Assembly: GCA_026417175.1 (NCBI GenBank)
Contig: JAOADT010000012.1
Span: 1-62,300 of the forward strand
Direction of reading: 5' to 3'
Length of the DNA: 62,300 nucleotides
Origin: Deltaproteobacteria bacterium
GTDB taxonomy: Bacteria > Desulfobacterota > Syntrophorhabdia > Syntrophorhabdales > JANXAF01
Below the pieces are notes generated by a model. The model worked only from the letters and a program-made list of their open reading frames with translations, had not been told where the DNA came from and ran no database searches. Each line of letters begins with the position of its first letter. Positions within the stretch are counted from its first letter, which is position 1. This document shows positions 1 to 62,300 of this stretch, piece by piece. The position numbers and the translations under genes are program-made.

Positions 1-1
1 G

Positions 2-250
2 TATACACATATGCTAGCTGTAGCTGGATTAGCAACGACACTTTTTCTGGGGGGATGGCACGGGCCTTTCCTTCCCGGTCCTCTTTGGTTCCTTGTCAAG
101 GTTTTCGTTCTTGTCTTTGTCTTTATATGGGTTAGAGCGACTTACCCTAGATTGAGGTACGATCAGATAATGAAGCTTGGTTGGAAAGTTCTTATCCCCC
201 TTACAATACTAAATCTAGTAGTTACCGCATTCATAGTGGCAGTGAGGTGA
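2..250 (+). CDS. nuoH: NADH-quinone oxidoreductase subunit H, C-terminal part
   Basis: The reading frame is open at the left edge, so only the last ~82 residues of this membrane subunit are present. NuoH sits at the junction of the peripheral and membrane arms of complex I and forms part of the quinone chamber. The visible part has two hydrophobic helices flanking [22 protein letters not shown], a segment close to the NuoH C-terminal signature. NuoI follows after 7 nt, the usual nuo order. The identification rests on this motif plus context. Confidence 0.93.
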
Positions 251-257
251 TGATATA

Positions 258-668
258 ATGATAATGCCTCTAATAAAAGGATTGATGCTTACCCTTTCAA
301 GGTTCTTTTCAAAACCTATTACTATTCAGTATCCGGAAGAGAAAAGAACTCCTTATCCCACGTGGAGAGGGATTCACTACTTTATGACAAACGAAAAGGG
401 AGAGACCATATGTGTGGCCTGTGGTCTGTGTGTCGCATATTGTCCTTCTCAGTGCATAACTTTGGAGATAGGTGAGAGAGAGGACGGTTCAAGATACCCC
501 ATAAAATACGAGATAGATGAGCTTAGATGTGTGTTCTGTGGGTTTTGTCAGGAGATATGTCCTGTGAATGCAATAAGGATGAGCACAAACTATGAGTATG
601 TTCACTACGATAAGGATAGCTTTAAACTAACCAAAGAAAAGTTAATATCACTTAAGGAAAAGGTGTAG
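258..668 (+). CDS. nuoI: NADH-quinone oxidoreductase subunit I (2x[4Fe-4S])
   Basis: This is the peripheral-arm ferredoxin-like subunit that carries clusters N6a and N6b and passes electrons towards quinone. Two cluster motifs are visible, CVACGLCVAYCP near residues 53-64 and CVFCGFCQEICP near residues 91-102. The N-terminus is amphipathic, as expected for a membrane-docked NuoI. A GAGGTGA ribosome-binding site overlaps the nuoH stop and supports the ATG at 258. The length of 136 aa is slightly short but normal for bacterial NuoI. Confidence 0.95.
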   Translation: MIMPLIKGLMLTLSRFFSKPITIQYPEEKRTPYPTWRGIHYFMTNEKGETICVACGLCVAYCPSQCITLEIGEREDGSRYPIKYEIDELRCVFCGFCQEICPVNAIRMSTNYEYVHYDKDSFKLTKEKLISLKEKV

Positions 669-669
669 G

Positions 670-1182
670 ATGGTACCTATAGTTTTTAAATGGATAGTCT
701 TTTTAGTGGCTTCTTTACTGGCAATTTTTTCAGCAATAATGATGGTAACTAGAAGGAACCCTGTACATAGTGCCCTTTGGTTAGTAGTTACATTCATATC
801 TTTGGCCGTGCTTTACTTCCTTTTAAATGCCACGTTTATAGCCATATCTCAGATCATAGTTTATGCTGGTGCCATAATGATGTTATTTCTTTTTGTCATA
901 ATGCTCATCCATCTTGAAAAAGGACCTGAAGAACTAAAAGTACTTGGAGCTTCAAAAATATTCGCAATAGTTTTGACAGTATTACTGTTTGTTGAGATTG
1001 CAGTTGGTGTGTATTATTACAGAGTAACGACATTCAAGCCAGGGCCGATGCCTTTAGGAGATGCGAAGACAGTAGGTTTCCTTCTGTACACTAACTATCT
1101 TTTTCCATTTGAGATAGCTTCCATTCTTTTGCTTGTTGGCATAGTAGGAGCGGTTATGCTGGCAAAAAGGAGGAAGGAGTAA
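670..1182 (+). CDS. nuoJ: NADH-quinone oxidoreductase subunit J
   Basis: A 170-residue membrane protein with about five hydrophobic helices. The segment [21 protein letters not shown] near residues 57-78 is the conserved NuoJ third helix with its pi-bulge region, which takes part in conformational coupling in complex I. It starts one base after the nuoI stop, and its stop codon overlaps the nuoK start, which implies translational coupling. No loss of key segments is seen. Confidence 0.94.
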
Positions 1183-1490
1183 TGGTTGAATTCTCCTATA
1201 ATCTTTATCTTCTTCTCAGTGCGATCTTGTTCACCATAGGGGCTGTCGGAGTAATAACGAGGAGAAATGGAATAATAGTTTTTATGTGCATAGAACTGAT
1301 GCTTAACGCAGCGAATCTTGCCTTTATATCGGCAACTGGGATTCATAAAGGTTTAGAGGGTATGATTTTTGTCTTTTTCGTTATGACAGTTGCTGCAGCT
1401 GAGGCTGCAGTTGGACTGGCTATATTTGTAATGATTTTCAGACTTAGAGGAACGATCAGTGTGGATCAAATGAATCTATTGAAAGGATGA
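1182..1490 (+). CDS. nuoK: NADH-quinone oxidoreductase subunit K
   Basis: A 102-residue, three-helix subunit of the proton-translocating membrane arm. Both membrane glutamates used for proton transfer can be recognised, in [13 protein letters not shown] and in [14 protein letters not shown]. An AGGAAGGAG ribosome-binding site lies inside the end of nuoJ and the ATG overlaps the nuoJ stop by one base. Length and order match the family. Confidence 0.95.
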
Positions 1491-1497
1491 GGTGAAG

Positions 1498-3432
1498 ATG
1501 AGCGAGTACATCTGGCTAATACCCTGTTTTCCAGCGGTCGGATTTTTAATCAATGGTCTTCTTGGCAAAAAGTTACCAAAGGCCGTTGTGTCATGGGTAG
1601 GATGCCTTTCAGTATTTTTCTCGTTTGTTTGTTCCGCAGTCTTATTTTTTGAGTTGCTTAGATTAGCCCCAGAAGCTCGAATTATAGAAAAAGACGTTTT
1701 CGACTGGATTGTCTCCGGAGAGTTTGTTACGAGAGTTGGGTTCAGAATAGATCCGCTTTCGATTGTTATGTGTCTCGTGGTTTCAGGAGTTGGTTTCCTT
1801 ATTCACGTTTATTCAGTGGGTTATATGCATGACGATCCAGGCTATTCAAGATACTTTACTTACCTCAACCTTTTCGTGTTTATGATGCTCATCCTTGTTA
1901 CTGCTAATAATTTGCTACTTATGTTTGTAGGATGGGAAGGGGTTGGGCTTTGTTCTTACCTTTTAATAGGTTTTTGGTTTGAGAAAGATTCAGCCTCAAA
2001 CGCTGGTAAAAAAGCATTCATAGTAAATAGAATTGGGGATTATGGATTTTTGGTTGGAATTTTTCTTCTATTTGTGTCACTAGGCACCAAAGGCGTCTGG
2101 ACGCTAAATTTTTCTGAGCTTGAAAGAAACGCTAATCTTTTAAGTGAAAGTTTGACTGCCCTGATTACACTTCTCTTCTTCATAGGTGCAACGGGCAAGT
2201 CGGCTCAAATACCTCTTTACGTTTGGCTTCCAGACGCTATGGAGGGTCCTACTCCTGTAAGTGCTCTTATTCATGCTGCGACAATGGTTACCGCTGGAGT
2301 TTATATGATCGCTAGGCTGAATTTTCTGTATAGTATGGCGCCCGAAATAATGTTTATAGTTGCACTAGTGGGCGTACTTACCGCCATGTTTGCGGCTTCA
2401 ATAGGTTTCGCTCAGTATGATATAAAGAGAGTCCTTGCATACTCAACTATTAGCCAGTTAGGCTATATGTTCGTTGGTGTTGGTGTTGGTGCTTACGCAG
2501 CAGGAATATTTCATTTGATGACACACGCTTTCTTTAAAGCTTTACTTTTCTTGGGTGCCGGCAGCGTTATGCACGCCCTTGCTGGAGAATTGGATATGAG
2601 AAAAATGGGAGGGCTTAAAAAGTACCTTCCTACGACCCATTGGACCTTTCTTGTGGCATGTCTTGCAATTGCAGGTATACCAGGGTTATCTGGATTCTTT
2701 TCGAAGGATGAGATCCTATGGAAGGCATTCTTGTTTCCTCACGCGGGAGTTTTAATATACATAATCGGTCTAGTGACAGCGGGTATGACTGCCTTCTATA
2801 TGTTTAGACTCCTTTTTAACACATTTTATGGTAAGGAGCGGTTGGACGAAGAGGTAAAACATCACGTTCATGAATCACCTAAAGTTATGACCATTCCGCT
2901 TATAATTCTTGCAATCCTTTCTATAGTTGGGGGATACGTAGGCATTCCACACGCTCTTGGAGGAGGGGCACATTTTGAAAAATTTTTGGAGCCCGTGTTT
3001 AGAGGGGTTTCTCAAAAAGCCGATTATCACCATTCGTTAGTAGTTGAAATCGGTCTTATGGTACTTTCCGTAATTGTGGCGTTAATCGGAATTTATGTTG
3101 CCTATGTTTACTTCCTTAAAAAACCCGATCTATCGGAAAAATTTGTAAAAAAACACGAAAAACTTTATAAAACCGTACACAACAAATATTTCGTGGATGA
3201 AATATACGGGTTTCTCTTTGTTGATAATCTCTTAAGAGTAGGTCGATTTTTGAAGAATGTAATAGATGAAGCAATAATAGACGGTATTGTAAACGGTTTG
3301 GGTTACTTTATGAGGGGGTTGGGAGGTATTTTAAGATTTCTCCAATCGGGCTATGTCCAGGCGTACGCCTTCTCTATGATCGTTGGAGCGATTGTAGTTG
3401 TCGGTTATCTACTAGTAAAAGTTATACCTTAA
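1498..3432 (+). CDS. nuoL: NADH-quinone oxidoreductase subunit L
   Basis: The largest antiporter-like membrane subunit of complex I, with about 16 transmembrane helices and a long C-terminal lateral helix. Family motifs are present: GWEGVGLCSYLLIGFW near residues 145-160, and ATGKSAQIPLYVWLPDAM followed by a GPTPVSALIHAAT stretch, which hold the channel glutamate and lysine. An in-frame GTG at 1492 would extend it by two codons, but GAGGTG followed by ATG at 1498 is the better start (644 aa). It lies between nuoK and nuoM, as usual. Confidence 0.95.
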   Translation: MSEYIWLIPCFPAVGFLINGLLGKKLPKAVVSWVGCLSVFFSFVCSAVLFFELLRLAPEARIIEKDVFDWIVSGEFVTRVGFRIDPLSIVMCLVVSGVGFLIHVYSVGYMHDDPGYSRYFTYLNLFVFMMLILVTANNLLLMFVGWEGVGLCSYLLIGFWFEKDSASNAGKKAFIVNRIGDYGFLVGIFLLFVSLGTKGVWTLNFSELERNANLLSESLTALITLLFFIGATGKSAQIPLYVWLPDAMEGPTPVSALIHAATMVTAGVYMIARLNFLYSMAPEIMFIVALVGVLTAMFAASIGFAQYDIKRVLAYSTISQLGYMFVGVGVGAYAAGIFHLMTHAFFKALLFLGAGSVMHALAGELDMRKMGGLKKYLPTTHWTFLVACLAIAGIPGLSGFFSKDEILWKAFLFPHAGVLIYIIGLVTAGMTAFYMFRLLFNTFYGKERLDEEVKHHVHESPKVMTIPLIILAILSIVGGYVGIPHALGGGAHFEKFLEPVFRGVSQKADYHHSLVVEIGLMVLSVIVALIGIYVAYVYFLKKPDLSEKFVKKHEKLYKTVHNKYFVDEIYGFLFVDNLLRVGRFLKNVIDEAIIDGIVNGLGYFMRGLGGILRFLQSGYVQAYAFSMIVGAIVVVGYLLVKVIP

Positions 3433-3442
3433 GGAGAACCAA

Positions 3443-4999
3443 ATGACGGGTATGCCTATCTTAAGCATCATCATTTTCTTTCCTCTCGTAGGGGCTTTCC
3501 TTCTGCTTTTTATACCTAGACAAAGAGATTTCGCAATAAAAAGTACTGCACTTTTCTTTTCTGTAATAGAATTTTTCCTTTCTCTACCACTATTTTTCTT
3601 ATTTGATGACACTAAAAAAGGGATGCAATTTGTAGAAAAGAGGTCATGGTTCCCGGAATGGGGGATCAATTATTTTCTTGGGATAGATGGAATAAGCTTA
3701 CTTCTTATCCTTCTAACGACATTTCTTACGGTTTTGTGTGTTCTTTGTTCATGGAATGACATTAAAATAAAAGTTAAAGAATACTACGTATCCTTTCTTT
3801 TTCTTGAAACGGCCATGATAGGTACGCTTTGTGCCTTGGACCTGGTACTCTTTTACATTTTCTGGGAATTAATGCTCGTTCCAATGTACTTGTTAATAGG
3901 AGTCTGGGGAGGACCAAGACGGATATACGCCGCTTTAAAATTTTTTCTTTACACTATGGCGGGAAGTGTTCTTATGCTTCTTGCCATTTTTGTTCTTTAC
4001 TATCTTTACTTCAAAGAAAAAGGTGTCTTCACATTCAATGTTCTTGAACTTTATCATGCCCATGTACCCATATCTTTGCAGTACATTCTCTTTTCTGCTT
4101 TTGCCCTGTCTTTTGCTATTAAGGTACCCATGTTTCCTTTTCATACATGGCTTCCTGATGCCCATACAGAGGCGCCAACCGCAGGCAGTGTGATACTTGC
4201 AGGTGTGCTCCTGAAAATGGGCACCTATGGCTTTTTAAGATTTGCGATCCCTCTTTTTCCCAAAGCTGCATTTGATGCAGTGCCGTTAATCTCAATACTT
4301 GCCATAATAGGCATCATATACGGAGCTATTGTGAGCATGATGCAGCCTGATCTAAAAAGGCTTATTGCTTTTTCTAGTGTGAGTCATCTTGGATATGTAA
4401 TGCTCGGGATGTTTGCATTTAATATGCAGGGCGTAGAGGGCAGTATATACCAAATGCTAAATCACGGTATATCCACTGGAGGACTTTTCCTATTGGTAGG
4501 TATGATTTATGAGAGAAGACACACGAGAATGATATCTGATTTTGGAGGTTTGTCTTCTGTAATGCCCGTATATGCCATATTTTTCATGATTGTTACTTTA
4601 TCTTCTATTGCCCTTCCGGGGACAAACGGTTTTGTCGGAGAATTTTTGATTCTTCTCGGAGCATTTAAAGCAAAGAAACTTTACGGGATACTCGGTGCAA
4701 CGGGCGTGATTCTTGGCGCGGTTTATATGCTTTGGATGTTCCAGAGAGTGATGTTTGGTGTTATAAAACACGAGGAGAATAGACAGTTAAAAGATCTCTG
4801 TGGAAGAGAAGTTTTCATACTTTCTTGCATAGTCTTTTTTATAGTATTCATGGGTGTGTATCCGAAAGTCTTTTTCAAGAAAATGGATGTAACTGTTCAT
4901 GAATTTTTAAATTTTGTAAAAGAACGGAACGCATACTACGCCAGCACTGAGGATCCTCAAAAACTGTCCTCGATTATAAAACTTAGAGGAGAGAGATGA
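3443..4999 (+). CDS. nuoM: NADH-quinone oxidoreductase subunit M
   Basis: A 518-residue antiporter-like subunit of complex I with about 14 helices. The conserved glutamate region FYIFWELMLVPMYLLIG and the lysine region AIKVPMFPFHTWLPDAHTE are both intact. The ATG at 3443 follows a strong AAGGAG site after a 10-nt gap from nuoL. The stop codon overlaps the start of nuoN, so the last two genes are probably translationally coupled. Confidence 0.95.
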   Translation: MTGMPILSIIIFFPLVGAFLLLFIPRQRDFAIKSTALFFSVIEFFLSLPLFFLFDDTKKGMQFVEKRSWFPEWGINYFLGIDGISLLLILLTTFLTVLCVLCSWNDIKIKVKEYYVSFLFLETAMIGTLCALDLVLFYIFWELMLVPMYLLIGVWGGPRRIYAALKFFLYTMAGSVLMLLAIFVLYYLYFKEKGVFTFNVLELYHAHVPISLQYILFSAFALSFAIKVPMFPFHTWLPDAHTEAPTAGSVILAGVLLKMGTYGFLRFAIPLFPKAAFDAVPLISILAIIGIIYGAIVSMMQPDLKRLIAFSSVSHLGYVMLGMFAFNMQGVEGSIYQMLNHGISTGGLFLLVGMIYERRHTRMISDFGGLSSVMPVYAIFFMIVTLSSIALPGTNGFVGEFLILLGAFKAKKLYGILGATGVILGAVYMLWMFQRVMFGVIKHEENRQLKDLCGREVFILSCIVFFIVFMGVYPKVFFKKMDVTVHEFLNFVKERNAYYASTEDPQKLSSIIKLRGER

Positions 5000-6447
5000 T
5001 GGATGTAAAATTTCCTGTGGATGAACTCATCCTTATTGCACCAGAGATAATCCTTTGTGGTTTTGGGCTTTTACTCCTTTTAATAGAAGTATTTTTGAAG
5101 ACAAAGTCGAAATCCTTTCTTGGAATTCTCACCCTAGTTTCCGCTGGATCGGCTCTTGTTTTCGTTTTAAAGCTCTCCTCTTTTAGTACTGATTTATTCT
5201 TTGGCCTATATTCACTCGATTCCTTGGGAAGCTTAACAAAGGGTCTCATCCTAGTAATGTTGATTCTTGTTGTAATTATGTCCTTAAGATATGTTGAAAG
5301 AGAAGAGGTCATAAGCGGAGAGTATTACCCGCTCCTTCTATTTTCCACATTGGGCATGATGATTATGGTATCATCGAAGAATCTTCTCACTATCTTTGTT
5401 GGACTAGAGCTTATGTCTCTATCTATCTACATACTCGTCGGACTATTTAGAGATAATCTTAAGGCGGCGGAAGCTTCGCTTAAGTACTTTCTTTTAGGCG
5501 CATTTGCAAGTGCATTTCTTGTTTACGGTATAGCACTTCTTTACGGAAGCACTGGCTCTTTGGATATAAAAGGATATTTAGAAGTGATCGCTAAAGGTGA
5601 TACTTCAACAGTGCTCATAATTGGGGTTGCCTTGATAGCGGTGGGTTTTGCCTTTAAAATTGCACTGGTACCCTTTCATATGTGGACACCTGACGTGTAT
5701 GAGGGCGCTCCCACATCGATTACTGCTTTTATGGCAGCTGGGGTGAAAAGCGCTGCGTTTGTAACTTTTCTGAGGGTATTTTACACTGCCTTTTTGCCCC
5801 TTATTAAACAATGGGGAGATATCCTCTGGCTTTTAGCTGTAATTACTATGAGTTACGCAAATTTAACAGCCCTGGTGCAGCAAAATATAAAAAGAATGCT
5901 TGCTTATTCGAGCATTGCCCACGCAGGTTACATTCTTGTAGCTTTTGTTACGGGTGAAAAGATTTTATCCTCCAGCATAATCTACTATCTAGTTGCATAC
6001 ACTTTCATGAATGTGGGCGCTTTTTCGTGTGTGATTCTAATGGGAAGAAAAGGAGAAGAAAATCTTGACATAGATAGTTATGCAGGTCTTTCGGCAAGAC
6101 ATCCCTTTGTTGCTTTCTGTTTGACTATTTTTCTTCTTTCGCTCACTGGAGTTCCTCCTCTTGCTGGATTCATGGCAAAGTTTTACGTTTTCTCGACAGC
6201 TATTAAAGCTGGTTATGTTTGGCTTGCCATTATAGGTGTATTAAATAGTGTAGTAGCTGCCTACTATTACCTCAGGGTAATAATGTATATGTACTTTAGA
6301 GATCCTGTAAAAGAGATCGGGAGGATAGATCTCTCCCCATCGTATATTCTTGTGTCTCTTATATGCATCTTTTTCCTTATCTACACGGGTATCCTTCCAA
6401 GGGAGCTCATGTTACTTGCGGAGGGAGCTGTATCCGTATTTTTCTAA
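4996..6447 (+). CDS. nuoN: NADH-quinone oxidoreductase subunit N
   Basis: The third antiporter-like subunit, 483 aa with about 14 helices. FVGLELMSLSIYILVG carries the channel glutamate, and FAFKIALVPFHMWTPDVYEG carries the lysine and the loop shared with NuoL and NuoM. Tandem ATG codons at 4996 and 4999 overlap the nuoM stop. It is the last gene of the nuo operon. The following base pairs hold a new promoter rather than an obvious terminator. Confidence 0.95.
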   Translation: MMDVKFPVDELILIAPEIILCGFGLLLLLIEVFLKTKSKSFLGILTLVSAGSALVFVLKLSSFSTDLFFGLYSLDSLGSLTKGLILVMLILVVIMSLRYVEREEVISGEYYPLLLFSTLGMMIMVSSKNLLTIFVGLELMSLSIYILVGLFRDNLKAAEASLKYFLLGAFASAFLVYGIALLYGSTGSLDIKGYLEVIAKGDTSTVLIIGVALIAVGFAFKIALVPFHMWTPDVYEGAPTSITAFMAAGVKSAAFVTFLRVFYTAFLPLIKQWGDILWLLAVITMSYANLTALVQQNIKRMLAYSSIAHAGYILVAFVTGEKILSSSIIYYLVAYTFMNVGAFSCVILMGRKGEENLDIDSYAGLSARHPFVAFCLTIFLLSLTGVPPLAGFMAKFYVFSTAIKAGYVWLAIIGVLNSVVAAYYYLRVIMYMYFRDPVKEIGRIDLSPSYILVSLICIFFLIYTGILPRELMLLAEGAVSVFF

Positions 6448-6448
6448 T

Positions 6449-6477
6449 TTGACATAGGGGTCCAAGTACATTATAAT
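6449..6477 (+). promoter_or_regulatory. Perfect-consensus sigma-70 promoter
   Basis: TTGACA (6449-6454) and TATAAT (6472-6477) are separated by exactly 17 bp, a full match to the housekeeping consensus. The predicted transcription start, 6-8 nt after the -10 box, falls on or next to the ATG at 6484. The lipoprotein mRNA is therefore probably leaderless. Confidence 0.85.
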
Positions 6478-6483
6478 CATGAC

Positions 6484-7716
6484 ATGATGCGGTCAGCTAT
6501 TTTTTTAGTCCTTATTTCATTTCTTATTTCGTCATGCAGTCACGTACCATTTGTTAAGAAAAAAGAGGCTTCGCAGAAGGAAGTCGCGAAAAAAGAAGAA
6601 AACCAGAAAAAGCCTGAGAAAATCGAGGAAGACCAGCCAAAGCCTGGCGATATAAAAGTTATAGACGGGGTTGAGTACATATACGCCCGTAATAGAAGAT
6701 TTATGTTGTCTCCATATGAGCCGGAATACGTATGGATAAGAAAAGATCAATACAGGCCCAGTCTTGGTGATGCTCTCTCAGGGGTCTTTAGTGAAAGACA
6801 ACAAAGACAGGAACTTGAGAAGAGGATCGCAAAACTGGAAGAAGATTTGAAAAAAAAGGGACTTCAGCCACAAGTGGTTTACCCTGCCCAGATAGGTAGC
6901 TATCCTATGATACCATCTGTTGTTGCAAGCCCTGTTGTATTTGATTTTCCTTCGCCCAGAATGAAAAGAAAGGTGGTAGTTCTACCTTTTGACGATAGGA
7001 CTAACTATAAGGAAGAAAAACTTGGAGAGATGGCAACGAGAAGGCTCATCAATAGACTCGAAGGCACAGGGACTGTAGTGTGTGTCGAAGCATCAACGAT
7101 CGAATTAAAAGGATCATTCTTGGACTTGACGAACATGAGGTTGCTTAACGAAGTATACGGAGTCCAGGCGCTAATTGTCGGTGAGTTAAGTGATGTCTAT
7201 ACTTCTACAGCTAAACTTGAAGGTAAAGATGAAAAAGAAGTTTCGTTCGCGGTTTCAAACTTAAACGTTAATGTTTTTAGCACAGAAACCGGTACCCTTA
7301 TTAAAAAACTTTCAGGAAGAAACCCAGTATCTCTATCTCGGGAAAGAGGCGAATACAGTTCTGAAAAAGCAAAAATCCGTGCAATAGATTTGGCAATCGA
7401 AGTAATTGCAGAAGATTTACTCAGATCTGTACTTTCCATAGATTGGCATGCCAGGGTAGCCTCTATTGATAAGGACGGTATTTATATAAACGCGGGAAGG
7501 TTATCTGGACTTAAAGTAGGTGATGTGCTCGAAGTGTATTCTCCAGGTTCCCACGTTTTTGATGAGAAGACAAGGATTCCTATAGGAATAAAAAAGGGTG
7601 AGTATAAAGGTGAACTTGAGATAAAAGAACTTTTCGGCTTGGATGCATCCGTTGCAAAAGCCAGAAAGGGAACAAACTTCTCACCTTCTGATATGGTTTA
7701 TCTCAAGAAGGATTAA
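6484..7716 (+). CDS. Lipoprotein with CsgG/FlgT-like domain
   Basis: A 410-residue predicted outer-membrane or periplasmic lipoprotein. The N-terminus has a hydrophobic stretch ending in the lipobox LISSC (Cys near residue 18), followed by a Lys/Glu-rich linker (about 25-55) and a short coiled segment (~100-120). From ~165 the pattern VVVLPFDDRTNYKEEKLGEM resembles CsgG-type domains. The C-terminal 80 residues (YINAGRLSGLKVGDVLEVYS) resemble the FlgT C-terminal domain. Function is not known; surface assembly or secretion is possible. No Shine-Dalgarno precedes the ATGATG start, consistent with a leaderless transcript. It converges on the next operon with a 3-nt gap. Confidence 0.75.
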   Translation: MMRSAIFLVLISFLISSCSHVPFVKKKEASQKEVAKKEENQKKPEKIEEDQPKPGDIKVIDGVEYIYARNRRFMLSPYEPEYVWIRKDQYRPSLGDALSGVFSERQQRQELEKRIAKLEEDLKKKGLQPQVVYPAQIGSYPMIPSVVASPVVFDFPSPRMKRKVVVLPFDDRTNYKEEKLGEMATRRLINRLEGTGTVVCVEASTIELKGSFLDLTNMRLLNEVYGVQALIVGELSDVYTSTAKLEGKDEKEVSFAVSNLNVNVFSTETGTLIKKLSGRNPVSLSRERGEYSSEKAKIRAIDLAIEVIAEDLLRSVLSIDWHARVASIDKDGIYINAGRLSGLKVGDVLEVYSPGSHVFDEKTRIPIGIKKGEYKGELEIKELFGLDASVAKARKGTNFSPSDMVYLKKD

Positions 7717-7719
7717 TAT

Positions 7720-8277
7720 TCATTTTATAAAAGACAAAACGTTTCTAAAAACCTCAGTCCCGGCTTTTTTAAGTAGCTCAAAAATGAATATCTCCGTCGT
7801 AGATATAATGCAACCAACCTGCCTCATTCTCTCTATGGCTATGTCTCTATTAATCAAGCTTCTCGAGGACACCGCGTCTTGAAGAACGTGAACACGGAAC
7901 CTATCAACAGCATATATAGCTGTTTGTAAAACGCAGATATGTGACTCTATTCCAGCCAAGATAAGTGTATTTTTTCTTGATCGCTCAACCTCCATCTCGA
8001 AATCAGGACAGAAGAAACAATTAAAATGAATTTTTGAGATTGTGGTTCCCTCATAAATGTCCTTTATCTCTTTTATAGTAGGTCCAAGTTTTTCCTGTTC
8101 TGTAAATAAAACTCTTAAATCCAATATCTTTGCGAATTTGAGCAGTTTAGTGATATTCTTAATCATAGACTCTTTTTCGGCCACAACTGGAACGAGTTTT
8201 TCCTGGACGTCTATAATCACTATCAGACAGTCTTCCGGCTCAAGAAGGCTATTTGTTTTTTTTGTGTGTGAACTCAC
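7720..8277 (-). CDS. Isochorismatase-family cysteine hydrolase
   Basis: A 185-residue Rossmann-like hydrolase of the isochorismatase/nicotinamidase superfamily. The expected catalytic residues are visible: Asp in VIIDVQEKL, Lys in SKIHFNCF and Cys in AGIESHICVLQTA, followed by the cis-peptide type loop. The true substrate cannot be read from sequence; these proteins hydrolyse small amides or vinyl ethers, and many are orphans. It is the last gene of a four-gene minus-strand operon, 3 nt after the flavodoxin-like gene. The start has no strong alternative. Confidence 0.85.
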   Translation of the reverse strand: MSSHTKKTNSLLEPEDCLIVIIDVQEKLVPVVAEKESMIKNITKLLKFAKILDLRVLFTEQEKLGPTIKEIKDIYEGTTISKIHFNCFFCPDFEMEVERSRKNTLILAGIESHICVLQTAIYAVDRFRVHVLQDAVSSRSLINRDIAIERMRQVGCIISTTEIFIFELLKKAGTEVFRNVLSFIK

Positions 8278-8280
8278 TGG

Positions 8281-8769
8281 TTATCCCTCTTTTCTTAAAG
8301 TTTTAACAAGATATGCAACCCTTTTTCCAAGTTTTCTAGCGTTTTCTAAAGTCACATTATCAGGCTTTCCAGAACAGGCCACTCCGTAATGACCTGTAGC
8401 GTCCATGGGATCACCGACAACTATCATACCGTAAATGAGTAATGCTTGGATAATTGACATCATTGTTGTCTCCTTTCCACCAGTTGGGTCTCCTGAAGTA
8501 GCGAATGCTGCACCGATTTTATTTTCCATCTGCCTTCTCACACTTACAAATTTATCAAAGACTTCTTTCAATTCTGCAGCCATGGTTCCGAAATAAACAG
8601 GAGAACCAGCAATGATTCCGTCTGAGCTAAGAAAATCATCTTTTGTCACTTCGTTAGTCGATTTGAGTAATGGGCTCACCCCCTCCACCTCGCTTACACC
8701 CTTTGCGATTTCTTCAGCCAGTTTTTTTGTGTTGCCAGTTCTTGAATAATAAAGGACAAGAACCTTCAT
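8281..8769 (-). CDS. Flavodoxin/WrbA-like FMN protein
   Basis: A 162-residue flavodoxin-fold protein. The FMN phosphate loop is YYSRTGNTKKLAEEI at residues 8-22. GSPVYFGTMAAELKEVFDKF is the WrbA/multimeric flavodoxin signature, and ATSGDPTGGKETTM is the second isoalloxazine loop. It probably acts as an NAD(P)H:quinone or FMN reductase or as an electron carrier. Its start overlaps the hpt stop by 4 nt, so it is in the same operon. The exact subfamily (WrbA or generic flavodoxin) is uncertain. Confidence 0.85.
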   Translation of the reverse strand: MKVLVLYYSRTGNTKKLAEEIAKGVSEVEGVSPLLKSTNEVTKDDFLSSDGIIAGSPVYFGTMAAELKEVFDKFVSVRRQMENKIGAAFATSGDPTGGKETTMMSIIQALLIYGMIVVGDPMDATGHYGVACSGKPDNVTLENARKLGKRVAYLVKTLRKEG

Positions 8770-9296
8770 GATTCCTCCAATCTGTCATTCTTTAGGATGT
8801 ATATATCAGGTAAATTTCTATATTTTTCCGCATAGTCTATCCCGTATCCCACAACGAAGCCATCGTCAAAACTATACCCGATGTAGTCACACTCGAGATC
8901 GACCTTTCTTCTTGCCCTTTTGTCAAGAAGAGTGCAGATTTTAAGTCTTTTTGGTCCCCTCTCCAACAGTAGTTCTTTTACGTACTTAAGTGTAAGCCCC
9001 GAATCAACTATGTCCTCCACAATAATTACGTTTTTTCCATTTATGTCAACCTCAAGGTCTTTGATTATCTTTATTTCTCCACTGGAACTCATTCTATCAC
9101 CGTACGAGGAGACTCTTAGAAAGTCTACAGTGCATGGATTATCCACGTTTCTTATAAGATCTGAGGCAAATACGAAAGAGCCCTTTAGCAAGCAAACAAA
9201 TATTATCTCTTCATCGGCAAAATCTCTCTCTATTTCTTTAGCGATTCTTTTTACGATTCGTTCTATTTCTTCTCTACCTAAAAGTGGCACAAGCAT
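8766..9296 (-). CDS. hpt: Hypoxanthine phosphoribosyltransferase
   Basis: A 176-residue purine salvage enzyme that transfers the PRPP ribose-5-phosphate to hypoxanthine or guanine in the cytoplasm. The PRPP-binding signature VIIVEDIVDSGLTLKYV lies near residues 90-106, the flexible loop LRVSSYGDRMSSSG at ~61-74, and the C-terminal base-binding FVVGYGIDY at ~148-156. Length is typical of bacterial Hpt. It overlaps the flavodoxin gene downstream and starts 6 nt after the UPF0173 stop. Confidence 0.93.
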   Translation of the reverse strand: MLVPLLGREEIERIVKRIAKEIERDFADEEIIFVCLLKGSFVFASDLIRNVDNPCTVDFLRVSSYGDRMSSSGEIKIIKDLEVDINGKNVIIVEDIVDSGLTLKYVKELLLERGPKRLKICTLLDKRARRKVDLECDYIGYSFDDGFVVGYGIDYAEKYRNLPDIYILKNDRLEES

Positions 9297-9302
9297 TTTT
9301 AT

Positions 9303-9959
9303 TTAAAGAGCATGCTTTAAAACATATATTTGTGGAGATTCTGGTAAAGTGTTATCTTTGATTTCCACTTCAAATGATTCAAGCTCTTTTACATTATTTT
9401 TCCCCTGAGTGAAGGAACCAACCCCAGAAATAGGGAACCCGCATTTATCAGTCTTGAAATGCATAGGAATAGTAACTCTAGGATTTAAGGATTCCATCAC
9501 AGATGTTGCCTCTTTCGCGTCAATGGTGAAATATCCTCCAACGGGAAGAAGTAAAATATCCACCTTGCCGATCTGTTTTACCGTATCTTTGTCCAACACG
9601 TGACCAAGATCGCCCAGATGGAGTAATCTCAAATTCTCTGTTTCTATAAGAAACATGAGGTTTTTGCCCCTTTCCTTTCCTGAGGACGAATCGTGAAACG
9701 ATGGAATAGCCTTTATCCTTAAACCTTTTATCTCCTTTTCTCCTGGACTGTTGATAAACTCGTATTTTCCCTTTATATCTTTTACGTAATTGTGGTCATC
9801 GTGGTCATGACTTGTAAGAACAATATCTGCCTCCTCTTCTATCCTACCATAAGAAAGAGCTCCTCCGTATGCCCCCGACTGGTATGGATCTATTATTACT
9901 TTTACGCCTTTGTCTGTTGTGATTTTGAACGCTGCATGACCGTACCACTTTATTTTCAT
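9303..9959 (-). CDS. UPF0173 metallo-beta-lactamase-fold hydrolase
   Basis: A 218-residue metal-dependent hydrolase of the UPF0173 type. TSHDHDDHNYV is the metal-binding HxHxDH motif, and LHLGDLGH and IPMHFKT carry further metal ligands. Substrates of this group are not established. An upstream in-frame ATG exists, but AGGAGGG just before ATG at 9959 (MKIKWYGHAAF) fixes the start. It leads the four-gene minus-strand operon, behind a promoter at 9980-10009. Confidence 0.85.
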   Translation of the reverse strand: MKIKWYGHAAFKITTDKGVKVIIDPYQSGAYGGALSYGRIEEEADIVLTSHDHDDHNYVKDIKGKYEFINSPGEKEIKGLRIKAIPSFHDSSSGKERGKNLMFLIETENLRLLHLGDLGHVLDKDTVKQIGKVDILLLPVGGYFTIDAKEATSVMESLNPRVTIPMHFKTDKCGFPISGVGSFTQGKNNVKELESFEVEIKDNTLPESPQIYVLKHAL

Positions 9960-9979
9960 ATTCAACCCTCCTTTTTTCA

Positions 9980-10009
9980 ATGATACAATTTATAAGGAAA
10001 ATCTGTCAA
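9980..10009 (-). promoter_or_regulatory. Promoter for the UPF0173-hpt operon
   Basis: On the minus strand, TTGACA (10009-10004) and TATCAT (9985-9980) are separated by 18 bp. This gives a short leader holding the AGGAGGG ribosome-binding site of the UPF0173 gene. Confidence 0.6.
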
Positions 10010-10045
10010 GCTAAAGCAAAGGAACTGGTCGCTCAAACTTTAAGA

Positions 10046-10074
10046 TTGAAAAAGGGAACGGAAACTAATAATAT
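10046..10074 (+). promoter_or_regulatory. Promoter for the hydrolase/acetoacetyl-CoA synthetase operon
   Basis: TTGAAA (10046-10051) and TAATAT (10069-10074) with a 17-bp spacer. The predicted transcription start near 10081 is only about 2 nt from the ATG at 10083, so the transcript would be leaderless or nearly so. Confidence 0.6.
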
Positions 10075-10082
10075 GGATTAGG

Positions 10083-10835
10083 ATGCCGCTACTTAACATC
10101 GAAAGATACGGGGATGGCGAAAGGATCTTGTTCATCCACGGATCTGGATGGAACACGAACCTATGGAAAGAACAGAAAGAATACTTAAAAAGCTTCGCAG
10201 AAGTGATACTTATAGACCTGCCTGGACATGGTAAATCCTTTGGAAAAGCCTGTGATTCTGTGGATGAATACAGAAAAGCTATAGAAAAGGTTATTCTTGA
10301 GCACGGGTTCAAGAAATGCTTTGTTGCTGGCCACTCTTTAGGTGGCGCCATTGCACTGTCTTTGGCTCTGCATACACCTGAACTACTAAAAGGGTTAATA
10401 ATAGTGGGAAGCGGGGCCAGACTGAAAGTTCTTCCTCAGATATTGACGGGTTTAAAAAAAGATAAAGAGGAGACAATAAAGTTTATCACATCTTTAGGAT
10501 TTTCTCCCAGGGCAAATATAGCGCTCATAAATGAGAATATTGAGGAAATGCTAAAATGTCCACAAGAGGTAATATATAAAGACTTTTCTTCGTGCAATAA
10601 CTTTGACGTAATGACAGATATCAAGAAGATAGAAACTCCAACTCTCATCATTTGCGGCTTAGATGATAAGCTCACACCGCCAAAGTATGCGCACTACCTT
10701 CATAAGGAAATTAGAGGTTCCCTGCTTGTTCTTATTGAGGATGCAGGACACATGGTCATGCTTGAAAAACCAAAAGAGGTAAACAGGGCTATAGAGAATT
10801 TTGTTAAAGAAGTACAACAGAAAAATAAGGAGTGA
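10083..10835 (+). CDS. Alpha/beta hydrolase
   Basis: A 250-residue soluble alpha/beta-fold hydrolase. Visible elements are the oxyanion-hole ILFIHGSGWN, the nucleophile elbow VAGHSLGGAI with Ser near residue 86, an acid in CGLDDKLTPP and a histidine in DAGHMVMLEKP. These make an esterase/lipase-like triad. No signal peptide is seen. No Shine-Dalgarno precedes the ATG. It is followed after 3 nt by a carboxylesterase and then acetoacetyl-CoA synthetase, so an ester or thioester substrate of a short acid is plausible but unproven. Confidence 0.85.
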   Translation: MPLLNIERYGDGERILFIHGSGWNTNLWKEQKEYLKSFAEVILIDLPGHGKSFGKACDSVDEYRKAIEKVILEHGFKKCFVAGHSLGGAIALSLALHTPELLKGLIIVGSGARLKVLPQILTGLKKDKEETIKFITSLGFSPRANIALINENIEEMLKCPQEVIYKDFSSCNNFDVMTDIKKIETPTLIICGLDDKLTPPKYAHYLHKEIRGSLLVLIEDAGHMVMLEKPKEVNRAIENFVKEVQQKNKE

Positions 10836-10838
10836 GAG

Positions 10839-12341
10839 ATGGATGTAATTGTAGAAACAAAGAGAGGTAAACTCGCTGGAGAAAAGATAGGTGAGCTTTT
10901 CGTCTTTAAGGGCGTTCCATATGCGGAAGCGCCCACAGGGTTTTTGCGGTGGATGCCGCCCAAGATTAAAGAAAAGTGGGATGGCATAAAAGAAGCGAAA
11001 CAGTACGGATGTATATGTCCTCAGCCGGAGTTTGAGCTTGTGGAAGGAACTTTATTCAAGGAAAAGCAGAATGAGGATTGTCTTTGTTTAAACATCTATA
11101 CACCGGGAGTGGATGACAAAAAAAGACCAGTAATCGTTTTTATACACGGCGGCGCATTCATGTTTGGTTCTTCCTCACACCCTCTTTACAGAAAGGGTAA
11201 AATTTCATCAAGACAAAATGTGGTATTAGTGACGATCAATTATAGGTTAGGTCCCTTCGGATTTCTAAGACTAAAGGACCTGGGTGACGGGAGGATCCCA
11301 TCCACAGGGATCGAAGGTATTTTGGATCAGATATGTGCGCTTAAATGGATTAAGGAAAATATAGAAGTTTTCGGGGGAGATCCAGAAAATATCACTCTGG
11401 TCGGAGAGTCAGCCGGGGGAATATCGATCGCGTGTATCTTGGTGATGGAAGGAACAGAGAATCTGTTTAAAAGAATTGTCATCCAGAGCGGAAATGCTGA
11501 AGCCGTGTTTAGCGGAGAAAAAGCAACGGAATACGCAAGGAGGTTACTAAAAATTTTAGGGATTAATGAGAAAGAGGTGGAAAAACTAAGGGGTTTTTCT
11601 TCAGAGGAGCTAGTAAAAGCTGAAGAAGCTTTACTGAAGGAAAGTAAAGAACTTACAGTATTTTCTCCGACAATAGATGGGGATCACTTAAAAGGAAAAC
11701 CTATAGATATTCTTAGGAAAGAGCATGTTTCAAACATATCCCTTCTTATAGGAACAAACCTGCATGAGTGGAATATATTTTCTCTGACCGATCCAAGGAT
11801 AAGGAGCTTAGAAATAGAAGACATTAAAAAAGTTCTACTTAAGTCATTTTCTGAAGGCAGTGTTAATCAAATCCTCAATTATTATTCAGAAAGGTTAAAA
11901 AAAGAAGGTATCGAACCAAAGGCTTGGAGGATTTACTCATATTTCATGACTGATACCTTTTTTTTGATTCCAACTCTTGAACTTGTAGAGAAATGGGTTT
12001 CTTTCTCGTGTCCTGTATTTTTGTACCTTTTTACATGGCCTTCGCCTTATTTAGGTGGTGAACTGGGAAGCTGTCACACTCTTGAGCTTGGTTTTTTGTT
12101 CGGTAACTACGACGACAGATTTTTTGGGTCTGGGAGAGATGCAGATCGTTTGTCTAAAAGTATGCAGGATGCTTGGGCTTCGTTTGCGAGAACCGGTGAT
12201 CCTTCTTGTGAGAGTTTAGGCAGTTGGAGCGATTATGGAAAGGAAAAAAAGGTTATGATTTTAGGAAAGGATTGTTTTCTTATGGAAGATCCGCATAAAG
12301 AGGTAAGGGAATTTTATAAGAGTCTCGCTCTTTCCTTGTAA
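10839..12341 (+). CDS. Type B carboxylesterase
   Basis: A 500-residue carboxylesterase of the cholinesterase-like family. FKGVPYAEAPTGFLRWMPP is the N-terminal family signature (~23-41), NEDCLCLNIYTP the second signature (~76-87), and VGESAGGISI holds the nucleophilic Ser near residue 191. HGGAF provides the oxyanion hole, and SCHTLELGFLFG contains the likely catalytic His. No signal peptide is seen, so it is probably cytoplasmic. It has a GGAGTGAGAG ribosome-binding site 3 nt after the previous gene. Confidence 0.88.
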   Translation: MDVIVETKRGKLAGEKIGELFVFKGVPYAEAPTGFLRWMPPKIKEKWDGIKEAKQYGCICPQPEFELVEGTLFKEKQNEDCLCLNIYTPGVDDKKRPVIVFIHGGAFMFGSSSHPLYRKGKISSRQNVVLVTINYRLGPFGFLRLKDLGDGRIPSTGIEGILDQICALKWIKENIEVFGGDPENITLVGESAGGISIACILVMEGTENLFKRIVIQSGNAEAVFSGEKATEYARRLLKILGINEKEVEKLRGFSSEELVKAEEALLKESKELTVFSPTIDGDHLKGKPIDILRKEHVSNISLLIGTNLHEWNIFSLTDPRIRSLEIEDIKKVLLKSFSEGSVNQILNYYSERLKKEGIEPKAWRIYSYFMTDTFFLIPTLELVEKWVSFSCPVFLYLFTWPSPYLGGELGSCHTLELGFLFGNYDDRFFGSGRDADRLSKSMQDAWASFARTGDPSCESLGSWSDYGKEKKVMILGKDCFLMEDPHKEVREFYKSLALSL

Positions 12342-12359
12342 GAGTAATGGGGGATAAAG

Positions 12360-14321
12360 ATGGCTAAAGTGTTATGGATACCAGACGAACAGAGGAAAAA
12401 AAATGCAAATATAACAAGATTCATGGAGTATTTATATAAAAAATACAACGTTTCTTTTACTAGCTATGAGGAATTACATGATTGGTCAGTAAATAATATC
12501 CCTGAATTTTGGGAAGCGATATGGGACTTCTGTAAAATAAAGGCTTCAAAGAAGTATGAAAAGGTGGTCCAAGATTTAGAAAAGTTTCCTGGAGCTAAGT
12601 GGTTCGTAGGAGCAAGGCTAAACTTTGCTGAAAATATTTTAAGATATAGGGACAATCGTCCTGCCCTTACATTCTTATCTGAGGCTAAAAAGAAGAAAGT
12701 AGTCTTGACTTATGCGACCCTGTACGAAAAGGTAGCCAAACTGGCAAACGCCCTGAGAGATTTAGGTGTAAGGGCAGGAGACAGGATTGTAGGATACATG
12801 CCAAATGTGATTGAAGCCGCCCTAGGAATGCTTGCTACCACTTCAATTGGTGGAGTTTGGGCTTCCTGTGGACCAGAGCTTGGAAAAGAAGCGGTTTTAG
12901 ACAGGATTGGCCAACTTGAACCGGTTGTACTTTTTGCGACGGACGGATACATCTATAAAGGCAGAACATTTGAGACTTTAGAAAATGTGAAGTTTCTGTC
13001 TGAGAACTTGCCTTCGTTAAAAAAGGTTGTCGTAAGTAGTTATCTAGAGAGAGTCTCAGACATTGGAAACATAAGGGATGCTGTGCATTTTGGCGATTTT
13101 GTTTCAGGAAAGGCCGTGGAGATGGATTTCGAACAGCTTCCGCCGGACCATCCACATATTATACTTTTTTCATCCGGAGTTACCGGAAAACCAAAATGCA
13201 TAGTTCATAGTCTGGCTGGAACACTTACAGTCCATTTGAAAACTCACATCCTACACTTTGACATAAAAGAAGATGACAAGGTACTTTTTCTTTCAAGCCC
13301 CACATGGATGGTTTGGAATCTTCAATTAAGTAGTCTTGCCACGGGATGTAATCTTATTCTTTATGATGGCAACCCATTTTACCCTGATTTTTATTCCATT
13401 TGGAAGATCATAGAAGAAGAAAGAATAACCTGTCTTGGCTGTGGCGCAGCATTTATAATTACGCTTATGCAGAATAAAGTGAGACCTAACCAAGTGTGCG
13501 ATCTCTCGAGTCTGAAAACCATATTTCAAACGGCAGCGCCTTTGACGGACGATGGTTTTGAGTACGTGTATGACTCAATAAAAAAGGACGTTTGTCTTCT
13601 TTCAGGGTTAGGAGGGACGGATGTTCAGTGCGGAATAATTGAAGGAAGCCCTATTCAGCCTGTTTACAAAGGACAGATGTCCTCTGCGGCACTTGGTTTT
13701 GCTGTAAAAGTGTACGATGAGAATGGGAAACCTGTCTTAGATGAACCGGGTGAGCTTGTCGTGGAAAAGCCCTTTCCTTCAACGCCTCTTTACTTTTGGG
13801 GTGATAAAGATGGTAGTAAATACATGGAGACTTATTTCTCGACTTATCCAAACATATGGCGACATGGAGACTTTGCTATACAAAAAAGTGACACGGGGGG
13901 TTTCATAGGTTTAGGTAGATCAGATTTTGTTTTGAAGCCCGCAGGTGTTAGGATAGGACCGGCAGAAATATACAATGTGGTTGAAAGACTAGAAGAGGTA
14001 GAGGATAGCCTGGTAGTTGGACAATATTTTATGGGAGATCAGAGAATCGTTCTTTTTGTGAAGCTAAAGGAAGGGTATGAACTTACTCAGGAACTCAAAG
14101 AAAAAATAAAAAAGGAGCTAAGTACCCATGCTTCACCTCGTCATGTACCAGCAAAGATCCTTTCAGTTCCAGAGATCCCTTACACTGTGAACATGAAGAA
14201 GGTCGAAAGTGTTGTATTCAACATAGTCAATGGAAGACCTGTGACAAACATTGGGGCACTTTTAAATCCTGAGTGTCTTGGTTACTACGAAAAACTGAAA
14301 GAGGAGGAGTTAAAGAGCTAA
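12360..14321 (+). CDS. Acetoacetyl-CoA synthetase
   Basis: A 653-residue ANL-superfamily ligase that activates acetoacetate (or a similar short acid) with ATP and CoA. The N-terminal region (about residues 10-75) has the acetyl-CoA synthetase-type cap. The phosphate-binding loop reads SSGVTGKPKCIVHS near 271-284, with Val in place of the usual Thr. The C-terminal PYTVNMKKVE holds the catalytic Lys. Length and the N-terminal WIPDEQRKK-like start match acetoacetate-CoA ligases. With the two upstream esterases it may release and activate a ketone-body-like acid. Confidence 0.85.
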   Translation: MAKVLWIPDEQRKKNANITRFMEYLYKKYNVSFTSYEELHDWSVNNIPEFWEAIWDFCKIKASKKYEKVVQDLEKFPGAKWFVGARLNFAENILRYRDNRPALTFLSEAKKKKVVLTYATLYEKVAKLANALRDLGVRAGDRIVGYMPNVIEAALGMLATTSIGGVWASCGPELGKEAVLDRIGQLEPVVLFATDGYIYKGRTFETLENVKFLSENLPSLKKVVVSSYLERVSDIGNIRDAVHFGDFVSGKAVEMDFEQLPPDHPHIILFSSGVTGKPKCIVHSLAGTLTVHLKTHILHFDIKEDDKVLFLSSPTWMVWNLQLSSLATGCNLILYDGNPFYPDFYSIWKIIEEERITCLGCGAAFIITLMQNKVRPNQVCDLSSLKTIFQTAAPLTDDGFEYVYDSIKKDVCLLSGLGGTDVQCGIIEGSPIQPVYKGQMSSAALGFAVKVYDENGKPVLDEPGELVVEKPFPSTPLYFWGDKDGSKYMETYFSTYPNIWRHGDFAIQKSDTGGFIGLGRSDFVLKPAGVRIGPAEIYNVVERLEEVEDSLVVGQYFMGDQRIVLFVKLKEGYELTQELKEKIKKELSTHASPRHVPAKILSVPEIPYTVNMKKVESVVFNIVNGRPVTNIGALLNPECLGYYEKLKEEELKS

Positions 14322-14326
14322 AAAAA

Positions 14327-15559
14327 TTAATGGCCTTTCATCATGAAAAATAGAGAATCAACCGCCTTTCGTGCGAAGGACAATTCACTTATGTTCGCGT
14401 CCACTTCCTCAATCTCAATACCCTTTTTTAGTCTCGACTTAAGCGCCGAAGCAAAAACTTGAGGTGCTTCCTTATCGAAAAATTCGTTATCCTCCAGATC
14501 TATTTCTGAAAAACCTCTCATGGGGATAAGAACCTTAACCGGACCTTTTGCCTTACTCAGTCTTTCAGCGATTATATCCGCAAATAGTATCATTTCCTCT
14601 TTTTCCATTCTTACACAAAAACGTATGTCATGATAGTACACTTTTCTCCCTTTGAGCTTCTCAGGCATAGGATAATGAGGTGAAAAGACCGCATTATGAA
14701 GACCTCCTGGTGCAAGGACAACAGGTACACCCTTAGAACATTCAATGTCGAGCCTCGTTTCCCCAGCGCCCCTGCAATATCCTCCAAAAATGTCATCTGC
14801 GATTTCATGAAGAGTAAGGTCGAGTACTCCCAATATTAGACTCTCACTTACCATCTGCTCCATGGCTAGTCCGCCCGTCCCATTTGCATGAAAGCATATA
14901 AGTTCGTAGCCCCGTTCATTCACCAGGGGCTCTATGTGGGCTGCGCATAAAGAGTTTATACCGCACGTAGTGAGAGCTACGAGCGGTTTTTCAGGGGAAA
15001 AACCGATTCTACCTGTACCATTTTACAGATGGCAGAAGTGGCTTTGCTAAGGATAGATCTTGTGAAGCTTTTTGAGTCCAGCAAGTCTGCCACACTATGA
15101 AACATCAAAGTATCTTTTACACCCACGTATTCTCTCACATCCCTTGAGGCTACAGTAGATACCATAACTTTCGGAAATCCGTAAGGCAATCCTCTCATTA
15201 TATAGGTAGCAATAGAAGTGCCAGTTCCCGATTATACCTTGAATTTTTCCTTGGCCCAGAAGACTTTTGGCAATCGATAAAGCGCCTTTTTGCATGATTT
15301 CAACACAGAAAAGGCCTCCTTTTTTTTAGTATGTGAGGTAAAGTAAATCCCGCCGACTTAGCGACTTCATCATTACTTATATCAGGAATGGTAATTGGTT
15401 TACCCAGCCCTACGTCCATGAGGTTCAATAAAAGATGTTTTCTCTCAGCATCCTCCTTTATGAATTTGCTTCTCTCCCTTTTGTATCAAAAGTTGCCACA
15501 ATGAGTACCGTCTTTTTATGGCCAAAATCTTTTTTATTTTTCCCTCTGGTTAGATCCAT
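14327..15559 (-). pseudogene. Tm-1-like ATP-binding (UPF0261) protein, frameshifted
   Basis: The family is normally ~400 aa. The remnant starts at ATG 15559, overlapping the end of the isomerase gene, and reads TVLIVATFDTKGREA, the usual N-terminus, before a frameshift at ~15465-15475. A second frame continues to a stop at 15302. A third begins at ~15290 (SLLGQGKIQGIIG) and is lost near 15225. A fourth encodes GLPYGFPKVMVSTVASRDV and is lost near 15015. The C-terminal half (LICFHANGTGGLAMEQM onward) is intact. At least four lesions make a functional protein very unlikely. It was the last gene of the carboxylase operon. Confidence 0.85.
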
Positions 15560-16596
15560 TCTCTAACTTGACCCTTGATTAAAACCCTCTTTTTTCTTAA
15601 ATCGCTGAGATTCCTCGAGCCTGTGAGAAACATCGCAATTTTTAGCTCGTTGAAAAAGATTTCCAGACCGTCTATTACCTTATCAGTACCTACTTGAGCC
15701 CAAAGAAGAAGTGGTCTAGCCATACCCACAAGATCTGCTCCAAGTGCTATAGCTTTTGCTGCATCAAGACCTGTTCTTATACCCCCACTCCCTATTATTG
15801 GAAGCCCAGAGGTTTTTGCTTCAATGATAGATATAGGAGTGGGTATACCCCAGTCAGAGAATATCCGACACAATCTTTCGTGTCGCAAATTATTCCTCAA
15901 CTTTGCCCTTTTCAGTTCTATAAGAGCCATGCTGGTTCCCCCTTTACCAGCCACATCTAAGGCGCTTACCCCGAGATCCTTTAACTTCATCGCAATTTCT
16001 CTTGATATACCACACCCGGTCTCTTTGACTATTACAGGCACCGAAAGAAATTTGACAAGGTTTTCTATTGCAGAGAGACGATCTTTTGCAAAAGGTTCAC
16101 CCTCTATCATGAGGGCTTCTTGGAGAAAGTTTAAGTGCACAACAAGGCCATCTGCACCTATGGATTCAACCATTCTTTTTATCTTTTCAAAATTTTGCTT
16201 GTTTATTTGGGGGACACCAATATTGGCAAATAGAGGAATCTCCGGTGCTATATCTCTTGCAATCCTGTATGTATGCAGATAAGCTTCGTTTTCGAAAAGA
16301 ACCCTTCCACTTCCTAATTGCATTCCTACAGAGAAGTGTTTTGCCACCTCAGCAAGAACTCTGTTTATTTTTTCAGCTCTTTTACAACCACCAGTGAGGG
16401 CGGAAAGAATAAAAGGATACTTTAATTTCCATCCCAAAAACGAGACTGAAAGATCAATCTCATCAATATCAATTTCAGGTAGGCAGGTATGTATCAGTTC
16501 TACGTCTTGCCAAAAGGAAATTTTGTTTGATTCAACCTCATCTGAGAGAGCGACCTCTAAGTGTTCAACTTTTCTCTGAATTGTTTCATCACTCAT
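15550..16596 (-). CDS. fni: Type 2 isopentenyl-diphosphate isomerase (FMN-dependent)
   Basis: A 348-residue FMN- and NADPH-dependent enzyme that interconverts IPP and DMAPP. The signatures are clear: MQLGSGRVLF, LVVHLNFLQEALMIEG, PVIVKETGCGIS, LDVAGKGGTSMAL and IGSGGIRTGLDAAKAIALG in order. The ATG at 16596 overlaps the end of ubiX by 8 nt; a longer in-frame start lies inside ubiX and is less likely. Its tight coupling to ubiX suggests it supplies the dimethylallyl donor for prenylated FMN. A general isoprenoid role is also possible. Confidence 0.92.
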   Translation of the reverse strand: MSDETIQRKVEHLEVALSDEVESNKISFWQDVELIHTCLPEIDIDEIDLSVSFLGWKLKYPFILSALTGGCKRAEKINRVLAEVAKHFSVGMQLGSGRVLFENEAYLHTYRIARDIAPEIPLFANIGVPQINKQNFEKIKRMVESIGADGLVVHLNFLQEALMIEGEPFAKDRLSAIENLVKFLSVPVIVKETGCGISREIAMKLKDLGVSALDVAGKGGTSMALIELKRAKLRNNLRHERLCRIFSDWGIPTPISIIEAKTSGLPIIGSGGIRTGLDAAKAIALGADLVGMARPLLLWAQVGTDKVIDGLEIFFNELKIAMFLTGSRNLSDLRKKRVLIKGQVREWI

Positions 16597-17170
16597 TAAA
16601 GTTGTTACCCCATCTCTCAAACAGATGGGCATCTACACCAAAGAGGTCCAGAATTTTGCCTATAGTTTGCGATATTATATCATCTATGGACTTTGGACTG
16701 TGATAAAATGAGGGAACTGGGGGCATGACTATGCCACCCATCCGCGTAACTTTAAGCATTAGTTCCAAGTGACCTTCGTGGAGAGGTGTTTCCCGAACTA
16801 CTAATACCAATCTCCTTCTTTCTTTCAATGTCACGTCAGCAGCTCTAACAAGAAGATTGTAATTAAAGGAATTTGCAATAGCCGAGAGTGTCTTAATAGT
16901 GCAAGGGATAACAACCATCCCGTCCGTAATGCATGAGCCGCTTGCAATAGGCGCGGTAAGATCATCTATATCGTAGACCTTGGCAGCCAGTTTTTTTATG
17001 TCTTCCGGTTTATAGCTCGTCTCAATCTCTATATTCTTTAATCCCGCTTCAGTGATCACCAGGTGGATTTCTACATTCTTTTTGTGCATGGTCTCAAGCA
17101 TTTTCACGCCGTAAATTACCCCAGTTGCTCCCGTTATTCCGAGAATGATCTTTTTCTTATTGCGCGGCAT
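16589..17170 (-). CDS. ubiX: Flavin prenyltransferase UbiX
   Basis: A 193-residue flavoprotein that attaches a dimethylallyl group to FMN, making the prenylated FMN cofactor used by UbiD enzymes. ILGITGATGVIYGVKML is the N-terminal FMN-binding loop (~9-25). IPCTIKTLSAIANSF and LVLVVRETPLHEGHL are conserved UbiX segments containing the phosphate-binding and catalytic residues. The C-terminal FYHSPKSIDD is also typical. It overlaps UbiD-C by 14 nt and the isomerase by 8 nt, so all three are likely translated together. Confidence 0.95.
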   Translation of the reverse strand: MPRNKKKIILGITGATGVIYGVKMLETMHKKNVEIHLVITEAGLKNIEIETSYKPEDIKKLAAKVYDIDDLTAPIASGSCITDGMVVIPCTIKTLSAIANSFNYNLLVRAADVTLKERRRLVLVVRETPLHEGHLELMLKVTRMGGIVMPPVPSFYHSPKSIDDIISQTIGKILDLFGVDAHLFERWGNNFNE

Positions 17171-18500
17171 ACTTTTTTATCACCTTCATAACTCTATTTT
17201 TGTCGCCCGGAGCAATTTGTGCTCTTTCTTCCAAGTTCTTGCCGTACGTTGTTGCATTTATACCAATCTTTGTTACACCTTGTCCATCCATGGCTTCAGG
17301 GTCTATAGGCTGTCCTTGCATAGAACGAAGAAGAATGAGATCATCTTTTGCAAAACACCTTGTCACAATTGCCCATTCCAAATCCTTTAGATCATTGGCG
17401 TCAATATCAGTATCTACCACAATAGCCTTTTTTATCATTGGAAAAGAAAGAACAAAATGCAAGAGATTATTTATTTTAAACCTTTCAGTTGGAGTTGTAG
17501 TTATAATCACCGAAGAACCGAATGTTCTCTCTAAGAAGATCACTTCCTCAACAAACGGAAAAAGTTTCTTTACGTCCCTCTCCACATGGGCTCTGCTTAC
17601 GAAGGTTAAATACATGTCGGCCTCAGGACTTGTAGGAAGTAAGGCATGATAAATGGGGTTTTTCCTAAAAGATATTTTTCTTATGTGAACTGTAGGTGTC
17701 TCTTCAATTGTCATATAATAACCGCTTATTTCTCCGAGGGGTCCATCTTTTCTCTTTTCTTCTATATGAACTTCTCCTTCAAGTAAAAATTCTGTACCGG
17801 CGGGGACGTCTATAGGAGAATCAAAAGATCTCATTACTTTAACACTTCTACCCTTAATTGCACCTGCAACTTCAATTTTGTCTACGTCGTTTTGTACTTT
17901 AAGAGCCATCGAGAGAAAGAGTAAGGGGTCAACCCCCAAAGAGATAGAAATAGGCATGTTTTTTTTCAGATTCCTATACTTTTTAAGTATATCCGCCAAT
18001 GGCGGGTTAATCAAAGAGATGCCGAATCGGTTTTTACCTCTATACTCCATCCGATGGATGCCTCTTCCAACAACTTTCGTTTCAGGGTCCATACTAGAGA
18101 CCAAAGCAGTCGTAATGTAAGGGGCGGAATCCTTTTTGTAATGTTTTAAAATTGGGAGGAAATTCAGAAGGTCATCGTTTTCTTTCACATTTATCGAGGA
18201 ATAGCCTTTCTCTTTTTTTATTAACGTCTTCTTTATAAGCTTTCCGGCTCTTTGCACAAATGCGAAATAAGGATCTTTTTCACCCTCAAAAAGATAGGAA
18301 AAAACTTTTTGGGATGGAACTAAATTTGAAATCACTCTTACGTTGTAGCCTTCCACGTGTTGGAAAAAGAGGGTTTTGTTTTTAATTAACAGCTTCTCTA
18401 TAATCTCAGGTAAGTCTTCTCTCCTTACATGATCTGGAATTGAAATTAAAAGATCCTTCTTAACAAGAAGCTCAATATAATCCCTAAGGGACTCTATCAT
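17157..18500 (-). CDS. UbiD-family (de)carboxylase, UbiD-C
   Basis: A 447-residue member of the prenyl-FMN-dependent UbiD family, the third and most divergent UbiD in this operon. The Arg of the prenyl-FMN site is in GRGIHRMEYRG (near 155-165). The acidic catalytic motif reads KDGPLGEISGYY, so the first Glu of the usual EGPFGE is Asp. The C-terminal region ends with a KIGINATTYGKN-like strand. It begins 7 nt after the small gamma-like subunit, with a GAGGAAG site. It may be a further carboxylase subunit or a separate hydroxybenzoate decarboxylase. Confidence 0.88.
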   Translation of the reverse strand: MIESLRDYIELLVKKDLLISIPDHVRREDLPEIIEKLLIKNKTLFFQHVEGYNVRVISNLVPSQKVFSYLFEGEKDPYFAFVQRAGKLIKKTLIKKEKGYSSINVKENDDLLNFLPILKHYKKDSAPYITTALVSSMDPETKVVGRGIHRMEYRGKNRFGISLINPPLADILKKYRNLKKNMPISISLGVDPLLFLSMALKVQNDVDKIEVAGAIKGRSVKVMRSFDSPIDVPAGTEFLLEGEVHIEEKRKDGPLGEISGYYMTIEETPTVHIRKISFRKNPIYHALLPTSPEADMYLTFVSRAHVERDVKKLFPFVEEVIFLERTFGSSVIITTTPTERFKINNLLHFVLSFPMIKKAIVVDTDIDANDLKDLEWAIVTRCFAKDDLILLRSMQGQPIDPEAMDGQGVTKIGINATTYGKNLEERAQIAPGDKNRVMKVIKKYAAQ

Positions 18501-18507
18501 ATCTTCC

Positions 18508-18756
18508 TCACGGAAAAATTTTTATTTCCTCCAATATTTGAATGGAACAGGGTTTATCAACTAGCTGTCCTCTTCCTAGCCTTACCAAGAGTGTATCTGG
18601 GTACTTATCAGGATCTTTAGATATCCTAAATCGTGCATATATACCTTTGTACTTCATTCTGCCGGGAGTTAGATCCCTTATAATCCCAGTTATCTCCTCA
18701 TCTTCCGTAAGTTCCTCAAAATTTTTGCTTATGAACGTATCAAAGACTTTTCTCAT
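18508..18756 (-). CDS. Small subunit resembling phenylphosphate carboxylase gamma
   Basis: An 82-residue soluble protein of about 9.5 kDa. It has mixed charge, with the central segment GIIRDLTPGRMKYKGIYAR and the C-terminal LLVRLGRGQLVDKP. Size and position between UbiD genes match the ~10 kDa gamma subunit of Thauera phenylphosphate carboxylase. That comparison is from memory of the gene cluster, not from an alignment. An earlier in-frame ATG at 18783 exists inside UbiD-B, but GAGGAGG before ATG 18756 is the stronger start. Confidence 0.65.
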   Translation of the reverse strand: MRKVFDTFISKNFEELTEDEEITGIIRDLTPGRMKYKGIYARFRISKDPDKYPDTLLVRLGRGQLVDKPCSIQILEEIKIFP

Positions 18757-18766
18757 TTTTTCCTCC

Positions 18767-20212
18767 TCATTCTTTAAAACCATACTCCTTCCAATTTTTT
18801 AATACCTTCTCTTGGACTTCCCTAGGATATACTTCCCTGAAGCTAACCATCGTGGGTACCAATGCTTTTGGCCAATCGAGTGGGAAGGTACAGTCAAGAA
18901 TAACCTTTGGTGCTTTCTGAGAAAAACGTTCCTCGGGACTTGCAAAAGGATTTAAAGGTGTACCTGCTCCGAAGGGCATTAGTATAGTACCCCGTACAGG
19001 GTGCCACTTTGTGCAAATCGCGTGGATTACCTCTTCAACGTTGTAAATATCGGTTTTATCATCCACTACTACGACTATATGAAACCATGCTGCAGCTTTA
19101 CTACCCAAAACTAGTGAGGCAACTTGTTGAGCTATCCCAGTATATGCTGGTTTGACACCAATGACAAGCAAATGGTGAGTCGACTCTGGCCACATATAAA
19201 CGCCAGTTATAGGTAACCCTTGACTTTTTAAAAGTAGCTCCATATCCATGGCGAGAGTGAAAGATCTGAGCAGCTGTCCTTCATCTACAGGAACTCCCAT
19301 GTTAGAGACGGTCATAATTGCATTCTTCCTCATTGTTATGCACTTTACCCTATATACATTTCTTTTGTCTCTCGGGCTAGTTCTATAACCTGTGTATTCT
19401 CCAAAAGGTGCCTCTTCCAGTCTCACATGAGGAAGAACTTCACCTTCGATAATAATCTCTGCCGTTGCTGGAACGTAAAGGTCACAGGTTTCACATTTAA
19501 CGAGTTTTACAGGCTCACCCATTAATTGTCCAGCGAATTCTGCCTCTGGCAATGGGGTAGGTGCAAGACTCGCAAGGGCAGATATGGGATCAGGTCCAAT
19601 CACAGTGGCGAATGGCATAGGTTTCCCTTTTTGCTCATACTTTCCATAGAAAATCCTTCCCATGTCAGAAAAGGGTAGTATAGGGCCCACCATTGTCTTT
19701 TCATCGAAAATCATCTGTCTATACATTCCCCAGTTGACAAAGCCGCTTTCCTCATCTTTTGCCACAACAAAGTGCCAAGTTCCAATGTATCTTCCCCCAT
19801 CTCCATCATGTACCATCGGTGCAGGAAGATCAAAGAGATTTACTTGATCTCCGTCTATTATAACTTCTTTGCAACGCGCATCATTTTTAGGAATGATTTC
19901 TGGTTTAAATACCGCACTCTGTGTTCTTTTTCTCCATTCCTCGACAATACCAGAAACTGGGGTGTCAGGAGGAAGGCCAAGTACTATTGCCAATCTTCTC
20001 CAGGTTGCAATTGGGGCTCCAAATGCGCCAAAACCAGGGTAATCTTTTATCTTATGAAAATAAGGGGCTGGACCTTTTTTTTCACATGTTCTCCGAACTA
20101 TTGCCCCTAATTCTAAGTCCCAATCGACCTCAATTGATACATCAACCAGATCTCCTGTCTTTCTCAAAGCCTCAATATAATCCCTATTGTCGATGAAATA
20201 TCTGTAAGCCAT
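18767..20212 (-). CDS. UbiD-family carboxylase subunit, UbiD-B
   Basis: A 481-residue UbiD-family protein (~54 kDa). The prenyl-FMN-site Arg lies in FVNWGMYRQMIFDE (~158-171). The catalytic Glu pair is in LEEAPFGEYTGYR (~273-285). MTVSNMGVPVDEGQ and VVVVDDKTDIYNVEEVIH are further family segments. It is probably the alpha or beta subunit of a phenylphosphate-type carboxylase that adds CO2 para to a phenolic oxygen. A GGGGG site precedes ATG 20212. It is paired with UbiD-A around two HAD genes, as expected for a heteromeric complex. Confidence 0.9.
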   Translation of the reverse strand: MAYRYFIDNRDYIEALRKTGDLVDVSIEVDWDLELGAIVRRTCEKKGPAPYFHKIKDYPGFGAFGAPIATWRRLAIVLGLPPDTPVSGIVEEWRKRTQSAVFKPEIIPKNDARCKEVIIDGDQVNLFDLPAPMVHDGDGGRYIGTWHFVVAKDEESGFVNWGMYRQMIFDEKTMVGPILPFSDMGRIFYGKYEQKGKPMPFATVIGPDPISALASLAPTPLPEAEFAGQLMGEPVKLVKCETCDLYVPATAEIIIEGEVLPHVRLEEAPFGEYTGYRTSPRDKRNVYRVKCITMRKNAIMTVSNMGVPVDEGQLLRSFTLAMDMELLLKSQGLPITGVYMWPESTHHLLVIGVKPAYTGIAQQVASLVLGSKAAAWFHIVVVVDDKTDIYNVEEVIHAICTKWHPVRGTILMPFGAGTPLNPFASPEERFSQKAPKVILDCTFPLDWPKALVPTMVSFREVYPREVQEKVLKNWKEYGFKE

Positions 20213-20236
20213 AAAACCCCCTTTTCTTTTTTTAAA

Positions 20237-20791
20237 TTACAAAGTAAAACGGCTTAAAATTTCACCCCATTTGCCCTGTGCCCTTAATATAAATTCGGCA
20301 ACCTCTCGAACCACACCCTGACCCCCCTTTGCCTCCGTGACGAAATCGGCTATTTCTCTGGCTTCTTTGGAGGCATCCTGGGGCGCAACAGAAAATCCAG
20401 CACGTCTCATCATCCCTAAATCGATCATTTCATCTCCTATGTAACACATCTCCTCATCCCTAAACCCGTATTTTTGTTGCATTTCGGTAGTCAGGGCCAT
20501 TTTTTGCGAGCTTCCCCATAAGAATTCTTCCGGTACCCCATATATCTTTGATACAGCTTGGTCCGCTCGTGATATTTTGCTTGTTAAAAACGCAGTGCGT
20601 AGTCCTGCTTCATGTAGCAACTTAAAGCCTATCCTATCTCTTAAAGAGAATTTTTCGGACTTTATTCCGTCTGGCGTGTAACAGAGAGTGTTGTCTGTTA
20701 AAACGCCGTGGATATCAATGACCAAAAATGTAATCTTTTTTGCCTTTTCATAAGTATTCTCTTTAACTTTAGCACTTGCTTTTATTTTCAT
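20237..20791 (-). CDS. KdsC-like HAD protein HAD-2 (phenylphosphate carboxylase delta-like)
   Basis: A 184-residue C0-type HAD protein. Motif I reads VIDIHGVLTDN, so the nucleophilic Asp (26) is kept but the usual second Asp (28) is His. Motif II Thr is in AFLTSKIS, motif III Lys in SSQKMALT, and motif IV CYIGDEMIDLGMM is intact. Thauera phenylphosphate carboxylase has an 18-kDa HAD subunit needed for phenylphosphate turnover, and this is the best local candidate. AAGGAGG before ATG 20791 decides the start over an upstream Met inside HAD-1. Confidence 0.85.
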   Translation of the reverse strand: MKIKASAKVKENTYEKAKKITFLVIDIHGVLTDNTLCYTPDGIKSEKFSLRDRIGFKLLHEAGLRTAFLTSKISRADQAVSKIYGVPEEFLWGSSQKMALTTEMQQKYGFRDEEMCYIGDEMIDLGMMRRAGFSVAPQDASKEAREIADFVTEAKGGQGVVREVAEFILRAQGKWGEILSRFTL

Positions 20792-20802
20792 ATGTTCCTC
20801 CT

Positions 20803-21366
20803 TCACTTGTAGCCCATCTTTGTGACTTTTTCTACCCATTCATCCCATAGACCTTTTGATCTTAATACGAACTCACATACTTCTCTCATAGCACCTCTCC
20901 CTCCGGGAGAAGAAGTAACGTAAACTGCCAGATCTTTTACCTCGTCTGCCGCATCGGAGGTGGCTACAGGAAACCCGACCTTTTTCATAAATGGTATGTC
21001 CATGATTTCGTAACCTAAATATCCTACTTCTTGATCTTCCACACCGAATCCCTTTTTAATTTCCTCAAACTTTGCCATTTTTTCTAAAGGTGTAACTTTG
21101 TAATAGTATTTGTCCAGTTTTAACTCTTTCGCCCTATGTAGTCCTTCCTCGTCTATGGATGTGCTGTCTAAAAAGACGGGAATTATACCGTTCGCTGAAA
21201 GGGACAAATCTCCAAATCCGTCCATGTGCCAGAATTCGTATCTTCTTTGGCCTTCTTGATCGCAGTATACCGAATCAGTGGTAAGAACTCCGTGGATATC
21301 GTGCACAAATATTTTTATTTTTTTTGCTCTTTCCTGAGCTTCTTTTAAGTTTTTTTCTTCCTTCAT
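20803..21366 (-). CDS. KdsC-like HAD protein HAD-1, degenerate active site
   Basis: A 187-residue paralogue of HAD-2, immediately upstream in the operon. Motif I is FVHDIHGVLTTD: Asp23 is kept and the second Asp is His25. Motif IV reads GYLGYEIMDIPFM, so the first magnesium-binding Asp is Tyr. The C-terminal GGRGAMREVCEFVLRSKGLW is typical of KdsC-like proteins. It could be a structural partner of HAD-2, a regulatory subunit, or an enzyme with changed chemistry. A GGGGAGG site precedes ATG 21366. Confidence 0.83.
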   Translation of the reverse strand: MKEEKNLKEAQERAKKIKIFVHDIHGVLTTDSVYCDQEGQRRYEFWHMDGFGDLSLSANGIIPVFLDSTSIDEEGLHRAKELKLDKYYYKVTPLEKMAKFEEIKKGFGVEDQEVGYLGYEIMDIPFMKKVGFPVATSDAADEVKDLAVYVTSSPGGRGAMREVCEFVLRSKGLWDEWVEKVTKMGYK

Positions 21367-21377
21367 ACTAACCTCCC

Positions 21378-22805
21378 CTAAATATCACCGAGGCCAAGTT
21401 CTTGCCAGCGAGCTCGTATATTTTTTACCACCTCTTCATTAAGCTTCACCTCAACTGGCTTCTGTGCCCACTCATAAGGAATTGTGGCATTTATGAGAAT
21501 TCTGGGTGTTATAAACTTGTTATCTTCCGGTCCTAAAGAGGGATCAAGCGGTGTAGATCTTCCCCTCTGTATTATCTGTGTTCCTCTAAGAGGATTATAA
21601 CGGACACCAAGGGCCCACCAGACCCGATCAAGATCATCGGCTTGGATGTCGTCATCAACTACCACAACACCTTTTACTCCGTACATCCCGGTATTCGAAG
21701 CGATCACTGCATGGGCTACCTGTTCTGCATGACCGGGGTACATCTGCCTTATAGATAAAATGACCCAAAACCTTCCTGCAGCCTCAGGGAGAGTGTAAAC
21801 GGACTGGATACCCGGAATTTTCATGCTCTCTAGCTCAGTCCATAAAGCGGCATTTCTAGCAAATGCATACAACATATGCTGGTCCCCCACTGGTCTTCCA
21901 ACAGTGGTGGCAACTAAAATAGGATTGTTTCGATGATATATACGCTTTATCTCGATTACTGGTTTAGGAAGTGGTTTGAAAAGTTCCTCGGTGTAGTAAC
22001 CCGTGTATTCTCCAAAGGGACCCTCTTCCTTTAGAATAGAGGGATCTATCTCTCCTTCAATTGCAATCTCCGCATCAGAAGGAAAAGGAAGTCCAGTTAA
22101 TTCACCTCTGACAAGATTTAAGGGCTCACCCCTAAGAGTACTTACTGCATCGTATGCACTTTTTATACCTGGAAGTGTAGCTGCACTTGCTATCATGAGT
22201 AAAGGGTCTCCTCCCATTACAACACACACAGGCATTTTCTTTTTTGCTTTTGCATACCTTTGGAGTATTCTATCTGTAGTTTTTCCTTTTAGGATCTGAA
22301 CTCCGAGATGTTTTTCATCGTGTACTCCCATTCGGAAAGTACCGAGGTTTACCCGGCCACTTTCAGGATCCTGACTGACCATATAGATAGCGGTTCCAAA
22401 GTACCTGTGACCATCCTGCTCATAGTATCTAGGTACTGGAAAGCTAAGGATGCTGGCTTTGTCTCCATCTATGACATTTTCAAAAATCGGTCCGCTTCGC
22501 GTTTCTTTTGATTCAACAAGGCTCTTCGATTCGGTTAAGGTTTTCATCCATTCTCTTGTGAGTTCCACAAGGGAGGAGGTGCCTGATTTTCCCATTATGT
22601 CGGAAAGTCTCCGGGCGGTGGCATAAACACCCGTTATTACCGGACTTGAATATTCTTTTATATTTTCGAAAAGTAAAGCCGGACCGTCCTTTTCTTCCAC
22701 GAGTTTTGCTATGTGTGAAAGTTCAAGATTCCAGTCAACTTGAGCTTTAACTCTTTTTAGTTGGCCTTCATTTTCCCATTTTGCTATAAAGTATCTTAGA
22801 TCCAT
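21378..22805 (-). CDS. UbiD-family carboxylase subunit, UbiD-A
   Basis: A 475-residue UbiD-family protein and first gene of the carboxylase operon. The prenyl-FMN-site Arg is in VNLGTFRMGVHDEKH and the catalytic Glu pair in KEEGPFGEYTGYY. VATTVGRPVGDQHMLYAF and KGVVVVDDDIQADDLDRVWW are later family segments. It is likely the partner of UbiD-B. Start 22805 (MDLRYFIAKW) has an AAAGGGGGGAC site; an upstream Met at 22832 lies on the -10 box and is less likely. A TTGACA/GATAAT promoter and a LysR-type site lie upstream. Confidence 0.9.
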   Translation of the reverse strand: MDLRYFIAKWENEGQLKRVKAQVDWNLELSHIAKLVEEKDGPALLFENIKEYSSPVITGVYATARRLSDIMGKSGTSSLVELTREWMKTLTESKSLVESKETRSGPIFENVIDGDKASILSFPVPRYYEQDGHRYFGTAIYMVSQDPESGRVNLGTFRMGVHDEKHLGVQILKGKTTDRILQRYAKAKKKMPVCVVMGGDPLLMIASAATLPGIKSAYDAVSTLRGEPLNLVRGELTGLPFPSDAEIAIEGEIDPSILKEEGPFGEYTGYYTEELFKPLPKPVIEIKRIYHRNNPILVATTVGRPVGDQHMLYAFARNAALWTELESMKIPGIQSVYTLPEAAGRFWVILSIRQMYPGHAEQVAHAVIASNTGMYGVKGVVVVDDDIQADDLDRVWWALGVRYNPLRGTQIIQRGRSTPLDPSLGPEDNKFITPRILINATIPYEWAQKPVEVKLNEEVVKNIRARWQELGLGDI

Positions 22806-22831
22806 TATGTCCCCCCTTTGTTTTTGATTCA

Positions 22832-22860
22832 ATTATCAGCGGAAAAATATGGGTTGTCAA
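22832..22860 (-). promoter_or_regulatory. Carboxylase operon promoter
   Basis: On the minus strand, TTGACA (22860-22855) and GATAAT (22837-22832) are separated by 17 bp. The expected transcription start is near 22825, 20 nt before the UbiD-A start. The LysR-type dyad at 22881-22895 is centred at about -63 from it. Confidence 0.75.
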
Positions 22861-22863
22861 TTC

Positions 22864-22895
22864 AGTTATCCTTATGATATATAAGTAAAGCTTAT
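22864..22895. promoter_or_regulatory. LysR-type binding site A (carboxylase operon / lysR)
   Basis: The dyad ATAAG-N5-CTTAT at 22881-22895 fits the T-N11-A rule. AGTTATCCT at 22864-22872 (AGGATAACT on the minus strand) lies 8 nt away. The dyad overlaps the lysR start codon (22894), consistent with autorepression. A closely matching composite site is present at 23806-23831. Confidence 0.75.
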
Positions 22896-23799
22896 GCATT
22901 CTTATTCGCTTAACTCGCTAATAGTTTTTTACACTGTCGCTAAACTTGGAAGTTTTTCAAAAGCCGCTGAGACCCTTTTTATGACTCAGCCCGGAGTTTC
23001 AAACCATATAAAGCAACTGGAAGCACAAGTGGGTAGAAGACTAATCCTACGGGGGAAGAATGGGATTCACCTCACTGGAGAAGGTAAAATCGTTTTTAAA
23101 TACGCTGAAAGAATTGAAAGTTGCGCAGAGGAGTTGGATAGATTTATAAAGCATATACGAAAGGAAGAAACCCCGATCCTTAGAATCGCCACAACTACAG
23201 TCTATTCAAAGGTTTTCGTTCCTACGGTTCTTGGGAGTTTTGTGAAGAGTTATCCAAATGTTACCGTGAAATTGGATCTTGCAAACACAGAAGAGATGCT
23301 CGGCAAAGTCTTGAGAGAGGAAGTGGATGTTGCCATAGTGGCAAATCCTAGAAAATCGAAAAGGATCGAAGTTGTTCCCCTTGTGAGAGAAGAATTGGTT
23401 TTAATTACGGACAGAAAACATCCCCTTGCCAAATTGGATACTGTGTCCTTAAAGGAAGTCTCAAAATACCCGCTCATCATGAGAGAGGAGGGTTCCGCAA
23501 CAAGAAGTGTAGTTCTTCAAGCATTTGAATCTATGGGGATTAAACCATCAATAGTATTTGAAGTAAAAAGCACTGAATTCATAAAAGAATGGGTAATTGA
23601 GGGAAGAGGAATCTCTATACTTATAGAAAGAGCGATCTCTGAAGATGAACGGAAGCAAGTAAAAATTATAAAATTAATTGAGCCTTTATATCTTGAGGTC
23701 GCAGTCGTTTTTTTAAAGTCTAACAGAGTTAACCATGCTATTGAAAGATTCGTCAATCACATAGAAGAACTGAAATCCAAATCCCTCGTTTGCTCTTAA
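22894..23799 (+). CDS. LysR-family regulator of the carboxylation regulon
   Basis: A 301-residue LysR-type regulator. Residues ~4-63 form the winged helix-turn-helix (GSFSKAAETLFMTQPGVSNH). The remainder is the two-lobed effector domain (LRIATTTVYSKVF, then VLREEVDVAIVANP). It lies between the divergent carboxylase operon and the co-directional activation operon. The same composite site occurs on both sides of it, so it probably controls both operons and itself in response to an aromatic effector. The start codon has no Shine-Dalgarno and lies near the predicted promoter. Confidence 0.9.
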   Translation: MHSYSLNSLIVFYTVAKLGSFSKAAETLFMTQPGVSNHIKQLEAQVGRRLILRGKNGIHLTGEGKIVFKYAERIESCAEELDRFIKHIRKEETPILRIATTTVYSKVFVPTVLGSFVKSYPNVTVKLDLANTEEMLGKVLREEVDVAIVANPRKSKRIEVVPLVREELVLITDRKHPLAKLDTVSLKEVSKYPLIMREEGSATRSVVLQAFESMGIKPSIVFEVKSTEFIKEWVIEGRGISILIERAISEDERKQVKIIKLIEPLYLEVAVVFLKSNRVNHAIERFVNHIEELKSKSLVCS

Positions 23800-23805
23800 T
23801 ACATA

Positions 23806-23831
23806 ATAAGTTTTCCTTATATAGGATAACT
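23806..23831. promoter_or_regulatory. LysR-type binding site B (activation operon)
   Basis: The dyad ATAAG-TTTTC-CTTAT at 23806-23820 is followed after 2 nt by AGGATAACT at 23823-23831. This is the site A arrangement in the same orientation relative to the operon it precedes. A -10-like GATAAT at 23869-23874 predicts a start near 23881, putting the dyad centre near -68. No good -35 box is seen, as expected for an activator-dependent promoter. Confidence 0.75.
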
Positions 23832-23901
23832 TAATGTGATTTGACCTTTTCATTCTTTTTTCAGAAAAGATAATCTAAAGGGAATTTAAAGGGGGGTCAT
23901 C

Positions 23902-24486
23902 ATGGAACAAAAAAGTTGGGCACACAGTGGCCCGTGGGCGATCCAGTCCGTTGCGGTTTTGACTGCATGTGCTGGATTTGTATTTGCAGGTCTCGTACCT
24001 GAATCGACTGTTCCTCTGGTTATTGGGATTCTCTTTTCGTGTGTTATACCCCAGCTTGTAGGAGGTATCATCCTGTTTAGAAGGGGAGAAGTTCTTTTAG
24101 CGACTATCTGCTGTCTTTTCGGAACGGTAATTACAATGGGTGCAGCATTCACGATGTATACGATGGTTTTTATGGCACCGAAGCCAGGTGCTTTTACCCC
24201 ACAACTACTCGGGGTTTTTTGGTTTGTTCTTTTCATAATAACAGAGGTATTTGCAATTGGTTTCGGTAGGGCAAGCTGGTTTTTACTTTTGGGTATTGCC
24301 GAAGTTGGGGCTTCATTTCTTTTTTTGAGTATCAATGCTTGGACAGGGTCGCAAGTGGCAGGAGCGATAGCAGGTTGGCTACTAATTTTCTTCTCTGCTT
24401 TCTGTATTTACGCTTCCTCAGCCCTTCTTCTTGCAGAACATTTCGAAAGACCCATTTTACCTATGGGAAAGCCAATATTTAAGTAA
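23902..24486 (+). CDS. Six-helix membrane protein, acetate-transporter (GPR1/FUN34/YaaH)-like
   Basis: A 194-residue protein with about six transmembrane helices and short loops. The layout IPQLVGGIILFRRGEVLLATICCLFGT resembles the second and third helices of SatP-type acetate channels, and the last helix ends SALLLAEHFE. The usual NPAPLGL motif near the N-terminus is not obvious; SGPWAIQSVAV is in its place. It may export acetate made from aromatic degradation or admit a weak acid. It is the first gene after LysR site B, with a GGGGGGTC ribosome-binding site. Confidence 0.55.
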   Translation: MEQKSWAHSGPWAIQSVAVLTACAGFVFAGLVPESTVPLVIGILFSCVIPQLVGGIILFRRGEVLLATICCLFGTVITMGAAFTMYTMVFMAPKPGAFTPQLLGVFWFVLFIITEVFAIGFGRASWFLLLGIAEVGASFLFLSINAWTGSQVAGAIAGWLLIFFSAFCIYASSALLLAEHFERPILPMGKPIFK

Positions 24487-24500
24487 AGGAGGGTTATTCC

Positions 24501-26354
24501 ATGATACACACAACAAGATTTCCAGATCCGCATGAGTATCTGAAAGATATACCTGAAGAACTTTCAGGTTGGGAAGATATGTATCCTCCACATTTCCTTT
24601 TTGGGAGGGAGAGGGAAGATTGGGAAAAGAGGCAGTTTTGGTATTTGGACAAGATCCACGCTCCAGATCCTATGCCACCGCTTGATCATATATTCCAGCA
24701 AGCGTGGCAAATATCCCTTTCCCAACATAATACGAGAGTTTTCTGTATACCGCCAGCTCAAGGAGTAGCCCACAGGATAGTTGGGTGCTACCAGTATATA
24801 TGTGCTGTAGAGCCACCTCCTGATGAAGTTATTGCAGAAAAGGCGGAATTTTTTAAAGAAAGGGCGCATTATCCGGTAGAGCACTACGACGAATTGTGGG
24901 ATGACTGGCTAACGAGGTTTAAGGAACTAGGGGAAGAGTTAAGGAACATAAAAGTTCCCGAAATTTTACCCAAGTATCTCTCAAAGGAAGAAGTTTATCC
25001 GAACTACTATAGGGGCTACACGCAAGCTTACGAACTAATAGAAGCATTCGATAGAATGGTAAATCTATTATACAAAGGTTGGCAGTACCACTTTAACCTT
25101 CTTAACCTCTGCTATCTATACTATCTAATGTTCTTTGATCTCGCAAGAAGGCTATTCCCTGGGATAAGTGAAAGTGCCATCGGAAAGATGATTGCAGGCG
25201 TTGAGGCTTACATGTTTAAGCCGGAAGAAGAACTTTGCAGACTCGCAAGAAGGGCTTATGCAGAACCAAGGGTTGCGGAGATTTTAAAAAAGGATAGGCC
25301 TGCGAAGGAAAAAATTGAAGAGCTTAACAAATTTGAAGTAGGCCAGAGATGGCTTGACGCACTGGAAGAATCAATGAATCCTTGGTTTTATGTGAGCTGT
25401 GCCAGCGGATGGTACCATTATGAGGGAAGCTGGATAAATAACTTGGACATACCGTTTGGCTACCTTAAAGGATACCTGGAAAGACTAGATAGGGGTGAAA
25501 CTATAGAGAGATCGCTTTCTGAAATTGCGGAGTCAAGGGAGAAGTTGGTTAATGAATATAAAAAACTTATAAAATCTGACGAAGATAAAGTGAGTTTTGA
25601 AAATGCTTACCGGGACTGTCTAACTTTGTATAGGTTCGCAGAAGGTCATATATTCTGGGTAGAAAATTGGCTACATACGATATGGTTCGACAAGGTAAGA
25701 GAGATTGGGAGGACTCTCGTGAAAGCTGGTGTGTTTAGAAATCAGGATGAGATATTCATGTTCAATAGGTTAGAGATTCCAACCATAATTGAGGATGCAG
25801 TAACAGCATGGGCTCTAGGTCATGGGGTACCTACGCTTAAATGGTCCGAGAAAGCAGAAAAGAGGAGAAGTATTCTTGAAGCAGCGTCAAAGTGGTCACC
25901 TTCGCCTGCCCTTGGTGTTCCGCCTACGGAGGTAGCAGAACCATTTACTGTGATGCTTTGGGGCATAACGACAGAAAAAGTTCAGGAATGGCTAAAAGGC
26001 GTATCGATTAAACCTGAAGATGTAATTGAGATAAAAGGCTTTGCATCATCTAAAGGACAGGCAGAAGGACCGGCTAGGGTGGTAAAAAAGATAGATGAGA
26101 TAGTGACCCTTGAAGAAGGCGAAATACTTGTCTGTCCTTCTACAAACCCTTCCTGGGCACCTGTTTTCACAAAGATAAAGGCAGCTGTTACGGATATTGG
26201 AGGGGTTACATGCCATGCGGCCATAGTTGCAAGAGAATACGGGCTTCCTTCCGTGACCGGGACAGGAATCGCTACGCAGGTAATAAAAACTGGAGATATT
26301 ATAAAAGTGGATGGAGACACAGGACTAGTGACTATTGTTAAAAGGGCCATATAA
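24501..26354 (+). CDS. ppsA: Phenylphosphate synthase-like subunit A (PEP-synthase mobile domain)
   Basis: A 617-residue (~71 kDa) protein. Its C-terminal ~110 residues are the PEP-utilising phosphohistidine domain (ILVCPSTNPSWAPVF, then GGVTCHAAIVAREYGLPS), with catalytic His572. The long N-terminal part is mostly helical and Trp/Tyr-rich, lacking the classic PEP-synthase ATP-grasp. Thauera phenylphosphate synthase protein 1 has about this size, with a phosphorylated His near residue 569. The proposed role is transfer of a phosphoryl group to phenol. AAGGAGGG precedes ATG 24501. The symbol denotes the phenol enzyme, not E. coli PEP synthase. Confidence 0.8.
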   Translation: MIHTTRFPDPHEYLKDIPEELSGWEDMYPPHFLFGREREDWEKRQFWYLDKIHAPDPMPPLDHIFQQAWQISLSQHNTRVFCIPPAQGVAHRIVGCYQYICAVEPPPDEVIAEKAEFFKERAHYPVEHYDELWDDWLTRFKELGEELRNIKVPEILPKYLSKEEVYPNYYRGYTQAYELIEAFDRMVNLLYKGWQYHFNLLNLCYLYYLMFFDLARRLFPGISESAIGKMIAGVEAYMFKPEEELCRLARRAYAEPRVAEILKKDRPAKEKIEELNKFEVGQRWLDALEESMNPWFYVSCASGWYHYEGSWINNLDIPFGYLKGYLERLDRGETIERSLSEIAESREKLVNEYKKLIKSDEDKVSFENAYRDCLTLYRFAEGHIFWVENWLHTIWFDKVREIGRTLVKAGVFRNQDEIFMFNRLEIPTIIEDAVTAWALGHGVPTLKWSEKAEKRRSILEAASKWSPSPALGVPPTEVAEPFTVMLWGITTEKVQEWLKGVSIKPEDVIEIKGFASSKGQAEGPARVVKKIDEIVTLEEGEILVCPSTNPSWAPVFTKIKAAVTDIGGVTCHAAIVAREYGLPSVTGTGIATQVIKTGDIIKVDGDTGLVTIVKRAI

Positions 26355-26365
26355 ATTGGGGATAT

Positions 26366-26388
26366 GGGGGCCTGACAAAAAGGCCCCC
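26366..26388 (+). other. GC-rich intercistronic hairpin between ppsA and ppsB
   Basis: GGGGGCCT (26366-26373) pairs perfectly with AGGCCCCC (26381-26388) around a 7-nt loop. No T-run follows, so it is not a classical terminator. It sits 18 nt before the ppsB start and may set mRNA stability or translation. Confidence 0.7.
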
Positions 26389-26406
26389 AGAAAATGGGGG
26401 GTCAAA

Positions 26407-27468
26407 ATGGGAAAGTTCACGAGGACCTTCAAAGAAATAAAAAAAGATATGTTTCAGGAATGCGGGGGTAAAGCCTCGCATCTTGGTGAATTAACAAGTA
26501 TGGGATTAAATGTCCCTTACGGTTTTTGTCTCGTAGCGGACGCTTTTTTTCATCATTTAAGGGAAAACAACTTGGAAAATGAAGTTTTTGCAATTGCAAA
26601 AACCATAAATTACGATGATATTAGAGACTTGGATCAAAAGACAGAGAAAATCCGTTCTCTCATAGAGAGTGCCCCAATTCCCCGAGAAATAGAGGAAGAG
26701 GTAGTTGAGAATTACAATTTATTAGGTAAAAATGAGCCATTTGTGGCTGTTCGCTCTTCGGTCGCGATTAAGGACAGTGAGATTTCGTCTTTTCCTGGTC
26801 TCATGGATACGTATCACTACATCAAAGGTGCCAAAACCATAATGGACTATGTCAAGAAATGCTGGGCATCGGTTTTTACCTCAAGAGCGACCGCTGCAAG
26901 GTTTAAAAAAGGGATAGAGCATGAAAGGGCAATAATAGCGCCTATAATTCAGCGGATGGTGAACGCTAGATGTGCCGGAGTCATGTTTACGCTGAATCCT
27001 GTAAATGGGGACATATCTAAGATCGTTATAGAGGGAGCTTGGGGCATAGGCGAGGGAGTCGTCTCGGGTAATATAACCCCTGACAGATTCGTTGTAGACA
27101 AAGTAATCTTGGAGGTAAGTGAGAGAACCATATCATGCAAACAATTACAATACGTTTACGATCCTGACCAGAGAAAACCTGTTTACAAAGAGGTGTCTAT
27201 AGAAAATCAAAAGAGGTGTTGTCTTGAAGAAAGAGAAATCATGGAGCTTGTAAGACTGGCAAAAGTGATCGAAGACCATTACGGTACTCCAATGGATATA
27301 GAATGGGCTATTGATAGAGATTTTGAGTTTCCGGAAAATGTTTTCATCCTTCAAGCAAGAGCTGAATCAGTCTGGAGTAAAAAGAAGACTGAACCAGTCG
27401 TCGGAAAAAAAACAGGTTATGAACTTATCATGGAGAGAGCCATGAAAACAATAAAACTGGCTCAGTAG
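26407..27468 (+). CDS. ppsB: Phenylphosphate synthase-like subunit B (PEP-synthase ATP-grasp domain)
   Basis: A 353-residue (~40 kDa) protein equivalent to the N-terminal nucleotide-binding domain of PEP synthase. Visible elements are FQECGGKASHLGELTSMG (residues ~17-34), VAVRSSVAIKDSEISSFPG (~115-133), the segment around RCAGVMFTLNP (~194-204), and the metal/ATP region MDIEWAID and FILQARAE near 298-318. It likely transfers phosphate from ATP to His572 of subunit A. Its ~40-kDa size matches Thauera protein 2. Start 26407 follows a G-run; the upstream in-frame Met inside ppsA is less likely. Confidence 0.82.
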   Translation: MGKFTRTFKEIKKDMFQECGGKASHLGELTSMGLNVPYGFCLVADAFFHHLRENNLENEVFAIAKTINYDDIRDLDQKTEKIRSLIESAPIPREIEEEVVENYNLLGKNEPFVAVRSSVAIKDSEISSFPGLMDTYHYIKGAKTIMDYVKKCWASVFTSRATAARFKKGIEHERAIIAPIIQRMVNARCAGVMFTLNPVNGDISKIVIEGAWGIGEGVVSGNITPDRFVVDKVILEVSERTISCKQLQYVYDPDQRKPVYKEVSIENQKRCCLEEREIMELVRLAKVIEDHYGTPMDIEWAIDRDFEFPENVFILQARAESVWSKKKTEPVVGKKTGYELIMERAMKTIKLAQ

Positions 27469-27500
27469 AGTCTTAAAAAGATAATATCTCTTTAAAAGTC

Positions 27501-27532
27501 TTGACATTTGATGTGGGTTTGAGATGTAAAAT
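27501..27532 (+). promoter_or_regulatory. Possible internal promoter for the aryl-CoA ligase
   Basis: TTGACA (27501-27506) is followed after 18 bp by TGTAAA (27525-27530), or after 20 bp by TAAAAT. The -35 is perfect but the -10 is poor or badly spaced. It could give the ligase its own transcription separate from ppsAB. Confidence 0.4.
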
Positions 27533-27547
27533 AGTGTGGAGGTGAAT

Positions 27548-28876
27548 ATGGTGCAAAGAGACAGTATTTACTGGAATCCCATATTGGAAACCATGCCCAG
27601 GGAAAAGTTAAAGGAGTTGCAAATCAAAAAATTTAAAAGAATCTTTGAATGGGCCTACAATAACTCTCCATTTTACAGGAAGTTATACAAAGAGGCGGGA
27701 ATAGAACCAGGGGATATAAAGTCTTACGAAGATATAAAGAAAGTACCTAAGATAGATAAGGCTATGCTTAGGGATGTTCAGACGAGAGAACCGTTCCCTT
27801 ACGGCGATATTCTTGCAGTTCCCTTGAAGGACATTGTTGTATTTCGGCAGACTAGTGGTACCACAGGTACGCCTGTATATCAGGCGGACACTTGGCAGGA
27901 CTGGGAATGGTGGTCCGAGTGTTGGGCTTATATACTTTATGCTCAGGGTTACAGAGATACGGATAGGTTTTTTCTCCCATTCGGTTATAACATATTTGTG
28001 GCCTTTTGGGCAGCTCATTATGCTGCAGAGAAAATAGGTTGTGAGGTCATACCAGGAGGTGTTCTGGATACGGAGGCACGGATTTTAAAGATGCAGGAAC
28101 TAAAATGTACTGCCTTTGCGGCGACCCCGACGTATGTTTTAGGAATGGCGGACACAGCGAGAAAAATGGGTATTGATCCAAGATCAATAGGAATAAAGAA
28201 GATCACGTGTGCGGGAGAACCTGGTGCGAGCATACCTACAACTAAACAGAGGATGGAAGAGGCTTGGGGTGCAAAGGTTTATGATCATATAGGGGCAACT
28301 GAAATAGGGGCATGGAGCTATATGTGTACGGAGCAGAAAGGGCTTCATGTGAACGAGGCATTTTTCTTGGTAGAAATAGAAGATACAGAGACAGGAGAGA
28401 TAATCGAAGAACCCATGAAGCAAGGAAAAATGATCGTAACCGCTCTTGATAGGATTGGAAAGCCATGCATCCGTTTTGACTCAAAGGATGTGATTAGGTG
28501 GGCCGATTACGACTGCCCGTGCGGTAGAACATTCAGGATGATAGATGGTGGTGTCATTGGAAGAGCAGATGACATTACAAAAGTCAAGGGTGTTCTTCTA
28601 GCTCCTACTGCGATCGAAGAAGTAGTCAGAAGTTTCAAAGAACTGAGTGATGAATATGAGGTCGTTGTGTCAAAGAAAGGTGACATTGACGACATTCTTC
28701 TTAAGATAGAAATATTGCCGGAGCATGAAGGGAAAAAAGAAGAGATTCTGTCACGACTTAAGGATCAACTCAGGGTAAAAACGAATCTCGGTTACCGAAT
28801 CGAGGTACATCCTTACGGTTCACTCCCACGGTACGATGTGAAAGCTAAGAGATTCAAAGATTTGAGAAAACATTAA
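27548..28876 (+). CDS. Aryl-CoA ligase, phenylacetate-CoA ligase (PaaK) family
   Basis: A 442-residue AMP- and CoA-forming ligase of the PaaK type. The ATP-binding loop is RQTSGTTGTPVYQA (near 99-112). YDHIGATEIGAWSY is the aromatic-acid and adenylate region. GRADDITKVKGVLLAP leads the C-terminal domain. Context suggests it converts a carboxylated product such as 4-hydroxybenzoate to its CoA thioester, but PaaK-like enzymes accept many aromatic acids. GGAGGTG before ATG 27548 fixes the start; a GTG at 27536 lies upstream of that site. Confidence 0.88.
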   Translation: MVQRDSIYWNPILETMPREKLKELQIKKFKRIFEWAYNNSPFYRKLYKEAGIEPGDIKSYEDIKKVPKIDKAMLRDVQTREPFPYGDILAVPLKDIVVFRQTSGTTGTPVYQADTWQDWEWWSECWAYILYAQGYRDTDRFFLPFGYNIFVAFWAAHYAAEKIGCEVIPGGVLDTEARILKMQELKCTAFAATPTYVLGMADTARKMGIDPRSIGIKKITCAGEPGASIPTTKQRMEEAWGAKVYDHIGATEIGAWSYMCTEQKGLHVNEAFFLVEIEDTETGEIIEEPMKQGKMIVTALDRIGKPCIRFDSKDVIRWADYDCPCGRTFRMIDGGVIGRADDITKVKGVLLAPTAIEEVVRSFKELSDEYEVVVSKKGDIDDILLKIEILPEHEGKKEEILSRLKDQLRVKTNLGYRIEVHPYGSLPRYDVKAKRFKDLRKH

Positions 28877-28889
28877 AAGGAGATCAGCT

Positions 28890-29072
28890 ATGGTGACGTA
28901 CGATATAGATGCGATGGATAGGAAAATAAAGGAAATAAAAAAAGCAGCTGAAGAACTAGAGATGATCGGAGGAGAAATAGAGGCTGTAAAAAGAAATCTC
29001 ACTAGACTTAAGGCAACAATAAAAATGCTGGAACTCAATATCTCTGACGCAAAACTTGTTTATTTTTCATAA
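28890..29072 (+). CDS. 60-residue coiled-coil protein
   Basis: A small acidic/basic heptad-rich protein (IKEIKKAAEELEMIGGEIEA and onward), predicted to be a single long helix or helical hairpin. A good AGGAG site lies 7-10 nt before ATG 28890 and the gene follows the ligase after 13 nt, so I judge it real. I do not recognise the family. It could be a small partner of the ligase or of phenylphosphate synthase. Its stop codon overlaps the end of the convergent molybdopterin gene by 6 nt. Confidence 0.65.
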   Translation: MVTYDIDAMDRKIKEIKKAAEELEMIGGEIEAVKRNLTRLKATIKMLELNISDAKLVYFS

Positions 29073-31190
29073 ATCTAAGATGGGAGTTATCTTGCACGGA
29101 ATTGCCCTTAAGTTTGGCGTCCCAAATTCTTCTCCATAAGGTGGGTCGTCACCTATAAGTATATTTATGTTTGCTTTATCCCATCCGAATAGTTCTCCAG
29201 CATTCTTTTCTGGGAAATACCACCCGTAGTCCACATATACTGTATTTTCATGCATATGTGGTTCGATCCGAACTTTCTGTATAATCCTTCCTAGATTTGT
29301 TTCCACGTAAACGTAAGAACCTTCTTTTATTCCCAGAGATTTCGCTACATTAGGATGAATTAAAACGAGTGGTTCGGGATATTTTTTTCTTAAAGCGTCT
29401 ATGTTCTTTCCTCCTGAGTGTCTAAAGTAAGATCTTTTTAGACTGGTAAGTATAAATGGATAGTTAGTATCCAAACGGGATGATAGTACCCGTTCCACAT
29501 CAATTGAAGGAATAGGGTCATAGCCCCATTCTTTAAGTTTTTTTGAGTATATCTCTACCTTTCCGGAATCGGTGGGAAATCCGTGGTTTACATGATTATG
29601 AGGCATTGGTTTACCACTCATAATTCCTGTTTCTCTGAAGTTGTCGAATGTAATCCCAAGTGGAGAAAGTATATTATCTAAACATTCCTTCTCTTCTTCC
29701 CAAAAGAGATCTCCAAACCCCAAAGGTTTTGAAAGATCCCTCAATATCTCGTAATCTGACTTGACAGAAGAAGTCTGAACCACTTTTTGCTGGATGGAAA
29801 GAACGGGTAATGAGTACGGAGGAAGAACAAGACTGTCAAATTCAAAAAAGGTTGCAGCCGGAAGCACGTAATGTGCAAGATGTGCGGTTGGTGTCATAAA
29901 ATGGTCCGAGACAATGAGAAGCTCAACCTTTTTTAGTGCTTCATAGACCTTTCTCGCATTAGGGTAGGTAAGTAAAAAGTTTCCTCCTTGGATGTATACG
30001 CATTTGACTTCGTAAGGATCTCCTTTGAGTATGGCATCTATTACAAGCTGGGGAAGTGCATAGAAGATACTTGGTAACATGAAACCTGCACCACCGATTC
30101 TTTTTTCTCTTTCTTCAAGAGGAACAAGATCTTGTAAAGTCAATTCGGGTATTCCCCTTTTCTTTATGGCAGGGGGAGAAAAATACATATCGCCACCGGG
30201 CACACCTAGATTTCCAGAAATTGCTCTCAATATGCATATAGCACGAGCGGTTTGAAAGTTGTGAACGGTATGATCGATGCCATTTCCCCACTGAATAACA
30301 GACGGTCTTTTTTTGGCGTAAACTCTTGCAACTTCTTTGATGAGTCCTGAGCTGACATCGGTTATTTTTTCAATGATGTCTAAGTCGTATCGTCGTATTT
30401 CTTTTTGGAGTTCCTCGAAACCGATTGTGTATTTGTCAATAAATTCCGCGTCATAAAGAGACTCATCTACGATAACATAGATAATACCCAGCGCTAGCGC
30501 AAGATCTGTACCAGGTCTTATCTTGACCCAAATATCTGCAAGTTTTGCCACATCAGTCCGCAATGGATCGATGACTATAAGGAATGAACCTTTCTTTTTT
30601 GCCTCTTTGATTCTTTCATAAACATGATGCAACGTTTCAGAGACGTTATTGGCCCACACTATTATGCATCCTGGAGGATGCTCCAAGTCTCCTATTGCAT
30701 AGTATCCGTATGTTATGTCTGATGCAACTTTACGTGGAATAAAACATACATGTCCCATGGAGGTAATATTGGGACTTCCAAATGCATTAGCGAATCGGGA
30801 TAGATAATCATCTTGTAATCCCTTTGCCGCCCCTCTCATGAAAACAACAGATTTCGCTCCATATTTCTTTTTAATTCTGTTCATCCCTTCTGCTATTTCA
30901 TTAATCGCTTCTCTCCATGTTATGGGATTCCAGTTACCGTTCTTACTTTTTTTAAGTGGTGCCCTTAATCTCTGGGGATGATAAAGGTAATCCATCGCCC
31001 TTTTACCCTTAACGCATAGTTTTCCCCTGTTTAAGGGATGTTCTAAATCACCTTCTATTTTTGTTACGCGTCCTCCGACAACGTGTATAAGGATCCCACA
31101 ACCTATTTGACAAAGTCCACAGGTACTTCTTACAGGTTTTTCACTAAAAGTCTTATATAAAGTCTTATATCTTGAAAAGCCTTTTTGCAT
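29067..31190 (-). CDS. Molybdopterin oxidoreductase (DMSO reductase family)
   Basis: A 707-residue Mo/W-bis-MGD enzyme. An N-terminal [4Fe-4S] site has Cys24, Cys27, Cys31 and Cys59 (STCGLCQIGC, then NRGKLCVKGK). A likely Mo-ligating Cys is in SMGHVCFIPRKVA (near 145). Cofactor-binding segments include IVIDPLRTDVAKLADIWVKI and the C-terminal molybdopterin dinucleotide-binding domain. No Tat signal is seen, so it is cytoplasmic. Context with AprBA-like proteins suggests hydroxylation or redox change of a ring or side chain. Resorcinol hydroxylase and transhydroxylases belong to this family, but the substrate here is unknown. Last gene of its operon. Confidence 0.87.
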   Translation of the reverse strand: MQKGFSRYKTLYKTFSEKPVRSTCGLCQIGCGILIHVVGGRVTKIEGDLEHPLNRGKLCVKGKRAMDYLYHPQRLRAPLKKSKNGNWNPITWREAINEIAEGMNRIKKKYGAKSVVFMRGAAKGLQDDYLSRFANAFGSPNITSMGHVCFIPRKVASDITYGYYAIGDLEHPPGCIIVWANNVSETLHHVYERIKEAKKKGSFLIVIDPLRTDVAKLADIWVKIRPGTDLALALGIIYVIVDESLYDAEFIDKYTIGFEELQKEIRRYDLDIIEKITDVSSGLIKEVARVYAKKRPSVIQWGNGIDHTVHNFQTARAICILRAISGNLGVPGGDMYFSPPAIKKRGIPELTLQDLVPLEEREKRIGGAGFMLPSIFYALPQLVIDAILKGDPYEVKCVYIQGGNFLLTYPNARKVYEALKKVELLIVSDHFMTPTAHLAHYVLPAATFFEFDSLVLPPYSLPVLSIQQKVVQTSSVKSDYEILRDLSKPLGFGDLFWEEEKECLDNILSPLGITFDNFRETGIMSGKPMPHNHVNHGFPTDSGKVEIYSKKLKEWGYDPIPSIDVERVLSSRLDTNYPFILTSLKRSYFRHSGGKNIDALRKKYPEPLVLIHPNVAKSLGIKEGSYVYVETNLGRIIQKVRIEPHMHENTVYVDYGWYFPEKNAGELFGWDKANINILIGDDPPYGEEFGTPNLRAIPCKITPILDL

Positions 31191-32157
31191 TTTCAGAGAA
31201 AATTTTTTCCTTTTCTTCCTCTTTTAAGTTAAGGGCCCTTACACTTTTAATAGCCTTATCTATACCGCCAATAGGATGGGCGTAATCTGTACCAAAAAGC
31301 ACACGATCTGTTCCCATGAATTCTATTGCACAAAGAAGAGATGGAGTGTGGAAAGAGATAGAGTCAACGTACACATTCTCTCTGTAATATTGGGAGGGCT
31401 CTTTTTTTAGACAAAACCTATAATCTTTGCCATATGCTTTATACGCATCGTTTATCCTACCTACAAGGTACGGAAAGACTCCACCAAGGTGAGGATGAAT
31501 AATCTTGAGATCGGGAAATCTGTCGAATATCCCGAAGTATATGAGTCCCGTGACAGCAATTGTAGTATCCATTACAAATCCAAAGAGAGGAACGGGCATC
31601 ATAACTTTTTTTAGAACTGTCGAAGTAATTGGGGGACCCGGATGGATGAGTATAGGAAGATTGAGAGAAGAAGCAGCTTCATAAATTGGGTAAAATTCTT
31701 GAAAGTATATGGGCTTACCACAAACATTAGAGAACATTATGATCCCTTTAGCACCTAGATCCGTTTTTGCTCTTTCGAGTTCTTTTATGGATGCGGGAAT
31801 ATCTTGTAAGGGTAGAACAGCGTAAAATTGAAATCTCCCTTTACTTCTCTGGCAGAGTGTGGCGAAATAGTCGTTCAACCTCTTTGCCCACGGTATGCCA
31901 TCCCTTTTGGGAGCAAGCTCAACTGAAGGTGTACTTAGGCTTATAATTTGCACATCAATCTTTTTTTCGTCCATATCCTGGAGTCTAGCCTCGGGATCTA
32001 TGTGACCTTTTTTTTCTATGGTGGCAAGCCTTGTTCCTTTAAAATAGATTAAAATCTTATCGTCCTTTTTTCTCACTGCCAAAGTCTTAGAATGTTTTTC
32101 TAGGTAGTCGAGCCATTCCTTAGGGTAAAGATGGTTGTGAACATCTATTATCCTCAT
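31165..32157 (-). CDS. Amidohydrolase (ACMSD/resorcylate decarboxylase-like), copy 2
   Basis: A 330-residue TIM-barrel metal enzyme. The N-terminal HxH is present in IDVHNHLYP. Other ligands are His in ILIHPGPP, His in KIIHPHLGGVFPY and Asp in VLFGTDYAHPIGG. This set matches the non-hydrolytic decarboxylase/hydratase branch of amidohydrolases. It may decarboxylate or hydrate an intermediate of the operon's pathway. It overlaps the molybdopterin gene by 26 nt. The sequence is clearly related to copy 1 at 34079 but diverged. Confidence 0.85.
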   Translation of the reverse strand: MRIIDVHNHLYPKEWLDYLEKHSKTLAVRKKDDKILIYFKGTRLATIEKKGHIDPEARLQDMDEKKIDVQIISLSTPSVELAPKRDGIPWAKRLNDYFATLCQRSKGRFQFYAVLPLQDIPASIKELERAKTDLGAKGIIMFSNVCGKPIYFQEFYPIYEAASSLNLPILIHPGPPITSTVLKKVMMPVPLFGFVMDTTIAVTGLIYFGIFDRFPDLKIIHPHLGGVFPYLVGRINDAYKAYGKDYRFCLKKEPSQYYRENVYVDSISFHTPSLLCAIEFMGTDRVLFGTDYAHPIGGIDKAIKSVRALNLKEEEKEKIFSENAKRLFKI

Positions 32158-32169
32158 TTGAAGCTCCTC

Positions 32170-32373
32170 TCAATATATCATCTCCGGACTAAACATTATC
32201 TTTATAGCAGCAGTTGGGCATTCCAGCCGGCATGAACCACAGTGCCAGCATTCGTCTGGATACTTTACAATCGGTGATTTTTTTTCATGATCGAAGTGTA
32301 TTACATCAAGAGGACACACCCTATCACATATGGAACATCCGGAGCACTTATTCATATCTATAAAAGGTGGCAT
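32170..32373 (-). CDS. 2x[4Fe-4S] ferredoxin, AprB N-terminal-like
   Basis: A 67-residue ferredoxin with two cluster motifs, KCSGCSICDRVCPLDVIHFD and ECWHCGSCRLECPTAAI. The MPPFIDMNKC start and CWHCGSC spacing resemble the N-terminal ferredoxin domain of adenylylsulfate reductase beta subunit (AprB), without the AprB C-terminal tail. It lies 11 nt after an AprA-like flavoprotein gene, so the two probably form an electron-transfer pair. Its partner may instead be the downstream molybdopterin enzyme. Confidence 0.85.
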   Translation of the reverse strand: MPPFIDMNKCSGCSICDRVCPLDVIHFDHEKKSPIVKYPDECWHCGSCRLECPTAAIKIMFSPEMIY

Positions 32374-32384
32374 TTCTTCTCCCT

Positions 32385-34070
32385 TTAAATTATTTTCGTA
32401 TAATCAAGTTTTTTGAATTCTTTTTTTATCTTGCCATTTTCTTGCCATATAACAATCTCACCTTCAAATTCTTCCCTAGTTTCGGGATAATCCGACCTGA
32501 AATGGAATACACCAAATCTAGTTTCTTTTCTCTCCAGAGATGCATGGCACATAATCTTTCCTACTTCCAAGATCTGTTTTGCTTCATGCACTCTCATGAG
32601 CTCATGAAAGTCTTTTGCTTTTAACTTTTCTGCTTCTTCAGAAAGCATTTCAAGTTTTTGAATCGCCACCTTTAGGCTTTTTTCATTTCTCACAGGTCCT
32701 GCGTAATCCCACATTATTCTCCTTATTGTGTTCTCAATAATCTGGAACGGAATACCGTCTTTTTTGGTAAGGGGCACATATATTGAGCTCTTTATCTTTT
32801 GAATTTCTTTTACGTCGTTTTTCGGTAAATACGAGAGACCCTGTGCGTATTCCACCGCTTTTTTTCCAGCAAGATATCCTCCTGTGGTACACACGTGAAC
32901 ACACCTCATCTGGTCCGTACAATCTCCGGCACCGAATAGACCTTTAACTGAGCTAGAGGTATCTTCATCTATCATAATTCCACTCCCACACACTTCGGCT
33001 GGCCCGGCCTGCATTCCCTCAGAGTACATTACTTCAAGTGGATCTTTTGAAAGATCTATACCTTTTTGTTGAAGAAAATCTGGAAGTGTGTCTTTATCGT
33101 AACCGAGGGTCTTATTTAGGTGATCTATCTCACTTTTTGAGAGATGTGTGCAATCTATATAAATGGGACCGTTGCCTTTCTGGATTTCTTTTATTACCGC
33201 CTCTACGAGTGCGCTCCTTGGAGCTTTATCTCCCATAGGATGGTATCTTTTCATAAATTCTTCTCCACGGGCATTTATGAATCTGCCACCCATCCCTGTG
33301 AGAGCATTAAGACCGGCTGCACTGAATCCTTTAGGAACGACAGTGATCCTCATATACTCCATATTCGCCAATTTCGCGCCTACCTTAAAGGCCATCACCT
33401 GGGCGCCACCCGTGTCCGCGGGGCACTGCCACGTGTTAAACGGAAGACCTGTTGGGTTCTGAAAGAGCCTAGTTGTGCAGCCAGTAGCCAATATAGTCGC
33501 CTTTGACTTTATAATGTAAAAATCACCGGTTCTTATATTGAAGCCCAATGCTCCTATTACTTTATCCCCATCGAAAAGAAGGTCTGTTATCATACATTTT
33601 TCGATAACCTTGACCCCAAGTCTTTTTGCTTCTCTTGCAAGTGCAGGTTTCAAATTCTTACCATTAAAGTTTATAAAGTAGGGGCCAGGTTGGCCTAAAG
33701 CCCGTGTCCTAAAATACGTACCATCGCTCTGCTTTAATGTACAACCGATTCTTTCCATTCTTTCTAGCGCGTCTTCCAGTTCCCTGCAAAAGACCGCATC
33801 CTGTATTTTTATGTTAATAGCCCCTCTAGCTATTTTTGCAACATACTCAAGATAAGCTTCTCTTGTGTCCCATGGTGCCGTATTCAAATAGGCCATGAAA
33901 TGGTCCACCCCACCAGCTATAGCACCACATCTCTCCAGAGAGGCTTTTTCAGCTATAATTACCTTAGCCTTTCTTTCGAGAGCAGCAATCGCAGCATTAT
34001 TACCCGCGAGCCCGCCTCCAACGACAAGTACATCTGTCTCAAATATGTGTTCTCTGATCTGGGATAACAT
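32385..34070 (-). CDS. AprA/fumarate reductase-like FAD protein
   Basis: A 561-residue flavoprotein. The N-terminal FAD fold is TDVLVVGGGLAGNNAAIAA (~13-31). RCGAIAGGVDHFMAYLN (~47-63), ILATGCTTRLFQNPTG (~195-210) and GLFGAGDCTDQMRC (~376-389) follow the layout of AprA and the succinate dehydrogenase/fumarate reductase flavoproteins. The C-terminal helical domain starts around 430. The AprB-like ferredoxin follows directly. Dissimilatory APS reductase is unlikely because sat and qmo genes are absent and the setting is catabolic. The substrate is unknown. Confidence 0.82.
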   Translation of the reverse strand: MLSQIREHIFETDVLVVGGGLAGNNAAIAALERKAKVIIAEKASLERCGAIAGGVDHFMAYLNTAPWDTREAYLEYVAKIARGAINIKIQDAVFCRELEDALERMERIGCTLKQSDGTYFRTRALGQPGPYFINFNGKNLKPALAREAKRLGVKVIEKCMITDLLFDGDKVIGALGFNIRTGDFYIIKSKATILATGCTTRLFQNPTGLPFNTWQCPADTGGAQVMAFKVGAKLANMEYMRITVVPKGFSAAGLNALTGMGGRFINARGEEFMKRYHPMGDKAPRSALVEAVIKEIQKGNGPIYIDCTHLSKSEIDHLNKTLGYDKDTLPDFLQQKGIDLSKDPLEVMYSEGMQAGPAEVCGSGIMIDEDTSSSVKGLFGAGDCTDQMRCVHVCTTGGYLAGKKAVEYAQGLSYLPKNDVKEIQKIKSSIYVPLTKKDGIPFQIIENTIRRIMWDYAGPVRNEKSLKVAIQKLEMLSEEAEKLKAKDFHELMRVHEAKQILEVGKIMCHASLERKETRFGVFHFRSDYPETREEFEGEIVIWQENGKIKKEFKKLDYTKII

Positions 34071-34078
34071 CTTTCCCC

Positions 34079-35101
34079 CTAAATTTTAAGGAGCTTTTTA
34101 GCATTTTCTTCAAATATGGCTTTTCTTTCCCTCTCGGTCAATATGTCCATCTTTTCTATGATATCAATCGTTTCTCTTATATAGGGAGAGTCTTGCTCGT
34201 GAACGTTTGGTCTTGAGTCAAAAGGCATGTCAGTTCCAAAAACTACGTGGTCGACTCCGAAAAAAAGAATTCCACATCTCGTAGATTCCCTTGCACCAAA
34301 AAGTGCAGTGTCTGCATAAAACATTCTAAAGTAGTCGATTGGCCTTTTTTTCATGGACCTTATTAACGAAACGTAATCTTCGTCAGAGGTTCTAGATCCT
34401 AGCATATCCCATGCAGGACCCACTCTACCTGCCTGGTAAGGTGCAATTCCTCCTAAGTGATGGGTTATTATTTTTATATTAGGGTATTTCTCAAAAATCT
34501 TCCCAAATACAAGATGGGCCATGCAAACACTTGTCTCGTAAGGCCACCCAAATATAAACCATATTTCATAGTGACTTTTTTTCTCCGTTTTATAATCGGG
34601 AAAGTCAGCTCCTCTTGCGGGATGGATCCATATGGGTCTATCTATTTCAGCCATGTATTTGAAAAGAGGGTCAAATTCTGGTTTATCAAGTGGTTTACCT
34701 AAAACATTGGTGAATAACTGAATACCGAACGCTCCCAGTTCATTTATGGCTCTATCTGCTTCTTTTAGTGACGCATCTATATCGTTTAGAGGCAATGAAG
34801 CAACAAACCCCAAAAATCTATCCGGATATTTCTGAACCAATTCCTTCATTGAATCATTTGCGATTTTTGCAAGCTCAACTGTGACAGATGGCGGTCCAAA
34901 AGTTTCAATAGGAGGTGCTGCAAGCGTGAGAACCTGGACATAATCCTGAAATTTATCTATTAGTCTGAACCGATCATCAAGATCATAAAGTGCAAAAAGG
35001 TTTCTAACTCTCTTGTTCATGTCCTTTGCATCTGGAGCTAATGCCGATACTTTATCCAAGTATTTCCTAGGCAGAATGTGGCAGAACATATCGATCTTCA
35101 T
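34079..35101 (-). CDS. Amidohydrolase (ACMSD-like), copy 1, atypical metal site
   Basis: A 340-residue TIM-barrel protein. The N-terminal motif is IDMFCHILP: the first His of the normal HxH is Phe. The later ligands look intact (IWIHPARGA, IITHHLGGIAPY, VFGTDMPFD). It is paralogous to copy 2 in the same operon. The change may indicate a different metal arrangement or a distinct subfamily, as some family decarboxylases replace this residue. It overlaps the TRAP permease gene by 4 nt (ATGA), which suggests coupled translation. Confidence 0.83.
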   Translation of the reverse strand: MKIDMFCHILPRKYLDKVSALAPDAKDMNKRVRNLFALYDLDDRFRLIDKFQDYVQVLTLAAPPIETFGPPSVTVELAKIANDSMKELVQKYPDRFLGFVASLPLNDIDASLKEADRAINELGAFGIQLFTNVLGKPLDKPEFDPLFKYMAEIDRPIWIHPARGADFPDYKTEKKSHYEIWFIFGWPYETSVCMAHLVFGKIFEKYPNIKIITHHLGGIAPYQAGRVGPAWDMLGSRTSDEDYVSLIRSMKKRPIDYFRMFYADTALFGARESTRCGILFFGVDHVVFGTDMPFDSRPNVHEQDSPYIRETIDIIEKMDILTERERKAIFEENAKKLLKI

Positions 35102-36987
35102 TTTACCCTCCTTCTCTGTAGAAATTCATAAACGATCACGGGAACTGAAATAGAAAGCCCCAATATGTCATATATGATCCCTGGAATCATAACAGTAAGC
35201 CCGCTGAAAAAAAGTAAGGTTCTTACCCATATTTTTAATTCACGAAATAAATATCCCTCAACGGCAATGGCCAGGATGGTAACCCCTATTATTCCGAATA
35301 AAATTGATTCCAATATTTCTAAGAATGAACCTACCAGCAAAAGACTAGGTTTGAAAATGAAGATAAAAGGGACGATATACGCCACTATACCCAGCTTCAT
35401 GGCTTGATAGGCGGTTTTTAGCATGTTATCCTCGGCTATGGCTGCAGCGGCATAAACGGCGAGACAAACAGGTGGCGTAAGAAAGGATAGTACCGCATAG
35501 TAAAATACGAAAAAATGTGCAAGAATAGGCTCTATTCCCAATTGAATAAGTGCTGGGGCGGCAAGAGTTACCATAAGAAGATAAGAACCTGTCGCCGGCA
35601 TACCCATTCCCAAAATCACAGCACCCCCTGCAGTAAGAAGTAGAAGTGGTATGAGCTTACCCCCTGCCAGGTTAACAAGAAGTGTGGAGAAGGAAAAGGC
35701 CAACCCAGTTATAGATAAGACGCCTATAAGGATTCCAGCTCCTGCGCATGTGATGGCTATTTCTATAAAGAATTTTCCACACTCAGATAATACGGGGAAA
35801 ATACTTCTTATCCTTAGTTTCTTTAAGACTAGATACCCCAAAACAAAGGCAAAGCCTGTTGTGTATATGCCTGCATGCTCAGCCTCAAGTTTTTTAACGA
35901 AAAGAAGATATATGAGAAGAAAGAAGGGAAGAGAGATAATCCAACTGCGCTTGAGTGTACCAAGTAAAGACGGTATCTTTCCCTTTTCCATCCCTTTGAG
36001 ATTTAACTTTGCAGCCTCAAGATCAACCTGCACGAAAACCGCAAAATAGTAAAGTATGGCCGGTACAATAGCAGCTAGTGCCACTTTAGCGTAAGGAATT
36101 CCCAAGAAAGTTGCCATAATGAATGCGGATGCTCCCATAATGGGAGGCATAATCTGTCCTCCTGTTGAAGAGACGGCCTCGACAGCACCAGCATAAAAGG
36201 GTCTGTATCCTGCTTTTTTCATAAGGGGTATAGTGAATGTACCTGTTGTCACCACATTTGCCACGGCACTTCCGGATATCATCCCGAAAAGAGAGGAGGC
36301 GAAAACGGCAACTTTTGCCTGACCTCCTCTGTACTTCCCTAAAAGAGATGTGGCCACATCGTTGAAGAAGTCCCCAAGTCCAATCTTATTTATCATCTGC
36401 CCAAACAGTATAAATACAAGAACAACAGTAGATGAAACTATGACAGGCACTCCTATTATACCTTGGGGATCTACATAGAGATAGTTGGAGAGATTCTTCC
36501 ACGAGACTCCTTTAAGTCCTAAGGGTAGATTCGATAAAAAAAGTGCAAGAAGTATGAAAAAGATGATGATAAAGAGGAATGCGTAACCAGCTACCCGTCT
36601 TATTGCTTCAAGCGTAACTGTAATGGCAAGAACACCAAGGAGAATACGATGGGTCTTAAGCAATCCCACTTCTATCATTATCTCTTCATAGAGGATTCCT
36701 AGATAGAAAAAACAAAAAAGGGATACGGCTGAAAAGATAATGTCATAGAGAGGAACATTTTCACTTCTTATTTTTCTTGAGGCACGCACGAATATGAAAG
36801 TTGAAGAAAGTGTCAATCCGTATATAATAGCCACCCACTGGTGGAGATGAAAGGAAAGTGAGAAATAGGCTGGAAGATTAAGTATCGCAAGTATGGATAG
36901 AAGGGGAACACCACAAAGGGTAAGGTTTCCAATTACCCTTAGTATCCCCTTCGGCTCTCTAAAACGCGAAATCCTTTCTTCGTCCAC
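35098..36987 (-). CDS. TRAP transporter fused permease (DctQ-DctM, TAXI type)
   Basis: A 629-residue integral membrane protein joining a four-helix N-terminal part (about residues 15-150) to the large permease domain. ASSLFGMISGSAVANVVTT and STGGQIMPPIMGASAFIMA are hallmark DctM/TAXI-type segments. It works with the binding protein encoded just upstream to import an organic acid driven by an ion gradient. It starts 2 nt after the binding-protein stop. The permease covers both usual membrane subunits, so no separate DctQ gene is needed. Confidence 0.92.
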   Translation of the reverse strand: MDEERISRFREPKGILRVIGNLTLCGVPLLSILAILNLPAYFSLSFHLHQWVAIIYGLTLSSTFIFVRASRKIRSENVPLYDIIFSAVSLFCFFYLGILYEEIMIEVGLLKTHRILLGVLAITVTLEAIRRVAGYAFLFIIIFFILLALFLSNLPLGLKGVSWKNLSNYLYVDPQGIIGVPVIVSSTVVLVFILFGQMINKIGLGDFFNDVATSLLGKYRGGQAKVAVFASSLFGMISGSAVANVVTTGTFTIPLMKKAGYRPFYAGAVEAVSSTGGQIMPPIMGASAFIMATFLGIPYAKVALAAIVPAILYYFAVFVQVDLEAAKLNLKGMEKGKIPSLLGTLKRSWIISLPFFLLIYLLFVKKLEAEHAGIYTTGFAFVLGYLVLKKLRIRSIFPVLSECGKFFIEIAITCAGAGILIGVLSITGLAFSFSTLLVNLAGGKLIPLLLLTAGGAVILGMGMPATGSYLLMVTLAAPALIQLGIEPILAHFFVFYYAVLSFLTPPVCLAVYAAAAIAEDNMLKTAYQAMKLGIVAYIVPFIFIFKPSLLLVGSFLEILESILFGIIGVTILAIAVEGYLFRELKIWVRTLLFFSGLTVMIPGIIYDILGLSISVPVIVYEFLQRRRVK

Positions 36988-36989
36988 TT

Positions 36990-38003
36990 TTACCTTCTAG
37001 TTTGTGCTAGCAACTTTGACTGAATTTCCTCCATCTCTTTATTCCAGATCCCTTTTTCTTTAAAATACTTTACGGCTCCAGGATGATAAGGTATTACTAT
37101 GTCTTTAGATAGGAAGGATTCTTGATTCCATTCTTTTAAAAGTTTATGAACGAGTTCAAACTCTTTGTAATGTTCATAAAGAGCTTTTGTTATGGTATAT
37201 GCGATACTTTCTGGCAATTCAGTCACTGTTGCAAGATAAATATCGTAAGCCCAGAGATACTGTTCACCAGTTATTCCCACTACTCCCGGTCCTTCCTTCA
37301 CTTTCACCATGTATCCAGGAAAATACTTTTTCATCTTCTCCACTAACTGCGGAGACGGATCCAATGGTAGATATCTTGCACCTTTTTTTGCATTAAGTTC
37401 TTCAATTATTGGAGACCCTAAAGTTATTGTGCCTGAGGCTTCAGCTCTACCCTCTATGATTGCTTTTACCCCATCAGGTGGAGAATGAACAGGTACCATT
37501 ATAACGTCTTTTTCCTCAAGCCCGCCGTTTGCGAGTAGAGCCAAGGTCTGTAAAGTTATGGAAGATCTAGGATATTTACCTGCAACTTTCTTTCCTTTTA
37601 GATCCGCTATCTTTTTAACAGGTGAATCTTTAGCAACCATAATGCCTATCTTGTTAGGAACTGTAGGAGTTATAAGTCTAAGATTTGGGAATCCTTTACC
37701 CTGAGAAAGCTTTTCCCACTCATACTTTCCCGCAATGGCCATTTCAGCATCCCACATGTTCATAACGCCGAGTTGCATTTCACCTCTTGCCATGTACGGC
37801 ATCCATGCTTCAGGTCCAGACATTGGTTTTACAACTGCCTTTAGATTTGTGTAATCGTTTATGACTTTGGCTGCGGCGACTCCTATAGTATGAAAAAAAG
37901 CTCCGATAGGATTTGTTCCTATGCTAATCTGATCTGACGATAATGAACTGGTACTAAAAAGAAAAAAAACGGAAATAAAGATAAAAAAGATGATTTTCTT
38001 CAT
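36990..38003 (-). CDS. TAXI-family TRAP solute-binding protein
   Basis: A 337-residue periplasmic binding protein. The N-terminus is a Sec signal peptide (Lys-rich start, FFIFISVFFLFSTSS core, probable cleavage near residue 23). The mature part begins ISIGTNPIGAFFHTIGVAAAKV, the usual TAXI fold start. IMVAKDSPVKKIADLKGKKV and GEYLW-like segments follow the family pattern. It captures the substrate for the fused permease. TAXI proteins bind carboxylates or amino acids; the ligand here cannot be deduced. It is the second gene of the operon after gntR. Confidence 0.92.
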   Translation of the reverse strand: MKKIIFFIFISVFFLFSTSSLSSDQISIGTNPIGAFFHTIGVAAAKVINDYTNLKAVVKPMSGPEAWMPYMARGEMQLGVMNMWDAEMAIAGKYEWEKLSQGKGFPNLRLITPTVPNKIGIMVAKDSPVKKIADLKGKKVAGKYPRSSITLQTLALLANGGLEEKDVIMVPVHSPPDGVKAIIEGRAEASGTITLGSPIIEELNAKKGARYLPLDPSPQLVEKMKKYFPGYMVKVKEGPGVVGITGEQYLWAYDIYLATVTELPESIAYTITKALYEHYKEFELVHKLLKEWNQESFLSKDIVIPYHPGAVKYFKEKGIWNKEMEEIQSKLLAQTRR

Positions 38004-38006
38004 GGT

Positions 38007-38762
38007 CTACCCCCTTTTACCTTTTGATGGAAGATACTGACTTTTTGCGACAGCATCCTCCATGATTTTCCCAACGTATGTTAAATGCTCTTCGAGTATT
38101 GATTTCACCTCCTTCCCATCACCCTTTTTTAAAGCTTCCACTATTCTTTCATGATCAGAAATATTTTTTTTTGGAAACGATAAAGGTAGCTGAACCTGAC
38201 TCCTGAAATCAGAAACCACGGCCATTATAAGTTCTATAACCAGGATGAATACCGAATTCTTCGAGATCTTCGCCAAAAGTTTGTGGAATTCAATGTTCTC
38301 GTTGAAGGGTTGAATTTTGTTTTTTATTCTATCTTTGGAAATCTTAAGATTCTCTTCTAGTGTCTGGATGTCCTCTGAAGTGATATTCTCAAGAACATAT
38401 TTCATCATTATTTTTTCTATTTCTACTCTTGCCACTGTAAGATCATGTATGTCTATTTTCTTCATTAAGAATGCTTCTAAGAAGAGCTTCGAAAAAGTAT
38501 TCATCACTGTATCAACAACTACAGCACCCTTACCTAGTCCCTTTTCAACTCTAATGTAACCAGAAAGTTCAAGAAGCCTCATGGCTTCTCTTATGGTTTG
38601 TCTTCCAACATTAAATCTTTTTGCAAGTTCAGATTCGGAAGGTAATTTATCTCCCACCTTTAAATCTCCATTCAGGATAAGTCTTTTTATTTCCTCTGAT
38701 ACAACCTCAAAAGTTCTTTTTCTCACGATTGGATTGAAATTGATCTTTTGTGATACTGTCAT
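38007..38762 (-). CDS. GntR-family (FadR/FCD) regulator
   Basis: A 251-residue regulator. The winged helix domain is at residues ~17-80 (GDKLPSESELAKRFNVGRQT, then REAMRLLELSGYIRVEKG). The C-terminal FCD-type helical domain holds the metal/effector His residues (NIEFHKLLAKIS, then DHERIVEAL). It probably represses its operon and perhaps the divergent ligase until an acid effector binds. The start codon has no Shine-Dalgarno and the promoter predicts a leader of only 1-2 nt. Confidence 0.9.
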   Translation of the reverse strand: MTVSQKINFNPIVRKRTFEVVSEEIKRLILNGDLKVGDKLPSESELAKRFNVGRQTIREAMRLLELSGYIRVEKGLGKGAVVVDTVMNTFSKLFLEAFLMKKIDIHDLTVARVEIEKIMMKYVLENITSEDIQTLEENLKISKDRIKNKIQPFNENIEFHKLLAKISKNSVFILVIELIMAVVSDFRSQVQLPLSFPKKNISDHERIVEALKKGDGKEVKSILEEHLTYVGKIMEDAVAKSQYLPSKGKRG

Positions 38763-38770
38763 ATTGTCAT

Positions 38771-38799
38771 ACTTTAAATATCTTTTACGAGTCTGTCAA
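38771..38799 (-). promoter_or_regulatory. gntR operon promoter
   Basis: On the minus strand, TTGACA (38799-38794) and TAAAGT (38776-38771) are separated by 17 bp. The start codon lies 8 nt after the -10 box. A tandem repeat TATGACAA/TATGACAG (about 38771-38756) spans the initiation region and could be a repressor site. Confidence 0.6.
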
Positions 38800-38817
38800 G
38801 AAAAAAGAACAAAGATA

Positions 38818-38846
38818 TTGATTACTCGCTATCTAACGGTTTATAT
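38818..38846 (+). promoter_or_regulatory. Promoter of the EntE-like ligase
   Basis: TTGATT (38818-38823) and TTATAT (38841-38846) with a 17-bp spacer, followed by the GGGGAGGTG ribosome-binding site of the ligase. It is divergent from the gntR promoter within 110 bp. Confidence 0.5.
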
Positions 38847-38872
38847 TGAAGGAAAAAAGGGGAGGTGGAAAT

Positions 38873-40525
38873 ATGAGATTTCTCGAGGGATTTACTCCGT
38901 ATCCAAAGGAAGACAGAGAAAGGTATAAAAAACTTGGTATCTGGAGAAGTATAACTTTTGGAGACCTTATCGACAGAGGAGCCTATCTGTATCCTCGAAG
39001 GGAAGCTCTTGTGGATAAAGAGATGAGATTCACCTATTCCGAAGTAAGGGAGAAAGTGAATCGACTCGCTCTTGGACTTTTAGAGTTAGGAATAAAAAAA
39101 ACAGAGAGGGTTCTTCTTCAACTTCCTAACTGGTCGGAGTTTGTTTTCGCTTACTTCGCATTACAGAAGATAGGGGCTATCCCTGTTCTCCTGATAGACA
39201 GGTATAGACAGTATGAGGTTAACCATCTCTTTAAGCTCACTGGTGCTACGACCTGGATAGTTCCTGAAAGATACGGAAAAACAGAGTATCTTCCAATAAT
39301 AGAAGACGTTCTCAAAAATAACAAAAACATAAAACATGTAATAGTTGTCAGAGGCAGAAAATACGATGGTCTTCTTAATCTGGAAAAACTCATGGAAAAG
39401 GAACCCGATTCCGCGGCATTAAAGTTACTAGAAAAAAGACGTCCTGATCCAATGCAAGTAGCACATATGGGTCCAACAGGCGGAACCACAGGTTTACCGA
39501 AGGTAGTTCCAAGAACACACAATGATTACCTCTGTAGGGTAGAATACGCAGCCTATGCACTCGAGATGACACTTAATGATATAACCCTTATTACAGCTCC
39601 CATAGGGCATGACATGGCATTCAGCATGGGACTTTGTACTACTCTTTTTTCATTCGGGAAAATTGTGATGCTCGATTCCACAAAGGCCGAAGACATACTA
39701 CCAATGATACAAAAAGAGAAAATCACGTATACAGCGTGGACTCCCACGTTTGTAGCAAGGGTGCTGGAATCAGAGAGGCTAAACGAATACGATTTGAGCT
39801 CCTTAAAAAAGATGTACTGCGGCGGAGGGGCAAGTTCACCGAAACTTATAAAAGAAGCAGTGGAAAAACTAAAATGCATCTACGTAAACGCATATGGCGG
39901 AACGGAGGGGATGAAAGCCCAAACTAGACTTGATGATCCACTCGATGTGGTATTAAGAAGCGTGGGGAAAAAGGTGTGTCCTTACGATATCTACAAAATT
40001 GTGGATGAAAAAGGGGATGAAGTTCCACGAGGTAAGCAGGGTGAGCTCGTAATAAAAGGACCTTGTGTTTTCACAGGTTACTACAATGCACCAGAGGAGA
40101 ACAAGAAAGCATTTACCGAAGACGGCTTTTTCAGGACAGGAGATCTTGCTGTGATGGATGAGGAAGGAAACATCACTATAACGGGAAGAATAAAAGAAAT
40201 GATCAACAGGGGTGGGGAAAGCATAAGTGCAACAGAGATCGAAAACTTAATATACACCCATCCAAAGGTGGCCCTGGTAGCGGTAATTGGGATGCCAGAT
40301 GTGACGATGGGCGAGAGGGTATGTGCATATATAAAGCCAAAAGAAGGAGAGACAATCACATTTGAAGAGATAATTGCGCACTTGAAAGATAAAAAAGCAT
40401 CGGTCCTTCAGTTGCCAGAACGTATCGAATTTGTTGAGGAGATGCCTCTTACGGCGGCAAACAAAATCGACAAAAAAATTCTGAAAGAAGATATAAAGAA
40501 AAAGATCGGTTGGAAGGATGAATGA
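38873..40525 (+). CDS. EntE-like acyl-adenylate ligase (dihydroxybenzoate-AMP ligase family)
   Basis: A 550-residue ANL enzyme. The N-terminus (FTPYPKEDRERYKKLGIW) and the motif GGTTGLPKVVPRTHNDY near residues 204-220 closely follow 2,3-dihydroxybenzoate-AMP ligases such as EntE/DhbE. FRTGDLAVMDEEGNITITGR is the hinge and AANKIDKKIL holds the catalytic Lys. No siderophore genes are nearby, so it more likely makes a CoA thioester from an aryl acid imported by the TRAP system. GGAGGTG fixes ATG 38873; an earlier in-frame start precedes the ribosome-binding site. Confidence 0.83.
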   Translation: MRFLEGFTPYPKEDRERYKKLGIWRSITFGDLIDRGAYLYPRREALVDKEMRFTYSEVREKVNRLALGLLELGIKKTERVLLQLPNWSEFVFAYFALQKIGAIPVLLIDRYRQYEVNHLFKLTGATTWIVPERYGKTEYLPIIEDVLKNNKNIKHVIVVRGRKYDGLLNLEKLMEKEPDSAALKLLEKRRPDPMQVAHMGPTGGTTGLPKVVPRTHNDYLCRVEYAAYALEMTLNDITLITAPIGHDMAFSMGLCTTLFSFGKIVMLDSTKAEDILPMIQKEKITYTAWTPTFVARVLESERLNEYDLSSLKKMYCGGGASSPKLIKEAVEKLKCIYVNAYGGTEGMKAQTRLDDPLDVVLRSVGKKVCPYDIYKIVDEKGDEVPRGKQGELVIKGPCVFTGYYNAPEENKKAFTEDGFFRTGDLAVMDEEGNITITGRIKEMINRGGESISATEIENLIYTHPKVALVAVIGMPDVTMGERVCAYIKPKEGETITFEEIIAHLKDKKASVLQLPERIEFVEEMPLTAANKIDKKILKEDIKKKIGWKDE

Positions 40526-40532
40526 ATGCGGA

Positions 40533-40561
40533 TTGAAATTAAAGAGATATTATGTTAAAAA
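40533..40561 (+). promoter_or_regulatory. Promoter of the rimP-nusA-infB operon
   Basis: TTGAAA (40533-40538), a 17-bp spacer and TAAAAA (40556-40561) preceded by TG (extended -10). The predicted start near 40568 lies just before the hairpin at 40574, so the operon would begin with that hairpin. Confidence 0.5.
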
Positions 40562-40573
40562 TATCTTCGTTTC

Positions 40574-40597
40574 AAAGTGGGGTTTACCCACTTTTTT
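40574..40597 (+). terminator. Rho-independent terminator or leader attenuator
   Basis: AAAGTGGG pairs with CCCACTTT around a GTTTA loop and runs into a T-tract (40592-40597). It can end the ligase transcript. The rimP ATG is only 14 nt later, so if the promoter at 40533 is real the hairpin lies within the rimP leader. Confidence 0.8.
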
Positions 40598-40611
40598 AGT
40601 ATTAGAAAAAA

Positions 40612-41070
40612 ATGGAAAAGACCATAGTAGAGAAAGTGAAAAGTCTTGTAAAACCTATCCTCGAGGATGAAGGGATTGAACTCGTAGATATTGAGTTCAG
40701 ACCAAAGGGGAAAAGGTGGCTTCTTAGGCTATACATAGACAAAGAAGGCGGGATAAATATCAGAGATTGTGAGAAGGTAAGTAGGGAACTCGGAACTCTT
40801 CTTGACGTAGAGGACCTTATAGATCATCCGTATAACCTGGAAGTATCCTCTCCAGGACTCACACGACCATTAAGGAGCCTGGATGACTTCAAGAAATACA
40901 AGGGTAGGCTATGCAAAATAGTAACGAGAAAGTCTTTAAGTGGGCGAACGGATTTTTTGGGAGAGATAGTGGAAGTTAAGGATAGAGATATAGAAGTAAG
41001 GGAAAAAGCGGGAATATGGATTATCCCATTCGATCTTATAAAAAAGGCAAATTTGGAGTTTAAAATGTAG
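40612..41070 (+). CDS. rimP: Ribosome maturation factor RimP
   Basis: A 152-residue cytoplasmic protein needed for 30S subunit maturation. The N-terminal domain has LEDEGIELVDIEFRPKGKR, and the conserved DHPYNLEVSSPGLTRPL segment (near 74-90) links it to the SH3-like C-terminal domain. It heads the widely conserved rimP-nusA-infB cluster. The Shine-Dalgarno is weak. NusA follows after 9 nt. Confidence 0.94.
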   Translation: MEKTIVEKVKSLVKPILEDEGIELVDIEFRPKGKRWLLRLYIDKEGGINIRDCEKVSRELGTLLDVEDLIDHPYNLEVSSPGLTRPLRSLDDFKKYKGRLCKIVTRKSLSGRTDFLGEIVEVKDRDIEVREKAGIWIIPFDLIKKANLEFKM

Positions 41071-41079
41071 GGAAAAGAT

Positions 41080-42339
41080 ATGGGTGCGTATTTTGGGCTA
41101 AATTACGTAATAGAACAGGTTGGAAAGGAAAAAGGCATACCTAAAGAAACGATTATAAAAGCCTTGGAAGAGGCCATGCTTTATACGGCCAAGAAGAAGT
41201 TCGGTAATCACTTAGATCTTGAAGCGAAGTACAATGAAGAACTCGACGAGATAGAGGTATTTCAGTTTAAAACCGTTGTGGAGAAACCCACGAACAACGA
41301 TACAGAGATTTCCTTAGATGAGGCGAAAAAGCACGATCCTGAGTGTATGGTGGGAGACAGTATAGGTATTAAACTCGACACATCAGTGCTTGGAAGGATA
41401 GCAGCTCAAACTGCAAAACAGGTAATACTTCAAAAAATAAGGAACGCTGAAAGCGAGGTCATCTACAACGAATACATAACCAAAAAAGGTACAATAGTTA
41501 GCGGAATAATACAAAGGATTGAAAAGAATCATTACGTTGTTAACATGGGTAAAACAGAAGCCATCTTACCCCTGAAAGAGACAATTCCCGGAGAAGTTTT
41601 TAAGCAGAGGGATAGAATTAAAGGATACATACTGGATGTAGAGAAGACGCAAAGGGGTTGTGTAATTTTACTTTCAAGGACGCACCCGGGGTTTCTTATT
41701 AAACTATTTGAGATGGAAGTACCGGAAATACAGGAAGGACTTGTCAAGATAAAAGGTGCGGCTAGAGAGCCAGGAGAGAGAGCAAAGATTGCAGTATATA
41801 CAGAGGATCCTGAAGTAGACCCCATCGGGGCATGTGTTGGGATGAAAGGATCGAGAGTTCAGGCCGTAGTGCAGGAACTTAAAGGAGAGAAGATCGATAT
41901 AGTGCCTTGGAGCCCTGACCCAGCAAAATACGTATGTAATGCTCTGGCACCTGCAAAGGTATCGAAAGTCTATATCAATGAAGAAGAGAATTCTATGGAA
42001 ATAGTGGTAGGCGATGACCAACTTTCTCTTGCCATTGGAAAAAAGGGACAGAACGTTAGGCTCGCTTCAAAACTTACAGGCTGGAGGATAGACATTGTCA
42101 GTGAGTCTGAAGTGGAAAGGACTTCTAAGGTTGTAATAACTGAATTAATGGAAAAACTCAATTTAAACGAGATACTGGCTAGGATTCTCTATGATGAGTA
42201 TTTAAGAGAACCAGACGATATTGCAAAGCTTACGCCTGAGGAAATGAACAAAATTACAAGTATTGCGATAGATGATTGCAAAAACATAATAGAGAAGGCG
42301 AAAGAATACGTCGAGAAACAATCTCGTAGGGTGGAATAA
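41080..42339 (+). CDS. nusA: Transcription termination/antitermination factor NusA
   Basis: A 419-residue RNA polymerase-binding factor. In order: NusA N-terminal domain (1-~125), S1 domain (~135-200, TIVSGIIQRIEKNHYVVNMG), KH1 and KH2 (~230-345, with CVGMKGSRVQAVVQEL and SLAIGKKGQNVRLASKL), and one helix-hairpin-helix-like C-terminal unit (~355-415). The start shown is the first Met after a weak AAAAGAT site; the next is far inside the N-terminal domain. Infb begins one base after its stop. NusA often autoregulates this operon, which is relevant to the leader hairpin. Confidence 0.95.
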   Translation: MGAYFGLNYVIEQVGKEKGIPKETIIKALEEAMLYTAKKKFGNHLDLEAKYNEELDEIEVFQFKTVVEKPTNNDTEISLDEAKKHDPECMVGDSIGIKLDTSVLGRIAAQTAKQVILQKIRNAESEVIYNEYITKKGTIVSGIIQRIEKNHYVVNMGKTEAILPLKETIPGEVFKQRDRIKGYILDVEKTQRGCVILLSRTHPGFLIKLFEMEVPEIQEGLVKIKGAAREPGERAKIAVYTEDPEVDPIGACVGMKGSRVQAVVQELKGEKIDIVPWSPDPAKYVCNALAPAKVSKVYINEEENSMEIVVGDDQLSLAIGKKGQNVRLASKLTGWRIDIVSESEVERTSKVVITELMEKLNLNEILARILYDEYLREPDDIAKLTPEEMNKITSIAIDDCKNIIEKAKEYVEKQSRRVE

Positions 42340-45054
42340 ATGGCAAGAATTAAACTAACGACTCTCAAAGACAAGACCTCTGACGACGAACTTCTTGTTA
42401 AGCTTAAAACAATGGGGGTAAAAATTAAGGATAGAACGGAAGAGGAGCCGAAGAATGAACTAAAAGAAGAACATAAGGCTGAGGTTAAAAAAGAGGAGCA
42501 GGGATTCATAGAAAAAAGAGTCACGTCAACTATAATAAGAAGAAGAGTAAGTTCCTCTACAAAACCGGAAACAGTAAAACCCGAACCCGAAGTTGAAAAA
42601 GTCCCTCCTCCTAAAGAGGAAGAAAAAGTAAGAGTTGCAGAGAAGGTAAAAATAATCGAAGAAAAGCGTGAAGAAGTTCAGGTATTGAAAATTTTAGAGC
42701 CTAAACCAACACAAGAAATACCAAAGAAAGAGGAAGAAGAGAAAAAGGAGCCTAAACAAAAAGTCCGAATAGAACCCATAGAGAAACAGAAGTTAGAGCC
42801 TAAAGAAGAAAAGAAAAAAGAAGAAAAAAAGGAAGAGCTTATTAAAGAAGAAGTTTTAAAAATCGAGCATCCTCCACTTAAGCTTCCCACCGTTGAGGTA
42901 CAGATTGAAGGAAAATCTATAACCGATTTTGTTATGGACAGGCCAAAAGGAGATTTTGAGCTGATAGGGGAGGATAAGGAAAGGGAGATAACCAGGGTTT
43001 TGGAAGAGGCATATGGTAAAGATCTAGATGTAGATTTTGCATATGTTCAGGAGGAAGAAGACGAGAGGAAAAAGAGAAAGGTTGAAAAATTTTTAAAAAG
43101 GATAGAGGAACTTGAGGTTGAGGAAGAACGATTAAAGAAGAAAGTTCTACCCAAAAGAAAGGTTGTTGTCCAAGAAGAAGCCCCTCCTAGGAGAAAACAG
43201 AAGGTTTTCGAGTTTCCAGCTCAAAGGGTAAAGAAAGAAAAGAAGACTGAAAAGGAAGAAGAGAAAAAGGTTGAACCGGTAAAACTACCCAAAAAAACGA
43301 TAAAAATAGGGGAAGAAATTCAAGTTGGAGAACTCGCAAAACGAATGGGGATAAAAGTTCAAGAGCTTATCACAAAACTCCTTTCTCTTGGCGTTCTTGC
43401 AACGATCAATCAGACTATCGACTTTGACACCGCTTATCTTTTGGCTCAAGAGTTCAATTGTGAGCTAGAACGGGAGTTATCTATAGAAGAAGAATTTCTA
43501 GCCAAAGAAGAGGAGATGAAGGACAGACCAGAGGACTTGAAACCGAGACCTCCCGTCGTGACCATTATGGGACATGTGGACCATGGAAAGACACTACTTT
43601 TAGATACGATACGACAGACGAACGTTGCAGAAAAAGAGGCTGGAGGAATAACGCAGCATATAGGAGCTTATATGGTAAATGTCGATGGAAAGGATGTGGT
43701 ATTCCTCGATACTCCTGGACATGAAGCGTTTACTGCTATGAGGGCAAGGGGGGCTCAGGTTACAGATATAGTTGTGCTTGTTGTTGCGGCAGATGATGGA
43801 GTTATGCCACAGACGATTGAAGCCATCAATCACGCAAAGGCGGCTTCAGTGCCAATTATAGTGGCCATAAACAAAATCGACAAACCGAATGCAAACCCTG
43901 AAAAGGTTATGAAGGACCTCGCGGAGCTCGGTCTTGTACCTGAAGAATGGGGAGGAAGCACACTTTTTGCGAAAATCTCCGCTAAGAAGAAAATAGGAAT
44001 AAAAGAACTACTGGAACTTATAATCCTTCAAGCAGAAATGCTTGAACTTAAAGCTAATCCTGACAAACCTGCCAGGGGAGTGATAATCGAGTCTAGGATG
44101 GATAAGGGTCACGGTCCCTGTGGTACAGTTATAATTCAAGAAGGAACTCTAAAGGTGCACGATCCTTTTATAGCAGGAACATCATTTGGAAGAGTTCGCG
44201 CCATGTTTGACGACAAAGGTGATAGGTTGGAAAAAGCAACACCTTCAATGCCTGTTCTGGTAACGGGTTTTCCTGAAGTACCCCAAGCAGGAGATAGATT
44301 CATTGTTACTACAGAAGAAAGATATGCGAAGGAACTTTCTAAATTCAGAATTGAGAAATTAAAGGAAAAAGAGTCTGCTCTCATAAAGCGGATAAGTCTA
44401 GAGGATCTATATCTGAAGAGTGATGATTCCGAAAAGGTAATACTTAATGTGATACTGAAGGGAGATACCAGAGGAACCGTGGATGCTATAAGTGAGGCTC
44501 TAAAAAAGATAGGTAATGAGAAGGTGGAAATTCAAATAATCCATAGTGGAGTAGGAGCAATTACTGAAAGTGACGTAAACTTAGCTTTGGCTTCGGGGGC
44601 TATAATACTCGGATTTAACTCCAAGCCTATAATTAAAGCTAAGGAACTTGCTGAAAAAGAAAAGATAGAGATAAGGACTTACTCAATAATATATGACCTA
44701 ATAGACGATGTGAAAAAGGCCTTAGAAGGGAAACTCAAGCCGAAGGTCGTAGAGGTATACGTAGGGAAAGCGGAAGTCAGAAAAGTGTTTAATATCTCTA
44801 AAGTGGGACAGGTGGCGGGATGTTTTATTTTGGAAGGCAAAGCGTTACGAAGCGCGAATGTGAAACTCATAAGAAATGGAGAGATACTGTACACTGGTAA
44901 AGTTAAGTCATTAAAGAGATTTAAAGATGATGTAAAAGAAGTACAACAAGGATACGAGTGCGGTATTGCACTGGAAGGGAATGATGACTTAAAAGAAGGA
45001 GACATAATAGAGTTTTACGTTCAGGAAAAAGAGGCGCAAAAGATTGATGGATAA
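42340..45054 (+). CDS. infB: Translation initiation factor IF-2
   Basis: A 904-residue GTPase that recruits initiator tRNA to the 30S subunit. A very charged Lys/Glu/Pro linker covers residues ~40-310. The IF2-N domain (ELAKRMGIKVQELITKLLSLG) lies at ~329-349. The G domain has G1 GHVDHGKT (~409), G3 DTPGHEAF and G4 NKID. Domains II-IV follow to the C-terminus. The N-terminal low-complexity part is longer and more charged than usual. It is followed after 5 nt by a DUF503 gene. Confidence 0.96.
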   Translation: MARIKLTTLKDKTSDDELLVKLKTMGVKIKDRTEEEPKNELKEEHKAEVKKEEQGFIEKRVTSTIIRRRVSSSTKPETVKPEPEVEKVPPPKEEEKVRVAEKVKIIEEKREEVQVLKILEPKPTQEIPKKEEEEKKEPKQKVRIEPIEKQKLEPKEEKKKEEKKEELIKEEVLKIEHPPLKLPTVEVQIEGKSITDFVMDRPKGDFELIGEDKEREITRVLEEAYGKDLDVDFAYVQEEEDERKKRKVEKFLKRIEELEVEEERLKKKVLPKRKVVVQEEAPPRRKQKVFEFPAQRVKKEKKTEKEEEKKVEPVKLPKKTIKIGEEIQVGELAKRMGIKVQELITKLLSLGVLATINQTIDFDTAYLLAQEFNCELERELSIEEEFLAKEEEMKDRPEDLKPRPPVVTIMGHVDHGKTLLLDTIRQTNVAEKEAGGITQHIGAYMVNVDGKDVVFLDTPGHEAFTAMRARGAQVTDIVVLVVAADDGVMPQTIEAINHAKAASVPIIVAINKIDKPNANPEKVMKDLAELGLVPEEWGGSTLFAKISAKKKIGIKELLELIILQAEMLELKANPDKPARGVIIESRMDKGHGPCGTVIIQEGTLKVHDPFIAGTSFGRVRAMFDDKGDRLEKATPSMPVLVTGFPEVPQAGDRFIVTTEERYAKELSKFRIEKLKEKESALIKRISLEDLYLKSDDSEKVILNVILKGDTRGTVDAISEALKKIGNEKVEIQIIHSGVGAITESDVNLALASGAIILGFNSKPIIKAKELAEKEKIEIRTYSIIYDLIDDVKKALEGKLKPKVVEVYVGKAEVRKVFNISKVGQVAGCFILEGKALRSANVKLIRNGEILYTGKVKSLKRFKDDVKEVQQGYECGIALEGNDDLKEGDIIEFYVQEKEAQKIDG

Positions 45055-45059
45055 AAGGG

Positions 45060-45359
45060 ATGTATGTTGGCATATCGAGCATAGAGATATTCCTGCCCGA
45101 AAATCACTCCCTTAAAGAGAAAAGGCAGGCCACGAGAAAAATAGTGGAAAAAACGAGATCTAGATTCAATATTTCCATTATGGAAATAAATAGATCTAAC
45201 CTTTGGCAAAGGGCTTATATAGGCTTTTCTGTTGTGGGTGAAAGTATCGATCAGATAAACCAGGTAGTGGAGAATGTTCATAGTTACATAGAGAGTCTCT
45301 ATATAGGGAAGATTATAGACACAAAGACAGAGATAATACAGATGGGCAATGAGATATAG
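45060..45359 (+). CDS. YlxP-like (DUF503) protein
   Basis: A 99-residue small protein of the DUF503/YlxP family, commonly found between infB and rbfA. It shows the family pattern GISSIEIFLPENHSLKEKRQ at its start and NVSIMEINRSNLWQRA-like middle segment (here FNISIMEINRSNLWQ). Its biochemical function is unclear; a link to ribosome or RNA metabolism is inferred from position. The end overlaps rbfA by 11 nt. Confidence 0.87.
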   Translation: MYVGISSIEIFLPENHSLKEKRQATRKIVEKTRSRFNISIMEINRSNLWQRAYIGFSVVGESIDQINQVVENVHSYIESLYIGKIIDTKTEIIQMGNEI

Positions 45360-45699
45360 AAAGTTCAGGATCCAAGATCAACTACGAGAGGAAATATCAA
45401 TAATAATACAAAGGGAACTAAAAGACCCAGGTATTGGATTTGTGACAATAGTTGAGGTAAAAATGTCAGATGATTTAAGACTGGCAAAAATCTATTACAG
45501 TGTTTATGGTTCTGATGCTGATTGGGAAAAAACAAAGGAGGCATTGGAGAGATCTAAAGGATACATTAAGTTCCTCTTAGGGAAAAGGGTAAGGATTAAA
45601 TATATGCCCGAGCTTGCATTTTTCCCAGACAGAAGTTACGAAAGAATGTTGAGGATAGAGGAAATACTTACAAGGACTCAAAATGATAGAGAAGATTAA
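45349..45699 (+). CDS. rbfA: Ribosome-binding factor A
   Basis: A 116-residue KH-like cold-shock and ribosome maturation protein acting on the 16S rRNA 5' region. RIQDQLREEISIIIQRELKDP (broken here into RIQDQLREEI and ISIIIQRELKD) is the conserved N-terminal helix. VKMSDDLRLAKIYYSV and the C-terminal PELAFFPDRSYE match the family. It overlaps ylxP upstream and nrnA downstream, both by short stretches, giving a tightly packed operon. Confidence 0.93.
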   Translation: MRYRKFRIQDQLREEISIIIQRELKDPGIGFVTIVEVKMSDDLRLAKIYYSVYGSDADWEKTKEALERSKGYIKFLLGKRVRIKYMPELAFFPDRSYERMLRIEEILTRTQNDRED

Positions 45700-46633
45700 A
45701 AGAGTTCTAGAACATGAAAATAAATTCCTTGTAACAACACATGTGGATCCTGATGGTGATGCTATAGGTTCTATGTTCGGAATGTATTTTTTTCTAAAAG
45801 CAATTGGTAAAACAGTTCGTGTCTACTTAAAGGATTCGGTCCCATACAGGTATGCATTTTTACCAGGCCCTGAAAAAATTGAAAAGGACCTAAAGAATCT
45901 TGGGCAGGAAGTTATATTGGTTCTAGATTGTGGGGACATAAAGAGGATAGGCGACGAATATAACCTTTTGACGGAAGATAGATTTATAGTGAACATTGAC
46001 CATCACGAAACAAACGGGATGTTTGGAAAGATAAATCATGTGCTTAAAGACGCTTCTTCAACGGCTGAGATTTTGTACGATATTTTTATGCAGTTTGGAG
46101 CACCTATTACGTACGAGATCGCTTTGAACATATATACAGGAATCTTCACTGATACAGGTTCCTTCAGATTTCCAAATACTACTGAAAAATGCTTTCGTGT
46201 ATGTGGGGAGATGCTCCATTTTGGAGTCTCTCCCTCCTATGTTGCTCAAATGGTGTATGAGAATCATCCTAGGGAAAGATTCTTGCTCCTCTCTGAAGTT
46301 TTAAGGACTCTTGAGGTAAGTGAAGGGGGTGACGTGGGGATCGTTTTACTCACATCTGAAATGTTTAAAAAGGTGAATGCCAACTACGAACATTCTGATG
46401 GGTTTGTGGAATACATAAAAGAAATAAAAGGTATAAAGGTCGCAATCCTCATTCGGGAATTAGAAAACGGAAAATGTAAGGTTAGTATGAGATCAAAAGA
46501 CAATGTAAATGTGGGAAGGATATGTGGCAAGTTCGGTGGAGGAGGTCATAAAAACGCTGCAGGGTGCATTCTTGAAGGCAAGCCCGAAGAGGTTAGAGAA
46601 AAAGTAAAAAAGGTGCTCTCAGAAGAATTATGA
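45683..46633 (+). CDS. nrnA: Bifunctional oligoribonuclease/pAp phosphatase NrnA-like (DHH)
   Basis: A 316-residue DHH-DHHA1 phosphoesterase. DPDGDAIGS (~22-30), VLDCGD (~75-80) and the DHHETNGMFG motif (~100-109) bind Mn2+. FGGGGHKNAAGC (~284-295) is the DHHA1 substrate motif. NrnA enzymes degrade nano-RNAs and pAp. It overlaps rbfA by 17 nt and truB by 4 nt. A second DHH domain is encoded at 52450 within the same gene run. Confidence 0.9.
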   Translation: MIEKIKRVLEHENKFLVTTHVDPDGDAIGSMFGMYFFLKAIGKTVRVYLKDSVPYRYAFLPGPEKIEKDLKNLGQEVILVLDCGDIKRIGDEYNLLTEDRFIVNIDHHETNGMFGKINHVLKDASSTAEILYDIFMQFGAPITYEIALNIYTGIFTDTGSFRFPNTTEKCFRVCGEMLHFGVSPSYVAQMVYENHPRERFLLLSEVLRTLEVSEGGDVGIVLLTSEMFKKVNANYEHSDGFVEYIKEIKGIKVAILIRELENGKCKVSMRSKDNVNVGRICGKFGGGGHKNAAGCILEGKPEEVREKVKKVLSEEL

Positions 46634-47523
46634 ACGGTTTTATAATAGTAGACAAACCTCAAGGTATGACATCTTATGATGTCATACGGAGGCTAAAAAA
46701 AATCACCAAATTTAGAAAGATAGGATACATAGGAACATTAGATAAAAATGCTACAGGAATACTTCCTGTTGCTATAAACGAAGGGGTGAAACTAGTCCCT
46801 TATCTTGAGGATGCACAAAAGGTTTATTTGGCAAAGTTTATACTTGGGATCGTCACTGACACTTACGATATTCAGGGTACTATTATTAGAAAAACAGAAG
46901 TCCCAGAGTTTGAAAAACATGTGCTTGAAGAAAATCTTTTAAAATTTAAAGGAAAGATCAGACAAAGAATTCCTATTTTTTCATCAAAAAAGGTAGGTAG
47001 GAAACCCCTTTATAAGCTTGCGAGAAAAGGTGTCGATATTGAACCGATGTTTAAAGAAGTAGAGATATATGATATAAAATTAATGAACTACACACACCCA
47101 ATTGTAGAAATAGAAGTGGTGTGCTCCAAAGGGACTTATGTGAGAAGTTTAGCATATGAGTTCGGAGAGCTCTTAGGTTGTGGCGCAGCTCTTTATGCTC
47201 TAAAGAGGTTAAGACATGGTGAATTTGACGAAGAGATGGCAGTAAAAGTTGAAGATATAAAGACGCGTGAAGATATACTGAAAAATCTTATCCCATGTGA
47301 AAAACTGTTCAGGGAAGGTAAAGAAATAGTAATTGAGAAGCCTTTAGAAAGATTTTTAAGGCATGGTATGCCAATCCCTATTTTTGGTAGTGTAAGAGAT
47401 TGGAAAGTAGGGGAACTTACCAAAATATTGAGTAAGGAAGGCACTATGCTTGCGATTGGAATTGCCGACCCTTCATCAAAGACTGTAAGGGTGAAAAGGC
47501 TAATAAACGTCCGGGAGGTCTGA
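46630..47523 (+). CDS. truB: tRNA pseudouridine(55) synthase
   Basis: A 297-residue enzyme that makes pseudouridine 55 in the tRNA T-loop. [19 protein letters not shown] is the N-terminal motif (4-22). The catalytic Asp is in [18 protein letters not shown] (~33-50), where the family has GHTGTLDPxATGVLP; the His-to-Ile/Tyr and Pro-to-Lys changes are notable. [15 protein letters not shown] is the later conserved motif (~160). A short PUA-like C-terminal part follows. Rps O begins 2 nt after its stop. Confidence 0.92.
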
Positions 47524-47524
47524 A

Positions 47525-47794
47525 ATGGCACTAAGCAAGGAAAAAAAGAAGGAAATCATTGAAAACTTTAAACTTCATGAGAGTGATACGGGTTCGCCTG
47601 AAGTTCAGATCGCTCTCTTGACTGAAAGAATAAGGCTCCTTACGGAGCACTTTAAGAAATTTCCGAAGGACCATAATTCAAGAAGAGGACTTCTAATACT
47701 GATCGGTCATCGCAGAAGTCTTTTAAACTACCTTAAAAACAAAAACTTGGATAGATACAGGAGACTAATAGAGAAATTAGGGTTGAGAAAGTAG
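47525..47794 (+). CDS. rpsO: 30S ribosomal protein S15
   Basis: An 89-residue primary 16S rRNA-binding protein. The signature [19 protein letters not shown] is at residues ~18-36, and [20 protein letters not shown] follows at ~50-69. All-helical, normal length. GGGAGGTCTGAAATG gives a good ribosome-binding site overlapping the truB end. It precedes pnp, the usual gene order. Confidence 0.97.
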
Positions 47795-47807
47795 AGAAGG
47801 ATTCAAT

Positions 47808-49886
47808 ATGCAAAAAAGGACTTTAACCATCGAATTCGCCGGAAGACCACTTACATTTACTGTGGGTGAAATGGCCAAGCAGGCAGACGGGAGCGTACTC
47901 GTTCAGTACGCAGACACTGCTGTTCTGGTTACCGCTGTTGCAGAAAAAAAAGAGAGTGATCTTGATTTTTTTCCTCTTACCGTAAACTACCAGGAGATGT
48001 CCTATGCGGCAGGACGTTTTCCAGGAGGTTTTTTTAAAAGAGAAGGGAGACCTTCTGATAGGGAGGTCCTTATCTCGAGACTTATAGACAGACCGCTTAG
48101 ACCCCTGTTTGCCAAGGGTTTTAAAAGGGAGGTGCAAATAATAGCGACTGTTCTTTCCGCAGATCAGGAGAACGATCCGGCAATACTGGGAATTCTCGGT
48201 GCCTCGTGTGCCTTGACCCTGTCTCAGATACCCTTTGAAGGTCCAATAGCAGGAGTGAAAATTGGTAGAAAAAACGGATCATTCCTAATAAATCCGACCA
48301 CCAGTGAGATGGAAGAAAGTGATATGGATATAGTTGTAGCTGGCACTAAGGACGCGATAATAATGGTTGAAGGAGGATCAAAATTTGTAAAAGGGGAGGA
48401 TTTAATCGAGGCTATTCATTTCGGACATCAAAGCCTTGCTCCTCTTATAGAATGTCAGGAAGTGTTAATGCAGGAGTTGGGTATAAAGAAGTGGTTTTTT
48501 ACAGAGCAAGAATCGTACGAGGAGTTAAAAAAAGAAATAAAGGAAAAACTGAAAGAAGATGTATATGAGGCATTGGCTATCCCAGAAAAGAAAAAGAGAA
48601 GGGACAAAATAAATGAGATAAGAGAAAATCTCATAAAGGATCGTTCTGAGTTAGATGAGAAAAGTGCTAATAGAATATTCGAAGAAATTCTTAGAGAACT
48701 CATGAGAGAGAAACTTATTTTAACGGGATTGAGAATCGATGGAAGAAGACCAGATGAAATAAGAGATATATGGTGTAGGGTGGGTATATTTCCAAGGACT
48801 CACGGATCGGCTCTTTTCACAAGAGGAGAGACCCAGGCTTTGGCCATTACCACATTTGGTACCTCAGAGGACGAACAGAAGGTTGAGTCATTGCTTGAAG
48901 GTGAGGTTTTTAAGGCTTTCATGGTGCATTATAATTTTCCACCATTTTCAGTTGGAGAAGTGGCTCCTTTGAGGGCTCCAACCAGAAGGGAGATAGGACA
49001 TGGTTATCTTGCGGAGAGGGCACTAGCACCAATACTTCCACCCAGAGATGAGTTTCCTTATACCATAAGGATTGTGTCTGAAATACTTGAATCAAACGGG
49101 TCTTCCTCAATGGCGACCGTGTGCAGTGGATGCCTTTCTCTCATGGATGCGGGAGTGCCTATTAAAGAGCCTGTTGCAGGAATTGCAATGGGGCTTGTTA
49201 AGGAAGATGACAAAGAGATAATCCTTTCCGATATCATAGGAGACGAAGATCATCTTGGCGATATGGATTTCAAAATTGCAGGTTCGAAGAATGGTATCAC
49301 TGCTATTCAGATGGACCTAAAGATAAAAGGCATAACTAAAGAAACAATGGTGAGAGTCGTGAAACAGGCTCAAGAGGGAATAGAGAAGATTCTATCAATC
49401 ATGACTCAGACCATAGATAAACCAAGAGAAAAACTTTCTCCTTACGCGCCGAGAATTTTAACTATAAAGATAAATCCTGACAAAATAAGGGACATAATAG
49501 GACCTGGCGGGAAGGTTATAAAGGGCATAATCGATCAGACCGGTGTAAAGATAGACATAGAAGATTCAGGGATTGTAAGGGTAGCATCTCAGAATGAAGC
49601 CTCTGCCATTAAAGCTATAGAAATGATAAAGGAACTTACAAGAGAGGTAGAGCTCGGTGCAATATATAAGGGGAAGGTGAAGAGAGTAGTAGATTCCGGT
49701 GTAATAGTAGAAATCTGGCCAGGATGTGATGGATTTGTGCATATAAGCCAGCTCGCAGATGGGTATATAAAAAGAATAACGGACATGGTTAAGGAAGGTG
49801 ACATAATTCCTGTGAAAGTTATAGAAATAGATCAATTTGGGAGAATAAAACTCTCCAGAAAGGCTGCTCTTCGGGAAACAAGATGA
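47808..49886 (+). CDS. pnp: Polyribonucleotide nucleotidyltransferase
   Basis: A 692-residue phosphorolytic 3'-5' exoribonuclease. Two RNase PH domains (about residues 10-215 and 310-535) flank an all-helical domain (~235-300). SRLIDRPLRPLFAKGF and RTHGSALFTRGETQALAI mark the two cores. The KH domain (DKIRDIIGPGGKVIKGI, ~562-578) and the S1 domain (LGAIYKGKVKRVVDSGVIVE, from ~618) end the protein. The 13-nt gap after rpsO leaves no room for a large regulatory hairpin. Confidence 0.97.
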   Translation: MQKRTLTIEFAGRPLTFTVGEMAKQADGSVLVQYADTAVLVTAVAEKKESDLDFFPLTVNYQEMSYAAGRFPGGFFKREGRPSDREVLISRLIDRPLRPLFAKGFKREVQIIATVLSADQENDPAILGILGASCALTLSQIPFEGPIAGVKIGRKNGSFLINPTTSEMEESDMDIVVAGTKDAIIMVEGGSKFVKGEDLIEAIHFGHQSLAPLIECQEVLMQELGIKKWFFTEQESYEELKKEIKEKLKEDVYEALAIPEKKKRRDKINEIRENLIKDRSELDEKSANRIFEEILRELMREKLILTGLRIDGRRPDEIRDIWCRVGIFPRTHGSALFTRGETQALAITTFGTSEDEQKVESLLEGEVFKAFMVHYNFPPFSVGEVAPLRAPTRREIGHGYLAERALAPILPPRDEFPYTIRIVSEILESNGSSSMATVCSGCLSLMDAGVPIKEPVAGIAMGLVKEDDKEIILSDIIGDEDHLGDMDFKIAGSKNGITAIQMDLKIKGITKETMVRVVKQAQEGIEKILSIMTQTIDKPREKLSPYAPRILTIKINPDKIRDIIGPGGKVIKGIIDQTGVKIDIEDSGIVRVASQNEASAIKAIEMIKELTREVELGAIYKGKVKRVVDSGVIVEIWPGCDGFVHISQLADGYIKRITDMVKEGDIIPVKVIEIDQFGRIKLSRKAALRETR

Positions 49887-49892
49887 TAAAAG

Positions 49893-51155
49893 ATGTTCAG
49901 AAAAACTATTCTCGATAATGGTCTCACAGTTATAACTGAATCGGTCCCACATTTTTCAACCGTCTCCATCGGTCTTTGGTGGAAAACAGGAGGCAGATAT
50001 GAAAACGAGGCCAATAATGGTATATCTCATTTCATCGAGCACATGCTTTTTAAGGGAACGAACAAAAGGTCCGCATATGAGATCGCAAGAGATATAGATG
50101 CTGTTGGAGGTACAATAAACGCCTTTACTGGAAAAGAATACTCATGTCTTTATGCTAAGGTTTTAAGAAAAGATGTGGACCTATGTCTTGATGTTCTCTC
50201 AGACATGTACATGAGTTCCCTATTCTCTGAAGATGATATAGAGAAGGAAAAATATGTTGTTACCCAGGAAATCCGAATGATTGAAGATAATCCGGAGGAG
50301 TACATTTTTGACGTTTTTTACGCAAGGTATTTTAGAGATCATGGACTCGGTCTTCCGATTCTAGGAAAAAAAGAGAATGTGGAGTCTTTTAGAAGAGATG
50401 AAATTATAGAACATTTTAAAATTAACTACGCACCCCAAAAGATGATACTAACTGCATCAGGAAGAATAGAACATGAAAAATTTGTAAAAAAAGTGGAAAA
50501 TCTCTTTGGTGGCATAGAGAATAAAAAGACGTCAGAAGTATATGAAAATTGGACCCCCAACACCCAGAGGACCATAGATGTTTTTCCCAAAGATCTTGAA
50601 AGCCTTTACATCCTGGTTGGAACCCAAGGGGTAAGCCAACTTGACGAAAAAAGGTACACCCTTTATTTACTCAATGCAATATTTGGCGGAAGCATGAGCT
50701 CAAGACTTTTTCAGGAGATCAGGGAAAAAAAGGGGCTTGTTTACTCTATTTATTCGTACGTTAACTGTTATTTCGATACTGGTACCTTTGGAGTTTCCAC
50801 ATCTACATCTCCCAAAGACTGTCACGAGGTGATGAGACTCATAAAAGAAGAGATACTGAACTTAAGGGAAAATGGAATTTCAGAAGGAGAACTGAAATTT
50901 GCCAAACAACATATAAAAGGCAACCTTCACATAAGTTTAGAAAATACAGAATCAAGGATGGGAAGGGTCGCGAAGAACGAGATATATTTTGGTAGATATA
51001 TTCCAGTTAGGGAAACGCTAAGATCAATTGACAGAATTACCGTGGCCGATGTGAATGCTCTAATAAAAGAAATATTTAAGAGCCCTGAGAACTTATCAGT
51101 AGTTGTGCTTGGAGAGGCTGACCGAGAAAAGATAGAGGAAATATGGCTAAACTAA
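49893..51155 (+). CDS. M16-family zinc peptidase
   Basis: A 420-residue insulinase/processing-peptidase-like enzyme. The inverted zinc motif HFIEH lies at residues 46-50, with the distal Glu in the usual place ~70 residues later. The C-terminal half is the inactive repeat, with SRLFQEIREKKGLVYSIYSY. No signal peptide is seen, so it is probably cytoplasmic. A gene of this kind next to pnp and dut is common in many bacteria. It overlaps dut by 13 nt. Confidence 0.92.
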   Translation: MFRKTILDNGLTVITESVPHFSTVSIGLWWKTGGRYENEANNGISHFIEHMLFKGTNKRSAYEIARDIDAVGGTINAFTGKEYSCLYAKVLRKDVDLCLDVLSDMYMSSLFSEDDIEKEKYVVTQEIRMIEDNPEEYIFDVFYARYFRDHGLGLPILGKKENVESFRRDEIIEHFKINYAPQKMILTASGRIEHEKFVKKVENLFGGIENKKTSEVYENWTPNTQRTIDVFPKDLESLYILVGTQGVSQLDEKRYTLYLLNAIFGGSMSSRLFQEIREKKGLVYSIYSYVNCYFDTGTFGVSTSTSPKDCHEVMRLIKEEILNLRENGISEGELKFAKQHIKGNLHISLENTESRMGRVAKNEIYFGRYIPVRETLRSIDRITVADVNALIKEIFKSPENLSVVVLGEADREKIEEIWLN

Positions 51156-51586
51156 AAGTAGGGTTTATAAAGAAAAAGAACGCTAGAATTCCCGTTTATG
51201 CTACAAGCTCTTCCTCTGGCTTAGATCTTTTTGCCTGTTTGGATGAACCCGTTACTATTGAACCTAGGAAATGGGCTATCATCCCTACAGGTATAAAAGT
51301 AGTTCTCCCTGACGGATATGAGGGAGAGATAAGACCTAGAAGTGGACTTGCTTTTAAGTATGGAATTACTGTGCTTAATTCACCAGGCACTATAGATTCT
51401 GATTACAGGGGAGAGATAAAAGTTGTCTTAATAAATCATGGAGAGAAACCTTTCTTAGTTGAAAATGGTATGCGGATAGCCCAGATGGTAATCAAGAGGT
51501 TTGAAAAAGTTGAGCTTGTTGAAGAAGATTGTTTGCCAGACACAGAGAGGGGGGAAGGCGGTTTTGGGTCAACTGGGATTAGGTGA
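51143..51586 (+). CDS. dut: dUTP diphosphatase
   Basis: A 147-residue trimeric dUTPase that keeps uracil out of DNA and makes dUMP. The motifs are in order: SSSGLDLFACL, IRPRSGLAFKYGI, LNSPGTIDSDYRGEIKV, RIAQMVI and the C-terminal P-loop-like RGEGGFGSTG. Length is normal. It overlaps the M16 gene at its start and xerD at its stop (TGATG). Confidence 0.96.
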   Translation: MAKLKVGFIKKKNARIPVYATSSSSGLDLFACLDEPVTIEPRKWAIIPTGIKVVLPDGYEGEIRPRSGLAFKYGITVLNSPGTIDSDYRGEIKVVLINHGEKPFLVENGMRIAQMVIKRFEKVELVEEDCLPDTERGEGGFGSTGIR

Positions 51587-52449
51587 TGTCTAAGTTAGAA
51601 AAGATCCTTGACTCCTATCTTAGTTACCTTGCAGCAGAAAAAGGATCATCAACAAACACAATTGAATCGTATAACCGGGATATCATGTCCTATTTAACAT
51701 TTGTAAATGGTGATTGGAAAGAGTTTGAAAAAAAGGATAACATTCAAAGATTTATAGTATATCTCCGAAAAAGAGGTCTAAAAGCCAGAAGCATTGCAAG
51801 ATATATGTCTTCTCTTAAGAGCTTTTTTAACTATTTAATAGAGGAGGGTTATGTCACTGAAAATCCTTTATGTGAAATGGAGCGTCCAAAGATAGCACCC
51901 CCTTATCCAAAAGTACTAAGCGAAGACGAGGTAGAATCGCTTATTGTTCTACCGGATGATTCAAAGATAGGATTGAGAGACAGAGCGATCCTTGAAGTCC
52001 TTTACGCAACTGGTATTAGGGTTTCCGAACTTATAAATTTAAAAAAGACTGATGTAAACCTTGAAACCGGATATGTGATAACGATGGGTAAAAGATCTAA
52101 GGAGAGGATAATACCTTTAAACAGACACTCTATTGAGGTATTGAAGGAGTATATGAACAAAGTGAATCCTAGAGGAAAGTATCTTTTTCCAAATAAAAAA
52201 GGAGAAAAGATATCAAGACAGGCAGTGTGGAAAATAATAAAAAGGTATGCCCGGATGATGAATAAAGAGAATATCTCCCCTCACACTATAAGACATACAT
52301 TTGCCACTCATTTAATACAAGGTGGGGCAGATCTAAGGTCAGTACAGACACTTTTGGGTCATCAAGACATATCAACAACCCAAATTTACACCCATATAGA
52401 CAGAAAACGTTTAAAGGAAATCCACAGGCGGTATCACCCGAGACAATAA
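51586..52449 (+). CDS. xerD: Tyrosine recombinase XerD-like
   Basis: A 287-residue site-specific recombinase. The N-terminal SAM-like domain covers ~4-90. Catalytic residues are visible: Arg in YATGIRVSEL (~146), Lys in GKRSKERIIPL (~172), HxxR in HTIRHTFATHL (~239-242), His in LLGHQDISTTQIYTHI with the nucleophile Tyr near 274. It likely resolves chromosome dimers at dif, though nearby xerC is not seen. ATG 51586 overlaps the dut stop; a GTG one codon earlier is less likely. Confidence 0.9.
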   Translation: MSKLEKILDSYLSYLAAEKGSSTNTIESYNRDIMSYLTFVNGDWKEFEKKDNIQRFIVYLRKRGLKARSIARYMSSLKSFFNYLIEEGYVTENPLCEMERPKIAPPYPKVLSEDEVESLIVLPDDSKIGLRDRAILEVLYATGIRVSELINLKKTDVNLETGYVITMGKRSKERIIPLNRHSIEVLKEYMNKVNPRGKYLFPNKKGEKISRQAVWKIIKRYARMMNKENISPHTIRHTFATHLIQGGADLRSVQTLLGHQDISTTQIYTHIDRKRLKEIHRRYHPRQ

Positions 52450-55062
52450 ATGAAGGTCATAACGACCCATACGAGTGCCGATTTTGACTCATTGTCTTCC
52501 ATGCTTGCGGCAAAAAAGATATACACCGATGCGATACTGGTTTTTCCTGGATCTCAGGAAAAATCTCTGAGAGATTTTCTTATTCGCTCAACTCTTTACG
52601 TATTTGATATCGCAAAGATAAAGGATTTGGATTTGAACTCAATAGATACGCTTATTCTTGTTGATACACGGCAAAAATCAAGAATCGGAGAGTTCTCAAA
52701 GATTTTGGGTAAAAAAGATCTAGAAATTCATATATACGACCATCACCCAGCCACAGATGACGACATAAAGGGAGACTTGGAATACATAAGGTACACAGGC
52801 GCGACTGTCAGCATCCTTGTACAGATACTGAAAGAAAAAGACATACCGATTACTCCTGAAGAAGCAACTGTGATGATGCTCGGGATTTATGAGGAAACGG
52901 GAAATTTCATCCACCCCTCAACAAGAACGGAGGACTTTGAAGCTGCTTCCTTCCTACTTTCAAAGGGGGCAAATTTGAACATAGTGTCTGACATGCTTGT
53001 CAAAGAGCTCACAAGGGAACAAGTCCTTCTTTTGAATGAGCTGATAAATAATGCGGTTACGTACAACATAAATGGCATAGATTTAGTTATAACGGAGTGT
53101 GTCTTGAGTCACTATATGGGAGAAGTAGCCTTGGTTGTTCACAAACTGCGCGATATGGAAAATTTGAACGTGATCTTCGCATTAATAAGTATGGATGACA
53201 GGATATTCATAATAGGTAGAAGCCGGATACCCGAAGTTGACGTTGGGCAGTGTCTTTCATTCTTTGGGGGTGGTGGACATCGAGAAGCGGCTTCGGCTAC
53301 TGTAAAAAACCGGACCTTGATGGAGGTAAAAGAAGAGTTAATAGGGATTTTGAAGGCTAATGTAAGACTTCTGCTAAAAGCCAAAGATATCATGTTTTTT
53401 CCTGTGAAAACAATATCTGCTGATGAACCTATGGAGAAAGCCAAAGAAATTATGGTCAAATACAGCATAAACGCTATGCCTGTGATAGAGGGTGAGAGAG
53501 TAGTTGGTATAGTAACTAGGCAGATTGTGGAAAAAGCGTGCTTTCATGACTTAGGAGATCTTCCGGTCAGAGAATACATGGTAAGTGATGTAAGAACAGT
53601 AAAGGAAGACGATCCATTAGATGTGGTGCGGGACATAATAGTTGGGTCCAATCAAAGATTTTTACCTGTGTTGAGAAACGGAAGACTTGTGGGTGGAATA
53701 ACTAGAACAGACTTTTTAAGGGTGATAGATGCCAGGTCAAATCCCGTACCTGAGCATCCACATTTTGAAAAAAAAAGAAACCTAAGGCATTTAATAGAGG
53801 AGAGGGTTAAAAGGGAAATAATAAAGAGGCTTAGACAGATAGGGGAGATAGCAGACAAAATTGGATACCGTGCGTACCTTGTTGGCGGATTTGTGAGAGA
53901 CCTTCTTCTGAGAAAGGAAAATTACGATGTTGACGTTGTTATCGAAGGCGACGGGATTAAATTTGCGAAAGAGTTGGCAAAGACTTACTCGCTTAAAATT
54001 AAGGAGCACAAGGAATTCGGTACAGCAAAGGTATGGTATCCAGACGGTTTTACAGTGGACATTGCTACTTGTAGATTGGAATATTACAGCGAGCCCGGGT
54101 CATTGCCGGTTGTGGAAAAAGGCTCACTTAAACTTGATCTATTAAGGAGAGATTTTACAATAAATACTCTAGCGATATCATTAAACAAAAATACTTTTGG
54201 CGAACTCATAGACTTTTTTGGTGGACAAAGAGACATAAAAGATCGCACAATAAGGGTTCTTCACAGTTTGAGCTTTGTAGAAGATCCAACAAGGATATTG
54301 AGGGCTCTTAGATTTGAGCATAGATTCGAATTTAGAATAAGCAAACATACAATGAATCTCATCCGAAATGCCGTAAGAATGGGTTTTTTATCAAAAATTG
54401 AAGGTAAAAGAATCTGGAGTGAGCTAAGACTGATCTTCTCAGAACATTCTCCGGAAAAGATCCTCAAAAGGTTGGAGGATTTAGGTATACTTTCCGCAAT
54501 ATTCCATGGTCTTAGGTTTACAGATCGGACATACCGGTTATTTCAAGAAGTTGGATCTATCCACAGGTGGTATGAACTCCTATACAAGGAAAGGCCGTGC
54601 GACAAGGTATATCTCTATCTGATCGCCTTAATGAACGAAATGAGTCTCAAAGATGTGGAGGACTTTCTTGATCGGTTAGAGATACCTGTGTCCCAGAAAA
54701 AGAAAATCAAGAGTGATCTGACATCTGTTAACGTGGCAAAGTCTGCCCTTTCCAATGCAAAGAATATGAAAAAAAGCGAGATTGCAAAGATCTTAAGGGA
54801 CATGTCGCAGGAAGCTATACTTTTACTTATGGCGGAAAGCGAAAACGAAGATTTACGAAAATCTATATCTAATTTCATTACGACTTTTTCCTCAGTAAAG
54901 CCGGAAATAACTGGAAAAGATCTTAAATCCATGGGATTGAAGGAAGGACCAATTTTCAGGGAGATTCTCGAGAGTGTGAGAGATGCAAAGATTGATGGCA
55001 TAATAAAAACCAAAGATGACGAGATCAACTACGTTCGTAAATACATAACGAAAGATGGCTGA
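52450..55062 (+). CDS. DHH-CBS-tRNA nucleotidyltransferase fusion (CCA/A-adding type)
   Basis: An 870-residue three-part protein. Residues ~1-305 form a DHH/DHHA1 module (TSADFDSLSSMLAAKKIY, DHHPATDDD, FFGGGGHREAAS). Residues ~315-435 contain two CBS domains. The rest is a class II poly(A)/tRNA nucleotidyltransferase head and body (LVGGFVRDLLLRKENYDVD, then DLLRRDFTINTLA and the RALRFEHRF motif). This fusion is known for A-adding enzymes in deltaproteobacteria and Aquificae; a separate C-adding enzyme would be expected elsewhere. It follows xerD without a gap. Confidence 0.9.
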   Translation: MKVITTHTSADFDSLSSMLAAKKIYTDAILVFPGSQEKSLRDFLIRSTLYVFDIAKIKDLDLNSIDTLILVDTRQKSRIGEFSKILGKKDLEIHIYDHHPATDDDIKGDLEYIRYTGATVSILVQILKEKDIPITPEEATVMMLGIYEETGNFIHPSTRTEDFEAASFLLSKGANLNIVSDMLVKELTREQVLLLNELINNAVTYNINGIDLVITECVLSHYMGEVALVVHKLRDMENLNVIFALISMDDRIFIIGRSRIPEVDVGQCLSFFGGGGHREAASATVKNRTLMEVKEELIGILKANVRLLLKAKDIMFFPVKTISADEPMEKAKEIMVKYSINAMPVIEGERVVGIVTRQIVEKACFHDLGDLPVREYMVSDVRTVKEDDPLDVVRDIIVGSNQRFLPVLRNGRLVGGITRTDFLRVIDARSNPVPEHPHFEKKRNLRHLIEERVKREIIKRLRQIGEIADKIGYRAYLVGGFVRDLLLRKENYDVDVVIEGDGIKFAKELAKTYSLKIKEHKEFGTAKVWYPDGFTVDIATCRLEYYSEPGSLPVVEKGSLKLDLLRRDFTINTLAISLNKNTFGELIDFFGGQRDIKDRTIRVLHSLSFVEDPTRILRALRFEHRFEFRISKHTMNLIRNAVRMGFLSKIEGKRIWSELRLIFSEHSPEKILKRLEDLGILSAIFHGLRFTDRTYRLFQEVGSIHRWYELLYKERPCDKVYLYLIALMNEMSLKDVEDFLDRLEIPVSQKKKIKSDLTSVNVAKSALSNAKNMKKSEIAKILRDMSQEAILLLMAESENEDLRKSISNFITTFSSVKPEITGKDLKSMGLKEGPIFREILESVRDAKIDGIIKTKDDEINYVRKYITKDG

Positions 55063-55744
55063 GCTTATTTTACCTTCCCTCGAGGTAAAACTGGACTGTT
55101 ACGAAGGACCTTTGTGGGTGTTACTTAAGCTTATAAAGAATAACAGGTTGAGCATATGGAACGTACCCATCTCCCAAATAGTTGACAGGTTTCTGGAATA
55201 TGTAGAAGTGGTTCGGCAGATGAATTTGAGGATAGTTGAGGATTTTATCGAGATTGCTTCATTACTCATTGTAATAAAATCGAGGATGCTTCTTTCTTCT
55301 GATGAGGAAAAGGAACTTGGTGAAGAGGAACTTTTAGAGCGAGTGTATGAATATGAGAAGACGAGAAAGCTTGCCCTTTCTTTGGATACCCTTCCTATCT
55401 TAAATAGGGACACTTTCATAAGAAAGGGAGATGGTTTAAGAGAGGACCGAGGGTATGATCTTTACTTACTTTTAAAGGCATTCTTTGAGCTTGTGAGACA
55501 AAAGGAAAGTTTTATAGAGATAAAGCCTATAAAGCCCACTCTTGAAGAAAGGCTTTCGTTTATCGAAGATAGGCTTTTGAAGAAGGGTATTTACATTTTT
55601 GATGTCGCAGAAGATGGAGATCTATCAGAAAAAATAGCGACAGTACTCTCAATGCTTGAGATTGTAAAAAGAAAGGTTGCAAGATTGATCCAACACAGAC
55701 CATTCGGAAAAATCATACTTAAAAGGAGAAATGGCATATTATGA
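55055..55744 (+). CDS. scpA: Segregation and condensation protein A
   Basis: A 229-residue kleisin that bridges SMC heads. LDCYEGPLWVLLKLIKNNRL (residues ~13-32) is the conserved N-terminal helix-turn, with Trp where DLLL-like residues are usual. VEDFIEIASLLIVIKSRMLL (~69-88) is the second family segment. The C-terminal winged helix is at ~165-225. The scpB partner is not adjacent, unlike in many genomes. It overlaps the nucleotidyltransferase gene by 8 nt and sppA by 4 nt. Confidence 0.9.
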   Translation: MAELILPSLEVKLDCYEGPLWVLLKLIKNNRLSIWNVPISQIVDRFLEYVEVVRQMNLRIVEDFIEIASLLIVIKSRMLLSSDEEKELGEEELLERVYEYEKTRKLALSLDTLPILNRDTFIRKGDGLREDRGYDLYLLLKAFFELVRQKESFIEIKPIKPTLEERLSFIEDRLLKKGIYIFDVAEDGDLSEKIATVLSMLEIVKRKVARLIQHRPFGKIILKRRNGIL

Positions 55745-56550
55745 AGAAGAAAAAAATTGCTTTTGGGTTAATTGTAGCTATCTTTCTTATTTTTGTTTTT
55801 GGAAGTATCTTTGGAAGACTCTTCACTGAGAGAATTGGAGTTATAGAGATAGAGGGTGTAGTAACTGACTCAAAAGAAATCCTTGAGCAGATAGAGCAAT
55901 TCAAAGAGGATGATGGCGTAAAGGGCGTAATAGTTCGAATAGACTCTCCTGGTGGCGCTTCTGCTCCCTGTCAGGAGATACATAAGGAGCTGAAAAAACT
56001 GAGGGAGAAAAAGAAGGTTTTCGTATCGATGGGCTCGGTTTGCGCATCAGGAGGTTACTATATAGCCGTAGCAGGGGAAAAGATATACGCAATGCCCTCA
56101 ACTATAACGGGAAGCATCGGTGTTCTTGTGGAACAGATAGTGGTAGAGGACCTGCTTAAAAAAATCGGGCTCCAGGCAAACACAATCAAGGCTGGAGAAT
56201 ACAAAGATACGGGAAGTCCTTTCAGGAAGATGAAAGACGAAGAGAAAGCCTATCTAAAAAACATAATAGATGTGATTCACGAACAATTTATAGAAGACGT
56301 AGCAAAGGGTAGAAACATCCCATTAGATAAAGCGAAAGAGATAAGCGACGGCAGGATATTTACGGGAAGTATGGCAAAGGAATATAAATTGATTGACAAA
56401 ATTGGTACATTTTATGATGCAGTCGAAGATTTAAGGCTCTTGCTTAACATTAAAGGAAAACCACAGCTCGTGTATGCAAAAAAAAGAATATCCATGTTGA
56501 GATGGCTCATCTCTTTCTTCTTTGAAGAGGTCACACGTGATTTAAGGTGA
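55741..56550 (+). CDS. sppA: Signal peptide peptidase SppA, short form
   Basis: A 269-residue membrane-bound serine protease that degrades cleaved signal peptides. One N-terminal membrane helix (~6-27) anchors a ClpP-like domain. RIDSPGGASAPCQEIHKEL is the conserved substrate region. The nucleophile Ser is in VCASGGYYIAV, and the general base Lys is in the NTIKAGEYKDTGSPFRKM region. It is the short, 36-kDa-like half form rather than the tandem E. coli type. It is the last gene of the run starting at rimP. Confidence 0.94.
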   Translation: MKKKKIAFGLIVAIFLIFVFGSIFGRLFTERIGVIEIEGVVTDSKEILEQIEQFKEDDGVKGVIVRIDSPGGASAPCQEIHKELKKLREKKKVFVSMGSVCASGGYYIAVAGEKIYAMPSTITGSIGVLVEQIVVEDLLKKIGLQANTIKAGEYKDTGSPFRKMKDEEKAYLKNIIDVIHEQFIEDVAKGRNIPLDKAKEISDGRIFTGSMAKEYKLIDKIGTFYDAVEDLRLLLNIKGKPQLVYAKKRISMLRWLISFFFEEVTRDLR

Positions 56551-57366
56551 CGGGAAAATGGAGATATTTTATCTTCTTGAATTTTACGAAGTTTGTCCTT
56601 AAAGTGGAAATGGAAAAAAGGAAAGAAAGGCTTTGTTAATTGTTAGCGAGGTTTTTTTAATTGTTTTGGAAAACATTTTTGGGAGGAACCACTGATAACT
56701 CAAAAATGGGGATCCGGAAATATGTTTTTTGCTCATGATATCTTCGGTTGCTTTTCTGTCAGAACTACTACTTAAAGTCTCTAGATGATAGGGAAAAGGT
56801 TTAAAATTGAGGATTTGTTTCGAATCTTTTTTGAACCAAAAAGAATTGATACAAATAACTTATATTTGGTAAATCCAGCACCTTATACTTTTTGTACAAC
56901 CCTTGCCATTAAAGAAAGAAAAAAAGACGGGAACAAAGTCCTTTTTGTTCATAAACCTAGTGCTTACGAACAAGAAGGGATTTGGAATTTTCCTAATAGA
57001 TTTATAGATTTATATCTCTCAGATTTCGAATAATGGAGCGGAGGATTAGAAAAACTTTCCCATGCTACGTATCCTCCCATAGGTCAATGGAATCCATGCT
57101 TGAGATGAAAAGGAATCAAGTGATACTCTTCTTAACCGAATCGGTAATAAGATTACCATTCTTCCCGAATGAATTTTCCAAAACTATGAGTCTAATGTTC
57201 CAATTGGCGATGAAAAGAAGAATCTGGAGGAGGGATGGAATACAGAGATTTAACACAGTATGCTTTTCTTTAGTGTTTGAAGATGTCCAGTTCAGGAATT
57301 GGATTTCCCTGGTATATCCGTGCTGGATTATAAATAAAGAACGTTTCAACTTTCAAGGAGGGCGTC
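56551..57366. other. 816-bp stretch with no convincing gene
   Basis: Open frames of 82 and 119 codons (56785-57033 and 57033-57392) occur here, but neither has a ribosome-binding site or a recognisable domain. The frame in the right half is broken by several stops, and the second one runs into the DUF355 gene. The region is AT-rich with poly-T tracts. It looks like a decayed gene or spacer. I see no clear terminator for the upstream operon and no tRNA. Confidence 0.6.
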
Positions 57367-57849
57367 ATGGAGTTAAAAATTGTAAAAATTGATATTCCAG
57401 AAGGTACCAATGTTATTATAGGTCAAGCCCATTTCATAAAAACAGTAGAGGATCTCTATGAGATTCTCGTTTCCTCTTCTCCGTCTCTTAAATTTGGTAT
57501 AGCTTTCTCTGAAGCTTCCGGACCATGTCTTGTCAGATGTGAGGGAAACGACGAGGATCTTGTTAGATTAGCCTCAGAAACAAGTCTTTTGCTTTCTTGT
57601 GGACATACCTTTGTCATATATTTGAAAGACGGCTATCCCATAAATGTTCTCAATGCCGTAAAAACGTGTCAAGAGGTTTGTCATGTAATTTGTGCTACGG
57701 CTAATCCGCTTAAAGTGATAATCGCTGAAGAAGAAGATGGAAGAGGGATAATAGGAGTTATAGATGGGTCTAGACCAAAAGGAATAGAAAAAGAAGAGGA
57801 TAAAAAAGCTCGAAAAGAACTTTTAAGACGGATTAGGTATAAGCTTTAG
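57367..57849 (+). CDS. Adenosine-specific kinase-like (DUF355) protein
   Basis: A 160-residue compact alpha/beta protein of the DUF355 family, sometimes named adenosine-specific kinase from structural work. Visible family parts are NVIIGQAHFIKTVEDLYEIL, FGIAFSEASGPCLVRCEGND and the C-terminal GVIDGSRPKGIE. The actual activity is not firmly known. A good CAAGGAGGGCG site precedes ATG 57367. It stands between a non-coding stretch and the amino-acid operon, separated from the latter by 55 nt. Confidence 0.85.
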   Translation: MELKIVKIDIPEGTNVIIGQAHFIKTVEDLYEILVSSSPSLKFGIAFSEASGPCLVRCEGNDEDLVRLASETSLLLSCGHTFVIYLKDGYPINVLNAVKTCQEVCHVICATANPLKVIIAEEEDGRGIIGVIDGSRPKGIEKEEDKKARKELLRRIRYKL

Positions 57850-57904
57850 AAACCCAGCAATTTTGTTGATTGTTGCAACTATCTGTGTTAGTCTTCTTTG
57901 ACAT

Positions 57905-59089
57905 ATGGAAGACTTTTACAGGATTTCGAGGCTTCCCCCATATATTTTCGGGGTAATAAGGGACCTTCTGATTGAAGCCAGAAGGCGGGGCGAAGACATA
58001 ATTGATCTAGGTATGGGAAACCCTGACATACCGACGCCTAAGCATATAGTAGCAAAGTTGATTGAAGCGGCAAAAAATCCAAAAAATCACAGATATTCCG
58101 TTACAAAGGGCATATACAAGTTGAGACTGGCCATATCGAACTGGTACAAGAGGAGGTATGATGTTGATGTGGATCCCGAAACAGAAGCTGTGGTTACAAT
58201 GGGAGCAAAGGAAGGTTTAGGCCATCTCATCCTAGCAACAGTAACCCATGGAGACATAGTAGTTGTTCCAAGTCCGGCATACCCTATCCATACATATTCT
58301 GTTGTTATAGCAGGTGGAGATTTGAGAACTATTCCATTGCTTCCAATCGATGGTTTTTTTGATAGACTCGAGAACGCTATAAAGTCTCAGTGGCCGAAAC
58401 CTAAAATGGTAATAGTGAGTTTTCCAAATAACCCTACCACAGCTGTTGTGGATATTGAGTTTTTCGAAAAGTTAGTGGCCTTTGCGAAGGAGTACGATCT
58501 GATGATAGTTCATGACATAGCGTATGCTGACCTGGTATTCGATGGGTATTTAGCGCCGAGTTTTCTACAGGTTCAGGGAGCAAAAGATGTTGGTGTGGAA
58601 TTTTTTTCGCTCTCAAAGAGTTACAGTATGCCTGGTTGGAGGGTTGGTTTTGCAGTAGGAAATAAGAAGATGATCAATGCCTTAAGTAGGATAAAAAGTT
58701 ATTTTGATTATGGAATGTTTCAACCTATCCAAATCGCTGCTATAATAGCCTTAAACGAGTGTGAAAACGAGATGAAAGAAATAGTGGAGAAGTACAGAAA
58801 AAGAAGAGACGTCCTCTGTGAAGGACTTTCACGCTATGGCTGGCTAGTCGAAAAACCAAAAGCGACAATGTTTGTGTGGGCAAAAATTCCCGAGCCTTTT
58901 CAAGAAATAGGATCTTTCGAATTTTCAAAGTTGTTACTTAGAGAAGCGAAAGTAGCCACATCCCCCGGCATAGGTTTTGGGGAACACGGAGAAGGCTACA
59001 TAAGATTTGCCTTAGTGGAGAACGAACACAGAATCAGACAGGCCATAAAAGGCATAAGAAACCTCCTATATTCCGCCAAAAAGAGATGA
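57905..59089 (+). CDS. alaC: Class I/II aminotransferase, AlaC-like
   Basis: A 394-residue PLP enzyme of fold type I, close to glutamate-pyruvate aminotransferase AlaC and to LL-diaminopimelate aminotransferases. The N-terminal [14 protein letters not shown] is typical of Ala[12 protein letters not shown] binds the phosphate/ring, and the PLP Lys is in [20 protein letters not shown] (~232-251). No Shine-Dalgarno is seen before ATG 57905; a weak TTGATT-17-TAGTCT lies at 57866-57894, giving a very short leader. It overlaps hom (ATGA). Confidence 0.85.
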
Positions 59090-60374
59090 TAGGTGTTGGT
59101 ATTATCGGATTTGGAACGGTCGGCGTAGGGACCGTAAAGATCCTCAGAGAAAACCATTGGTTAATAAAACAAAGGACAGGTATTGACATTAGACTGCTCA
59201 AAATAGCCGATGTTGATCTAAAAAGAAAAAGAGATGTGAATGTCGAACCTAATCTTCTAACTGATGATCCCTCAGAGATAATAAACGATGATAGAATAGA
59301 AATAGTTGTTGAGTTAATAGGTGGTATCCGACCTGCTTACGATTACATTATTGAGGCTATAAGAAAAGGCAAGTGGGTTGTAACTGCAAACAAAGCCTTA
59401 CTGGCAGAAAAAGGAACAGAAATTTTTAAGCTCGCTAGAGAAAAAAACTGTGAGATAGGATTCGAAGGATCGGTCTGTGGGGGGATACCTGTCATAAAGG
59501 CGATAAGAGATGGATTGATAGGCAATAAGATAACTTCCATTCTTGGTATTTTAAATGGTACTAGTAACTACGTACTAACCAAAATGACAGAAGAAGAATC
59601 TTCCTTTGAGGATGCATTAAAGGAAGCTCAAAAGTACGGATTTGCGGAAAGGGATCCATCTTTAGATGTGGATGGAGTTGATGCGGCTCATAAGCTACTC
59701 ATTCTCATACTTTTGGCCTTTCATTATCAACTCCGCATGGAAGACATAGTGGTACGAGGAGTAAGAAGAATAGAGCCAATAGATATAAAGTTCGCTAAGG
59801 AATTTGGATACAAAATAAAGCTTTTGGCAGTTGCTAAACTTTTTGGGTCGGAAATCGAGGCTAGGGTGGAGCCTGTAATGCTACCGATTAACCACCCTTT
59901 AAGTAGCGTAGACGGGGTATATAACGCCGTATTTATCCTGGGTGATAGGGTGGGTGCTAATCTGTATTATGGAAGAGGCGCAGGGGCTGATCCCACAGGA
60001 AGTGCAGTCGTTAGTGATATAGTGGATATGGCTCTAAGGATGAGAGGTGAAAAAAAGATCCCGAGGATCCCGGTTGTTTCCGATGAGATAAAGGGTGTAA
60101 GACCTGGGAATGAGGTTTGTGCCCCATTTTATATGAGGTTTATTGCAGAGGACAGGCCGGGCGTTCTATCAAAAATTTCAGGGATTCTTGCAAGTTACAA
60201 TATAAGCATATCTGCCGTCATCCAAAAAGGAAGAAAAGAGGGTGGTTTTGTACCTATTGTAATGCTTACCCATGAAGCAGAAGAAGGTCCTCTTAAGAAA
60301 GCTAAAGATGAAATAGATAAGCTTTCGTTCATAAAAGGAGAAACCTTATATTTGAGAATAGAAGAGGGAAGTTC

Positions 60375-60378
<4 letters not shown>
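59086..60378 (+). CDS. hom: Homoserine dehydrogenase
   Basis: A 430-residue NAD(P)-dependent enzyme of threonine and methionine synthesis. The Rossmann motif is [16 protein letters not shown] (~4-19). [17 protein letters not shown] and [18 protein letters not shown] (~128-145) follow, with the catalytic Lys in the [14 protein letters not shown] region. The C-terminal ACT domain ([20 protein letters not shown]) is at ~350 to the end, for allosteric feedback. It overlaps the aminotransferase and the ApgM-like gene by 4 nt each. Confidence 0.95.

Positions 60379-62300
<1,922 letters not shown>

Follow-up and report, generated by a model that had tools for sequence, protein, structure and literature searches.

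Paired DxH-type HAD proteins in phenylphosphate carboxylase operons of Syntrophorhabdia and other Deltaproteobacteria lineages: a probable catalytic subunit and a probable non-catalytic partner

The HAD pair and its operon

The window, i.e. the whole stretch of 62,300 nucleotides of Deltaproteobacteria DNA that was analysed, carries a phenylphosphate carboxylase (ppc) operon in the order beta-HAD1-HAD2-alpha-gamma-UbiD-UbiX, in which two KdsC-like HAD genes are positioned between those encoding the beta and alpha subunits (Table 1). The pair is thus colocated with the genes for the other ppc subunits, alpha, beta and gamma, in an order that is conserved, and phenylphosphate synthase-like genes adjoin the operon here as in many relatives. 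Phenylphosphate carboxylase catalyses a biological Kolbe-Schmitt reaction, and the natural reading of the locus is a pathway leading from phenol, the presumed substrate, via phenylphosphate to 4-hydroxybenzoate and its CoA ester, in which the PaaK-like protein would be a candidate 4-hydroxybenzoate-CoA ligase. A gene for a type 2 isopentenyl-diphosphate isomerase (15550-16632, minus strand; TIGR02151 382.9 bits, cut-off 281.3) overlaps the end of the UbiX gene in the same operon, an arrangement also present in the sister genome G001 (locus L039), and its product may feed the dimethylallyl supply for prFMN. Additionally, a 194-aa protein without a Pfam match is encoded between the LysR-type regulator and PpsA-like genes (23902-24486, plus strand); similar proteins were found at loci L039, L083, L084 and L096.

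Table 1. Coordinates of the HAD pair and of neighbouring genes in the window
Feature	Coordinates	Strand	Details
UbiX flavin prenyltransferase, prFMN supply	16589..17170	-	TIGR00421 255.4 bits, cut-off 108.9
Third UbiD-family protein of operon	17157..18500	-	TIGR00148 257.9 bits, cut-off 244.85; conserved position
ppc gamma-like subunit	18508..18783	-	PF09662 53.1 bits, cut-off 25; TIGR02725 48.1, below cut-off 135.55
ppc alpha subunit, UbiD family	18767..20212	-	TIGR02723 632.5 bits, cut-off 564.6
HAD-2, KdsC-like HAD paralogue	20237..20839	-	ORF of 200 aa; motif I D42-x-H44, Thr86, Lys113, motif IV GD136E137xxD140
HAD-1, KdsC-like HAD paralogue	20803..21366	-	187 aa; motif I D23-x-H25, motif II position Asp67, Lys96, motif IV GY119E120xxD123
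ppc beta subunit, UbiD family	21378..22832	-	TIGR02724 631.9 bits, cut-off 468.95
LysR-type regulator	22894..23799	+	divergent from ppc operon; proximity conserved
PpsA-like phenylphosphate synthase-like protein	24501..26354	+	PEP-utiliser mobile domain
PpsB-like phenylphosphate synthase-like protein	26335..27468	+	PPDK N-terminal ATP-binding domain
PaaK-like aryl-CoA ligase	27536..28876	+	TIGR02155 252.9 bits, below cut-off 646.3

HAD-1 and HAD-2 share 37% identity. Motif I reads FVHDIHGVLTT in HAD-1 and FLVIDIHGVLTD in HAD-2, and motif IV reads GYLGYEIMDI and CYIGDEMIDL, respectively, which bears out the sequence-only reading that both proteins carry DIHG in motif I, with His in place of the general acid/base Asp, and that motif IV is GYE in HAD-1 and GDE in HAD-2. 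In HAD proteins the nucleophile is provided by the motif I Asp, and Mg2+ is coordinated by the first Asp of GDD in motif IV; we take metal binding by this motif IV Asp to be lost in HAD-1, an assignment made from KdsC. The nucleophile, the motif III Lys and the last motif IV Asp are present in both proteins alike, and the full set of nucleophile, Thr, Lys and GDExxD occurs in HAD-2 but not in HAD-1, where the motif II position is occupied by Asp in a part of the alignment carrying a one-residue insertion. On the basis of these motifs HAD-2 is probably the catalytic delta-like subunit and HAD-1 probably a non-catalytic delta-like partner, the latter being the most likely outcome of a missing metal ligand and an Asp at the motif II position. 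The listed start of the HAD-2 ORF is probably 16 codons too far upstream (20789-20839, minus strand): AGGAGG, a strong ribosome-binding site, precedes an ATG at 20791, 11 nt past the HAD-1 stop codon. This ATG is likely to be the true start, giving a protein of 184 aa, and with a start there overlap between the two genes is probably absent.

Structures predicted for the single chains display the KdsC-type capless HAD fold in both cases. The HAD-2 model (pLDDT 90) matched the KdsC structure 4um7 with an E value of 6e-18, TM scores of 0.79/0.91 and an rmsd of 1.7, and the HAD-1 model (pLDDT 83) matched the same entry with an E value of 2e-16, TM scores of 0.77/0.82 and an rmsd of 5.9, its flap (residues 27-45) being poorly determined. 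Both proteins fall below the KdsC equivalog cut-off (NF007019: 110.6 for HAD-2 and 94.9 for HAD-1, cut-off 208), and in the subfamily model TIGR01670 HAD-2 lies just above the cut-off of 106.95 (110) and HAD-1 below it (90). Against TIGR02726, the curated delta family, HAD-2 scored 126.7 and HAD-1 101 bits, both below the equivalog cut-off of 281.95.

Distribution, conservation and descent of the HAD component

The alpha subunit rather than the HADs was used as bait in genome scans, so that no selection was made for the motif. Alpha was above its cut-off in 10 of 41 genomes of the window's own order, and the fetched clusters of this order with an intact beta-alpha interval carry two HADs. A scan of named genomes with the same bait yielded 80 ppc loci, a few of which are contigs already included in the scan of the window's order. 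Three classes were distinguished. Class A loci carry a single HAD with DVDG and GDDxxD (39 distinct proteins) and belong mostly to Beta- and other Proteobacteria, including Aromatoleum and Azoarcus, together with one Chloroflexi and one Desulfuromonadales locus. Class B loci, from Bacillota, Actinomycetota and some Desulfobacterota/Myxococcota, also carry a single HAD, in this case with DVHG and GDExxD (18 proteins), and class C loci, found in this window, in Syntrophorhabdia and in other Deltaproteobacteria lineages, carry HAD-1 and HAD-2. The two HADs occupy the same position in every class C cluster not cut by contig ends, their genes being adjacent or nearly so in an operon that has a single gene each for alpha, beta and gamma. 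HAD-1 was searched for elsewhere in class A and B genomes and none was found.

A number of loci depart from this scheme. No HAD was seen at L082, L088, L089 and L126, which begin at a contig end. In Aromatoleum buckelii (L113) ppc alpha and beta genes are present with no HAD within 10 kb, and two delta-like HADs are encoded elsewhere in the genome. Furthermore, the related genomes G003 (C39:36565-37989) and G007 (C445:3841-5262, L052) contain second alpha-like UbiD genes (339-356 bits), each of which has one in-frame stop codon (TAA and TGA).

Motifs were tabulated for 114 proteins. DxH was found in 24/24 distinct HAD-1, 25/25 distinct HAD-2 and 18/18 class B proteins, and DxD in 39/39 class A delta proteins and in 8/8 KdsC proteins, as the earlier reading had expected for KdsC-like phosphatases. 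The loss of the first motif IV Asp, initially remarked in the window's HAD-1, extends to all 24 of the HAD-1 homologues, in which the residue is Cys (19), Ser (3) or Tyr (2); the nucleophile, motif II Thr, motif III Lys and GDExxD are retained in 25/25 HAD-2 sequences. His at the +2 position is paired with the motif IV Glu nearly always, the exception being one HAD-1 with Asp. Sequencing error, chance and recent decay were rejected as causes of the motif changes, as the motifs are fixed across many genomes.

The association of DxH with ppc genes was assessed with a DNA pattern for D[IV]HG-x-x-T, which gave 40 hits in 395 genomes of the phylum versus 3 with a reversed control. Among 30 fetched loci the pattern lay within a HAD gene in 19, every one of these 19 being flanked by ppc alpha and/or beta, and the remainder comprised one contig end beside a beta gene and 10 loci at which the pattern lay outside HAD genes. 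Since every recovered DxH HAD adjoins ppc genes, the DxH motif marks ppc loci within the genomes sampled here. Of the 395 genomes, 332 contain a delta/KdsC-like HAD of some kind. The window genome (G000, 96% complete) has no KdsC-like HAD beyond the pair, unlike most of the phylum, and many other members of its order likewise have none.

Across 27 class C clusters, each with alpha, beta and both HADs, the mean pairwise identity of HAD-1 (71.5%) was close to that of alpha (71.2%), above that of HAD-2 (67.2%) and below that of beta (77.5%), and about 70 positions, among them FWHMDGF and the tail MGYK, are invariant in 18 HAD-1 sequences. Judged by these alignments, HAD-1 is a maintained protein under strong purifying constraint and not a decaying copy. 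It displays the two features expected of a HAD pseudophosphatase, namely loss of a metal-ligand residue across orthologues and retention under selection.

In a HAD tree built without the trait columns KdsC was followed by class A (100/96) and then by the DxH clade (100/99), within which class B (94/52), HAD-1 (100/100) and HAD-2 (100/99) formed groups; a sister relationship of HAD-1 and HAD-2 was weak (84/27), with a warning from the program of long branches meeting. The alpha tree separated class A from the rest (100) and placed the Bacillota class B loci outside, with a second class B group unresolved within class C (84). Taken together, the HAD and alpha trees suggest that DxH most likely arose once, ahead of the duplication, and the placement of the second class B group inside class C in the alpha tree makes a single duplication likely rather than proven.

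Proposed roles of the two proteins and alternative explanations

We consider it reasonably probable that HAD-1 and HAD-2 represent a duplicated, subfunctionalised delta component, in which HAD-2 is catalytic and HAD-1 a non-turnover subunit, the two forming a hetero-oligomer on the UbiD core. The earlier suggestion of an active enzyme paired with a pseudoenzyme is thus retained as the best reading of the sequences, given that the motifs of HAD-2 are complete and that HAD-1 has lost its metal-ligand Asp yet is conserved like alpha. HAD-2 would bind Mg2+ and dephosphorylate phenylphosphate, with Asp42 attacking the phosphorus; as phenol/phenolate is a good leaving group, phenolate could depart without acid help. 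The retained motif set makes formation of an aspartyl-phosphate possible in HAD-2, with the usual acid/base missing, and the His at +2 together with the linked motif IV Asp-to-Glu change would retune, and probably slow, the hydrolysis step normally sped by Asp+2. HAD-1, itself without turnover, would pair with HAD-2, and the resulting KdsC-like hetero-oligomer would dock on the UbiD core and hand over phenolate for prFMN-dependent para-carboxylation to 4-hydroxybenzoate. KdsC is a homotetramer, and a HAD-1/HAD-2 hetero-oligomer is therefore the simplest arrangement. Asp+2 is the general acid/base in HAD phosphatases (PMC4081830), and in the D10N variant of beta-phosphoglucomutase (beta-PGM) the Asn is unable to protonate the leaving group (PMC11283535). 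By analogy, slower or gated hydrolysis is the likely effect of DxH.

A more elaborate form of this proposal, which we regard as doubtful, has the two proteins as obligate partners in a hetero-oligomer whose active site is composite, HAD-2 contributing the nucleophile and metal ligands and HAD-1 the flap, with DxH/GDE gating phenolate to the UbiD core. The catalytic residues Thr86 and Asp136 are retained in HAD-2 only and the flap His/Gly/Phe in HAD-1 only, and the flap motif His-x-Asp-Gly-Phe, carried by single-copy class B proteins, is lost in HAD-2. Across the columns conserved in class B, 31 are kept by both paralogues, 12 by HAD-1 only, 10 by HAD-2 only and 15 by neither, a split that is not above chance; complementary retention of class B residues was thus rejected as a general pattern, and only some flap and catalytic positions hint at it. 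If the composite-site reading were true, a phosphatase would have been turned into a gated substrate-delivery subunit that holds an aspartyl-phosphate and releases phenolate only to the UbiD core.

The residues common to both copies (nucleophile Asp, motif III Lys and last motif IV Asp) would also suit two active delta subunits serving different substrates, for example phenol versus a substituted phenol or an aniline-derived phosphoamidate, with the Cys, Ser or Tyr of HAD-1 belonging to another metal arrangement, and D. anilini is known to phosphorylate and carboxylate aniline as well as phenol (PMC7500099). However, near-adjacent genes in an operon with a single alpha, beta and gamma fit a joint module better, and the choice among Cys, Ser and Tyr is patternless, as expected after loss of a metal ligand; we therefore regard two separate activities as unlikely. 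We attach a similarly low probability to the proposal that both HADs are non-catalytic scaffold or regulatory proteins, the phosphate being lost on the UbiD core or the third UbiD protein of the operon, which has a homologue in Syntrophorhabdus, carboxylating unphosphorylated phenol. The absence of the general acid/base Asp from both proteins would agree with this, as would the speculation that Syntrophorhabdus PpcX/PpcY (UbiD/UbiX) carboxylate phenol directly (PMC5946492), but the nucleophile, Thr, Lys and GDExxD of 25/25 HAD-2 sequences would be needless in a pure scaffold, and the phenylphosphate synthase-like genes that accompany the operon here and in many relatives argue against it. A role of the pair as KdsC (KDO-8-phosphate phosphatase) or as another sugar phosphatase present in the operon by chance is very improbable: KdsC is the nearest solved fold and HAD-2 lies just above the TIGR01670 cut-off, but both proteins score below the KdsC equivalog cut-off, differ in DxD and GDD and remain linked to ppc clusters throughout the genomes sampled. 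A search of the window genome detected no other TIGR02726-like HAD, indicating that the pair is not a spare KdsC. A stray KdsC was accordingly rejected on the profile scores, the lack of a second TIGR02726-like HAD and the ppc linkage of DxH.

Comparison with known delta proteins, KdsC and beta-PGM

The class A proteins of Aromatoleum diolicum (367.5) and Azoarcus sp. Aa7 (364.3) exceed the TIGR02726 cut-off, and the scanned class B, HAD-1 and HAD-2 proteins lie below it (101-164). As these class A proteins are both above the cut-off and DxD, the curated delta is DxD. Neither HAD-1 (GYE) nor HAD-2 (GDE), both DxH, carries the DxD and GDDxxD of known delta; by position the pair appears to take the place of delta, yet it falls short of the curated family's cut-off and lacks its DxD/GDD. 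In T. aromatica, delta alone hydrolyses phenylphosphate only very slowly, and phenylphosphate carboxylation requires delta together with the alpha-beta-gamma core (PMC6114531). Since this delta, taken as DxD by its family and not by its own sequence, is already very slow alone, tight coupling is possible without DxH. The sequence-only reading had further proposed that DxH reflects chemistry suited to carboxylation-coupled turnover, and had named in advance the comparison with known delta. That comparison went against the proposal on both points that sequences can address, as the NCBIfam-assigned delta is DxD and single-copy, and relatives with one copy exist. The idea that carboxylation-coupled dephosphorylation generally needs DxH was thus rejected, and DxH and the duplication are best regarded as lineage elaborations rather than features that coupled carboxylation requires.

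Searches of the open-access literature found no description of paired HADs or of DxH in ppc clusters, an absence that, with this scope, is weak evidence; a comparison of the Syntrophorhabdus Pps-Ppc operon (PMC5946492) makes no mention of PpcD or a phosphatase in its main text. Three natural delta states would be available, i.e. a DxD single protein, a DxH single protein and a DxH catalytic-plus-degenerate pair, and their exchange on a UbiD core could reveal which residues control the coupling of phosphate removal to CO2 fixation. Furthermore, DxH together with GDE provides a simple signature of ppc delta-like genes in anaerobes, where such genes fall short of the curated model and might be annotated as KdsC.

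Like PpcD of Thauera, Aromatoleum and Azoarcus, the proteins described here are KdsC-like HADs encoded by the alpha and beta genes in the same operon, and HAD-2 shares the nucleophile, Thr, Lys and motif IV scaffold with PpcD. PpcD is, however, encoded by one gene and has DxD and GDDxxD, whereas the present component is encoded by two genes, with DxH in both and with GDE in HAD-2 and G[C/S/Y]E in HAD-1. KdsC (YrbI, KDO-8-phosphate phosphatase) resembles the pair in fold and length and is the best PDB match for both, but has DxD and GDDxxD; the pair falls in a separate clade (split 100/97), and within the sampled genomes proteins with DxH turned up nowhere but next to ppc genes. The beta-PGM D10N variant is a laboratory analogue in that the Asp+2 carboxylate is lost; there, Asn was engineered into a protein of a different HAD subfamily, whereas here the His is natural, invariant and linked to the Asp-to-Glu change in motif IV.
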